A DNA stretch of 64,000 bases from Telopea speciosissima (taxonomy: Eukaryota > Streptophyta > Magnoliopsida > Proteales > Proteaceae): positions 68,065,557 to 68,129,556 of the forward strand of contig NC_057921.1 in the NCBI RefSeq assembly GCF_018873765.1, given 5' to 3'. Below the pieces are notes generated by a model. The model saw only the letters and a program-made list of their open reading frames with translations, was not told the DNA's origin and made no database searches. Each line of letters opens with the position of its first letter. Within the stretch, counting starts at the first letter, position 1. Position numbers and translations under genes: made by a program. Shown here piece after piece: positions 1 through 64,000 of the stretch.

Positions 1-3000
1 AAGTCACGTATGGTATTTTTTTTCCTAGTGATGGCTTTTCAAATGAATAAATAAATAATTACAAAAATTATTTGAAAATAATTAAAAATGGAGGACCAAG
101 ACTAAGACTAAGACTAAGGGCGTCTGTAGTATAATTTTTATTTTTTATTTTTACCTTAAAAAACGTTTTTTGTTGCATTTGGTGTGATTTATGGAACCTG
201 TTTCTATTTAAAAGAGATTGAAAAAAACCAAAAACCAAAAATAGCTCGAAAGCCGTTTATGGTTTTTCGTTGAAAACTGTTTTTCACTATTTTTTCGGTG
301 AGTTAATGTGCACGTGGTTGCAATGGATATGTTTTGAGGACAAAATTGTAAATGCCAATAGATTTTATAAGATTACATCCCAAAACCCTTTTCTCTAGTC
401 CATCTTCTCTCACTCGTCTTTTCTTTTCTTCCGACCCTGAACACTCACTGTCCGCCTCTTCTCTCTTGTCCCTCATCTCTCACTCCTCTTCTCTTCTCTT
501 CTCCTCGTTTCAACCTTGCACCATTTGGGTAGACGATTTGGGGGTTTTATGTTATTTCTTTTTCTGGAATGAATATAACCATTGCTCAATAGATTTCTAG
601 CAATGGATGGAGGACCCACAAATTTATGAGAAAAACAAGGTTTGATTGCCTACTGTACTTGAAATTTTTCATTCTCTGTGGTTTTTACTTGGAAAAAAAA
701 AACAAAGCTTGAAGGAAATCGTGAGTGAAGACCATTTTTCTAATGTTGAACTTCAGGACCTTGAAGCAGGCCATGGTAAAATGTCATTGGCTTCTACCTA
801 CTAAATAATGGGTTTTAAAGGGGTTTCGCTGGTGTGGTTGGTACAGGGCAGTACGGTTTTGGAAGCTACAGAGAAGGAGAGTCTCAATGCCTTGATCTGC
901 CGTTGAATCTCTACCTTGCAACATGCGTCTAATTTGAAAACTAAGAAGAAGAAACCGTGAGAGAGTCATTCCAATAAAAGATTTTCGGCTCTGACTCTTA
1001 CGGGATTAAATCGCATATGTATGAGTGATCTAAACCCAAAATTCCAAAATGAAATAAGGAAAATCCAAAGAGATTGATACCCAACTCGGTTTTGAGAAGG
1101 AAGATGGGAAGAAGGTGGCATCTCTTCATTCACCCACTTCAAAAAACTATTATGCACATAAGAATGCCAAACATATTTCTCTATCTACAATCTATTTTGT
1201 ATTGTGATTATCAAACTATTTTTATATTTTGATAAAAAATAAAAATGATTTTTATTAAATAGACAAAAATAAAAAATAAAAAACATACCAAAAAGAACCA
1301 AAGAGTAAGAGAAGAAGCAAAACACCGTATTTACAAAGGGAGGGCCGGGGGGGGGGGGGGGAGGGGAGGGAGGGATTGGAGTTAAGTGTTTTACGCCAGC
1401 TTCTTTGCCAGCTTTGGGTATCTATTAAAGGCGTAAGTCCTGAAGAAGAGTGAAGGGAGAGAGGTGGGGTGGGGGGTGTCCCTACGAAACGTACCTAAAT
1501 TATGAATAAGTGATTGATTTGCTTGGTAGAGCCTATGAATAAGTAAGAGAGAGAGAGAGAGAGAGAGATTGATTGGGGGTGGGGGTATATATTTATAAAG
1601 GAGGAGAGATCCTTAAAAGTGGTTATTTACTTGGGGCTCTGAAGAACTCAATGAGGACAGAAAGCGACGACTCAACAACAAAAGGTCTCAACGGTTTTCT
1701 CAGGCGGCACCCCATGGCGGGGTTCATATCATCTAATTCCATTCATCCATCGCCCACTCACCATTGCTACCTACCTACACTATATTATATATTAGTTACT
1801 ACTGCCCTCTGCCCTCTGCCCTCTGCCCTCTGCCCTTTGGGTATATAACTATATATATAACTACACACTACTACTTATTATTACTTATTACTGCTCTCTC
1901 TCTCTCTCTCACACACACACACCAAAGCTTTTTAGTCATAACGCAGGGAGACATTCTGTATCAGATCTACTTTCATTTCATTTTTCATCTGGGGACCGGG
2001 GGGGGGGGGGGGAGTGTCAAAAGAATATTGAAAGAAGCCAAACAAACGATTCCCATGACCAAATCTTGGGATTTAGGAAACTGTGACAATATTGGCTTAA
2101 GATCCTCTCTGTACTTACTGTACCACTCGATCTCAACCCCATAGCCATAACCCTGTATTACTGATTGTTAACAGTTTCTAATTTAATTTCATTATAATGA
2201 TCTTATTAATTAACACTAGAGTATTAATTAACTATAGTGAGAGCACTAATTAATGAACCTCCATATATATATATATATATAGGGATGCTGCTCTGTCTTC
2301 CTAGTTAGTTCCCATCCATAATCCATATATCCAAATAAAATATATTCCATTTAATTCTCTTCTTCTAGAAATGCCATATCGATCCTCACGCACTCATATT
2401 AATAAAATATTTCCAGTACGTACAGCCGTGATGGGCAGTTGGAGATACGTTTGGATCTATCTATCTAGCTACCTACCCTACAAAGCTGCCATGGGATCGA
2501 TGGACTGTCCCTCTCACTCCCCACTCCCCAGCAAGGGAATTGGAATTGAGAACTCACATTTTAGTTTTAACTTTTAACCCCGTCATCGTTCATCATTCAG
2601 GCATTCCATCACCCCCCCCCCCCCCTCCATGCCAATGCCATCAGGGATATCTTTTCTCACTTCTCCCTCAATCATGGTTTTATACTCTCATAAAATAAAT
2701 GTTACTGCAGGGGCGGCTCACATTATCACTAAGTACCAGATAACGAGCATTAGTTAAGTGGCCAGGCCAATGTAGTCTGGGCCTAGAGAGATGGATGAAG
2801 GAGCTCTTTCCATCCAACCCTGCCTCCAATATTGTTTCCTGCATTTCCTGCAAGTAACTTTAATTAATTTTTTTTTTTTTTTTTTTTAAACACTTCCCGT
2901 TCAAGCCTCAAGTGAATGTTCTCCTCGACACAATTATTAACACCAATTATGCTGCTGTTATTCTATTAGCTGTACGTACATAGGGCAAACTAGGTTTTCT

Positions 3001-3252
3001 AACACACCCCAATTTTCCATACCCTGCGTAACGAAAGCATAACGTTTCACTGTTTGTCACGTAATAGTACATGGGTTACTTCATGACATTCATGTGATAG
3101 AGGATCAAACTATCTCATTGGTATTATTTTGAAATTAAAAAAAAAAAAAAAAAAAACCCATTCGTTCAGTTTAATCTTAAAATGAATAGAGGAATTAGTT
3201 AAAATTATAAAAGATGTCATTTTGTATTTTATATTCATCTCCATTTAGGACT
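1..3252. other. Gene-free AT-rich stretch with simple repeats
   Basis: No convincing protein gene is seen; open frames here are short and of simple composition. It contains G homopolymers (about 1347-1361 and 1998-2012), a GA tract near 1549-1568, an imperfect tetrad of a CCCTCTG unit near 1803-1833, an AT run near 2264-2281 and a C run near 2611-2625. Segments near 118-190 and 1220-1300 resemble each other in inverted orientation (T-rich TTTTTATTTTTTATTTTT context) and could be ends of a decayed DNA transposon, but no target duplication was found. Confidence 0.5.
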
Positions 3253-3690
3253 ACAATAGGGCTGGGTTGGGTTGGGTTGGGTTGGGGCGGGCCTTTTAAA
3301 ACCTAGCTCAACCTTAAGTCCCCTTAGCTAGGCCTTGGCCCTGACGTAGGGCCAAAAAATCCAACCTTGACCCGTCCTTAGGGTCGAGTCTGGTTGATCC
3401 TAATTGGCTAGTCCAAACTAGAGGGGAAGGGAGATGCATGGACTGGTCAAGCTAGGGAAGAAGAAGAAGAAGGAGGGGAGAAAGAAGAAAGAAGATGAAG
3501 ATGAAAAAGAAGATAGGGTTGGGTTGGACTGGGTGGAGCTCAGCCCGAGGCCTCAACCCTGACCTGGCCTGACCTTGAGTCAGGATCGAAAATTCTCAAT
3601 CCTGACCTACCCTCAGAGGTAATGTATCTCAACCCAAACTCTATTAGGGCTTAGGGTGGGTTCGGCCCGTCAAGGCCAAACTTGCACCCC
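3253..3690. repeat. GGGTTGG-rich dispersed repeat
   Basis: The stretch opens with TAGGGCTGGGTTGGGTTGGG and ends with a GGCCAAACTTGCACCCCTA-type terminus, the pattern of nonautonomous plant DNA transposons whose ends read TAGGGNTG. Inside are repeated blocks about CTAGCYCAACCYTRAGTCC and CTTAGCT that recur at 32226-32345. No matching target duplication was found, so the superfamily and exact ends are uncertain. A purine-rich GAAGAAGAAG patch lies near 3459-3510. Confidence 0.45.
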
Positions 3691-6600
3691 TATCTCTATT
3701 TCATGACATTTTGATAATTTTAACAAAACTTTTGGGGAAAGTATTCGTACACGAGAGATTCTCCCATCAACTCCATCAAATAAAAGAGACAAGGGGTTTT
3801 TACGTCATTTCGGATTAGTATTTATGCCAATTTGACTTCATTTAATGCAAGTCGTACACCTACACGACCATGCATGAAAACTTTTGCCAAAACTTTTATC
3901 AAATTTCGAACAACTTTCCTTGTTTATTTTGGACTAAAATTTAGACATTGAGATGCATGTGGGAGTCCTCTATTACATGGGCTCACACATTTTTGTTGCA
4001 AGTGATAAATAATGAAGCGTTAAACTGAACTAGGCATAGTGGATGCTTAAAAAGACACACACACGGCCCCTACACCCAGATACAAGACACATGAGCATGC
4101 AAATTTATCATCTTACCCTCGTGAAATAAAAAATCTAATTTATATTGATGTCTCATAGGCCCCCACTTTGGTGCAAGGGCCGCTAAACCGGCCATTTACA
4201 TTTTAGAAATAAGTTCATGTTAGAACTAACTAGCTAAAGGGAAAATTAATATTAAAAAGAAAAAGAAGTGTGCTTGCCAGGCTGTGTGGGCCTGCATTGA
4301 GATACTGGAAGGACAAAATGATCATTCTACCCCTGTGAAATGAAAAATATCAGCCCTATTGAATGCCCCTATATGATGTAGGGAATACACAACTTGACAA
4401 CAATCTCCTTGGATGGATGGATGGTATGGGGCTAATGATGTCGTAGAAAGGTGATGTTGTATTGATATTATGATTCGCACATATCCAAATTAAGATTAAT
4501 TTGTAAGGGCCAAGGCCCAAGAGGGATAGATGATGTGCTACCAGAATTTACAACTGAAAGTCTGAAAAAGGAAAAGTCTATCCGGCCTATATAGCTTTGA
4601 TTATTACAACCACTTAACATGATTGACAAATTGACATTCCAGCCAGGGAGGATCTTTTTATCTATATTCTATACACACACACACACACACACCTTTGATT
4701 CTTTGATTCTTTGATTAAAGATCACTAATACTAATCGCCCCCACTTTATTTTTTATTTATTTTTTGAGAAATGTTTCTCTGAACCAAAGAGTATCCTACG
4801 CTCCCATAAATCTTGATTTTCTTATTCATTATTAGGGGGAAAAATTGAATAAAAAATCAATGTCTCGCATGGAGTAGACTGCTACTTCAAAGAATCCTTA
4901 CCCTTCAATTTTTTTATTTATTTTTTATTTTTATAGATTTGCCTAAGGAAAAAGTTTCTCTAAGCCAGAATGGAAGAAACACTAACACCCCCGCCCCTCT
5001 CTCTCATATGAAATGATTTCTTTATTTTCGTTGGTACGCTTTACTATATCACTTGCTTTTGAAAACCCTCTCTCTTAGATTAAGCAATGTGTTTGATCTT
5101 ATTTATATGCGTTTGTTCATTCATAAGGAAAGCCAAAAGAAAAAATAAAAAATGATTTCTCAATTCCCCTTCCCTAAAAAAATGAAGATTAAATTAAAAA
5201 GAAAAGATCTCAAATATAATAAAGGCTTGCCGGATGAGTAATTCAATAAAAAAAAGAAAAGAAAATGCAAACCTCAAACAAATGTTTAAAACAAAAAAAA
5301 GAAAAATAATCTCATGAAATATAGTGTAAATTCTTACACACACCTTCTCACATCCCACTCATAGACCCCACACTCACTCTTCTCATTAAACACTCTTATT
5401 GAAAGATTCATTCCCCACCTTCCTCAATAGTGGGAAAACATTGTAGCGATCCCTCTCCCATTAGAAAAAATAAAAAATAAAAAATCTGAAAAAATTAATT
5501 GTACAATATGAATTAATGGCCCCACATGAGTCACCTGACCCCCTAATAGTTAGGCTACCATAGATGGAAATTTTGAATTTAACATGAGTCTATCATCTTC
5601 ATCTATAATATGAAAGACCCAAGAAAGGAGTACAAAGTAAGGAAGAAATAAGAAAAAAAAAAAAACAAAAAGGGACTAAGGAGGTGGAGGTGGTATTGTG
5701 AGGTTTAAGGGAAGGAATAAGATAGGGGGTTGTGGGCATTTGGGGAGATGTGGGGGATTAGGTATGGACTGTCAGACGAGGGAGGGAAAAGAGAGAGAGA
5801 GAGAGAGAGAAATGGTGCAGTCGAAGAATTATACAAAGAGAGATAGCCACGAAGTGGATGCTAGTGAAGATTGGGTGTGTAGTGTCTATACTGTTTTGGA
5901 CTTTGGAGTTTGTTGTGTGGTCCTAGATCTATCTATCTGATTTCTTTTTTTTTTGCTTTTCTCTAGAGTCTATACTCGATCCATGCTGTCTCTTTTAAAG
6001 AAAAGAAAGTTACACTTTTAAGCACATTAATTGAAGAAAAAAGAAAAAACGATATTGGGTTTACGAACCCTTTTTCATCATTCATTATTATTATTATTAT
6101 TATTATTATGTATAACTGTGCATTCAACTGTTCAAATAAATTAATAAAATTATTACTGGGGAGGGTAGAGGGTCTCTCATCTGAATAAATGATGAGAGAG
6201 AGAGAGAGAGAGGGGTCCCCATGTAAGTAAGGTGATGGAATTTAACTTTAAAAGGGTACCACCCCACCCCACCCCACTTCCACCACCTCTGTACGTTGGA
6301 GTTTGATGTGAACTTGTGATTGTTTTCTCCGCGATTTATCGGGATTCATTCATAACTCGTCTTGCTGCTTTTGTTTTCGTATGTGTGGTACTACTGTGTT
6401 ATCCTATGTTTTGGAGGATGGAAACCAGAGCTAGGTCCCCCCATGGATGCCTCTCTCTCTCTCTCTCTCTCCAGTGCCTATTAATATTCTATTATTATAC
6501 GAAGTAGAAAATATAATGGGGAAGAAGAGGAAGGATAGAGATAAGGGGTAGTAGGGTAGATTTAATATAAGGTAGAAGGGGGTAGATATCAAAGAGATGA

Positions 6601-7428
6601 GATCGAAGAGAGATAGATATATGAAAGCAAATGCGCATTTGCAATGCACTACGCAATTTGTTTGGGATGGGATGGGATATGAACATGTCTTATGTATCAT
6701 TCATCTATCTATCTGGCCCCAAATTAATTTATAGAAAGACGAATTCATTGCATTGCATACTTGGCATCCCGTGCACCACCTTGGGGGTAAGTACTGAAAA
6801 ATCTGGAAATCTGGAATAATATTGGTCCCCTCACCTCCCCTTTTGATACTGAGGCCTCAGACAGCCCTTAGATTTTTGTATCACCCACTGGATCGAGGGT
6901 CTATCGTCCTTGATCGATGATCAGTATATATATATAATTCGATCCTTATTCGAAAATCTGTTAGCTTTTCTCTCTCTCTCTCTCTCAATCAATTTATATA
7001 TGTATATTTGTGTTAGTTTTCTATTTTCATTTTGGGGAATGAGCTTACGGTAAAACACACACACAGTTTTTATACTAATAATAATCGATCCTTGGTTCAT
7101 TCCTAATTAAAAGGAAAATTAAGAGAGAAGCACCAAACCAATTAATGTAGATCACAATGGTCTGACATGGGGCGGGCATTAATTGTTTGTGGGGTTAGTA
7201 GGCTAATGGACTTGGGATACCATGCATATGCCTGTTTTTGTTTTCTGAATATTCCTTCTCTCTCTCTCTCTCTCTCCTCTCCTCCAGCTGCTGCCCGGGT
7301 CGGTCTTCTCCTTCTTCTCCTTCAGTCGAGGTAGAGGGCTGAGACATGCTTGCTTTATACAAAAGGTTGGACACTAGACACGAGAGTTTCCAATACTATT
7401 ACTCTAGTTTCTTCCGAAATTTGTGGCA

Positions 7429-7462
<34 letters not shown>

Positions 7463-8720
7463 GTGTGTGTGTGTGTTTGTATAGAAATAAAGAAAATACT
7501 GTAATTAAAGACAGGCAAGTGCAAAGGCTATGTGATACTGTGAGGTTGTGGAGGATGGGGGAAGGCTTTGTATGAAAAGGTTATCTATATTTTACGTCCT
7601 CTCACAAAGATATTTTCTTTATTTTTATTTTTTATCTCTCCATCTATATATATAAATATATATACCTCTAAAACCGTACAGGGTTACACTGGCGGCTGAA
7701 AAACCCCTACCCATATATATATATATACTGTTTAAGCCCTGTTGCAGGTGTAGGAGACCAGGTTTGGGGGGATGACGATGCCACGTGCTCTGATTCATTG
7801 GTCTCATTATTGTAGCGAACTGCTAACAATATTGGACCTGTCTAATTAACTCATAAAATTAAGGCATTCTGATGACCTAACTGACTCCTCCTGTCCTCCC
7901 CCAGGCCCCAATTGGCCAAATATACATATTGGGGAAGAATAATTTTTTGTTTGGAAGCTCTTTCCCTGCGCCAATGTGAGGGCCAATGAAAATGCACATT
8001 TAAGGATCAACAGAGTAAAATTTCTATATTTTATGGAGAGGTGGGAGGGTCATTTTGCCACCATCACATCATATATCGGGCCACAGTCCTTGTGTTTTTG
8101 ATGGTGTACTTATTAATTTGTGATTCCTTCAATTCTCAACCCTTTTGCTTTGTTTTGTTCTGCTTTGCTCCCATCCAATCTGTAGTTCTGTATTGTATTC
8201 CCAGCTATATATTTATATATATTCTTAATTTGATGGGATGTCATCACAGGTAGTTGAAGTTCCCACTTTGGATCCGCATTTTTCCACTTTCCACCAAAGG
8301 CAACAACAATTTATGAACCACGCCCACAGTCCCAACTCCCAAACGATGTAAACTGCAGAACCTTAATTATTTATTTTTACCTATACCCCTTTTTTTTTAT
8401 TTTTTATTTTAACTACAATACTTTTATTAATTGATTGATTAATTAATTAATTATAATGATACTTGATATTAATAGTACAAGAAGGCTTTTTTGTCATAAT
8501 AATAATAAAAAAAAAAGGTTGGTTAATTAAAATATGGTTGTTGTTGAAGACAAGTGGGGTTGTCGCGGTTTTGGGACGCGGGTTGCAACTTGTGTTCGAA
8601 ATTTAAGGGACACTTGCCTTCCTTCATCCATCCCATTGAAAGTCAAAAATAATTGACATTTATATGCATTACATACATAACACACGCTAATAAAGTAAAT
8701 ATTACTCTCGTCATACATCT

Positions 8721-8760
8721 TGATTGGTATTGGTATTGGTATTGGTATTGGTATTGGTTG
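8721..8760. repeat. GGTATT hexanucleotide microsatellite
   Basis: About six tandem copies of GGTATT/ATTGGT. It makes repetitive open frames on both strands (alternating IGIGIG, WYWYWY or NTNTNT) that are not genes. Confidence 0.9.
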
Positions 8761-9534
8761 GTACAAACACAGACGTTACCTTTACTTGCCTTGGATGACA
8801 AGGACTTACCTGATCTCTCCACCACATATATACTTTTATAGGAAAAAGAAGGTTGCTTGGTTGCGTCCCCTTTGCCCAAACACATGTAAACACATGGGTG
8901 AGTGGTGAAATGACCACTCCAACCCCTCCTCATCTATATTTTGGATGTTCGAACGTGAGCTTCCATTGGTCCTCATGTTGGCACAGGTGTAACATGACTA
9001 TCTAGTGTTCTCTCCCATACTTTTATTATACTAGGGTAAGAGTTTTCTAGTATGTGGAGACCATGTAATTCACTCACCTAGTCTGCACCTCATTTTATGC
9101 CACTTGGTTGGTTTGCTGAGTTTGAAATTTAGTTGATATTTAGACCTCAAGTTCCCAAGCCCTGTGCCTGTTCATATATATGGGAGAGGGATGAGTATAT
9201 TAGTGGTATATTGAGTTTATGGCATAGCCAAACCAAAGTTGAGTTTAGTATACATTCTTGAAATGCATTTTAAGTCGACTTCACATTCTTGGATGCGAAA
9301 TCGATCTGGAATACATACCAAACAAAGCACAATTAAGTAGTTAATAAAAAATGTGGAATACCCAGAGGGTACACAACACAACATATCAAGAGGATGGCAT
9401 TGCATACATGAGATCGATGAGAGGTTAGATGGTTGAATTTGAACAACTCAGATCATTTTCTATGTATATGTTGATTTGTTAGGGTCTTTTCCCTTATTAG
9501 TTAGCCTTGTTGCCTCTTGTCCTGTATTTTTTTT

Positions 9535-9540
<6 letters not shown>

Positions 9541-9585
<45 letters not shown>
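9541..9585. repeat. AT dinucleotide microsatellite
   Basis: Forty-five bases of uninterrupted AT preceded by a T run. A similar long AT run lies at 15941-15984 and a GT run at 18647-18679. Confidence 0.95.
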
Positions 9586-9588
<3 letters not shown>

Positions 9589-10588
9589 TGTCAACATCAT
9601 GTTTCCATGTAACAAAATTAGATGACTAAACCTGGCAATTTAAGTTGTATGGTATATGTAAACTAGGAAGCTTTTGCTGTATTTTATATCACTAATCACT
9701 TATTAATTATAAAAAAAAAACACACAAAGACTGACACAACCGACAACAACCGGCCACAAAGCCACAACACACAGCTTAATTTTCGTGGTGTAGCAAAAAC
9801 AGTAGTAACCCCACCACATTTATATATACTAAAATATTACATTTTCATAATATAATATATACAATTTTACACCCTTCTCCGTACCTATTAATCCACCATT
9901 AAGATGGGAACATAAAATACATTTTGAATTTTGGAAAAACATTTCTTGGAAAGGTGGATGTAGTAATATCGTGGTCTAATTCCTCCCCCAACTATTTTTT
10001 TATTTTTTATGGAGAAATTAAGTTTCGAGAATCCCACCACTTGCACTTAAGGTATAAAGTCTGAAATGCCCAAGGCCATCATCGATCGAGCTGTAGTTTT
10101 CCTTCTCGATCTCTTTCTTTCTTTCTTTTTCAATCACTCTCATCAAAGTTTCAAAGGTAAGGAAAAATTCTTCACGCTGTCCATTTAATAATTAATTAAT
10201 AGGGGATATGCCCTGTCATATTATTCTTTTTATTCATTTTCTTAATTTCTCTTCTCTAATCATATTATTATGATTATTGATAATATTATTGAATCGTACT
10301 GCCATTAGTCCCGTACTCACCTTCCCAAATCCCAATCCAATAGGTTGACCCTTAATGATATATAGTGATCCATTGGATGGGATACCCAAGCCCCGCCCCC
10401 CCCATATGGTATCACACAACACAACACAACCACCTAAGATTTAAGATTTAAGATTTAAGATTTTAAGATTTAAGATTTAAGAAAGAAGCTTTCTGATGTG
10501 CCCAATTGTCTTGTCAATAGAGTATTTCGGGGGTCACTTGGCAATGATTGGACGGATAGGATCATTAAATACATCATGGTATTAGAAA

Positions 10589-11024
10589 TAGGGATGTAAA
10601 CGGATCGGATTCGGATCGGATACGGATCGGATGTGATCGGAGCCGGATATTCCCTGGTCGAATACGGATACCTCTAAACGGATTCGGATGCGGATCGGAT
10701 TCGGATTTTCGACCATCCGTTTACATCTCTACCTTGTGTAACCCGGACCTTCCTCCCCCTAGCGGATACAATTCACTCTCAATCCATATCTCTTAGATCA
10801 TGATTCTCTTTTCATCATATTCTAGAACTTATTTAATCTTCAAAAACCCTTGAAATCATTATTTACTTAATTTTTTATTATTAAGTATTCGGATTTTTTT
10901 TCGGACGGATTTTAATCGGAGTATTTGGATTATTTTCCGGATATCTCTAAACGAATACGGATGCCCCTAAACGAATACGGATGCGAATTCGGATTCGAAT
11001 TTCGGTTATCCATTTACATCCCTA
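10589..11024. mobile_element. hAT-like nonautonomous DNA transposon
   Basis: The 436-bp insert has terminal inverted repeats TAGGGATGTAAACGGAT (left) and ATCCATTTACATCCCTA (right), differing at one base. It is flanked by an exact 8-bp direct repeat ATTAGAAA (10581-10588 and 11025-11032). The 8-bp duplication with TAGGG termini fits hAT-superfamily elements. The body is made of GGATCGGATTCGGAT-type subterminal repeats and has no transposase. An internal CCGTTTACATCTCTA near 10717-10731 mimics the right end, so the element may contain a partial internal duplication. Confidence 0.85.
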
Positions 11025-11032
11025 ATTAGAAA

Positions 11033-12812
11033 CCAACCAAGCCCAATACACTGGAGGGGGGGCCCACATCTCATCAAAACCAAACAAAAAATTAAAATGA
11101 AGAAGAAGAAGAAGAAGAAGAAGAAGAAAAAAGAAAGAAAAAAATATATTTTGAATGAGGTTTGTTGGCTTATATCCCACCCATGAGTCCATGACCCACC
11201 CACCTATTCTTATTATTATTACCTCTCTATTGGGAGGGAAACAATAACACATTTGTGATTTGTGGACTGCGGTGGTGGTGTTCGATGGTACACACACCAC
11301 AAGTCACTCACTCTACTTAAATCGATATTGAATCAATACAGTATTGAAGAAACAGTTATAAATCCTAAATTCTATATTAAAAAAAAAAAAAAAAAAAGAT
11401 TTTTTATTCCACATTGGATCGATACCGTGTGCCTCAAAGGCCCCCCCACCCCACGGCCCACGGCCCACGCCACCCCCTCAGGCCACAACCCCAAAAACAG
11501 AAAGAAAGGAAAATCAAATCAATGTTTTTAAAAAAAAACAAAAAAGGAAATCTAATAATATCACGGGCACAAGTTAGAAGCTAAAACGTTATCTCCGGGT
11601 TCATCACTTGTTTTATTGTTTTTATAATGTAACAGTTCCAATTATTGTTACAATACCCGCGAATATATTATTTACAGTAGAAATATAAATAAGAGTTCCA
11701 TCAAAAAAAAAAAAAGAAGAGATATAAATAAGAGTATTAAATAATATTATTAAGTAACAAAGACAATATTATTTAGAGGTGGGCACGTTTCCTTTGCTTT
11801 TAGTATCTCAGACCTCCAAGATGCTCACTCTCTCTCTTATTAATGTATTCGTATGCTTATATGGTGTTTCCCTATGTGTACTCAAATGATATAGGCCTCA
11901 CTAGAATCTTTGAATGGTTTCCCCAATGAGGAAGGAGAAAGCATCAGGTGGGTATGCTTCACACCACTTTTGCCTTTTTTTGTTTTTGTTTTTTTTTTTT
12001 TGTCCCACCACCAGGCACCAACACCCACTTGCGACTTCCCCCTCCTCACTCCTCAGTTTGTACAATTTTATCTATATTATCATCATATTAACAACACAAC
12101 ACTCTTTTTAATTAAGTCTTAACAGGCAAATCCCCCACCCCCAAAAGTCAAAACTCCAAACCCTAATTACTGCTTTGTTCTTCTCTCCATTTCACATCAA
12201 TATCAATTTTCTTATGAAATTGAAATTAAATGTCAAGAAAATTTAGAAAATAAATTAACAATATATATAAATATAAATTCCAGTATCATTGTGTTGGGGG
12301 GGGGGGGGGGGGAGTAAAAAGATTGGAGAAATTAAATCAGTATAATCCCTTTACAAGTTACAACAGCTGGGGCTCCTTTTCTTTGGATCTTATTGGGAAG
12401 GAAGTAAGGTTAACGGAATTTTAGATAATCCATTAATGAAGAAAATGATGAAAGGGACAAGCTCACATGAGGAGCCCTACCCGATAATTTCTTGGGCCCC
12501 TACGTACGTATGTCATACATACAATAAACCTTCTCTCTCTCTCTCTCTCTCACTAGTCACTCTTGGTTTTTAGTTTTTAGTCTTTACATATACAAATTAC
12601 AGGTATATTGGAATAAAAAGAAAAAGGAAAATTAGTGCCTAACTCCCACTGAGAATCTTCCTTCCAGGGATTTAACCAGTCACACACATATTTATACCCT
12701 ATCTCCCTTCTCCTCCTCTTCTCTCTCACTCTCTCTCTCTCTCTTCTCTGAGGTAGTAAGGTCAACAAGAAGAATAACGGGAAGAAGGCACCGACCCTCA
12801 TTGTTGTGAGAG
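11033..12812. other. Gene-free 5' flank of the B3 gene
   Basis: No protein gene is visible. It contains a GAA/CTT tract (11101-11128), A and T runs, a G homopolymer near 12295-12312, and two CT/GA microsatellites (about 12532-12551 and 12724-12743) within 700 bp of the B3 gene start. The last 300 bp probably carry the core promoter of that gene. Confidence 0.5.
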
Positions 12813-13198
12813 CCTATATATCTATCTTTTGGTTCTTCTTTCTGGGTGCTCAGAGATCTTGCAGAAGAAACAATCTCCTACCTAAAAAGAAAAGTGATAA
12901 TTCACCCTTCACATTTGTATTCACAAGGGTGTGAGCTTCTACTCCTTTCCTCTTTTTTTGTTTTTTTGTTTTTTAATTTTAATTCCCCCCACCCCCCTTC
13001 TTCTCTATCTTTCATTTCTCCTAACTCCATCCTGCATCCAAATAATATGATTCTAATTCTAATTTCAATCCACTGTTCCTTGGTTTCCTTTTTATTTTTC
13101 TGATTCCAGATCCCTTCCTTAAGCGCAGGAGCAGAAGCTAAGAAAATTTGACATCTGAGAGAGTGGTGGGGGAGAAGCTAGCAAGGGGGTGATACGAG
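12813..13198 (+). promoter_or_regulatory. Probable core promoter and 5' leader of the B3 gene
   Basis: A TATA-like CTATATATC lies near 12814-12822, about 380 bp before the start codon and just after a CT-rich tract. The leader then has a pyrimidine-rich stretch (12945-13010) ending in a possible 3' splice site near 13110, so a leader intron is possible. Both the transcription start and the intron are inferences from consensus only. Confidence 0.35.
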
Positions 13199-14821
13199 AT
13201 GGACTTTGCGGCGCTGGGAAGAGATGGGCTCCAACAGTACGACGAAGAAGATCAGGAGGAGATGATTGGAGATGTAGCAAGGAACCCAATGTTCTCGTCT
13301 TGCTCCTCTTCTTCTTCTTCGCCATCACCATCTTCTAATTATTCTCAGTATCACAAAGGCCTAATCCCACAGCAAAACTTGCGTTGGGGATCGCAGGCGT
13401 ACGACAAGCAGCTGAAGCAGCAGCAGCAGCAGCAACATCAGCAACATCAGCATCATCGGGTTTGGTTGGGGACGTTTGAGAATGAAGAAGAGGTCTTGGG
13501 GTCGACTGAGGCGGAGGCAGAGGCAGCTCAGCGGGAACAGGACCCCAGTTTCAGCCCAAGACTCGACCTCATGGACTTATCTTCTCATCACACTCAGAGC
13601 AGCAACTCCGATGCCGATGCCGGCGATGCTGCTGCTTCTGCTTCTGCTGGTTGTGGTGATGGTAGCAGTAGACCAGGCGGTGGCAGATGCTTCATCGAGA
13701 GAGAACACATGTTCGATAAGGTGGTCACACCCAGCGACGTTGGCAAACTCAACCGCCTCGTTATACCAAAACAGCACGCCGAGAAGTACTTTCCACTGGA
13801 CTCCACCATCAACGAGAAGGGACTTCTGTTGAGCTTCGAAGATCGCAACGGCAAGCCATGGCGCTTCCGATATTCCTACTGGAACAGCAGCCAGAGCTAT
13901 GTGATGACTAAAGGCTGGAGCCGGTTCGTGAAGGAGAAGAAGCTTGATGCAGGAGACATCGTGTCCTTCGAGCGCGGTGTGGGAGACTTGGGCAAGGACC
14001 ATCTCTTTATTGACTGGCGGCACCGCCCTGATGCCCATCACTCTACATCCTCACTCCAACCTCTAGGTCTACCACTCCGTCACCCACTCTCCCTGGCCGC
14101 TCCGCCGCCCGTCCCACTTCCATGGAGCCGATTGTTCATGCCCAACCCAACCCCAGCCCCAACCCCAACCCTCTCCAACCACATGCATTTCCACCATCAT
14201 CTCAATTACGACCGTACTACCCATGATCAACAACAACAACAACAACAACAACAACATCATCATCATCATCATCATCATCTGCTTCAACCCCATCTTAACC
14301 CATCCAATTACAGTAGTTACAGGTACAGTTACAGTGGTGGTGGTGGAAGTAGTAGGAGCTACGGGGGTTACAACTACAACGTGGTAAACCCAGGTTCAGG
14401 TTCAGGTTCAGGTTCGGTTTTTTACCTTAGATCATCACCACCACAGCCAGCCGCAGTCCCACAAGAAGTAGGGGTAGGGGTTGGGGTTGGGGATGTTCCG
14501 ATGGTTATCCAGTCGGTGCCAGTGGTCCATGGCAGGGCTGCAGCCAAGCGTGTTAGGCTGTTTGGTGTGAACCTGGAGTGTCCTACGCCGGAGGATGACC
14601 CAAACTCTTCTGATCAATGTGAGTTGTTGTCCTCCACCCCACTCCCCAATACAACAACAACAATAATGCCGCCTTCTCTCTCCCCTCATCACCTTCCTCT
14701 CTCTTCTTCATTCCCTCCTCTTGAATTAAGGGTTTACAGTGGCGCCCCACTACCCCAGGCACCGGCTGAGCTTCCAAGGAATAATTCTAAGCAGTCCCTG
14801 TCCTTCAATTTGGATATTTGA
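13199..14821 (+). CDS. NGA: NGATHA-type B3 transcription factor
   Basis: A single-exon 540-aa nuclear DNA-binding protein. The B3 domain spans about residues 170-278 and shows the RAV/NGA signature ([20 protein letters not shown], then [32 protein letters not shown], and FIDWRHRP). There is no AP2 domain before it, which separates it from RAV proteins. A conserved [10 protein letters not shown] repressor-type motif at about 453-462 and the C-terminal SLSFNLDI are typical of NGATHA proteins. NGA factors are known to control leaf margin growth and style and stigma formation, with auxin synthesis among their targets. Low-complexity regions are Ser-rich (33-48), Gln/His-rich (71-86), Gln-then-His (344-360) and Gly/Ser (380-407). 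Q and H tracts come from CAA/CAG/CAT repeats and may vary in length. The start was chosen as the first Met of the long frame, after an in-frame upstream stop. The exact NGA paralogue cannot be decided. Confidence 0.93.
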
Positions 14822-15180
14822 GAAACAGAAAGGGTGAGAGAGTGTTTGTGTGTTTGTGTGAAAACAATTTGGAGGATTTTGAAGGAAGACAGGAAAATGT
14901 TGTAGCAGAACATCAGAAGAGGTCGTCGACTAAGATACAGCTTCATTCCTCACATTCCAACTCTGGTGGTACAAACAAATTAAGGTTTGGATTTAGATGA
15001 AATGAAATGTTTGGGCAATGGAATTTTGAGGTGTCCATCCTGTCGTGGGGGTTTGTAAGGAAATAGCTAGCTGGCCGGGGCATTGAGAGGCGCCGCCATA
15101 TCCAACTATCTATCTTTTTTTTAATTTAATTGTGTATAATACATTTATAGAGATGGAATATTAATTATCAACATAATAGA
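14822..15180 (+). other. Probable 3' UTR of the NGATHA gene
   Basis: Non-coding sequence directly after the stop codon, becoming AT-rich near 15118-15170 where AATACA- and AATAAT-like polyadenylation signals occur. The end of the transcript is not determined. Confidence 0.35.
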
Positions 15181-15937
15181 TGATGATGATGATGATGATG
15201 ATGATAATGCTCTTCGATCATTTGTAGAGAGAGAGAGAGAGAGTTTGGATTACCAAAATGTAGTAGCCAAATATGCCATGGACGACTTCACTCTATAGTG
15301 TGGGAAACTTTCATCTTCTTTGTTTCCGAACTCTCATCTCTCTATCTATTTATTGGCTTACTAACCCTTCTTCTCTTCTAAGTACTAACTCCTAACTGGG
15401 TTTGCAAAACCCATTTTTGGGTATAGAGGTAATTGATGGAATTGCATTATCTTATATCTCCCCCATGACTTTCCTTTATATTTCTCTCTCTCTCTCTCTT
15501 GCCTTTATTGCCGTGTTAGGTTGTTATGGTTGTTCAGTTGTTCTCGCTGCTACTGATGCTTCATTGGACACGCTCTCAGGTGTTTCTCAGAAAGTTGCAG
15601 AAACTTTAAAAGGTAGGATCCATATTCCACTTCTTAAATCCTTTTTGTTTCTCCCACACCTAACATATATATATATAGCTCATTCATTAACTTCTTCTTT
15701 TTTCCTCCTATATATATATCTTGATTTTATAGATTCTCCTCCATTTCTCTAAAAAATATCACCTTCCACAATTGAATTGAATGGTATATTTATGCAAAGA
15801 AAATTCAATATTATTTATGGACAACAGTTTTAATTCGTATTTCAAGACTCAAAATGAAATGAAATAGGCCATTCTTTTTTTAAAATTAATTAAAGACTAC
15901 TTCTGTTTGCTAATAAAAGGCATGTGTAATTGTGGCA

Positions 15938-15987
<50 letters not shown>

Positions 15988-18644
15988 ATAGATTGAATAT
16001 TCAATACAAAAAAAAACCAAGAGGATGAAGATTTTCACGTATTTCAAAAGTCATGTGAAGATGTTGCATTAATTAATATTAAAGCTGCTGCTCATTCTGC
16101 AGAATGAAGGTTAAGAATATAAAACTCTAATTATTCCATGCTAAACATACCCACATAAACTCCTAACTGTTGTTGTTTTTTGGGGATTCTCTACCTCTCT
16201 ACTCTAGACTCAAATGTTAAGTAGTTAAATTTAAACAAAAAATTTATAAAAAAATTCTAAAATATACCAGAAGTTTACTTCTGATACAATCAGAAAATTA
16301 ACCTTAAAAACAAAAACTGCTCATATATATGATCAAGTTTACTTCTCAATTCCACCTCATCTTATCTAAAATGCTAAAATATTGTAATGTATACATATGT
16401 CTTTATCTAATGAAAAGAGTGTTTTACTCCCAGCATTATTCTGCTATTGTTTCCTTTGATGCAACTAATTAAACATGCATTCTTGTGTAAGAACATTATT
16501 TAAAAAAAAAAAAAAAGAAGAAGAAGAAGAAGCAGAAGTGTATAATTACCACCCCACCTCGGGCAGTGTGTTCGGGAAGGGGGTAGGATAGTCATTTCTG
16601 CCTCCTCTGTTAGATGTACTTGACGTCGAGTACGGGCAGTGTAATTGAGAGGATAAAGATCCCAAACGTCCCTGCTTTAGTGAGGCTTTAAATGGACCGG
16701 CCATTAACTACTAACTAGCTAGCTAGCTAACTAACACCAAACATATATATATACCTACATTTTGTATCACTATTGCTTCAAGGAGTTCTAGTCAAACTAT
16801 ATTGGGTTCCAATGTTTATAGTTGAAACCTTTTGTTGTGGTGGGTCCTCAAATGTGTACATGATCATGAATGAGTGTGACTCACTGTATTCATATCTATC
16901 TTCGCAGGATGGCTGAATTAGGGTTTTCATCTCTTTACAAGTACCTACTTGCACAACAAACATTACAGATACTTAATTGTATCCGTCACATTTTCTTACC
17001 CAAATAACAGTATGAAATAGTCCACACGCTTATCATCATAATATAAGAAGGGGCAATATTTATTTTGTATATTACATTTTTATCCTTGTTTTTTTTTTTT
17101 CTTTTTCTTCTATGTGTGTGTGCATGTTTTATCATGTGTTGACCTTTTGCTTGGATGTTCTATATATATATAAATAGATACATAGGCATTATTCATATTC
17201 TGAAAGTGAAAGTGTTCAACTGATCAGTACTATACATAGTTACAATATAACTTGCTTCTTGATAGAATGTGTATTCTAATTCATTTAATTTCTGCTTATT
17301 TGACTTGCCCCATAAATCATTACCATTATGGAATTGCATTGATTGCCATATATATATATATATATATAATCTGTAATCTTATTTCAATTTGTTTAATTAG
17401 CTGGAGTTTTCTCAAACCTTTAAAGTACGTACTACTGTAGTCTAGTTTACATTATGCCATTGATGTTCTCTAGAAAATCTAAAGTGGGTAGGAAATATGT
17501 TAAATCAACTTAAACAACATGAGTTTGTTGTCTCTGATTCCTTTCTCTTTTTTTTTTTTTCAATAGTTGGACAATCTAGCTTATGAAAATAATAGAGAGA
17601 CTTGTTCCTCAGTCTAATAATTTCCATCTGAATCATCATTCACCCATTAACCTCAATATTTAGTTATGGTCTTCCTTGCATAAAGGGTCCTTGAGGTTTG
17701 AATCCCAAAAACCATTTATTAGTTGGATTGTGTGGGATTCTTGGTTTTTTTATGTTTTAGTTGTTGATTGAGAAGTAGGGGAGATGAGAGACCTAAATCA
17801 GCCTCAGTGATTCAATGCTGGTGCCAAGTGGATTGGAAGATCCATTTCTCAACTCATGAAAGTTTTATTCAAGCTATTACTGTCTCACTTTAATTAAATT
17901 TTTTTTTTCAATTGAATTTATAGAGGTCTAGGCACACATAAATTAATGGAATTTAAAATATTAATTAGTAAAAACCAAGCAAGTCTTTATTTGATTCTGT
18001 GCATGCTATGCTTTAGTAGAAGTGAAGATCTTTAGCTCTTCATCTGCATTTTCTACCACACTACATATTAGTCAAAATAATGCACACACAAACGTTTAAG
18101 TAGAAGCATAAGAGAGAATCATGCATATATGTGATGCTGTTTGTCGTTGTTAGTTGTAATCTGTAGTTAAGTAAAGATTGAAATCTTCTACTTGAAGCAA
18201 GCTTTTGATGAAGTTTCGATATTTTGAATAATTTTATATGGTGAAGAGTGTCCCCCTCCCCCTCCCCCTTCCTCCTTTTCCTATAACTACACCCATATAA
18301 CATTTTCTGTTGGCAGGATCTCACATCATAGAAGTCAAGGCCATATGAGAGAAGGAATTCGACAATTAGTTTGTTATTCTGAAATTGTTTATAATCATAT
18401 GTAACCCAACTTTCATCATAAAATGCAATTTTTTAAATCAAAAGTAGAGTGTTGTTCGATCATGAGAATGAAAAAAAGTGTTTCTTATTCAAGAAACAGT
18501 AAGGTTCGGTTGATGCAGAATCATCAATCAACTCTTATTTGACAATTGTGTCGAATAGTACTCTCAAATCTTAGGAAAAACCTGCTCCTGGCTGCAATTA
18601 TTAATTGTAATCCGTGTATAATCTAATGATTTTCTTTTATATTC

Positions 18645-18680
<36 letters not shown>

Positions 18681-21073
18681 GGTTGGGGAGGGGGTTGTTA
18701 ATTTTTTATGTCTTTGTGTTTTTGCTAGTTGATCAGATGTTAATTTCTATAGAAAAACCAAATATAAAAGCATAATGACAGTTTGGTCCAAACTTTTGAT
18801 TCCTTAATTAATATATATATATATATATAGTATGGCCATGATCGAATTTTAAATTTTAGTAAATTAGTTGTGTCTTGGTTTATGGTTGTGACAAGAATTG
18901 TAGGAGTTTGGTATTCCATGAACATCGCTTAGGAAGGAAGGAAGGAAGTTCATATTCCACAAATTAAGGCAGAGATGGAACACATTTAAAAGTCAGATTA
19001 ATTAGTTGAAGCACAATTTGGATGTCAGCATTTGTAAGTAGAAACTCAAGGCGCGCAGTTAAAGGCAATTAGGGGACCTGTTTATGGTACCGTAACTCTT
19101 CCGAGTGAAAGATTCACATATTTATCTCTAAGTGATGATACATACAGTACGGTGTCAATAATTATATATATATGTCTTGATGTTTTATTATATCAAATGT
19201 TTTAATTACGTTTTCCAAACAATGTCCTAATTATGTTTTTAAAGGGGTAATTAGATTCCTCTTCGGATAACCTTGGGTTGAGTTTCAGCTGAGTTTGGAG
19301 TTTGGAACATATACGTACAGGAGCTAGGAATATTACTAGTAGTAGTAGGAATTAAAAAGAGATACATATAAGGATACACATTAGTACACAGTTAACACTA
19401 TTAACACGAGAAGGAGTCACACAGGGGGAGGAAGAGGTAGGTAGGGAGGTAGGTAAGTGTGCTGCCTACAATTAGAGAGGTAGCAGCAGCAGCTTAGACA
19501 AAGATAATTATCATGTATCATGTGTTATACATCTAGTAGTTATAGGTAGGAGGTAGAATTAATTAGTTAATGCCGAAAGAGTGATGGAATGGCAGCTTTG
19601 ATTAGCTGACATGTCTACTCTGTAGAGGGTGCACGGGGATGGCTATCTCACCACCAGGCATGCCAGGCTCTATGGATATATGGGGTTTTTTTTTTATTGC
19701 CTATGGCTATATGGATGGATGTTGTGCATGCTAATAAAACCTAAAACCCTAAATCCTAATTGTCCTTGATAATTAAGTATTAGGATTAAATTAATTAAGA
19801 AGAGTAAAAGAAAATCCGTGTCTCAGTCTTTGCCGTGGCCGTACAGTGCCCAATGGCTCTGGCATAATGGATGCCGTGTCTGGAGTCTTGACATACAGTA
19901 TTCCTCTGGCTTCCCGGCCAGTTCCCAGCTTGGCTGTTAGCCTGTTACCTCTTCATCTCTTCCTCCTTCCCTCCTAATCATTGCAATGTTTTTTTTTTTT
20001 ATAAATTTTTTGGAGCTATTTTTAAAAATTTTGGGTGAAGATTATGGGGGGGGGGGGGGGAAGTGATGGGCGCAGCAGTACGTACGATGCGGATAAGGCA
20101 TGTATGAAGGAAAGGGCGAGGAACAATCCAAGAATTATATTAGGGACGTAGAAAGAAAGAAAGAAGGGAAGCAGATGGAAGAGCAGAAGAACAGGCGTAA
20201 CGAGTAGTGTGTTAGAGTGTGTGTGGGTATGTATGTGTTTGTTAGGACAAGGAAGGGAGTGACAGTAGTGCTTTTTCATCGAAGGAAGTTAGTTGGAAAT
20301 TTGGGGAACAGTAACTTCTCTTCTTCTTATTTTCTCTGATCTGTTGTTGTTGCGAGTTGCGACCCATCATCGATCCCCGTAAGATCCATCCATCCTTTGC
20401 ATTTCTGGCTTTTGAATTAAAGATCGACCTGTAGCGTTCTTTGCGTCCCCCACATCTTTCTCTGCCTCGTTCGTCGATACTCAAACATGAGATGAGGTGC
20501 TGGCTGTAAGCCTGTAACATAACAAAACGCCCAGTAATTAATTGCCCTCCTGCTGCTTGCTTTGGAGTGTTTGGTTGACAGCATAATAATAATAATAAGA
20601 TGATGAAGAGTGAACATATCTATCTGTCCCCTGCCAATATTTGCAGACTGAAAGAGAGCCAAGGATTAATGCAGAGTCCAGTGTGCAGAGATCACAGGCG
20701 GCTTTCATCCTCTGGATCATGTACTGTGGTGTGGACTTTTGAGACTTTTGAGATAGCGAGAGAGAGAGAGAGAGTATATATATATATATTATGACATTTG
20801 TTGTTCAGCGCTGTTTCGTTTGGTTTCATGGTTTGTCCCCCTTTCCCTCTCCCTCTCTCCTCAAAAAAACTCCAATACTTTAGAGTTCAAATTAAAACCC
20901 ATACGCTTCTTTTCTTTCTTCAGCATATTTAATTTCCTGCAATTTCCATATGCCCATTAATGTCATCCTTCTTACCCCCTTTCCTCCGCTGTTCCATATA
21001 TATCTTACAATAGTACAACCCCAGTTCACCCTGTCTATATTCAGAAATAATATCCTTTTCTTAAATATTTTCT

Positions 21074-21110
<37 letters not shown>

Positions 21111-21336
21111 TCAACCAATCCTTGGTTACAGTACTGCAGTAGTGATATATTCAACCAAATTATTACAGGTAAATGCACATGGTTCTTATTATGAAATGTT
21201 TTTTTTTGGGTAAGAGACTAAGAGTGTTTACTATGAAATGTTATATAACCATATTACACTAAAATACTTAGGAAAAAAATTAATGAATCTTTTACACCAA
21301 TTAAGTTCATTTTCAATTAGACCCAATTACATATTC
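15181..21336. other. Gene-free stretch with microsatellites
   Basis: No supported gene. Visible features are a GAT tract (15180-15204), a GA tract near 15227-15243, AT runs at 15941-15984 and 18811-18829, a GT run at 18647-18679, a G homopolymer near 20047-20060 and CA/CT tracts near 21075-21110. An open frame at 15402-15752 starts with a weak hydrophobic segment but matches no family I recognise. A telo-box-like AAACCCTAA lies near 19744. Confidence 0.45.
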
Positions 21337-21512
21337 AGATCCTCTACGGCGTGCTGCTCGTAGCGGTCATAGCAGTGCACACACAAGGTGAGGCACAATG
21401 ATCGTCTCCCAAATGCCTTATCCGAGTAGAAGTAAGGCGATCATTACACCACGCCTTGGGTGTGCGCTGCTATAACCGCTACGGGCAGTGCTCCGTAGAC
21501 GATCACGATCCC
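21337..21512. mobile_element. Foldback MITE
   Basis: Two arms of about 70 bp are inverted copies: the left arm runs AGATCCTCTACGGCGTGCTG to about 21402 (AGCAGTGCACACACAAGG), and the right arm mirrors it from about 21445 (CCTTGGGTGTGCGCTGCTAT) to CCGTAGACGATCACGATC. The whole would fold into a long imperfect hairpin. No coding capacity and no clear target duplication were seen. Elements of this type often end AGATCCTCTA, as does the MITE at 42062. Confidence 0.7.
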
Positions 21513-23100
21513 CCTATTACTAATTTTCAGTTCGCTATTTGTTTAATTTCGTTACATTCCTCCATCCATCCATTCAAAATCAGCTCACTAGAGCTATCTA
21601 CTATAACAACTTACAACATCATCCAGGAAACCTCCCCCTCCCCCCTAAGGGCCTAAGGCCTAAGGCCCAAGGCCCACCCTATATATGAAAAGCCGAGAGA
21701 GGTAGCACTAGCACCAACTTTTAGGGTTCATGACCACTACTCGATATCTGCTATTGTCAGTACTAAGCACTTGGCATTCAGAAGAGGGGCAAATCCCAAA
21801 TCCAATGCCTCCTTTATACAACCCCACTTGGCACTTGGATTTAATCTCATCAGAATAGAATATATAGGCCGCATGGACCACACTGATCGCTTTCCCCTTT
21901 CCCTCCAAGTTCCATCCATCTCTGTACACCTTGAAATGCATTTAATGCACCACATTCCTGTATTCTGTAATATGGGTTTTGTTCCTTTCCTTTCCCTGCC
22001 TTGTGTACTTTTTCCTTTTACTGGTAGGGTTGCGTAGGGTAGGGTCCCCTTTCTCTCGTCTCCAAAGCTGGTGAAAGCAACAGGAGAGATGAGCATATAA
22101 TAGGGTACCCTTTCTCTCGTCTCCAAAGCTAGTGAAAGCAACAGAAGAGCTGAGCAAGAAGAAGAAGAAGAAGAAGTAGTGGAAGCAGCAGGAGAAAGTA
22201 CAAATGGAGCAGTAAATGAAGAAAGAACGCAAAGCAGAAGCAAACAAAGGAAAGCAGGGAAAGAGGGGGAAAAAACCAAAAGGACGAAAAAAGAAAGAAC
22301 CAACAGTAATAAGAGAGAGAGAGAGAAATGGATGAATGCCTCTGCGTAGAGATAATTGAGACAAGGGCCATATATATATATTGGTACTTTAAATTTTTTT
22401 TTTTTTTGGGAGGGCGGGGGGGGGGGGGGGGGCGTGTTAAATGCAGTAAGACAGTTAAGTAGTAGCAAGGTTGTTGTCATCTTCATGACTATCCAGCCAA
22501 TTAAATAAGTAACTAGTCTCTCACTCTCAGACCCAGATTCTCACAAATATATATATACCCCCTTTTCACTACTCAGCTTATCGATCATCGATCATAACCC
22601 TGCAGAGAAATCGACTCATCAAGAGGGAGGGGGGGGGGGGTGGGGAGGGCTGGCTATGATGAGGTTGCGCGAGTGAGTAACTTTTTTTCCAATTTTTGTG
22701 TGACAGATGACCGGAGACTGATGGTAGGAAGAAGAAAAGACAAGAAACGAAAAGTGGGGCTCTAAATTTTTATGGGCATTGACACAACAGCGACAGTTCA
22801 CTGCCAGAAGACACTGGGGATTGCAGCCGATCCCTAAAACCACTTGCAATAATAATGCATCTCGCGCTCGCTAAGAGGTGTAACTATGATTAAAAGTTGT
22901 GGGCGCAGAGAGCACTCAGAGCAGAGGAGGAGGACGGAGGACTGAGGAGAGGTAGTACTTCTTCTACTACATTACATACTTACTGCCACTGTCTTCTCAA
23001 TCATCAACCGCAGCCCTAGAAACTTAATAAAAAGAAATTTTCTTTTAAAAAAAAAAGACATTAAAAGATTGGCTGCTCCTTTCCAGTCACTTGAAATAAG
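21513..23100. other. Gene-free purine-rich stretch
   Basis: Apart from the 61-bp duplication, this stretch holds GAA and GA tracts (22156-22175, 22313-22326), long G homopolymers (about 22418-22432 and 22629-22640) and AT runs. Long minus-strand frames here (up to 249 codons) are Leu/Ser/Phe low-complexity translations of these tracts and are not genes. Confidence 0.5.
22041..22157. repeat. Tandem duplication, about 61-bp period
   Basis: Two adjacent copies share CCCTTTCTCTCGTCTCCAAAG followed by CTRGTGAAAGCAACAGRAGAG and TGAGC. They differ at only a few bases over about 53 bp. Neither is in a recognised gene. The duplication sits in a GA/GAA-rich stretch and could be regulatory or just a slippage product. 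Confidence 0.75.
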
Positions 23101-24108
23101 GGGAGCTGCTGGATCCGGCAAGTATAGACTCTGGATAGACTCGGTATTGGCATTGTTTTTTTGGAAAAAAACTCGGTCGAAATCGATCGTAACCATCTTA
23201 GTTTTGCAAGAAACCGAAACGATATTTATTGGGAGATTAAAAAGTTCCAGGTTTCAGTTGGTTTCGACTAGTTTTGGTCAAAACAAAACCAAAGTTTAAA
23301 TATCACAAGTTTCGATCAAGACAGTGGAGAAGTCGCAAGTTTCGACACCGGAGTGGGAGTTTGGCCTCCAAGTGTGGATTTCTTCGCATATTTCCTTCGT
23401 TTGGTGCATCTACAACCTATATCAACTGACATCTACTAGTGTGTGAACCTCTCTTCTCAAAGCATGTTATGAGATACATATGTGGTACATTCAGAGGAGC
23501 GGCTTCGAAATATTCAATGGTACGCTGCTCATGGATTAGACCCACCAAGAAATTTTGTATGGAATTAAGCAAGTTTTGACTGTTAAGTAACTTTATTTTT
23601 ATTTGAATGTCATGTATTTTTCAGTGTTCCTGTACTTTAACTTTATGTGAACTAAGTATTTGTAATATTATATTTAGTATATCCTTCAGCGTACACTAAT
23701 AAACTTGAATCAATAATCACAATTATCATTTTGTGTGTTTTTTTTTTTTTTTTTTGTGATAATAGTTTATGCATTGTATTTAGATTGTCAAAAATAGGTT
23801 GTACACAAACAATCAAAACTAAAAAATCATTTCTAGACCTCAAATTATAGTCTCGAATGGCTGGGAAAAAGTTTCAGGTTTCAACCATATCTCAGTTCAG
23901 TCAGGTCGAAACCCAAGATTTAGAACCTTGCAAGGATTAGTGGATGAGTCAGATCAACTGGAAACAAGATCGACCGATGTTGATTCTTGAAACCGTACGT
24001 GCAACACCCCTTCCCTTTAGTGTTAGTAATTAGAGAGTATTCTTGCTCTCTCATCTAAGGTCTCTGTCTTTTTTTTTTTTTTTTTTTGTTGAAACTCTCT
24101 CTTTCTCT

Positions 24109-24139
<31 letters not shown>

Positions 24140-24740
24140 AAATTAGGGTCTATGTTCATTTTTCTGGTCGAGCGAACTACAACATATTCCTATGGCTTCT
24201 TTGTGAATCTTTAATCCTTCCCTATGTGTTGTTGTTTTCTAGAACTTTAAGGACATATTTAACAACTTTTTTATTTGACTAATTTTAGAGAAACCTGCAA
24301 ATTTTGTGATTTCCATGAAATATTTTCACACTTCAAATGTTTAAGAATAAAATTTACATATTATTAATTTTTTTTTTTTTGTGGAAAATATGAAAAAATG
24401 GTTTAGCTATCACACTTCGATCATATGTCATGTGTGGTTGTATTATAAAACCATTTATAATGTTTAATACTACTTTCATAGATTTAGTACACGATATTGG
24501 ATCGGGTATTGACTATTTCGAAAATCGTTACGATATTGATATGGATTAGGGAAAATCGAACAATTTTGCCCTTGGGTATCCCAAAAAATTGGATTTTTTT
24601 TTTTTTTTAATGATTTCACCCTTGGTTTGAACCATTCCACCGATACGAGATCAATCAGGTATCGGGATCGGTGGCTAGTAATAACGATACGGACGATTCG
24701 ATACCGACACCAATACCTCAACTATCAAAAAAAAAAGTAC
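23101..24740. repeat. Decayed dispersed repeats (GGTCGAAA- and GATACG-rich)
   Basis: Two kinds of plant dispersed repeat are recognisable by composition. At 23130-23960 motifs such as CGGTCGAAATCG, TTTCGACTAGTTTTGG and CAGGTCGAAACCC recur, with a right part ending AGAACCTTG. At 24480-24740 motifs CGATATTGGATCGGG and GATACCGACACCAATAC recur, and the latter resembles the right end of the insertion at 38414-39218. Ends and target duplications were not found, so these are treated as relics. Confidence 0.45.
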
Positions 24741-24928
24741 CAATACCTCAAATCATGATTATTTTGGCACATCTATTGGAGTAGCTTTGTCAAAGCTGCG
24801 GATCGGGAGAATCAAGAACAATAGAATTCATCACGGAGTTGATCAATCGAACAAGAAAACCCTAAATCTCTAGCCTCATCTAATCCTATGATTGAGATTG
24901 AACACAATAAAATGAACTTAACTAATAC

Positions 24929-24942
24929 AAGGTACACTAGCT
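24929..24942. repeat. Left 14-bp target-site duplication of L1 element
   Basis: AAGGTACACTAGCT occurs here and again, identical, at 29630-29643. The pair brackets the L1 element and marks its insertion. Confidence 0.9.
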
Positions 24943-27900
24943 GCAGTTTGATCAGAACCCGTCCAACACCACTAGAGGGGAGCTGAGTAAAGAGAGGAAG
25001 GCCCTGAATGATGTTTTACTGCAGGAAGAAATCTTTTGGCTACAAAAATCCAAGGTGTGTTGGCTTCATGAGGGAGAAAGAAACACTAAATTCTTCCACA
25101 CCATGGTTAATGTGCGAAGAAGAAAGCAGCGTCTCTCTAAAATTAAAAATGGCAATGGAGAGTGGGTGACAAATGAAGCGGGTATTGCTAATGAAGCTGT
25201 TAGATTTTTCTCTGAGATTTTCAAGTCTCAAGGCAACCAGCATGATGAAAGTCTGCTGCAGGATATTTCTGAAGACGATAACAGATTTCTATTGGTGTCT
25301 CCTTCCTTGGAAGAGGTTAAGAAGGCGGTTTTTGGGCTCTCTGCGGATAGTGCCCCAGGCCTTGATGGATTCACAGGCTACTTTTAGACGGCCTACTGGG
25401 AGATCATTGGCAACGATGTTTGGGAGGCGATGAAAGACTTCTTTGCAAGTGGCTACCTGCCGTGATGCTACACTTCTGCTAACTTGGTCCTTATACCCAA
25501 AAAGGACAATCCAGAGGTAATGTCTGATTTTCACCCCATTAGCTTGTGCAATTTCTCTTACAAAATAATTTCTAAAATTATTTCTATAACACTGGCATGC
25601 TTACTCCCTTCTATTATATCGGAGGAACAAAGTGCTTTCATACAGGGCAGGAATATTCATGACAACATGGCTTTGGTGCAAGAGGTCGTTCAGGACATTA
25701 ACAGGGATACCCGTGGTGGCAATGTGATTATGAAATTGGATATGGCCAAGGCATATGACTATTTAGAATGGGATTTTCTGACCCAAGTCCTGAGGAAGTT
25801 TGGTTTTGCAGAGGACTGGATTAAGTTGATCATGAAGACGGTGGAAAACTGCTGGTTCTCGGTGATTCTCGATAATGGTCCTTCAGGGTTCTTCAAATCC
25901 ACGAGGGGGGTGCAACAAGGCAATCCCTTGTCCCCCTCGCTTTTTATCATTGCGGAGGAGGTCTTAAGCAGGGGATTAAGAACTCTTTTTGTTGAAGGTA
26001 GAGCAAAATTTTTTCAACTCCCATGGGGATGCCCAGGAATCTCTCATAGTGTAAGTACCGTGGTCCTCGGGACGAGGGTTCCTCAGCCTCTTGGCGACAA
26101 GGATTGGCTTCGATGAATAACGGTGTATCGTTTCGATATATCATCATGGGGATTGGGATCATGCTTTATAAAGAAATGGAGTCACCACCTAGGGTTAGGG
26201 CCTAGGACCCAATGGGTGTAGCCCCATCCGGGGTTAGCGAAAAGGGTTACGTGATTCCATATGGTCTAGTCAGAGATTCAGGGTAAGTAGTCAGGTTACG
26301 AGGGTGGGAAGGTGTTAGGCACCCATCTCGCTCGGATAAACCGATTTTTCTACTAGATGCTGGTTTTCGAATATTCTCCCTTAATAATATATCCTATACT
26401 AACATGTAAGGGTAAGTTATAATGCACTAATCATGACAAAGAAAGAAATATCATTTACTATGTACACTAAAATGAGTTACTTTAATTGTCTATAATATGC
26501 CAAAAATAATGAGAGGGAAGGAGAAATGAAAGCGCACAGAGGGCAAAATATGTGATGTCCCATGGCTCAGGTGGAGACGGACGATCGGCTTGTCTCTCTC
26601 TTGTCAGACAGAGTAAGGACTATATGAGATGGGTTTCGCTACTCAAACTTCGGGCAGAGTAATGGCTATATAAGGGATTCTTGTTATCTGTATACAGACA
26701 GAATAACGGCTATGAAGGGGGTTTTTCGTTATCCGTACACTGACGGGATAACAATACCCAAGAGCAGAATCGCTCTATGTTTGGATGGATAATCGAAGGA
26801 TCTACCCATGTCGAAGAACTCCACTCACTCACATACTCATGAGAGAAAAACGGAGGAAAAGAGGGTGAAAAGGGGGCAAAACAAGCCTTGGAGGGTCTCC
26901 TTACCCAAGAAAAGCTTGAGAAATGAGGGAGGGGGACCCTTCTATTTATAGGGAGGGGAGACCCTCACCCTTGGCCGGATAAGCCCTCCACGGTGCCGTG
27001 GGGGACTTTTTCACGGTGCCGTGGGTGACGTCAACAGGCTAATGTCACACCCCTTCATGGCGCCGTAGAAATCAAGTACATATCCCCACGGTGCTGTGGG
27101 AAGGAGCCCACGGCACCGTGGGGGCGCAATACCACTTTTCCTTTAGCGTTTAGTAAAAGGGTCGGATAAGTCATTTAGTAAAAAAGTTTAGTAAAAGGGT
27201 CTGATAAGTCATTTTAGAGATGTTAGGGTGATTTGGTTCAGATGTAGGGACAAGAGTCATTCTTGAGAGAGATACCGATGTCTGTCCGTGTCCTGTTGTC
27301 ATCATCGTCGGGGGGTAACAAAATTCAGCGTCTACACATAGCTTATTCGCTGATGACACTATTATATTCTCGAAGGGCCTGAAGTCATCTTTAAAACAAA
27401 TAATGGGGTTCATTGTGAGATACGAGGGCTTCTCGGGGCAGCTGGTGAACAAAGATAAGAGTTGCTTTGTTATGAGTGAGAAAGTGGAGGATCACCGACA
27501 GCGTATGGTGGAAGTGGTTATAGGCTTCTCAAGGAAGAAACTCCCCATTCTATACCTTGGTGCTCCTTTATTCACAGGGCGGCTGCGTGTTAGTTTCTTT
27601 GATGCTTTCCTAGCAAAAATGCGACAAAGGGTTGCTGGTTGGAAAGGGAAGTTGTTGTCTGCAGGTGGGAGATTGATCTTACTCAAGCATGTGCTCTCCT
27701 CGATGCCAATCCACCTCATGCCAACTTTGGACTTACCCAAGACGGTAATAAAACACTTTAATAGCATTTGTGCTAATTTCTTGTGGGGTAACTCGGAGTG
27801 GGGGAAACGACACCATTGGGTAGGTTGGGAGAAGGCCTGTAAACCGATCGATGAGGGCGACTTGGGAATCCGCAGGTTGGAAGAGATGGGCCTGGTGTTG

Positions 27901-29629
27901 CGCCTAAAAGGCCTATGGAGGATTTGGTCTTGTAACTCATTATGGAGTGCTTTCTTTAAAGCTAAATTACTCAAGAACAAGCATTTCACTCTTGTAGGGG
28001 GGAGGAGGACAGGGACGATCTCGTGGAGGAGAACTTTAATGCACAAAGAAACTTTTATTGCCAAATCTAGGTGGCTTATTGAAAGAGGTAATATTAGTTT
28101 TTGGCTGGATAACTGGTTAGGATGGGATGCCCTAGTGGATTATGTAGATGGAGCGATCCACCTTGACTTAAATCTTACCATCAAGGAGGTGCTTAACACG
28201 GCGGGGGAATGGAACTAAGAGATTTTGGCAAAGATTGATTCCAACCCGGTCAGGGACAGCTTGACAGCAGGCAAGTTTGCTCTCTCTGATAAGGAGGATT
28301 GGTTGGTGTGGACTCCGGCGAGCGATGGTTTGTTGACTGCCAAATCAGTTTGGAACAAAGTTAAAACCCCTTCCCCAAAGGTTTCTTTCACCAAATGGTG
28401 CTGGAACCGTTCGATTCCCACCAAGATAGGCTTCTTTACTTGGTAGGTGTTATGTGGGGGGGTCCCTACTGATGATGCTATAATGAAGATGGGAATCCCC
28501 CTTGCATCGAAATGCATGTACTGTGGACAGACAAGAAGGGAATCAGCTTATCACTGTTTGATTGCAGGTGGAATGGCCTGGAAGGTTTGGAGTTTTTTCT
28601 CTTCCTTGTGTGACATGGAGATGGTGCTTGGGCAAGGGGTGAGAAGTAGAATTTTTTTCTGGCACAGGCACGCCAAATTCGCTAACCTTGGTGGCAGGAT
28701 CATTGGTTTACTCCCCTCATTTATCATTTGGGAATTATGGAAAGAACGCAATAATCGCAGCCATGGAAAGCGATCTCGTCCTGCCAGCAGTATCATTGAG
28801 GTAATTAGACGTTGAATCAAGGAGATTCCATATGCACCCAATTCTAAAAAACCTCCCACTTTCAAAGAATCTCTGTTACTTCAATTCTTTTACAATCCCC
28901 ACCCCCTATTATCAACAAGCTTCCAATCCCAGCTTACTGGTGCCGCCCCCTTCTCCTTAGTTATGCTCAATCTGGACGGTGTGTGTAAAGGTAATCCTGG
29001 CATAGGGGGGGAGGAGGGATTATTAGGAACACTCAGGGGGATATAATTGCCGCATTTGCTAATTTTTACGGGACATGCACCAACTCTTTGGCTGAAATTC
29101 GGGCGTTAAGAAATGGCTTAAATTTGTGTGCTAAGTTGGGCTTCATAGATTTTTATGTCAAATCGGATTCGGCAGTAACCATGTTAAGCACCACAAGAAG
29201 GAAGTGTGGGCTTTGGGAAGGTTGGTACTGGTTCCAAGACATCGTAATGCTAATGGATTCCCTTAGACCGATGATATCCTTTACGTACCGTGAGGGGAAC
29301 AGAGCGACAGATTTTTTAGCGACTTTAGCTTGTACTTCAAAGTCGGACTTGGAATTTCATGGTGACTTGCATATACCTCAGGAGTTGCGTCGAATCATAA
29401 GGGAGGATGCGCTTGGCTTCCCAGTTTTGAGAAATAGGTAGTCCTCTTTGTTGGGGTTTTTGTATAGGGGTGAGCTGCTTTACTGAGTTTTTGAGGGATA
29501 TTTGTAAATTCACGGATTGGGGTAAGGCGGGAATGTCCCCCCCCCCCTTTATTCTTTATTCATTGGGTTTGATCGTAATAAAATCCTAGGGGCCAGCCCG
29601 GGTCCCAAATAAGTTCGGGTTAACAAAAG
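24943..29629 (+). mobile_element. 5'-truncated L1-type LINE, interrupted by a solo LTR
   Basis: Non-LTR retrotransposon of the plant L1 clade. Translated pieces in order are the region before the reverse transcriptase (WLHEGERNTKFFH, 25058-25390), RT fingers and palm (LVLIPKKDNPEVMSDFHPIS, then AFIQGRNIHDN and KLDMAKAYDYLEWDF, 25484-26044), the catalytic FADDT just after the inserted LTR (27342-27370), RT thumb (27403-28218), a zinc-finger RVT region (28225-28815) and RNase H (NLDGVCKGNPG and VKSDSAVTML, 28965-29440). The 5' UTR, ORF1 and endonuclease are missing. The frame has several stops (for example after 25384, at 28216 and at 28444) as well as the LTR insertion, so it is dead. A perfect 14-bp target duplication shows a single insertion event. 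The 3' end is GTTAACAAAAG rather than a long poly(A). Confidence 0.92.
26050..27336. mobile_element. Solo LTR nested in the L1
   Basis: The 1287-bp insert begins TGTAAGTACC and ends GCGTCTACA (TG...CA) and is flanked by the 5-bp direct repeat CATAG (26045-26049 and 27337-27341), as expected for an LTR-retrotransposon integration. No internal coding region is present, so it is a solo LTR left by LTR-LTR recombination. It is younger than the L1 it interrupts. Inside are imperfect repeats of about 60 bp around RAGTAAKGRCTATATRRG (26600-26750) and several copies of the near-palindrome CACGGTGCCGTG (26985-27125). The family (gypsy or copia) cannot be decided from an LTR alone. Confidence 0.88.
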
Positions 29630-29643
29630 AAGGTACACTAGCT

Positions 29644-30190
29644 AACCCAAGGTAACCCCTTTAACATACTGGGTTCCTTGGCACAAAATAATACCAAATA
29701 TAAATAACGATCTAAAGAAGAAATTGGACTGTTGAAGAATCTGTGAGATTAATGGCCTTCAACCTAAATCGTCCTCTCATGGTCTTCTCTCACCTCCAAA
29801 TCATCTCAATGAGGGCTGCCTTCATAAATTTCATCCCGAATCGGTGAGATGGTAATATTCCAAAAATAAGACAACATTGGGAATGTGTAGTCTATATGTT
29901 AAGCAAGTGTGTGAGTGTTCCTCCTTTATAGATTATTCAATTCCCTATGCACTCCCAAAACCGTAAACTAAGGTTCCTGCCCTGCTTGGCTACTTGGATG
30001 TGGTACCTCCAAGTCAAACACTTGCTGATAATAGAGTATTGAAGATATTCTTCAATACTAGCTTTGATCATCCTTTATGCCTTCAAAAAATTAAACCTTC
30101 TAATGATAGGATTGGAATATGAATATGAATATAGATCTCCAATGATGAATATGGAATGCCAATCTTCTTTTAAATAGAGATTACTCAATC
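29644..30190. other. Intergenic gap between two LINEs
   Basis: AT-rich sequence with no recognisable gene. It continues the unique sequence interrupted by the L1 element and resembles decayed repeat DNA. Confidence 0.4.
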
Positions 30191-30199
30191 GACAAGTTT

Positions 30200-31876
30200 G
30201 ATTTTTTTTTTTGGTAAAGAAATGTATTAACGCTAGAAAACAATCCCAGATGAACCAGCAAACAAGGAAAGAAAAATACAAGGAGGAGGAGGACCCTGCC
30301 AGTACAAGTTCTGTTGAGAGGAAGCTCCCAACGAAGCTAAGGTATCCGCCGTAGCGTTAGCCTCCCTAAGAGAGTGCACAAAGGAAATATCCAAAAAATA
30401 AGAACTAAGAGCTCTGCAATCTTCCACAATATGCTTGACTCGCCAAGGAATAAAAGAGGAGACACCAGATAGAATGTGGGTGTGCAGGAGATTATCACTT
30501 TCTATGATAAGATATAAATGCCCCATTTCAACAGCAAGTTGCATCGCTCGGCGAATAGCTAAGGCTTCAGCTACCAAAGCAGAGGAGAAACCAATACCTT
30601 GAGAAAACCCGCAAATTATGGCACTAGTCTCGGATCTACAAACACCCCCAATGCCTGCAGGACCTGGGTTACCCTGACTAGATCCATCGACGTTGAACTT
30701 GACAAATGGATATTGGGGAGGAATCCAACTAACCCATCGAGTGTCTCGTCTACCTTTAGGCCTGGAAAGTTGCATGTGTTCCCTTGAATGAGCAATGGCT
30801 CACAGAATGATGTGCCGAGGATTGAAAGTCATCTATCTAAAAATAAGGTCCCAGTAGCTGTTCCAAATAAACCAGATGATACTGCAGAAAAGAGATGCCT
30901 TCAACTTGTCCTCCCTGCTAGCATCCTTGGGGAGATTTGCTGCCGCTCTAATTCCTGTTCCAATATCTTGAGATGAGAATAAGGAGATAAGCCATGTTTG
31001 TTGCCAAATTCCTTTGATGAGAGGACAGTCGAAGAACAGATGGTTTGCAGATTGGGCGTGTTCTTGACATAAAGCACACAAAGGATTCATGTTAAATCCA
31101 TGCTGGTTCAAGAGATCTGGCAGAGGGAGTTTCAGATGAAGGGTTTTCCAGAGCAGATGTTGAATTTTAGGAGCTGTGGGGAGATGCCAAAGTTTAAGCC
31201 ATATGGGATTTGGGGGGTTCAGGCTTTCCTGAATTGCTAAAAGGTATGCAGAAGCAACTGTGAAGGTGCCAGTGGAAATACCAAGCCAAACCAGCTTATC
31301 TTCCAAAGGAAAAATAGATAAAGGACTAGAGAGAATGAATAATGCTATGTCGGGTGGCCACCACTGGAAAATTAAATCTCTATTCCAGGATCTATCAAAC
31401 TGGTTTATGAAGAAGTCTATAGAGAACGGAGCAGTAGGGAGAAGGGGAAGGGGGCAATAGAGGGGGGGTGATGAGGAATCCAATAGTCCAACCAGGGATT
31501 AATAGAGCAACCGTTACCAACTTGGAAAAATGTACCTTTAACGAGAAGATCTCTGCTAGGGTAAACAGACTTCCACCCCCATGAAGACGAATTGGGGCAT
31601 TTGGCATGGAAGAAACTGGTTGAAGGGAAGTACTTTTTTCTTCATGAGTTGCACCCATTGTGATGAGGCTGATGTAAGCAGTTCCCAACCCTTCTTGGTG
31701 AGAAGGGCAGTGTTCATAGGAGAAGAAAGTTTAATATTGAGTCCACCCACTCACCTAGGCATGCAAATAGTGTTCCAAGATATAGTAGGAACTTGATTAT
31801 TAACTCCATTAGACCAATAGAAACTTCTGCTTATACTTTCCAATGTCTTCTGAACAGAGACCGAAGCTTGAAGCAA
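30200..31876 (-). mobile_element. Second 5'-truncated L1-type LINE (minus strand)
   Basis: On the minus strand the order is RT C-terminal region (SVQKTLESISRSFYW and GGLNIKLSSP, about 31870-31560), zinc-finger RVT region (WLKLWHLPTAPKIQHLLWK, with CALCQEHAQSANHLFFDCP, 31483-30833) and RNase H (VKFNVDGSSQGNPGPAGIGG, then IIESDNLLH and HSLREANATADTLA, 30775-30290). The 3' end is an A-rich tail (T run at 30202-30211 on the + strand). A 9-bp direct repeat GACAAGTTT flanks it (30191-30199 and 31877-31885). The rest of ORF2 and all of ORF1 are missing, and frame breaks separate the pieces. It differs in sequence from the L1 at 24943, so it is a different family or an older copy. Confidence 0.88.
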
Positions 31877-31885
31877 GACAAGTTT

Positions 31886-32225
31886 CATGCACTGTTGGAA
31901 TTTCCAGATTTAAACCTTCATAGTATAGATCATCATCCAATAGGAAATAATTCTGTAGAAGATTCTATGCTTCCATAATAAGAACTACTTAAAATAAGAA
32001 ACTATATGAACCAAGGTTTCCATAATTAAAATCTTGTTCCAATTAGGAAAGTGTATCTCCGTAACCGAACCCGTACTTTTCATAATAGAAACATTCCAAT
32101 TGATGTAGGGTATTGCTGAGATGGCCAATAGGAACTTCCAATAATAGAAGATGTGAAGCTTGCCTACAACATCTATGGTATGCTTGAAAAGACTAATTTC
32201 ATATATCTTAAGCATTCCTATGAAT
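31886..32225. other. AT-rich intergenic sequence
   Basis: No gene is seen. Several short motifs of the form AATAGRAACTTC and TTCCAATRATAGAA recur at low similarity, suggesting old repeat DNA. Confidence 0.35.
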
Positions 32226-32345
32226 TAGGGGTAAAACAGGGTCGGGTTGGGCTGGGTTTTTTAAAACCCTAGCCCAACCCTGAGTCCTCTTAGCTCAACC
32301 CAAGCCCAACCCAGCCCTAGGTCGGGCTGAGAATTAAATGACTGG
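32226..32345. repeat. Fragment of the GGGTTGG-rich repeat
   Basis: The block GGGTCGGGTTGGGCTGGGTT and the following ACCCTAGCCCAACCCTGAGTCC match the element at 3253-3690. It appears truncated on its right side. Confidence 0.5.
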
Positions 32346-34620
32346 ACCTACCTTAGTCTTTTTGTTTGAAAACTTCCATCGTATGGAAGCCTCGAGCAAA
32401 GGCTTTGGCTTTATTTGAAGAGGAGGAACTTGCACCAGCTATCGGTGCGGGGAGTTGGTTGTCTGCTGGATCGCCCTTTGCCGAGGGAATGGTCCCGTCT
32501 CTGATCATTATCCATATACTCCTTGGTGGAAGGTCGATCATCGCGGCAATCGGATCCCTTGGTTCTCCTTTGATTAATCGGTGCTCTTTGGTTCCCGCGA
32601 TCATTATCATTTTGAGGATCACGTCGGGTGTCGACGTAACGGTTGAGGTAGCCTCTTGGATAAGGCTTTCAATTTCGCTCTTGATATTTCTACATCGGTA
32701 TCATGAACATTACCATTGTGGAATCTGCAGAATTTATTAGAATTATGTCGACCTAGATGATTACCCATCTTGGGAGACCATTTGACAAATTTCTCATTTT
32801 GGATTTGCATAAGGATCTGGGAGCAATTGTGGGTGAGAGGAGTATATCGGTCAAATACTTTCAGTAGGCTAGAGGTGCGACGCTTGTCAGGACATTGTTT
32901 CTTCTTGTCATCCTTTCAATGTTCATGATATTCACAATCCGGCCGTTTCCTGTTAGATTTTTCTTGTGCATTCTCCTTTTTGGCATCCATGGTTTCTATG
33001 GCATTCATGTACTTTTCACAATGTATCAGAAGCTGATGATTTAAGTCTTCTAGAAGTTTTTTGCACAGGGAAAAACTAAGATCTATATCAACGATCTTGG
33101 CTATAAGCGCAGCTTTAGCAACCTAGGGATCTAGATCGTCAATCTCTAACTTCATGTAATTGAAGCGAGAGATGAAATCATGGAGAGATTCATCAGGCTT
33201 TTGTGTCAGAGGGGTAAGACTGATTGAAGTTCTCTTGTGGCTATGGCTACTTGTAAAAGTAGTGGCAAAAGCTATGCTGAGTTCCCTAAAAACATGGATT
33301 GACTTGGGCGGGAGTCTCGTGAACCATGTCATTGCTACTCCGCGAAGGGTTGTTGGAAATGCCCGACACATGATGGGATTAGAAGCTCCGCAATATGCCA
33401 TGAGAGAGTTGAATCCCTCCAAATGCTGAACGGGGTCCGTAGTTCCGTCATAGTATTCAAGAACTGGCATCTTGAATCCATTGAGGAATGGAAAAGCTGA
33501 GATATCATCAGATAACGCCGTTTTACCGGAGAAGATAGGCTTCTCGACTTCAGCTTGTACTTGAACCATTTTTCGCCTTTGGTCCTATAATTCCTTAACA
33601 TGTTTGTTAAAGTTATCTGTTGTAATTTGGTTAATGTTTGATTTCTCCGAGGGTTTCTTGGAATTTAATAATGTCGCGCCAGATGAAGCTTTTTCTTGAG
33701 CTCGTCCTCATGGATTGTGTCCAGAATCCATAGAAGAGGATTTGCTATGAATGCTGGTGGTTTGTTTTGGGCTAACGAGGCGTGGCTGAGTTTGAACTTG
33801 AGCTTGTGCTTATGCGACCACTTGAGTATTCTGATGAACAACCATGGTCAAGGTTAGAACTTGTTGTTGAAGGAGCTCGAACTGTGACTGAGTTACAGTG
33901 CCTTGAGGGTCTTGAGGAACGCTCGAGAATTGCAAAATTGATTTGTTTATCTCGATTATCTTCTAATTAAGATGTGTGTCCTCAGCTTTTTTCCCCACGA
34001 CTGGTATTGTGTGGAAGTGCCGCAGGAGTTGAAGCCTGGATGATTGGAGAAATTCGAGTGGCACTATTGGTGATAAGATGTTGATCTTATTCCTGGGAGG
34101 TTTCATGTTGATCATGTGGATCTTTTGATGTTGTCTGATGAGAAGCTCGAGTGATTACCATCTTTGGTCTTCGTGGGTTATGTCACAAATACTCTTGCCG
34201 TTTTCACAGACGGTGTCAATCTGTTGTCGCTTGTTTTTGGATTTGCTAAGGTGGATGCCTCGTAAAAGATATAGGGAATTATTGGATGAACCTGAGGTTA
34301 ATTCGTGGTAACTCCGATATTAAGTCTAAACCGAGCAATAGGCAAATAAGAGTGAAATACGGTTAGAGTAATAAATGTGAATACCTACCTTTGTTAGGTA
34401 CTGTTCCTTTTATACTTCGGATCGGTTTATGCTACGAACTAGGTGAGTGGATGGTGGTGCTGAGTTAGGTCAGTCGTCCTGACTCACGTTGGAAGAGATT
34501 AGATATCATTAATATCTCAGGCGTATTAATGATATGAGACCCACTAGGCCATCTTTGAGATGTAGGAATTTGTCTATTATCCCGCCACATGTACATGTAC
34601 ATTTTTATGTATATCAAAAA
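32346..34620 (-). mobile_element. Ty3/gypsy-like gag fossil
   Basis: Minus-strand translation around 33569-33123 gives a retrotransposon gag of the plant Ty3/gypsy type (YYDGTTDPVQHLEGF, then FPTTLRGVAMTWFTRLPP and KPDESLHDFISRF). Flanking sequence from 32350 to 33070 and from 33600 to 34240 looks like further gag and leader sequence, and 34240-34620 may be LTR-derived. No protease, reverse transcriptase or integrase was seen. The copy is broken in several places and incomplete; matching LTRs could not be delimited. Confidence 0.7.
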
Positions 34621-34963
34621 CCATATCTGAAGAATTATTACCTTCCCTTCAATAGTGTTCACTGACAGCCTTCGATGTACCCAGTTTTTCTCCCCCCCCC
34701 CCCCCTTTTAGTTTTTTTATGATGCTGAGGTACAAAGGCAGTAGCCAGCCAGCTGGTTCACTCGTTGCCTTAGTGGGCTTTAATCGGGTATGCAAGAAAG
34801 GTGGTTTCTAATTAGTCCAAGACCCCAACTCGCACCACCCAAGGGCCGAAAGGCCCAACAGCCCACGATCCAAAGATTATTATATCCTCCAAAGGAATTA
34901 GGGTACAGAATTGGCATTTTGATTTTCATTTGGCGGCCACGGCAGGATTCAGGACTCAGGACT

Positions 34964-34997
<34 letters not shown>

Positions 34998-35002
34998 CAA
35001 AG
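34621..35002 (+). promoter_or_regulatory. Probable promoter and 5' leader of TIM13
   Basis: This stretch lies between the gypsy fossil and the TIM13 start codon. It includes a C run (34694-34706), GC-richer sequence with repeated GGCCCA/GGGCTT boxes (34775-34865; TGGGCC/GGCCCA is a common element in plant housekeeping promoters) and a GA tract (34967-34995) immediately before the ATG. No transcription start can be fixed. Confidence 0.4.
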
Positions 35003-38000
35003 ATGGATGCATTTTCATCCCCTTCGAGCGGGTCGTCATCTCAACCATCAACAGAGGCTTTCATGGGCCAGTTGAAGGTTCAGCTTGCTCAGGCTCATGC
35101 GGAGGAGTTCCTTGAGGTAACCATGAGATGCATGAATTTCCCTCTCTTTACTATGAATCTTTTAAACGGCACTGAGGCTTACATACAGTCTCCACATAAT
35201 CATACGGGACTGTGTTTGCGATTTCACGCCTATCCCCACTTCTACTCCGTGTTCTATCGACTATAAGACTTAGATTTTGATGTTTGAAACTTTATTGATA
35301 TATTAAAACAGTTTTTCCTTTTCTTCTTCTTCTTCTTCTTCTCCCCCCCCCCCCCTTCTTTCCCCTTAAATTCGTTATTGTGTATTGGATAATTCAATAC
35401 TGTCCAGTCTACAACGCATCAGGGATGAATGCAGCATACAAAGTTATGGAGTTCGTTTCCTTTTTACTGTTCTTACCCATTATTCAATTGTTACCTTCAC
35501 ACATGGCCCCTTTTAATGAGACTTACAATCAATATTTGTTTGCCCTAATTGTTGTTACCATTGGAATTTAACCCGTATCATAGCAAGTTTTTTTTTTTTT
35601 TTTTGGGGGCATTTTAGTGGGGTTTTGGTTCATGTTTGGAGGTTTGTGTTATTATTACATTCGCAACCTAACCATCCCTACCGTGTATAATTTTCTCAAA
35701 GAATCAAACTACTTTGGTTGGTTTATAGTTGGTGCTGTTTTTGCAGCAACCAAATCGCTACCCAGTTGTGTGTAGTTCTGTGTCAATCTAGTATCATAGC
35801 CTATTTCAGTTTTTTTTTTTCATGATTGCACAAACAAGTCCAATCGCAACAGTGATGTTCAAAGTTGAAGTCTCAAGCTTGCGGGAGCAAGATAATTGCC
35901 ATGACTAGAGCCTCTTAGATTTTGGAGAAGTTTAGTGTTTTGACAGTAACTGTGGTGAGACAGCTTCAATCGCGAAATCAAATTAACCAAGATTAAGAGT
36001 CAAACTTTATGGAGCTAAAAAGACCAGTCTCAAACAGTTGGAGCTATGACAATTCAACCCCATCCGACTAGATACGAAGGCTGGGACTAGGGATGGGTTA
36101 TCACGCATAATATGTAAAAAATGCTGAATCCTCAATAGTTAGATTGTGTCTACATCTAGTGGACAGAGAAAAACATGGTATGAATGGATAGATGAGTTAA
36201 CATGGAGCAATTCAACAAGGCCCTTGGCACTTGATTTGGCTTACCAGTGAGTGCAGGGCCTGCAGTCCTTGGAGTCTGCTTGTCAAAGCCTTTACAAATT
36301 ATAAGTGCATTGCCTTACCAAATGCAGTTTGAAAGATGGGCAATAGACCTGTTGGTTGCGATGAGTTCTCCTGTGTTTTGTTAGCTTTGTTAACTCCGTC
36401 ACCCAACAAAGACAAGAGCCAAGCAAATAAGGGTATTTCTCAATGATTTGAATTACAAAAAAACCTGGAAGCTGAAAAAAAGAATTTCCAAGCCTACAAC
36501 TCTACAGTAGGATCAATGTCAAGTTGCAGCAGAACATCAAAATAGCAACAAATCAGAATTAGTAACTAAGAGAATAAGAACCAAACCAGCCGGCAGAATG
36601 TCACCAAACTTGGGGTGGTGGTGATGTTGAACAGGTTCTATGCTCCAAAATTCATCCAGTTCTGATGACCAAGGCTGGGATATGTAGAGGACTCGGAAAT
36701 AGAAGGTTAGTGCAGAGAGCAATCTGGCCAGTAGTTGGGGAAGCCAAGCACAATCGAGTGGACCTCTTGAGGGCCTGGGGGTCTGAAACAATCCCTGAAA
36801 TCTCACCCTGGTTGGAAGAAAGGGTGCTGAGGTTAGGGCCTTCGATTTCAGCAGCAGAAACAAGGAAGTTTGTGCAGCCACAGGTATGAGAAAGTGGATT
36901 CCTTGCCTCTGAACAGCTACAGCAACTTCATCCGTTGATATAATTATCTTCTGGGTCCTCACAGTTGTAGCAGCAGCACACAATCGCAGTCACAAAGTAG
37001 CAGCAGAGGTGTAGCTCGATTGGGGGTGAAGGACACAATGAAGAAGAAAGAAAAAAGAAGATAGAAGGAGGGGGGGGGGGATAGGGTTTCGGCTCTCTCA
37101 GCCCTTCATCCTCTGACCAGGACACATTTTTTACATAAAAGCAACATTCATTCAACTTCATCAATCATGGGGATGCCTCTATGGGCAGTACAAATAAATA
37201 GACTCGAAGGATGAGTCAAAAAATAGAAAGAGATAAAATAGCAGGTCTCTTATAAGGCTGAGACTTGCATTACAAGTAATAAAACTGAAATTGAAAGTGG
37301 CTGAAATAGAAATTCTAACTTGGCTAAGTTACTTAAAACCAAAATAAAACTAATATTGAATCTTCAAGTATTCTAGAAGTCTTCAAGATGCTGCAGCCGA
37401 TTCTAATATCTTGTGATCCCCACCTTTAAAATCAATTCCATGGGCCCAGCTGAGAACTTAAAAGAACTTAAGAAGAATTGACAAAACTGCCCCCACGCAT
37501 AGGAAAAATTGAATCTTCTAATCAAGTCTTCATGTAATCTGGTCTTGGGCCCCACAGAATCTCCTAGTAATATTCCCACCAAGGCAAATATGGGGCTTTG
37601 ACACTGTTCACGTGAATAGTGTTTTGGTCTTTTCTTCTTCATGTTTTGACCTACATCAGCCCATAGTTGTCAAGGCGTCACCTAGGCGTCCAGGCGCCTT
37701 GGTCACCTTGTTGGTGTCGCTTGATTTTGAATTCCCAATTACAACTGGGTTACATCAAGGATCAGCTTTAAACCATGATTTGTTTGCGCTTATCATGAAT
37801 GATTTAACCAGAGACATTCAAGATGAGGTTCCTTGATGTATGCTTTTTGCTAATGATATTGTTTTGGTGGATGAAACAAACAAAAAACAAAAAGGGATTA
37901 ACGCTAAGTTGGAGTTATGGAGATCTGCCTTGGAACTAAAATTTTTTAAGATAAGTAGAATGAAGACGAAGTGTATAGTGTGTAACATTAGTTACACTAG

Positions 38001-41000
38001 AATGGATAATGAGGTGGTGAAAATTGATGAGTCAGAGATTTGCAAAGTGGTTATTTTTGGTATTTGGGCTCAAGCATAAATAAAGAAGGTGATATAGAGA
38101 ATGATGTTTCACGGAGAATCAAAATAGGATGGATGAAGTGGCGAGGTGCATCCAAAGTATTGTATGATTGATGCATTCCTTTAAAACTTTTAAAGGAAAA
38201 TTTAATTGGACAGTCATACGACCGACTATGATGTCTGGTACGGAATGTTGGGCAATTAAGAAGCATCATGTAGATAAACTCAGTGTAGTGGAGATGAGGA
38301 TGTGTAGCAAAACTAGGAAGGATAAAATAATGAATGATCATATTAGAGCTGATTTGGGAGTAGCTCTGATACATGATAGGATAGGAGAAAATCATTTAAG
38401 GTGGCATAACCATTGTTTAAAGTATCAATTAATACGATACAGATCGATACGTGTTGGTATTGGTCGATATCAATATGATACATACAGATACATATCAGCA
38501 TCAGTCAATACAGATACGATACATACCGATACATATCTTTTTTTTAGCGAAATAGTATGTCTCGATTGGTATCGTTAGTATCGGCCAATACGGATAGATA
38601 CGTATGATACTTACGATACGTATGTTAAATGTTCTATGAGAGTATCAATACGTATCAGTATGTATCGACCGATACGGCTCGATACAGAGCAATACAACTT
38701 GATACATACCGATATGGTCGACACCAACCGATGCACGTCGATACGACCATGAAAGGCCCATGTGAGTATTGAAATATGATTTTGTTTTTGAGATCAGAGG
38801 TTGTTGGAGATTTCATAGAAAAAAGAGATTTCACAGAAAAATGTAGGTTTTAGAAAAACTTGATCTTTGTGTTTAAATCATGGTTTTTAATCTCTTTTTT
38901 TTTTTTTTTGGCTATAAATCGATAAATTTAGATAAAACTAAGTTTGTTGATACATCATACTTGATCATTACAAGGATTTGTACTCAAATCAATGAAAGTC
39001 TCGTCTCGTTTTACGTTGTTCTCCATTTTAGTGTTTATGCATTATACATGTTATATATTGCTTTTGCCTCCAAAACTGCATTTCCATGTATATCTTGACC
39101 ATTTCCATGCGTATCTATAGCATACGATATGTATCCCCGATACAGTACGATACGATACGATATGTCTCTTAAAATCACCCTTCCAATACGATACCCGACA
39201 CCAATACTTTAAACCTTGGGCATAACCATGTTCAAAAAAGGCCTTTGGATGCTCCAGTACGGAGGAGTGATTTGATTTTGATTGAAGGAACTAAAAGAGC
39301 CAAGGGCATACCTAAACTGACCCTAGGAGAAGTGGTGTGGAAAGACATGCATATCTTAGGCCTTGTATCAAGTATGACCTCGAATAGAGCTGATTGGAGG
39401 GCAAGGACCCATGTAGCTGACCCCATTTAGTTGGGATAAGGCTGAGATGTTGTTGTTGTTGTATGATGTGGTTTAAGGCTTATGGGAGGAGAGAAATAAA
39501 AAGCTTTCTGAAAACGATTCTACAGTTCTAAGAATTTGTGCTTACATTGATACATGTAATTTTATTGGGTTTTGTTATCTAAAGAATTTGTGCTGACATT
39601 GATATATGTAATATTTGACTTCAGCCTTCATTTCCCCTTTCATGCGTGATATCCCCTTTTCCCGGCACAAAATTTATCTGCTTGGGCCACCTGAAGAGGC
39701 TTATCTGGTCGGCCCATAAATATCTGCCACATGGCATGTCAGATGAGCCCAAAGTTTGTGTACAGCTTGATCCCCTTGTCCCATGCTTTCATGCCAAGTT
39801 ACAGCCGAGATGGAATTGGTCTAGTGGCAAAATAAAGCTATAGGAATCCAGGATATGAAGAGGTTAAACAGGTAGAAATGGACTACAGATACTTTAATTT
39901 CCTAGTTTTTATGGACTCTAGTTTGTACAAATTTCAGCATCTAGAAGTTTATTAGAAAGGATATTCTTATTAACACCCCTCAAGCATCTAGAAGTTTATT
40001 ATGAGAAATAGTTATCCGATTACTCATTCCTGTAAGGGGCACTATTTGTGTATTTGGTTTCTATGTTGTCACCAAATACAACTGAATAACATTATATGTT
40101 TTACTTAAACCATAAAAAAAAAACATTATATGTTTTACTTTTGTCTCTGCACTCGATTGTCCCTGCTGACCTAAAACCCAAATTCTACTTACTGCCTTGT
40201 TTCTACAGGAATATGACTCCATGAGATTGATCTCAGAAGATGCTGTCCTTGGATCGGATAAGCATACTGATGATTCCATCTCCTGTTCCAATCTTTATAT
40301 AATAAGGGTTTAGTGTCACCTGAGACGAATGCCATATATTGGTAACCATGCACCCAGCAATTTTTTCTATTCTTAATATTTCCGTTACTCTGTTCGACTA
40401 TGATTTTCATTTAAGCAAGAGGGTTGGGCATGCAGCTAGCTTTCCTGGAGCTTGCAGCTGTGCCCAGTGGAGAGGGTGGGAAGGGGAGGACAGGGGGTTC
40501 ATTTCCATAGGGGGTGGGAGAGAAACAGACTCAGGTTGGGCACAGCGCCAGCATGCCCAGCCTATACCCTTTCTTTAATCCTACATCATTCTTGCTTCCC
40601 TTCTTTGACCCATTTCATCTATATGTTTATATTTCTGGCCACCCTATAGGAAGCTAAAGGTTCAAAAGGACAAAGTTATTTATTTATTTATTATTTATTC
40701 TATAGGACAGTCGTACAGCCAGCTATGATGTATGGGGTGGAAGGTTGGGCAGTTAAGCAGTGTCATATAGATAAACTAAGTGTAGCAGAGACAAGGATGT
40801 TGAGATGGATGTATGGCAAAACTAGAAAGGATAAATTAAGGAATGACCAGATTAGAGTTGACTTAGGAGTTGCCCCGATTCAGGATAATCTCCACGAAAG
40901 TCACCTTAAATGACCATGTTCAATAGAGGCCTTGGGATGCACCAGTATGGAAGATTGATTTGGTTCTGATTGAAGGAGCTAAAAGAGCTAGGGGCTGGCC

Positions 41001-41696
41001 TAAAATGACCCTAGGAGAAGTAGTAAGGAAAGATATGTATAGTTTAGGGCTTGTCCCAAGTATGACTTTGAATAGAGCTGTTTGGAGGGCTCAGATCCAT
41101 GTAGCCGACCCCATTTAGGTGGGTTATTGATGAGTTGTTGTTGATGCTATTGTGCTCTTTTCTTTTTCTTTTTTCTATTATTCTTATTGTTTTGTCTTTG
41201 CAAGGATCCATGTGGCTGACCCCATTTTGTTGGGATAAGGCTCAATTGTTTTATATCTTTTCGTTTAATACATTATTAATACACACAAGGCATACAAATT
41301 GGTGTTAGCAACCTGTCTCCATGGAAAAATTACCAGCATATATATTTGGAGCCATACTTTTTTGTTTTTTTTTTTTTTTGGTAACAATATTTGGAGCAAA
41401 ACTACGACTGTTTGATGACTGTTTTTGAATTCTTTTTATTCTACTTAATTTTTCTTTTCTTTTCTTTTCTCTCCTAATCACTAGGATTAACAATATTAAA
41501 GTGGTAATTTTGCTGATTCTGTTTTCCTTTTGTGATTGCATACAAGACAATCAGAGGGAAGTGCTTTGATAAGTGCATTACAAAGCCAGGGACAAGCCTG
41601 AGCGGGAGTGAAAGTAGTTGTATTTCAAGATGTGTGGATCGCTACATTGAAGCCACGGGTATTATCAGCCGAGCTCTTTTTAGCTCACCGTTCTAG
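35003..41696 (+). CDS. TIM13: Mitochondrial small Tim chaperone, TIM13
   Basis: Two exons join in phase 0: 35003-35116 (38 codons, ending CTTGAG before GTAACC) and 41547-41696 (49 codons plus stop, after a pyrimidine-poor but canonical AG). The 87-aa product starts [14 protein letters not shown] and carries the twin CX3C motif: CFDKC (44-48) and CISRC (63-67) with 14 residues between. It ends [17 protein letters not shown]. Length, motif spacing and the [19 protein letters not shown] block are those of plant TIM13. The known role is in the mitochondrial intermembrane space: with TIM8 it chaperones hydrophobic precursors to the inner membrane. The 6430-bp intron is unusual for a gene with a 264-bp CDS, and is largely RTE LINE pieces plus a nested DNA element. 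Both exons look intact, so the gene is probably functional, but correct splicing is inferred. Confidence 0.88.
35117..37728 (+). other. TIM13 intron, first part
   Basis: Intronic DNA with no exon of TIM13 recognised. It holds CTT and C runs (35323-35354), several T runs, and a stretch at 36530-37610 of unclear repeat origin. The 37656-37728 portion (GTCAAGGCGTCACCTAGGCG, then CCAGGCGCCTTGG) matches a common plant repeat terminus and directly abuts the RTE fragment that follows. Confidence 0.45.
37729..39466 (+). mobile_element. RTE-clade LINE fragment inside the TIM13 intron
   Basis: Pieces of RTE reverse transcriptase are readable: [20 protein letters not shown], then [12 protein letters not shown] (the YADD-type catalytic box, here FAND), and the C-terminal part with [16 protein letters not shown] and [17 protein letters not shown]. 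It resumes after the nested element with [17 protein letters not shown] and ends ADPI followed by ATTTAGTTGGGATAAGGCTG and a GTT-repeat tail, the hallmark of plant RTE elements. It is 5'-truncated and has several stops. It is split by the insertion at 38414-39218. Confidence 0.85.
38414..39218. mobile_element. GATAC-rich nonautonomous DNA element nested in the RTE
   Basis: The 805-bp insert is flanked by an 11-bp direct repeat GGCATAACCAT (38403-38413 and 39219-39229), which restores the continuous RTE sequence when one copy is removed. Ends are imperfect inverted repeats around GTTTAAAGTAT (left) and ATACTTTAAAC (right). The body is full of GATACG/CGATAC and GTATCGG motifs on both sides of an AT-rich centre. 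There is no transposase. A 9-bp reading of the duplication (CATAACCAT) is also possible and would suit a Mutator-like element. Confidence 0.75.
39467..40690 (+). other. TIM13 intron, middle part
   Basis: No coding exon is recognised between the two RTE pieces. The sequence is ordinary AT-rich intronic DNA with no clear repeat family. Confidence 0.4.
40691..41145 (+). mobile_element. RTE-clade LINE 3' fragment inside the TIM13 intron
   Basis: Translation gives [20 protein letters not shown] and [20 protein letters not shown], the conserved C-terminal region after the RT of plant RTE elements, then ADPI, GGGTTATTGATGAG and GTTGTTGTTG. It is heavily 5'-truncated. A further RTE tail (GGCTGACCCCATTTTGTTGG, then GATAAGGCTC) lies at 41212-41245, so at least two insertions are stacked here, about 300 bp before TIM13 exon 2. 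Confidence 0.8.
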
Positions 41697-42061
41697 AGGT
41701 TTGAGGATCTTCGCCGCTGCCATATCTCCAAGAAATTGCATGAGAGAGTGCACTGGACTGAGGCTTGTCGTGGACAATGGTTCACACAAGTTCTTAAAAT
41801 CTTCAAAGCAACATTGCACTTGTTAACTTTAGATTTTTTCTCCCCGGTTTTGTTCTTAAAACCTTCAAAGCATATTCGGTAGTTTGTTCTTTTGAGGAGC
41901 TTCAAGAGAGACATGGATTATGGATAGCCTCTTATTGCAGTGTAACTCTCATAGGGAAATTGTTATCCTTCTACGTAATGGGTTTAATCTTGGGGGGAAA
42001 TTTTTTGCCTTTTTAGGTTTCCTAAAGAGTTAGGTTTCCTTTTTTCAAGGGAATCTGGGCG
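41697..42061 (+). other. Probable TIM13 3' UTR and spacer
   Basis: Non-coding sequence after the TIM13 stop. A segment GTTCTTAAAATCTTCAAAGCA (21 bases, imperfectly repeated about 65 bp later as TTCTTAAAACCTTCAAAGCA) is visible near 41790 and 41855. The poly(A) site is not determined. Confidence 0.35.
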
Positions 42062-42252
42062 ATTTGGATCCAGATCCTCTATTGTCGAGCTGCCCGGCAG
42101 GACCGTGTTATCAAGACACGGCGAGGTGTGTAATGACCACCTTACCCCTACCCGAGCACCTTGCCCAAGCGGGGTTAAGGTGGTCATTGCACGCCTCACC
42201 GTGTCTTGGCAGCACGGTCCTGCCAAGCAGCTCGGCAGTAGAGGATCCAAAT
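42062..42252. mobile_element. Foldback MITE
   Basis: The 191-bp element is nearly all inverted repeat: the left arm ATTTGGATCC...CAGATCCTCT, GAGCTGCCCGGCAGGACCGT and AGACACGGCGAGGTGTG is mirrored by the right arm to AGTAGAGGATCCAAAT. Arms are about 85 bp and over 85% alike by eye. A partial left arm of the same family (TCGAATCCTCTACCGCTGAG, then CTGCCCAGCAGGACTGTG) lies at 42573-42635. No clear target duplication was found. Confidence 0.75.
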
Positions 42253-42779
42253 GGAGTTCAAGGGACTTTGCCGTTGAGGTACACAGGTGGGGCGAGTGCT
42301 TTCTACTCTTACCATGGAGGTGACGGAAGGCATTGGTGCATGATAGAGATGTAGAGAGATGAGGTGGGGGGAGGGATACACAGACGGACAGGTGGGACAG
42401 GAAGGGATACACAAAGGTAGAGAGGGGGGGGGGAACCGAGGTAGGGCAAAGAAGGAGACGTAGAAATACGAGGGAAAGGAAACCCTAGAGCGCCAAAATT
42501 CTCTGAAGAAACTCTTGAGACCTTCAACACAAGATTCAAAACCCAATCTGTTGCAGGTGCCAATGATCAATAGTTGGGTTTCGAATCCTCTACCGCTGAG
42601 CTGCCCAGCAGGACTGTGTTGCCAAGACACGGTTCCCTTCTAAGTGATAGGTACATCCAAGTTGTCAGTAGTCAGTACTATTGGGTAATCTCTTCAGGTA
42701 CGTGGATCAGTATGCATCCTTTCCTTTACTTCAACATAAGACCAATTTTTCTCTGAGGACATTTCAAGACTTAATCTAT
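42253..42779. other. Gene-free spacer
   Basis: Purine-rich sequence (42354-42470) plus the partial MITE arm at 42573-42635. Minus-strand frames here are Pro/Ser low-complexity translations and are not genes. Confidence 0.4.
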
Positions 42780-44783
42780 TACCTCTATAATTCCCCTTTG
42801 TTAAGTTTCATATTGTGTGTAATTGGATTTCTATTAAGAATGAAAGGAATAAATATACAAAGGAAGGAGTCAATCACTCCATAAGAAAGGAAATAAAAAA
42901 AATAAAATCCTAACTATCCTAATCTTGTTGGGAAAAATGTGAAAATCCTTTTCCATCGGTGTGCAAAGAAAATTGGAAGAATACGGCAATATGTGAATAG
43001 TAATTGTGAATAGTATCATGTGAATAGTGATCACGTGTGGGACCTACGTTAACATAAAATGAGAGCGTACAAAGAATGTATAAAAATGATAAAAGCAAAC
43101 AAACTCACAGACATAAGTGTTTACGTGGTTCAGCAATGCCTACATCCACGGGTGTAATTGGGACTTCTTCAATATGAGAGAACTGAGACAATAATCGTAC
43201 AAGTAATAACACTTGGATTTAAACCAAACGCAACCCTGTATCCAAAGCCGGATACCCCTTGTACACCCTCTCTCAACTCACACTCTCAAACCACTGAAGA
43301 GATTGTACTAAACCCAATAACTCCAAAAAACACTCTCACCTTCATAGCTCTTGAACTTGTGTGTTCAATCTGTTCAAGTGTCGAGAAACCCTTGCCCTTA
43401 TCCCCTATTTATAGGAAATGGCAAGGATGAATTTTTCACGTTCAACATGATGTTTGAATAGTTGACGAGTAGGCAAATAGGTGGGAGGCACCCCCCCCCC
43501 TTCCCATTTTCTCTTCTTTCATTTAGTGGCTAAGACCCTTTTGTTTTATCTTTTTTAAATCTCTTCTCTTTCTTCTCCTCATTTATTTGTTTTTTTGTTT
43601 TTTTGTTTTTTTTGTCTTGACTTTTTTTTACACAACACACCACCGCCCAACCCATTTGTCAAGGGCGGTGGTGGGCCCTCATAAATGAGGAGGACCCAAC
43701 AAATCTATATCCTAAATTGATTGACAGATATATACAAGAAGAAACACAATATAAACATGTTGAATTGAATGGAATGAGTCAATGCCAACTCATCCAGAAT
43801 ATATCGCTAACACTCCTCCTCAAGGTGGAACATGAAGATCCTGAATGCCCAACTTGAACCCTGAGATGCTAAAATTGTATCCTAAATTGATACAATTTAG
43901 GATATATATAAGAAGAAAGGAAATAAAAGAATCAAATCCTACCTATCCTAATCTATATCCTAAATTGATTGACAGATATATACACGAAGAAACACACTAT
44001 AAACACTTTTTTTTTTGGTGAAAACAATATAAACTATTTGAATTGAATGGAATGAGTCAATGCCAACTCATCCAGAATATATAACTAACACTCTCCCTCA
44101 AGGTAGAGCATAAAAATCCTGAATGCCCAACTTGGACTTGAGATGCTGAAATTGTACTCATCCAAGGGATTTGGTGAATAAATCTGCAAGTTGAATTTTA
44201 GATGCAATCTTGGTAGTACAGATCAGACCCTGTTGCAATTTTTCACAAACAACATTACAATCAATCTAGATGTGTTTGGTGCGCTCAGGGTAAACTGGGT
44301 TAGCTGCAATGTGTAGGGCCACTTGGTTGTCACAATAGAGAGGGATGCCCTGTGGGAGGGTCATGCCAAGGTCACGTAGGAGATAAGAGAGCCAAGTAAT
44401 TTCACAAGTAACTACTACCATAACGCGATATTGGCCTCCGCAGATGAACGTGATACAATAGATTGCGTCTTAGTCTACCAAGAAATACGACTAGAACCAA
44501 GTAAGTTGCAATAGCCAATCATGAAACGTCTAGTCATTGGACAACTTGCCCAATCTGAGTCACAATATGCTCTCAAACGGAGATATGGGGAAGCATGAAG
44601 GAAGATGCCGTTGCCAAGGCTGCTCTTCAAATACCTAAATAGACGATGAGCAGCCTCAAGGTGAGGTTGGCAAGGCTGGTGCATAAATTGACTAAGAATG
44701 TTGACCGAATGCACTATATCAGGTCGCGTAACAATGAGGTAGATGTGGCGACCAACCAACCGGCACACCCCACAATTCAACAA
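42780..44783 (-). mobile_element. Ty1/copia-like fossil with duplicated LTR parts
   Basis: Minus-strand translation near 44783-44475 shows the end of a copia polyprotein (LVGRHIYLIVTRPDIVHSVN, then HLEAAHRLFRYLKSS and LRAYCDSDWASCP), followed by RNase H sequence to about 44130. An LTR-type start TGTTAGTTATATATTCTGGA lies at 44092 reading leftward, and a second related LTR segment begins near 43824, so two LTR-derived stretches lie in tandem. The element is broken and incomplete: integrase and most of the reverse transcriptase are absent. A solo LTR is nested within it. Confidence 0.75.
42926..43701. mobile_element. Solo LTR nested in the copia LTR segment
   Basis: The 776-bp insert begins TGTTGGGAAA and ends GGACCCAACA (TG...CA, with a 7-bp terminal inverted repeat TGTTGGG/CCCAACA). 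It is flanked by AATCT on both sides (42921-42925 and 43702-43706), and removing it restores the related LTR sequence seen near 43945-43965. No internal region is present. It contains the block TTTACGTGGTTCAGCAATGC common in plant LTR elements. Confidence 0.8.
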
Positions 44784-45252
44784 ACAAAAACCACCTTTCA
44801 GTTTATCTGATGATGATTCACAAGCATAGAAGGGAATTAAGGAAGCTTAGATATCCTTGTCAATTAAGTTGTTGTCCTAAACCAAATGCAATGCTTAGCC
44901 CCACCAAAAAGAAGGTGACCACCATACGGAAAGTTTGCTGTACACTACAGGAACACAGCCCGATGGCCAATTCTACCATGCAATGTCCCTCACATTACAT
45001 CCATCACACGTATTTCTTTGACCAAAGATAAAAGAGATCAATTTTCTTTGACCAAAATGAAAGCAAAACATACATGGAGGGGAAAATGTGTTGAAATCTC
45101 TGAGCTTATAACTTGTTCAAAATCTTATAGAAAGCTAATGATTTACCAATATCATCAAATTGTAATAAATCTGACACCGATGATAACTGGTACTTTTGGG
45201 TTCAAAAAACTCATCAATAGAGCAAGATATCAAGACATGATCTGCAACCTAC
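44784..45252 (-). other. Probable 3' UTR of NAC-alpha and spacer
   Basis: Non-coding sequence between the copia fossil and the NAC-alpha stop codon. No poly(A) site could be fixed. Confidence 0.35.
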
Positions 45253-48200
45253 CTATGTGGTGAGCTCCATAATGGCGCCCACTATATCCCCAGTGTGTGT
45301 CTTGAGAGCCTTGACAGCCTTGGCCCTTGACACTCCCGCCTGTGTCATCACCAAATCAATATCACGGGGCTCCACCCCTGTCTCGTCGACCTCCTCCTCT
45401 TCCTCATCAGCCTGTGAGGCAGCCGCGGCAGCAGAAACATCAGGTTTTGCCATTACTGATCCCATATCTGGCATCCTGAACTGTTGGGCAGCCTGTGTCT
45501 GCAGCTGAGAGCTTAAATCCTCAATCTTTGCCTCCCCAAATATGACGTATGTTTCAGAATTTGGGCTCTTGAATACATCAGGTTTGGAGATGACAAACAA
45601 TATCTGAAGGGTCCAGACCCCCCACCCCCAAAAAAAAAACAAAAACAAAAGATAAATTATTAATTTTTTTTTTCTAAGCTGTAGAAAGCTATCAATCTTT
45701 ATTGTCAGGAAGATTGCACAGACAGGATAATTAACCAAGACTTACATTTTTGGTCCTCTTAATTGTGACCCTACTAACACCCATAACAAGTTTCATCCCC
45801 AGCTTTAGCATCGCCTTACGGCTCTTTTTCTCACTTCTGCTCTGCTTTGAGCTCTCATTCGTCCCTGCACCTTGTTCACCTATTGACAGAATTTCATGGG
45901 CAAGTAAGACTTTCTTTCAAATAAACAAGGCGAGAAATGAAATATTTACAAAGTTGAAACCTAGATAGATCACAGAATGGTTAAGACTTGGAAGCACAAT
46001 AACTCTCACAGAAAGATGGTTTTTTTCCCAGGTGGATAAAATATGTCTTGTCATTAGATCATCGTGCTGAAACATGAGATGTGTGCAGAAGACCTTGGAA
46101 TCTACCTATCCATAGATTTTCACCAGAACCATCACAGAAAGATGTTAATAAGCTGTGGATTTAGAGATCTATACAGAATCAATTATGTTGCAAAAATTGA
46201 AAAGTTTTAAGCTTCAAAACAGACAAAAAATTGGATTTTTTATTACATATAATAATAAATTATATTGGAACAAGAAAATAAGCTATGACTACGGCAACAG
46301 CTGCGAGACGGCCCGCCTATAGTCACAACCAAGAGTGCCAGGGGGGGGGGGGACAGCAGGAAAGAGAGAAGTTACAATCTCACAAAGGCAACCTGTCTCC
46401 AAAAGGCCAAAACATAGCTTTGAACAGACGGCACCTAGTTTAGCCAAGTCATCAGTCTCCGTTGGCTTCCATTCAAAAGAAATGTTTGCTTGAGTGGCCA
46501 CTTCAGTAAACCTCACAGGTGCGGCTAGGGAAAAATGATTATGGGGTGAAATGGTCATTGGTATGGTATGGAGGCAAGAAACAACTGGAGGCCTAGATGT
46601 GGAAAAAATATATGATTCAAGCTTATAACAAACTACAAGAAACTTATAATTCTAGTGTTCTAACTTCTCAGCAACAACTCTACCTGCAAGCGTCAAGCAC
46701 TCTGTACTACACTACTACAAATGTACATTTAAACCCTAGTCCTACATCATTTGCATCTCATGCTTCAGAAGATCAAACACCGTAAGATAGAGACATGATT
46801 TGAAGAACAACTAAGAGTAACCAAGCACCATGTTATGCCTAAAACTTAGGTGTTTTTTAAGGTTTTCCATGCACCGATAAGGCCAAGTACTGACAAATCA
46901 GCAAAACTTTAAGGCTCTTTGGTTTCCACAGAAAAGCATAAACAAAACAGGTAGTGTAGCCTCCATGGGGCAGTCTGCAGAAGGAAGCCCATCAGCCCAT
47001 CTTGATAAACTTGAATCTTCAACAACACAAGTAGGAATCCTCATACCCTGCTTTTACTTTTTCTGTCCATCATCCACCTTGGAATTCCCCAATAAATGTC
47101 TCCATTCCAAATACATAATCCGAGTTAGAAGATGCAGGGATTATCTTGAGGAAAATATTTACAACCATGCCTGGCTATGCCAAACCCAAAGTGAATAGGA
47201 ATTGAAAATCACAAATTGCACTTATGATTAGGAAAGGGGAAAATGTTTTAGTTTTACTGAAATAAAATAAAATAAGTGGTGTATCTTGACCACAGATACA
47301 TTTGGCACCCATGGAGGACTCCACCCCCATCATATGATTGGATTCTTCTCCTCATTCAACCATGCCCAAGTGTACTTCCTTGTCATAACCAAACTAAAAG
47401 TTGAGAGATGGCAAAAAAACATTAAAAAAAAAAAAAAAAAACTTCGTTTTTCCAGGAAACTATTTTAAGGTGAAACAAACAATGCTCCAGCAGATTGAGA
47501 GGCAAAGCGCAATCCAAAAGACTGGATGAAAAACATCCAAGAAGCTCGAAAAATGTTCACCAATAAAACGAAATTAGCATTATATAACACAATAAAGATG
47601 TAAATCACAATTCAGATGGGAAAACAAAGAAATAGAATAGGATGATTGCAATATCAGTTGAAAATCTTGGTCAGTCAGTCATCATAAAGATAACACAACC
47701 AAGAGAATCCAACTTTAAGGAAATTCTCACTAAAGGTTTGACATAAATATGGAGAGAATCAAAGCAAGAATACTGCTCTTAGAACACTTTTAGGCTAACA
47801 TACAGAAATTACAGGTGTAAGTAGGGTCCACGAACATATGAGGTCTCATTGGGATCAAAAAACTCAAATATGTAAGCAGCTCCCTGCATTCTAAATATGT
47901 TACTTAATCATCAGACTGCGCTCAAAACATTCAACATTATTTAGCACAAAAACATTTGTACCTGCTCCGTAAAGCGAACAATGGAATTACACAAGGGGAA
48001 GGGGTGGGGATGGGGAAGAGATTAAGCACTCCCCTAAATCACTGCAAGATTTTTTAAAACAAAATTTATCAGCTTTGAGAATCAAGGATAGATCTCACAG
48101 GCAACAAAGAGTACTTAGATACTCATAACCTACAGACTAAAGCAAAACAAAATCTAGGGCATATAGTACGGTTTCGTCAAACAAAAGTGAGAACAGCAAG

Positions 48201-48610
48201 GACAAATGAATCGAGAAACTCTAAGACCAATCTACTGCATCAATCAAGTATTATTGTAGTGGTGGAATATGTAGAGACGATGATGGACGTAGGACGATAA
48301 GAGAAATTAAAAAAGCGCTGATAGAAGTGCTGAGGAATGAGAAAGCAAAGAACCTTCGGTTCCGTCGTCCTTCTCGTCATCGTCATCGTCATCATCATCA
48401 TCGTCGTCCTCGTCGTCATCCTTAACATCCTCAACTACGGGCTCATCGTTCTGTCAAATAGGAAAGAGAATGATGAAAAATCAATTAACAAATGGCAAAG
48501 CATGTGAAAGTAGGGCGCAAGTTTTATACAAGAATCCTCTAAACCTGAAGTTTACGCCGCTCCTTGACGGAGGTGAGCTGTTCCTCCTCTTCGACGACGG
48601 GGCCCGGCAT
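45253..48610 (-). CDS. NACA: Nascent polypeptide-associated complex alpha subunit
   Basis: Four coding exons on the minus strand: 48610-48545, 48450-48354, 45879-45746 and 45603-45253, with phases 0, 1 and 0, giving 215 aa. The order is an N-terminal [20 protein letters not shown], an Asp/Glu-rich stretch of about 22 residues (about 29-51), the NAC domain ([67 protein letters not shown]; about 60-130) and a C-terminal UBA domain ([20 protein letters not shown], then [20 protein letters not shown]). NAC-alpha pairs with BTF3/NAC-beta at the ribosome exit and shields nascent chains. Splice sites are GT-AG; the exon 2 donor (GTTCTTTG) is weak but gives the right frame. The usual MKPIPGVSRV reads [10 protein letters not shown] here, a mild divergence in a well-conserved turn. 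The gene otherwise looks whole; the 2.5-kb second intron holds no recognised element. Confidence 0.9.
45880..48353 (-). other. Second intron of NAC-alpha
   Basis: A 2474-bp intron with no recognised gene or transposon. It contains a G run near 46340-46351 and an A run near 47424-47440. Small frames in it have no family resemblance. Confidence 0.5.
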
Positions 48611-49109
48611 TGTGCAGAACCACCACAATTCTGTGCTCTGCAACTTCCAATAAGGTAAATGAGAAGATAGTGTGAGAGTGTGAGGGCTTCTCCTCACCTT
48701 CCCTCGGCCTCACGATGACATTATCACTTATTATGGGGCTTGCGTGATACTCCTCCGGAGCACGAAGTCTGTTGATCCGTCGATCTCATGAGCGTTCAGT
48801 TGGTGGGCCACCTAAATGTTGCCTAGGACACTTTTTGGGATCGATTGATTAAAAATTATAACAGTGCTAATCTAGATCATATCCTCTCTATTCCATTCCA
48901 TTGATGGGAATATATTTCTTCTTAACCAAAAATAGAATAGACATATCATCGGTCTCTCTTTAATTTTAATTTTGTTGAATGAAATAAATAGGTTAAATAA
49001 TTTTGGTGTGCTTATCCGCAGTATATAACGAGCTTAAGTCCCTACAAAAATTAAAAATTAAAAAATTCCCTTAAAAGGAACGGTAACAAATATTAGGCAA
49101 AAGTTTCTC
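48611..49109 (-). promoter_or_regulatory. Upstream region of NAC-alpha
   Basis: About 500 bp between the NAC-alpha start codon and the Pack-MULE. It should hold the leader and promoter. No TATA box in a convincing position was seen. Its outer end (49101-49109) is the target duplication of the transposon, so the insertion lies close to the promoter. Confidence 0.4.
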
Positions 49110-50937
49110 GGGAAATTTACATATACTATTTTGACGAAAGGATATTTTCACCCCAGATTTAGAAAATTCTGTGTACCCCTGAGATTTACAAAGAGTAACA
49201 AATAAGCTCGTTCCATCAGTTCATGACTAACACTGTTACAAATTAAACTTGAACTGATGGAATTGCCCTTCTACTAAAAAACCGAAAAAAAAAGAAACCA
49301 AAAAACAAAACTTGCCCCAACTCATCTTCTCCAAAATCGATTGGGGAAGGTGAGTTGCAACCATCCCAGTGCCCCCATTGATTCGTTAAAACCGTTTGCC
49401 ACTCAATCGCTCCTCTTCAACCTCTTTGCCTGAACCGAATCGTCACCATCTTCACCATCACTCTCTGCTCCACCCTCAAACCCTAACCCTAAACTTGATT
49501 CAGGAATGTTACCGAACAGAAAGTTCCCCAATAAGATCAGCGTCTCAAGCCGATTTCCAGAACAGAGATCCGGAGGAAGAATCCCCGTCAGCTTGTTCGA
49601 CGACAAATCGAGGAGCTGAAGCTTGCCATTCCTTCCAAGTCCCTGAGGAATACTTCCAGTAAAATTATTCTCCCAAAGCTGCAACACTTCCAACTCGGGC
49701 AAATAACCAATGAAATCTGGAATCGCCCCGTGCAACTTGTTCCTGAACAAATTCAACAGCGTTAGATTCTTCAGCTCCGCAAAAGATTCGGGAATCTCAC
49801 CGGAGAACATATTGTTGGAGAGATCCATTGATTTCAAGCTCTTCAGATTGCTTTGGGGGTGTGAAAGACAGAGTGACTCAAAAGAATAAGAAGAAGAAGA
49901 AGAAGAAAAGGAAGGAAGTGAGAAGAAGTGTGTGGTGATGAGGAAGGTGAAGGAGATGTCCTGTGCGGCACTTTTCAAAATATTTGGCAAGTTATTTTCG
50001 TGCACCACAACCGTGGATGTGGCGGATCATCGGGAGCTTTGACAGAGTCACTCGGATTCATTCCCTGCTGCTCTGTTCTTAGTTGCCTTTTGTTTTGTTT
50101 TGTTTATCTTTCTTCTAATTTGATTTTTGATTATATCTTCAATCAGGGTTGGGTTTTGGGTGTCTCTAGTCTCCTTCTGTGTGTTCTTCGTTGAAAATTT
50201 AGCAGAACAGGTAGATGCCCATTATGGGCTGTAACTTGTAATTACTTAATAGTTTCAGTCTTTGCTTAATGGGAGAACTGATGGGATTGCAGGGAAGAAT
50301 GTTTAAATTAGATGTTGTGGCTCAGTGGGTCTTATTGTTATTGTTGTTGTTTTTAAGTAATGTTTGTGAATCCTGGGTAAGGAAGCAAAATAAAGTGATC
50401 CAGAAGAACTAAAGCTTGGCCTGCAGGTTTTGTCCTTTTGATCATGCCCAGGCCCCAAATTCCTGTAGTCTGAACATGGTTAGACTTCATAATCATGGAG
50501 GCTGCTGTTATGTTCATCAATTGGTGCGTGCTTGTGTGGAGACATTCCAGTTCTGGAGTGAAGCTCCTGGGTCGTCTGTAATGGCGGATTCAGGGAGAGC
50601 AGAACTCGGTATTCCGGGAAATGAGATTGTTTCCCGGTAACAAATGGGTTGTTGAGTAGGTTGAGCAGAAGTAGAATTAGAAATCGCACTTTTTCTTCTT
50701 GATTTCTAAAAATCAGAGTTTGGAGAAGATGAGTTGCAGGTTTTTTATTTTTTTTTGATTTCTTCTCAGAAGGACAATTCCATCAGTTCTAAGTCTAATT
50801 TTTAACAGTATTAGTCATGAACTGACGGAATGGACTTATTTGTTACCGTTTGCAAACTTCAGGATACGCAGAATTTTCCAAAACTGGGGTGAAATATCCT
50901 TTAGCCAAACCTCAGGGGTGGTATGTGTAAATTTCCC
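49110..50937. mobile_element. Pack-MULE (Mutator-like element with captured gene pieces)
   Basis: The 1828-bp element begins GGGAAATTTACATA and ends TATGTGTAAATTTCCC. It is bracketed by a perfect 9-bp direct repeat AAGTTTCTC (49101-49109 and 50938-50946), the diagnostic Mutator-superfamily duplication. The terminal inverted repeats are long, about 230 bp (49110-49341 and 50706-50937), and clearly alignable: CACCCCAG, TCAGTTCATGACTAA, ACTGATGGAATTG and AACTCATCTTCTCCAAA occur in both arms in opposite sense. No transposase is encoded. The interior holds host-derived sequence, including a piece of an LRR receptor kinase, so it is a Pack-MULE. The arms differ at roughly 15-20% of positions by eye, so it is not very recent. 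Confidence 0.93.
49403..50008 (-). pseudogene. Chimeric ORF with BAM/CLV1-type LRR fragment
   Basis: A 201-codon open frame inside the Pack-MULE. Residues about 54-171 (49849-49496) are LRRs closely like the ectodomain of BAM1/BAM2-type CLAVATA1-family receptor kinases: [80 protein letters not shown], then [20 protein letters not shown]. Signal peptide, remaining LRRs, transmembrane segment and kinase are absent. The first 50 residues are of unknown, Ser-rich origin, and the last 28 ([26 protein letters not shown]) are acidic then basic and come from another source. It is therefore a three-part chimera. Whether it is transcribed or translated is unknown. If transcribed in either sense it could affect the parental receptor gene by small RNA, which is inference. 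Confidence 0.85.
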
Positions 50938-50946
50938 AAGTTTCTC

Positions 50947-51935
50947 TCACCAATGAGGAAAATAAAGAATTTCTTCCACAGTTGATGTCATCATGTAGCC
51001 ATCGAAATCTTATCTTGGGTCATCACATACTCCAGTGGGATTGACTCTTCCCTAATGCAATCCAGTGGCCGCTGTATTGATGGGAGACTGGGAGTGAAGA
51101 AGATATTCCCAGTGAAGAGAAACTCGGTCCTTATCGATTAGAATCTTAAAAAAGGATAAAAACTCAAAAGAGAGAGAACCGTACGTATAGCTGTCTTTCA
51201 GCAGTTTTTGCAAACAAAAATTCATCATCTAACGGAAACGTTTTTCTTTTCTGAATTGTTTGTCAAGAAACGGTTCAATTGGCCCCTCCCTCCCAAATTA
51301 ACTAAGCATCAAACACCGTGCCTATAAACAAAGCCTTGGTAGAATTAGCATCTAGGAAGATTAAAAAAAAAGGAAACAATCTTTGAAGAAGCGCCTGATC
51401 TCAGTGATACAATGAGTAGGAAGCTCTTTTGGGTCATCTGCTCATATTACAATGATTTTATCACCTTCTCACCCTGTCTCACAGTCCTCAAATGAAAGAC
51501 AAGGTTTTTGATTTGCCACATAATATCAATTCAATCATACTTGATCGATCATGGGCCTGATTTACCAGGAAGAACTGGTTCCTGTACTAAATATGATTTA
51601 GGAAGAATCGTTACTGATCCTCTTCATTGGTTGATCACTACCACAAACCATAATGATATTTTGGGTTTGAGAACCATCTCCCATCTCCCATCTCCCATCT
51701 CAGCCCACTAGCCCCAAACCTTCCTTAACAAAGCATTGTCATGAGCGAATAACTGGAACTTTAACAGTCAAAACATGATATGACTGAGCCTGAAGAAGGC
51801 TTGAAACTACAAGAAGAAGGGTCAGACGTATATAATAACTGAACAGAGTCCCACCCCCAACAGGGGAAAAAAATGCATGAGTTAATAATGTTCCATAACT
51901 GGTATTGACTTCAGCAGGCTTCTTCTGTTTCTCAG
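50947..51935. other. Gene-free spacer beyond the Pack-MULE
   Basis: No gene is recognised. It is ordinary intergenic DNA with a small triplicate TCTCCCATC near 51676-51700. Confidence 0.4.
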
Positions 51936-52158
51936 TGTGCAGAAGGAGAGTTCATTGTTGTATATGATCGTGCAGAATTTAACAAATCAACTACGCAGTA
52001 TGAATGGAATTGTTTACTTATTGTCACATGGCAAGAAGTGGTTTGCACAGAACGGAATGCCGTACTCATCAATTTCAGGTGGTGAGGAGATACCAGATGT
52101 TATGGAAATAATATTTCAATCAGCAAGGCTCTTGCCGCTGGAAGATGTGATGCCATGA
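51936..52158 (+). pseudogene. Possible orphan exon of an unidentified gene
   Basis: An exon-like block follows a pyrimidine-rich 3' splice site (TTCTTCTGTTTCTCAG at 51920-51935). Read in its first frame it gives CAEGEFIVVYDRAEFNKSTT, QYEWNCLLIVTWQEVVCTER, NAVLINF. The sense then continues in another frame as SGGEEIPDVMEIIFQSARLL, PLEDVMP and a stop. The composition is protein-like on both parts, which suggests a coding sequence with one frameshift, or an exon ending at the TTTCAG/GT site at 52078. I do not recognise the family, and no further exons were found nearby. Confidence 0.3.
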
Positions 52159-52984
52159 GTGTGCCATTCTACATGATGCGTCTTTTATTGTGGATGAAGC
52201 AATGGCACTGCCATTGAATACACCATTTTAGCTGAGAATCCGGAGATACATTATCAGCCTGAAAACCCATCAGACTAACTCCCAAACGCCACAACTTTCT
52301 CTCAACCAAATGAGAAGGCGCATCTAACTGGTCTAATATTATCTAGCAGCAGTTGGGCTAGGAGAGTTAAATACCATCCGTTACTCAATGCTGCAATGTT
52401 GGTCCTCCTAAATGGGGCACACTCCGGAGTTTAGAAATGTCAAATAAGCTTTGGCAACCTCTTTAACTTTTTTTCCCTTGCTTTTTTGGTTACTTGGGAA
52501 AAGGATTTGTGGCAACTCACCACATAAAGGGATGATGTTGCCATTCCAACCATTGTAGTACATCATCCCAACCATTGTAGATAATATATATAGTACGACT
52601 GATACTGTTAGCACTGTACCACTCCCCCAACCCAAAAAGGGGGTGGGAGGGGGGGGGGGGGAGGGAGAGACACTTTTAGCATACCTCAGCTATACTATTC
52701 CTTCCATGCTTATTCATTTCGAAAAAACAAACTGAGCAGAAACTTAGCCGAAGACAGAGGAAGGTGTGGCAACATGCATGTGGACCACAAGTAGCTCTTA
52801 CTCTCATATTTTGAATGGAGTCCCTCTCCCTGCGTTTGCACAATAAAATGCATAAAGTACAAACAATGACACAACGAGTTTCGTTTATTTCACAACTTTA
52901 ATTTAAACGAGGAAAAGAACGGAGAAAACCAAGAATGACATGCAATGAGCAAAGGTTTCCTTTGCTGTGTGATAGCATGCATTA
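52159..52984 (-). other. Spacer and LHY 3' UTR
   Basis: 52892-52984 is probably the LHY 3' UTR, since a canonical AATAAA on the minus strand lies at 52890-52885, about 95 nt past the stop. The remainder has a G run near 52650-52660 and no gene. Confidence 0.45.
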
Positions 52985-55900
52985 TCAAGTTGAAGCTTCC
53001 CCTCCCAAACATATCCTCTTAGGACCTTTCTGTTCTCCTTGGCCACTACCACTTGCCAGCTTGTCTTCCTTGGCTTCAAGTGAACACCTTTTGTATGGTT
53101 TAAATCCAGCTCGACGACCTTTCAGCCTTGCATGCCCAAGCTCCGTCATCAGCAATCCCACCTCAGGATTGTTACTGCTTCTCAGTGATTCATATTTCTC
53201 CACTCCTGGATGATCTAGACAAGTACTCCATGTCTTACTACTCAGATCTACCTGCAATGTGTCCTCTTTGCCTTTCTCATTTCCTTCTTTGGAACTTGAC
53301 CTTGGATGCTCATTGCTCCTCGGATCATAATGGTGAGGTGAAAAGCTCTGTGGCAGTACTTCTCTAGAGAAAAGTGCTTGAAAGGCAAGCCGACCCTGAC
53401 AAAATTTAAAATCATTTTGAGTGTAATATTCAAGACGATACAAATCAGAAATCTGTGTCCAGAAAGAACTGTCCAATTACCTCTTCTGAGACCTCCTTCC
53501 AGGACTCATTCATGTTACTGGTACTTCTATTGCGACGATTATTTGGCTCAACAGATGCAGGGCTTAAATCAATTTCTTTCAACTCTTCCTCACCTTTCTC
53601 ATTCTTCTCTATTGCATCTGTCTCTACTTCACTGCTGGAAGCTGTGTTGGAGCCACATGAGGAGCGGTCAACCTGTTTTTTTGCATCAGCCTTGTTGGAC
53701 TCATGGAACCCAGGATCCTGCACAGGCTTCTGCATATGATCTTTCAGTTCACTGCTGTTTGACCTAGTACCTCCACTCTCAGAATTTGATGATGAGGCAG
53801 GTGGAGACTTGGATGCTGAGTCTTTTTTCACAGCCTCAGAGAATTCAGGATCCAGTTGTTGATCTTCCCAAGGTGGATCCTGAGAAGTGTTGTCCTTTTT
53901 ATCTTTATTGACTACTGTGGGTTGACCAGTATCTGTTGATCGAATTTCAGTGGGTAGTGAAGAAACACAATTAAAACCAGTGTGAAGAGGAGGGCACAAC
54001 GGCAACAGTCCATGGGCTGCCCACCATGCAGATGCAGCTGCAACAGTAGCAGCAGCAACTGCTTCCATACTAGGAGGTGGACTAATCTGTCTTAATGGAA
54101 TCCCTCCGAGAGTACCAGATGAAGAATCTACCCAAGCTTCCATATTCGTGCAGGGCCAGAATGAAGCAGCCAGGCTTGCTGCAGCATGGGCGGCTGGGTT
54201 TTGCAGCAGAGTAGATACAAGAAGACTTGAAAAAGTAGCAGAAAAGTTGAGAAAGGATCCGTAAGTTTCTTGATTGTTGCACAATGGGGTGAAGGGGGGA
54301 AGAAAAGTTGGCAAGGGTTGGTGAACAGAAGGCCTTGACATGTTACTGTGGTGTTCACTACTTGCAGAAGTGGTTGGCTTTGTGAACAGGTTTGGGTTTC
54401 CATGAGCTCCCCCAACTTGGTGCATGATGGGTGTAGGGTATGTCATATCAGGGCCCAGAGTTTGCATGCATGTTCCTGAGATACCATCCACAAATTGCAA
54501 AGGAACATGTCTTGGGAAATTCTGATTTGTTTGCATTTCCTCTGTGGAGAACAGGCCAAGCATTTCTGGCTTGTTTGGTTCATCTGTTATTGCTTCTTGG
54601 ACCTGTTCATCATGGGAACTTGGACTGGATTTCTCCAAGTTCAGGGTTTCAATGACACCATTATTCATTTCTGTATAGTCGGCATCGGTTCTGTCCAATT
54701 TCTTACTCACTTTGGTTTTGACGGTGAGATGGGATTCATCAGTTGTACCCTGGTCATTTATATCTTTTATTGAGGGTACGAACTCCTTGAAGTGAGATGA
54801 ACTTTCAAGTGCAAAAGATTCTGGTATGCAGTTTTTGCTTACAGAAGAGTAGGAAGTGCAGGGAACTTCATGGAAAAGAGTGAGGACTTCCGAGCAGTTG
54901 TCCTGATTCAGAGTTTCTTTTGCCCTAGCAGATTTCTCATAATGAGCAGGTTTCTGATGGTGCAACAGAAAAAGAATTAGAAATAAAAGAAGGAAACTTG
55001 GAGCATAAACAGAATAGACTTAAAGGATAAGATACATACCTCATGTGGTGGGCCATTCTCCAAGTCCAGTGGTTGTTTACCAGCATGCAGATGCGAAGCT
55101 GGTGTCAACAGTTTTCCATCATTGACAAGAGAAGACTGAGGAGCCCCTGTGCTGGTCTTTCGAGGATATGGATTGCTTGGTTTCCTTTTAGGACGTGCAG
55201 GAGGTATCTCTATGTCAAGAGCTTGTCCAAGTGGTATGCCTTTGATAAGAGACACTTTTTCCAACTGAAATAAAATTATCATTTGTTAGAACAGGAAGCT
55301 TGGATTCAATTATGCAAGGGTGTTTAGTTCAAAAAGCAGCAAATCAGAAATCTGTCAAGATTCGCATGGGACACTCTTTCGTTGGCTGATGGAATGCAGA
55401 TATCTGACTCATACTAAACGGAAGTGCAAGTTCCCAGAGAGAAGAAAAACTGAAAAGTCTACACCATTAGGCATTGCCTAGTTATACTGACATGTTATAA
55501 ACAAATCCAATGAATTCACAAAATCATCCCTGCAGCTGCCTCCATTCACGTTTCAGTAAATTGATATTTGAGAACTTTAGACATTCAAGTAGAATAACTC
55601 TTTCCGTGATCTACATGTAATAATTGGAAGATTAATTAGGTTACTCATGCAATAAATTGATTAGGTCATCAGTTTTTTTCTTTTTCTTTTTTACTTTTTT
55701 GTTTTTAAATTTATTATTTGTACATAGGTAAATGGCCAAATCATGTATACAACAATGCACAATTTCCAAGTAGGCTAGAAAGCCATATTTAATGCTCTGG
55801 CACATTCAATATAGATATCCAAAAAAGAAAACATTAAGTAACAAAGGAATGTAACTAGAACTTGCAGCATGAAATTAATAAACGCAAATTCAATAAAATA

Positions 55901-58900
55901 AGGAAAACCTAAACAAGATTGGAACATATGATGTCACTCTATATATTCAAGATTTGACTTTCAATTTTAGTAATTTATGACAATCCTAGTTTGTAGCTAA
56001 TGTTGGATATGTATCCATATAATAAAGTACCCAACACATTACTTTAAAAAATAATAATAATAATTTAAAAAATCTTTAATGTAGTACTGATTTAAGGGTT
56101 AAACCAATACTGAAACAGAATTGAAACAGAGAGACAAACGACCATATTTGGGAGAAAACACATGCAACAGAATCAGATGGTCAGATCAGGATACAAGTCT
56201 GAACAAGTTCCTCTTTAAAGGGGACTGATGTTGCTGACAAGTTCAGCTTGATCCAATGGATGGATGGGATTTTATTGAGGAATCCTAGTACTACTAGACA
56301 TGGGCAAAGCTGTCAAAATAGGACTCAAATCGATGATCAGCTACCGAATATTATAGACGAATAGAATATCAATAGATGCTATTAAATTCAGGTTCAACAG
56401 ATCAGAGAACAGACCTAATCGATTTCCAGATTCTGGTCTTTAATGGTAATCCTACTTGAGGTTGGGCTGTGCCAAATACTCAACAGATACAGAAATTAAA
56501 AACAGAATCCGGAAGAGTACAGTATCGATAAAAGGTTTATGAAATCAGAATTGAAATCGGCACTTCAGAAAACCTTCAAATTAACAATCCTAGTGAGTAG
56601 GATTGATGAATAGCACGAACAAATCTGGACAGAATATCCAAAAATAGAATCACTGGAAAATAAACAGCAGAACAATACCTTAACAAGGATAAACAAAGAA
56701 CAATGGCACCCGGGCTTCCCACCGCAAGGTGCTGATTGAGTTCACACCAATCACACCTTGATTCGCACAAGGAAGAGCAAACCATGATAGACAGCAAAGA
56801 CAAAGCTTCTCGTTAATCAAAATTCGTGTACAATGCTGGACCCCCTTACAAATTTATATAGAAGACTCAAAAACAGACTCACACACAAAAAGGAAAGGCC
56901 TAACCCACTCTTTAACTAATTAGGTAACATAAATGACTAATAAAGCTAGTTTTAAGACACGGCAAAGGACTAAGGATGTAGAGGATCTACAAAAGGTATA
57001 AGTTTTTCAGAAATGAAGTTAAGAAGATTGTGGGGAAAGCAAGGGCGAAGAAATATGAAGATCTTTATAACAACTTGAGCACAAAGGAAGGGGAAAAAAC
57101 TATCTATAAGATAGCGAAAGTGAGGGAAAGGAAGAGTAGAGATCTCACTTATGCTAGATGTATTAAAAGTGAAGATGGTAAAGTACTAGTAAGGGATGAG
57201 GACATTAAGAAGAGATAAGAAGGTTATTTTTGCAGCCTACTAAATGAACACACAAGTAATAGTGTTCCGAAGGACTGCATTATCCATAAAGACACCACAT
57301 GTCGTAGATATATACAAAAAGTTAGGGTGTCTGAAGTAAAAGAGTCTTTAAGGAGGATGAAAGTAGGCAAGACACAAGGCCCAAATGAGATCCCAATAGA
57401 AGTGTGGAAGAGCTTACGAATCTGTGGTTTATCTTGGCTAACCAAGTTGTTTAATAAGATTATGAGCACAAAGAAAATGCCATACGAATGGAGGAGAAGC
57501 ATTGTGATTCCGATTTACAAAAATAAAGGTGATATTCAGAGTTGCAATAACTATAGAGGCATAAAACTAATGAGTCATACTATGAAATTATGGGAGAGGG
57601 TTCTTGAAACCCACTTGAGAAAAGAAACTACTATTACGGAGAACCAATTTGGTTTTATGCCAGGAAGATCCATGACAGAAGTTATTTACCTAATTAGGAG
57701 ACTTATGGAAAGATTTAGAGTTTGCAAGAAGAATCACAATATGGTCTTTAATTAACCTAGAAAAATCTTATGACAGAGTCCCTAGAGTGTTAATCTGGCA
57801 AGTACTAGAGAAGAGAACTGTTTCCAGTAAATATGTGGATAAAATTAAAAATATGTATGATGGTACGGTGACAAGTGTAAGACTTGTGGGGGGCCAAGGT
57901 AGTGAATTCCCAATTACAATTGGGTTACATCAAGGATTAGTTTTAAGCCTTTATTTGTATGCGCTTATTATCAGAGACATTCAAGATGAGGTTCATTGTT
58001 GTATCCTTTTTTCTGATGATATTGTTTTGATGGATGAGATAAAAGCAGGGATTAACGCCAAGTTAAAGTTATGGAGATCAACCTTGGAATCAAAAGGTTT
58101 TAAGATAAGTAGAACGAAGACGTAATATATGGTGTGTAACTTCGGTTAAATTAGGATGAATAATGAGGTGGTGAAAATTGAAGAGAGGGAGATTCCACAA
58201 AGTGATTATTTTAGGTATGTTGGCTCAATCATAAATAAAGAATAGAGGATGATGTTTCACAGGATGGATAAAGTGAAGAGGTGCATCCAGAGTGTTGTAT
58301 GATCGGTGTATTCCTTTAAACTTAGAAGGAAAATATTATAGGACAGTCATACTATCAGCTATGATGAATGGTGCGGAGTGTTAGGCAATTAAGAAGCATC
58401 ATATAGATAAACTCAATGTAGCGGAGATGAAGATATCGAGATGGATGAGTGGCAAAACTAGGGAGGATAAAGTAAGGAATGATCATATTAGAGCTGGTTT
58501 GGGAGTAGCTCCGATACATGATTAGCTACAAGAAAGTCGTTGAGGTGGCATGGGCATGTTCAACGGAAGCCTTTGGATGCTCCAGTACGAATGAGTGCTT
58601 TGATTCAGATTGAAGGTACTAAACAAAGCAGGGGCAGACCTACACTGACCTTAGAATAAGTGGTGAGGAAAGAGATGCATACCTTAGGCCTTGTATCAAG
58701 TATGACCTCAAATAGAGCTGATTAGAGGGTAACGAAACCAACCCCATTTAGTTGGGATAAGGCTGAGTTGTTGTTAACTAATCCCGTATGCCTAATCTCT
58801 ACCCATTAAAGTGGCCCATTACAATGAAAACACATTGGATCAAAGGCCCAAAGCTTATTTCCAATAAAATAAGCCCATTTAGGTGATTTAACTTATTGGA

Positions 58901-61900
58901 TCACAGGCAGCAGCAAACTGGCAAGGTAGATTTTGTCATTGTTGGCAACATCTGTTGTCATAATAGGGTTGAAGAGTGAGTACAGTGTCCAGGGGTACTA
59001 TTGGTCATTGTTCAGCATTAGAGGCAGTGTGTGCAAAGATCAGGGGGATTTTGGTCATATTGCAGCTTGATCAGGGGCAGTATGGTCATTTCTTCAGTCA
59101 TGACATACTTATGGCAGTGTCAAAGATGTTTTTATAGTCAGATATGGTGTGGCAATGAAATGACAATGTAGTGGAAGCAAGTGTATTTTGGTCTTTCTTA
59201 GGCCTGGCTGATGTGCAGGACATGTGGCAAATACTGGTTGAAGTGGCAAGGTCATAGTGGTAGGTGTCGTGCACACATGGCATGCATGGCCGTGCACAAC
59301 AGAGAGCCCCCCCCGGCAGCATGCAGCCGCACTGGGCAGGGTCCCCACGCGTTGGGGTTGGATGGCTTGCTAGCAAAGGCCCCTGCGCAGGGTGACCAGC
59401 TGGCAAGGTGTTCCGGTTTTTTAGCTAAGGCATGATATGCATGCCAAGTGTTCGACTATTTAACCATGAGGAGGATGAAGACATGAAGCTCTCGGGAATT
59501 ATATTTGAGCCTCTGGGTTTTTCACCAAAGACCGTGCTTCGATCAAGGCAAAAAAATGGTTTTGAAAATCGTATGCACGGAAGCCCAACGCTAAATATTC
59601 CATCGCGGGTCTAATGAGAGGTGGCGTAATCTAAAGGCAAATGGTGTCAACTACATCGGATCATGCTACTTGTCCATAACCCATGTGCACTAAAAGTCAT
59701 TTAAAGATTCCTTCATTTTTTATCCCAGCCGTCTATTGCATCCTAAGATCGGACGTTTGTCATATGTTGATACCTTATAAGCCTATCATAGACCGAAATG
59801 TCAGAAGGGGTTTGTTTGTTTCAATGTTAAGCGCTTAATTAATATGCTCTTGAAGATCCTAAGAACCCTTCATTTATTGGGTGTTATTTTTCAGAGGTTA
59901 CGTCAACTTTTCTAATATATATCTTCTTATTTCAAATTACCTCTAGCTCGATCCGGAAGAGCAGAATCCCCATCCGGATTCTCTCTCTCTCTCTCCTTGG
60001 TTTAGAGCACCTGAAGAAGACGGTTTTTTTTTTATGTATTCAATGATGGTCCTCATTTTTTGCTCAACTAAGGGATTGAGGTCTTGAAAAGATCATCTCC
60101 TGTACAGTATTGGATTTACTTCTTTTTTTCTTTTTTGTTTTACTCACCAGTTCTTTCTTCGGTATGGATTTTGTTAGGTTTACTTAGATGCAGAAAGAGT
60201 TGCAGGCTCAGATGGAATAACTACCTAAGGCCTGGGATCAAACGTGGAAACCTCATTGATCATGAGAAGATGATAATCCACCTTCAAGCTCTTTTGGGCT
60301 AGGTATCTCCCTATTTGTTTAGTTTTAGGCACTACCTTACCATCTCTGTGCCTTGCTTGCTTGCATATGCACCTTATTTTACCTATTGAGAGTGTCTTGT
60401 AATGCATTAGTTGTGCCCTCTCCTTACTACCATTATGTTTATACTTTTCTAAAATACAGTGGTGCGTCAGGTCGGCAGCCGACACTTTAATATATCCTGT
60501 CAATCACCTCTTTGCATGGATCCTTTTGTTTTATGATCCCTTCTCTCTTGATCTCATGTCTTTCTGTCCTCATTTTACTAGGGCGTCCCCCGTCCCCTTA
60601 AACGACATGTCATTCCGACGCCAGAATGCGGTGATAAGTAGACAAGGGCAAGTGAGAGGATGTATTTCAGCCCAGAAGAGGTAGGATTAGATTAGCTTCC
60701 TGGAACATTGGATCCTTAACGGGTAAGACCTCGGTGCAATGGTAAGGTTGCTCCATTGTGACCTAGTGGTCGTGGGTTCAAGTCGGGAAACAGTCTCTCT
60801 GTGAAATGGGAGAAAGGCTGCATACATTATGACCCTCCCCAGACCCCGTAGTTGCGGGAGCCTCGTGCATTGGGTATGTCCTTTTTTTTTTAATTGTTAT
60901 AAGCCCTTGAACTGAAAATGAAGAACCATTAACAGAGAGAGAAAATCATTCTAACAAATGAGAAACATGGGGTAAAAAGCAAACAAATATGTTGTGCAGA
61001 AAAAAAGAAATCATTATAGGAAAAGAATTCTGAGATCAACTAAAAACAAATCAATGAGAAAATGCAGTCAAACTTTGCTGGCTTTTTCTTGGTTGCCAAT
61101 TATTGTACATAACTAAATTAGATGCTAAAGTCATAAGCTTTAACTTGAATTTCCTAAAGATTAAAAACAATTTTGTCAACGGCCTTGCAAAGCCCCCAAG
61201 AGTGTCTTAAAGTTCTATCAGAATAGGATAACTATTAAATAAGAAAGGGACAAAAAGTTCTATCAGGAGATATTAAAATCATAAGAACACCACAAGAGAG
61301 GACTTAAATAATGAGAAATCCTGAAATGTGGCATTCTGTACTGATTCTGAAGATGAGTGGGTTTGGTCGCATCAAACAGTAATATGAATAGGGAAGGGGG
61401 ATAAGGATAAAGAGAAAAGTCAAGATCTAGGTAACATGGGGAAGAATATAGGAATACGCTATAATGAATGGAGAGAACACAGGAAAGAAAGCTATTATTT
61501 GTTATTTATATATCTTTGATTTATCTCAGACACAAACTGGAACATGGAAATTCTAAATAAATTATGATGTGGAGCAAGGTAAAAAAGGTTGAAATAAAGC
61601 TTGAAACCAAGACTTGACACATTGATCCCAGGAGCTAAACTGGAACACAAACAATGAAAGGGTATGCACGCAGATTCTGTGAGTTCACAATCTTATGACA
61701 TGTATTTAAATGTGATATTTATCCCGCACTCCTTTTATTTGTCCAGGATCCTCTTTGTTGTATTCAGAATTCAGATAGGTCAGTGAGCTACTGTGAGGTT
61801 GATTGCTGGAGATTTGCAAACACAAAGCTAAATACCAGTGGTTCATGTTCAATTTAATTCAGACCTTGTCTAACAGAGTTGATTGAAGCAACAACTTTGT

Positions 61901-62782
61901 TCCATGAATTCATCAACTGGGTACAATCTAGCAAAAACTCCTCAGAAATTCAGAACCTTTCAAGGGATGCAGGTCAAAGCAACAATTTCGGTCCACTAAC
62001 TTGGTAATTAGTAAAATCTAGCTAATATGAAACAGAGAGAAAATACTCCTATATAAACATAATCATGATAGGTTATCAACAGACCTTTGAGAAGAACTTT
62101 TGTGCATGACTTCTAATCTGCACGGCAGTCTTTGTTCCAATGAACTCTGCACAACACATGAATCAAAAGAGAAGAGAAGGAACATATCTCGAAGTAAGAG
62201 AAAAATGAAGACAAACAGCATTCACTGCGTCATTCCTAGCCAAACAGAAAGCAAACAAGGATCCAAATCCGAAGCTTAAAACAACCAAAAGATAAATAAA
62301 TAAATAAAACAAATGAATGAAGGAATGAGTAAGAATGATCATAGTAACCATCATTATAACACATAAACGAGCCTTCTGAAATTATACGCAGGGCCGCAGG
62401 GGTAATCTGAACTTAACTTTCAACAACACACCAAAATTAGAAGTAGAAGAGGAACATAAAGTTCAATAAAATATAACCTTCTATACGCTGCCAAGCTCGG
62501 CCATACAGCTTCAGAGCTTCTAAAAATCTGTTATGTTCCTCCTCTGTCCATCTTTCCCGTTGCTTAGTAATAGTATATGGTTTTCTGGTCTGCTCTTTGG
62601 GTGGTGGGGGGGGGGGGGGGGTGTGGGGGGGTACACAGAGACGTTAGAAAAACAGAGATTTACAGAAAAAATTAAGAACTAGTTTTCATGGTGGATGGTA
62701 AAATAAAGTGAAGTAAGTTGAAAAGGCAAGAAACGGCAATCACCCTTATAATCAGTTCTTCGCCCGAAGAATATGCATCCAT
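52985..62782 (-). CDS. LHY: Circadian clock MYB factor LHY (CCA1/LHY family)
   Basis: Six coding exons on the minus strand: 62782-62744, 62589-62478, 62146-62085, 55264-55040, 54953-53481 and 53395-52985. Phases fit throughout and give 773 aa. The protein starts [20 protein letters not shown] and has one MYB repeat (about 24-71: [27 protein letters not shown], then [16 protein letters not shown] with the SHAQKFF signature). Next come the family motif [20 protein letters not shown] with SNPYPRKTS, a long middle region, an Ala-rich block near [13 protein letters not shown], and the conserved C-terminus ([31 protein letters not shown]). LHY binds the evening element at dawn and represses evening clock genes. 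The usual EHIGTK reads EFIGTK here. Intron 3 is 6820 bp and contains an RTE LINE, an orphan MYB exon and a SINE. CCA1 cannot be fully excluded, but length and motifs favour LHY. Confidence 0.93.
55265..56911 (-). other. LHY intron 3, 3' part
   Basis: Intronic DNA with no coding exon. 56080-56911 is repeat-like (possible LTR-derived sequence by composition) and forms the left flank of the RTE insertion, but no ends were found. Confidence 0.35.
56921..58773 (+). mobile_element. RTE-clade LINE in LHY intron 3 (antisense to LHY)
   Basis: A 5'-truncated RTE retrotransposon. Readable parts are the linker before the RT ([40 protein letters not shown]), RT fingers ([60 protein letters not shown]), [20 protein letters not shown], and the catalytic box [12 protein letters not shown]. 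The conserved 3' part and the ATTTAGTTGGGATAAGGCTG terminus with GTT repeats follow. A 9-bp direct repeat TTAACTAAT flanks it (56912-56920 and 58774-58782). The 5' half, including the endonuclease, is missing, and stops or frame breaks occur around 57220, 57755 and 58125. Confidence 0.87.
58783..60144 (-). other. LHY intron 3, middle part
   Basis: No exon recognised. It appears to include old repeat DNA (58800-59440) and a CT tract near 59980-59996. Confidence 0.35.
60178..60302 (+). pseudogene. Orphan exon 2 of an R2R3-MYB gene
   Basis: After a TTTTGTTAG splice acceptor the sequence encodes [40 protein letters not shown]: the end of MYB repeat R2 and the start of R3. It has the exact limits of the second exon of typical three-exon plant R2R3-MYB genes. 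The [13 protein letters not shown] block is most like subgroup 1 (MYB30/60/96) and MIXTA-type factors. The usual GNK/GNR at the exon end is replaced by a stop next to the former donor (GGC TAG GTATC), consistent with a small deletion. Exons 1 and 3 were not found around it. It lies antisense inside LHY intron 3 and is a gene fragment. Confidence 0.8.
60303..60579 (-). other. LHY intron 3 sequence
   Basis: Non-coding intron sequence between the MYB exon and the RTE/SINE chimera. It could hold remnants of the MYB gene's second intron, but nothing diagnostic was seen. Confidence 0.3.
60580..60726 (+). mobile_element. RTE LINE 5' fragment (start of endonuclease)
   Basis: The frame ending here reads [15 protein letters not shown], the start of the apurinic endonuclease domain of plant RTE elements, whose conserved SWN contains the catalytic Asn. 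The preceding 100 bases look like its leader. The match stops abruptly where the SINE begins, and no later RTE part follows. Confidence 0.7.
60727..60890 (+). mobile_element. Au-like SINE
   Basis: tRNA-derived short interspersed element. The head carries pol III box A-like (GACCTCGGTGCAATGG) and box B (GGGTTCAAGTC) sequences. The body reads CCTCCCCAGACCCCG, then GCGGGAGCCTCGTGCA, TTGGGTATG and a T run, which is the Au SINE family found across flowering plants. It directly abuts the RTE 5' fragment at its head. A target duplication was not found. Confidence 0.82.
60891..62084 (-). other. LHY intron 3, 5' part
   Basis: Intron DNA directly downstream of the MYB-domain exon at 62085-62146. No gene or clear transposon is recognised. 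Confidence 0.4.
62600..62633. repeat. G-tract next to an LHY 3' splice site
   Basis: The + strand shows GGGTGGT followed by a G run of about 16, TGT and a G run of 7. On the LHY sense strand this is a C-rich pyrimidine tract ending 10 bases before the AG that opens the MYB-domain exon at 62589. It could form a G-quadruplex on the template strand, which is inference. Confidence 0.8.
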
Positions 62783-62810
62783 TACTGGACGTTCGCAGCC
62801 TATCGCTGCT

Positions 62811-62864
62811 TCAAATCCTCACTAAGAAGCAGATGGTAGTCATGGAACAGTCTCCTCTGTCCAT
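62811..62864 (-). promoter_or_regulatory. Upstream ORF 2 in the LHY leader
   Basis: A 17-codon upstream ORF (MDRGDCSMTTICFLVRI) overlaps upstream ORF 1 in another frame and ends 28 bases before the LHY start codon. With upstream ORF 1 it makes two overlapping short frames ahead of LHY. Confidence 0.55.
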
Positions 62865-62914
62865 CTCTCCCGAAGTAAGTCGGGTGAATCTCGATGCCGT
62901 GAAGAAAACCTCAT
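62840..62914 (-). promoter_or_regulatory. Upstream ORF 1 in the LHY leader
   Basis: A 24-codon upstream ORF (MRFSSRHRDSPDLLRERWTE, then ETVP and stop) lies in the same leader exon as the LHY start codon. It starts 9 bases after the acceptor and ends 57 bases before the LHY ATG. It could reduce LHY translation; this is inference. Confidence 0.55.
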
Positions 62915-63349
62915 TACTTAATCCTACAGGTAAAAAAAAATAGAGAGCGAGAGAGAGAGAGAGGAAGAAAAGACAACGATAGGGGACCGTGTCTGCGCCT
63001 AAGAACAGCACGGACAACAAGAAAAACGACACCAATACCAATCCTTGGAGAGAAGCAAAACAAAGAAAAGAAATCCCCTTTTTTTTTTCCAATTGTTTTT
63101 TCAGAATCCACCGCTGTAGAGAAGCTTCTCTGAATTCGAAACAACTGAAACAAATCCACTAAAAGAAAATTCCTTTGTCAGAATCCTCACCAAAACGAAC
63201 CGGAGAACGCCGAAACCTTAGAACGTAAAAGAAACTGAATCAGTAATAAACAAGTAGAAGAAGCCAGCATCAATCTATGAATCGATCTCCGTCTAAAAAT
63301 ATCAAGAAGAATCCTATATATATAGCACATAAGAATCAGAAAACTCACC

Positions 63350-64000
63350 TTGCAAAGCCACCATCGCAATCCGAAACGAGCGTTACTCAGAATTTGAAAC
63401 CTATTCGTCGGGGAACTGAAGTGAGGTGAGCAGTAGCACAGTGAGAGAAACAGAGCAGAGAAGAAGACGAGTTTGGCGTTTCGGAGAGACCTAAAACCAG
63501 CTACACTTCCAGAGAGGGAGAGAGCAGAGGAGCGACATGCAATCTGAGCCACTATTTTTTTTTTTCCTTGTGGATTTAATTTTTGTAAGAGAAAACGAGG
63601 TTGGGGCCTAAATTTGAGGCTGGCAACGAAGGAAAGGTAACTGCGTTGGACAGAGACGGGGATGCCGCATCACTGAGTGGTGCCAAATGGCAGCTCTGTA
63701 GTGGCTGATTGATGGTTAGGTAGTTAGCACAAATGGATCGTGCGCTTTTTCGCCTCGGACGAGTGTCGGCCTCTCGCTCTTTGCTCTTTTGCTCTTTGGA
63801 CTTCGGAGGTGGACTCAGCGCCTCAGCGAAGGCCGGAGAGATAAAGTGCGTGTGTGTTTGTGCTCTCGTGCGCTTGAAAGCCTTTCTCAATTCTCCACCA
63901 CAAACTCAGAGGAAGGGCCGTTACAGGTCACGTCTAAATTCCAACTTCTGGTGCTGGGCTGCTCAGGCCCAGGGAAATCGAGAATCTCGAGATGTCTCCC
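63350..64000 (-). promoter_or_regulatory. LHY first leader exon and promoter
   Basis: The leader exon ends at 63349 and extends upstream an unknown distance. A 69-codon frame from 63552 (MAQIACRSSALSLSGSVAGF) would meet a stop right after the leader splice, so if the transcript starts above 63552 it is a further upstream ORF. No TATA box or exact G-box/evening element was found here; AAAATATCA near 63295 is one base off the evening element and lies in the leader intron. The window ends inside this region. Confidence 0.4.

Follow-up and report, generated by a model that had tools for sequence, protein, structure and literature searches.

The window, a stretch of 64,000 nucleotides of the Telopea speciosissima genome (C6:68065557-68129556), contained a Mutator-type insertion at positions 49110-50937 (hereafter W). 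It also contained a B3-domain gene identified by Pfam (13193-14821, plus strand), which we take to be NGATHA-like, a set of broken LINE-type reverse transcriptase frames recognized by eye (24941-29441) and a frame for a NAC/HYPK-UBA protein (45253-45741, minus strand). About 2 kb from W, open frames on the minus strand (52985-55019) gave no Pfam match and presumably represent the end of an LHY/CCA1-type clock gene. The features of the insertion are listed below, with parent positions numbered along the 1.5-kb stretch L092.

49101-49109, unstranded: left copy of the target site duplication, AAGTTTCTC, the same as 50938-50946
49110-49342, plus strand: left terminal inverted repeat (TIR), 233 bp, starting GGGAAATTTACA and aligning to the right arm
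49343-49500, plus strand: transposon subterminal sequence, at least 130 of its 158 bp being present at 77-95% identity in 12 of the 31 fetched elements outside W's group
50008-49403, minus strand: reported 201-codon frame (foreign middle, LRR block and subterminal tail), with a GTG start only
49828-49403, minus strand: ATG-started part of that frame, 141 codons (LRRs and tail), without a signal peptide, the first ATG being codon 61
49497-49851, minus strand: captured piece B, about five LRRs (counted by eye), 349 of 355 positions identical, ungapped, to parent 1021-1375
49849-50539, unstranded: foreign middle segment, unrelated to BAM; interior positions 507-1197 match C1:12356929-12357660 (L094) at 90% over the whole length
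50535-50707, minus strand: captured piece A, the 5' end with the start-codon and signal-peptide region, 165 of 174 positions identical to parent 165-338
50711-50937, minus strand: right TIR, 227 bp, pairing with the left arm
50938-50946, unstranded: right copy of the target site duplication, AAGTTTCTC, perfect over 9 bp

W is a complete Mutator-type insertion, and the sequence-only reading that had called it so was right on the strength of the perfect 9-bp duplication and the 233- and 227-bp inverted ends. The two arms aligned with 187 matches, 30 mismatches and 8 gaps (187/217 aligned pairs), a K2P distance of 0.156. A structure scan for 9-bp repeats, made up of three or more different letters, that directly flank 20-bp inverted ends (at least 15/20 matches) returned two matches in the window, of which W was the better (17/20) and the other weaker and of low complexity, and one match in total in 40 locally shuffled windows (two sets of 20). 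No transposase was found by Pfam at E-values up to 0.1 in five whole frames and in frame -2 up to the LRR block, a coverage that leaves out about 140 residues at the left end of frame -2, past the stop of the 201-codon frame; LRRs were the only protein domains in the frames so scanned. The claimed absence of a transposase therefore held in five whole frames and most of the sixth. Long TIRs (233/227 bp) and, with those 140 or so residues outside the scan, the lack of a transposase are both characters of Pack-MULEs. Target site duplications of Pack-MULEs are about 8-11 bp long and different at each insertion.

A search of the genome with the interior of W matched one BAM-type locus twice (C5:16.03 Mb; C5:16027764-16028974), with 98% identity for piece B and 95% for piece A. 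This locus is the intact BAM-like parent that had been supposed to lie elsewhere in the genome, and within the 1.5 kb read it was open from its ATG (position 183) onward, encoding, as judged by eye, a BAM-type ectodomain with a signal peptide, an N-terminal cap and LRRs. The near identity of piece B to this parent (349/355) confirmed the capture of a BAM-type receptor fragment. The LRR stretch seen earlier stood, but the view of a single captured piece did not, the second BAM piece (50535-50707) having been overlooked. Pieces A and B are colinear in the parent. Judged from 1.5 kb of the parent without its flanks, W carries host-gene fragments from an apparently TIR-less parent, a further character of Pack-MULEs. 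A paralogous locus at C4:12.466 Mb matched both pieces at 86% and 82% (search match alone).

Pfam analysis of piece B recovered LRR_1 with four stretches, plus LRR_8, and only LRR models scored above their cut-offs on the 201-codon frame. Compared with Arabidopsis sequences that we assume to be accurate, the LRR block was identical at 100 of 117 positions to BAM1, 72 of 116 to CLV1 and 68 of 117 to BAM3. Against the PDB, the best 60 of 236 matches were mostly plant LRR receptors, none of them named BAM. Relatives of the LRR block in viral contigs (2 among 15 stretches) and genome contigs (43 among 161) were viral or bacterial with 30-49% identity, and were discarded as irrelevant to the parent.

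The foreign middle between the two pieces measures 683 bp and the parent stretch that it replaces 682 bp. The C1 locus matching the middle (C1:12.36 Mb; L094) contained neither a TIR nor a BAM match in the 1.7 kb read, making it the donor of the middle or a relative of the donor, and the scanned part of a neighbouring frame there gave no Pfam family. The subterminal sequence, which also occurs on both arms of another element (L065), recurs in 12 of 31 elements outside W's group, so that it either belongs to the transposon itself or was acquired by the family much earlier; what had been read as a third piece is thus no capture by W. The proposed fusion of the receptor to two unrelated pieces consequently stood upstream, where the sequence is foreign and related to C1:12.36 Mb, and fell downstream, where it is transposon subterminal sequence. 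The exact bases that W has in common with both contributors at each join were GATT (subterminal/B), TGC (B/middle) and TG (middle/A), only 2-4 bases each and given without a chance expectation.

Full-length copies of the interior besides W were found at C5:58.79, C11:10.51, C8:2.98, C4:55.77 (two copies, C4a and C4b) and C3:11.62 Mb, with 40 of 150 candidates scored. A further, slightly shorter copy on the small contig C706 (search match alone) may be an alternative haplotype. Seven full-length copies, W included, were compared and each had its own insertion site. The duplication was a perfect 9 bp in W, C3, C8 and C11 and matched at 8/9 in C5, and across the seven copies it was different at each insertion, as in Pack-MULEs, the C4 pair being taken with its spacer read inverted. 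In W, the start codon of piece A reads GTG (50689) and a 1-bp gap breaks its frame. The ATG at the start of piece A is kept in C3, C8, C4a, C4b, C5 and C11 and in the relatives L093 and L096, and the frame from it runs for 57 codons in C8, C4a, C4b, C5 and C11.

Rearranged relatives recorded how the BAM sequence was acquired. L093 (C5:61.64 Mb), which is bounded by ends of the same kind, contains parent 160-641, 887-1010 and 1037-1374, L096 (C2:69.48 Mb) holds parent 160-366 and 1246-1374, and the C11 copy holds parent 160-338 and 1021-1375. The outer endpoints, parent 160 and 1374-1375, are common to all three and the middles differ, which argues that about 1.2 kb was captured once and remodelled afterwards. 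These arrangements point to a BAM sequence that probably entered by a single capture and was then reshuffled. Separate capture of pieces A and B from the parent would accord with their standing apart in W around a foreign middle and with the lesser likeness of A (95%) than of B (98%) to the parent, yet the three parent stretches of L093 lie between the same endpoints, and we regard two separate captures as distinctly improbable. Other matches were partial: copies at C9:1.18 and C9:6.96 Mb (the latter from a search match alone) have a common deletion of interior 168-368, and at three loci (C10:12.33, C2:2.52 and C1:19.71 Mb) the match ends at interior position 416 (search matches alone). The first C9 copy (C9:1175084-1182881; L086 and L055) is split by several kb of other sequence.

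Searched with the left end alone, the 822.9-Mb assembly yielded no fewer than 40 additional matches (80-86%), with 40 of 1882 candidates scored. The ends thus do occur in other copies, as had been anticipated. From 38 stretches fetched over left-end matches, 36 elements with two ends were taken, leaving out L087, where one end was seen, the split copy represented by L055 and L086, and the second pair of ends in L071. In 32 of the 36, a duplication of 8-10 bp with at most one mismatch was present, duplications being searched within 4 bp of the ends in flanks that are AT-rich. The 36 interiors and that of W fell into 22 groups at 60% mutual cover. Ten frames picked by eye from the longest frames of these groups were run against Pfam, and seven matched host-gene families (GT47, GH17 twice, the argonaute N-terminal domain, homeodomain-leucine zipper and LRR twice), indicating that the TIR family collects many kinds of gene fragment. 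Among individual elements, L063, L065, L060 and L062 have the same kind of ends and captured argonaute (ArgoN), HD-Zip, GT47 and GH17 pieces. A 344-codon stop-to-stop frame in the element at L073 1790-3397 consists of a GH17 stretch and an unrelated part, which we take to be PEX3-like, and is a larger chimera than the 201-codon frame of W. Two more LRR gene captures were seen in L072 (1898-3351, with an LRRNT_2 cap) and L074 (1426-3369), and beside its counted element L071 has another pair of these ends that is more diverged (337-1813; 78-80%).

The three-part frame of 201 codons is open in W, as first described, but it starts only at a GTG and is in phase only in W of six copies. The upstream block measures 198 in W compared to 200, 202, 199, 196 and 202 in the five others, off by 1 or 2 modulo 3 in every one of them, and the three-part frame is therefore peculiar to W. 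A GAA/TTC microsatellite of the foreign middle (about 49885-49915) sits in this length-variable block, which decides the phase of the upstream part with the LRRs. The outer parts also stayed open by chance in dinucleotide shuffles, the upstream part (59 codons) in 1654 of 5000 and the downstream part (29 codons) in 790 of 5000. With no ATG before codon 61 and the upstream part out of phase in 5/5 other copies, the 201-codon frame is, on its sequence, fortuitous. A single-sequence AlphaFold model of the frame (mean pLDDT 34.6) was set aside as useless.

Changes within the LRR block were compared across copies. Among seven copies, 31 distinct changes were counted, 8 silent and 23 replacement or stop, a ratio 0.85 of the neutral expectation by sites (P = 0.41). 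When the decayed C3 copy was omitted, the counts were 7:12 (ratio 0.51, P = 0.12), which leaves room for weak constraint. Singletons were as frequent in the LRR block (27/2058) as in the rest of the interior (66/6000; P = 0.47; six copies, gapped columns dropped). The counts fit an LRR block that drifts neutrally, with little power against weak constraint.

The captured stretch had also been proposed as a raw new LRR protein, secreted or intracellular. In favour of a frame encoding such a protein under selection, the ATG-started frame of 141 codons is open in four of six copies (W, C8, C4b and C5), the LRR codons of W contain no stop, and silent changes are slightly in excess once C3 is omitted. 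Set against this, there is no upstream ATG and no signal peptide, the tail is transposon sequence, the frame is broken by frameshifts in C3 and by a stop in C4a, and 23 of the 31 distinct changes replace or stop a codon. The three-part frame in particular has no ATG and a phase peculiar to W, and does not support the proposal. A functional MULE-derived gene would show constraint on its frame; the changes here ran 8:23 and the frame was broken in two of six copies. A selected LRR protein is thus extremely improbable. Among the options that the sequence-only reading had offered, a neutral fossil fits best, given LRR changes of 8:23 and singletons as in the other interior.

The ends of the element had changed more than its interior. 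K2P distances between six copies were 0.069 for the left end, 0.091 for the right end and 0.020 to 0.032 for the interior parts, and the distance between the two ends within an element was 0.156 in W compared to 0.045-0.074 in the five others. Singletons per site were more frequent in the ends in five of the six copies, significantly so in W, C8, C4b and C5 and not in C4a; those of C3 ran in the opposite direction (2/425 in the ends, 27/1343 inside). Dating the insertion of W by the divergence of its ends, and hence taking its intact LRR block as a sign of constraint, was rejected on account of this faster gathering of singletons in the ends and because the LRR block showed no greater conservation than the other interior parts.

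With ancestral bases assigned by majority, columns without a majority dropped, related copies contributing non-independent sites and loci (C11 excepted) chosen by likeness to W's left end, C>T/G>A changes at CHH sites in the seven copies numbered 48/826 in the ends compared to 21/2838 in the interior (P = 5.5e-17), a density about eight times higher. The excess was also present without W (33/716 and 18/2434). C>T changes at CG sites were likewise denser in the ends (10/138 compared to 9/475, P = 0.0035), as were reverse transitions (18/1955 compared to 24/5432, P = 0.022). C>T at CHG did not set the ends apart from the interior (7/238 compared to 18/821, P = 0.47), and the difference in transversions was small (25/3185 compared to 49/9566, P = 0.081). 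Divided more finely in six copies, CHH C>T changes numbered 40/689 in the ends, 3/360 in the subterminal part, 2/538 in the LRR block and 13/1533 in the other captured interior; the rate falls at the TIR edge and is already low in the subterminal part. C>T at CHG was as frequent in the LRR block (49501-49852 in W; 10/249) as in the ends (9/224; six copies), so that the LRR piece, too, may carry some methylation. Of three other groups, each with three copies, one only showed a clear CHH excess in the ends, with pooled counts over the three of 31/1127 and 26/2153 (P = 0.0018), and pooled reverse transitions numbered 21/2510 in the ends and 17/4462 in the interior (P = 0.017).

CHH methylation is a mark of RNA-directed DNA methylation, and the CHH excess can on that basis be read as long-standing targeting of the ends by small RNAs. 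The mutation pattern is consistent with CHH methylation aimed at the ends far more than at the interior. The ends might alternatively owe their divergence to gene conversion with diverged ends of the family, an unlikely but serious alternative: many related ends exist, the ends of W are the most diverged within an element (0.156) and reverse transitions are also denser in the ends, although it is mainly C>T at CHH and CG sites that is in excess there, and transversions only slightly so.

Two of the copies, C4a and C4b, lie head to head with a 47-bp spacer (L057 1227-4958; C4:55771226-55774957), forming arms of 1.83 kb. Over 1851 aligned columns the arms agree at 96.3%, and each contains BAM sequence. 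Flanking duplications are absent around both copies as the sequence stands. With the spacer read inverted, AAAAAACAA stands on both sides of one copy (9/9) and ATTTAACAA/ATTTAATAA around the other (8/9). The simplest account would be that the two copies inserted separately and that recombination between them then inverted the spacer. RNA from the pair could form a hairpin matching BAM; positions starting a 21-mer common to the 1.5-kb parent stretch number 633 in the pair and 247 in W.

The family may on these grounds give rise to small RNAs silencing its BAM parent, as the sequence-only reading had also suggested, with double-stranded RNA, chiefly from the C4 pair, being cut into 21-24-nt RNAs. 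The likeness of the two arms and the 21-mers common to the parent would favour this, and there are precedents in maize, where PMC13317346 reports captured-gene elements as siRNA reservoirs against donor genes and PMC3440606 describes Mu killer, an inverted Mutator copy, as thought to make hairpin RNA. The cargo, however, lacks the CHH footprint of the ends, a weak point of this explanation in the LRR block and other interior alike. The footprint argument is itself weak, since 21-nt RNAs acting on mRNA would leave none and CHG changes in the LRR block are about as frequent as in the ends. We consider silencing of the parent by the family improbable. The fuller proposal, in which the C4 pair is a natural hairpin locus whose RNA guides CHH methylation to the ends and at the same time reduces expression of the BAM parent, appears very improbable.

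The preferred reading, to which we assign a probability of about 0.87, is that W is a Pack-MULE, a non-autonomous Mutator-like element belonging to a large TIR family, and that its BAM cargo is drifting neutrally. As the sequences show, an ancestor took up a single stretch of a BAM1/2-type gene that begins shortly ahead of the start codon and reaches about the 14th LRR (counted by eye), and in the lineage of W the middle consists of about 690 bp of foreign sequence; capture and replacement were both presumably by template switching or gap repair. The mosaic stands at seven insertion sites with separate duplications, plus the C706 copy, and would have been moved by transposase supplied in trans. 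The cargo would be without function and drifting neutrally, and host CHH methylation, as suggested by the mutation pattern, would erode the ends.

W belongs to the known Pack-MULE kind and is an ordinary element with an unusually readable history. In PMC4858842 and PMC8903248, rice is credited with more than 3000 Pack-MULEs and Pack-type elements with pieces from several loci are already known; according to the first of these sources, few of the MULE-derived candidate genes of rice show constraint. PMC4053705 counts 1,447 Pack-MULEs in the lotus genome. The Pack-MULEs of rice, lotus and other plants have, like W, TIRs, target site duplications, no transposase and host fragments often from more than one locus, whereas in W one capture is seen in several rearranged descendants with the open parent surviving, and the ends bear a CHH C>T footprint. 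Pack-TIRs of animals (PMC8277862) resemble W in microhomology at capture and in gap-filling or template-switch models, while W is a multicopy plant MULE with cargo from other chromosomes. The C4 pair resembles Mu killer of maize in being Mutator-type sequence arranged as an inverted repeat that could fold into a long hairpin; it differs in being best explained as two adjacent independent insertions, in carrying receptor cargo and not transposase, and in being known from sequence alone. With the BAM1/BAM2 receptor kinases, W shares an LRR block nearest BAM1, from a parent frame whose start is signal-peptide-like with an N-terminal cap by eye, whereas W has only two ectodomain pieces and no transmembrane or kinase part. 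Among the matches listed, no open-licence paper joined Pack-MULEs or gene capture with BARELY ANY MERISTEM or CLAVATA1.

The family offers a worked case of how a mosaic cargo is built, with the parent, the rearranged relatives and the amplified product all in one genome. The mutation footprint appears to set host silencing of the ends apart from the cargo; it needs no methylation data and is measurable in any genome. C4:55.77 Mb provides a named locus for a possible small-RNA effect on a CLAVATA-pathway receptor and, if the hairpin reading of that pair were true, it would tie transposon control to a meristem receptor.
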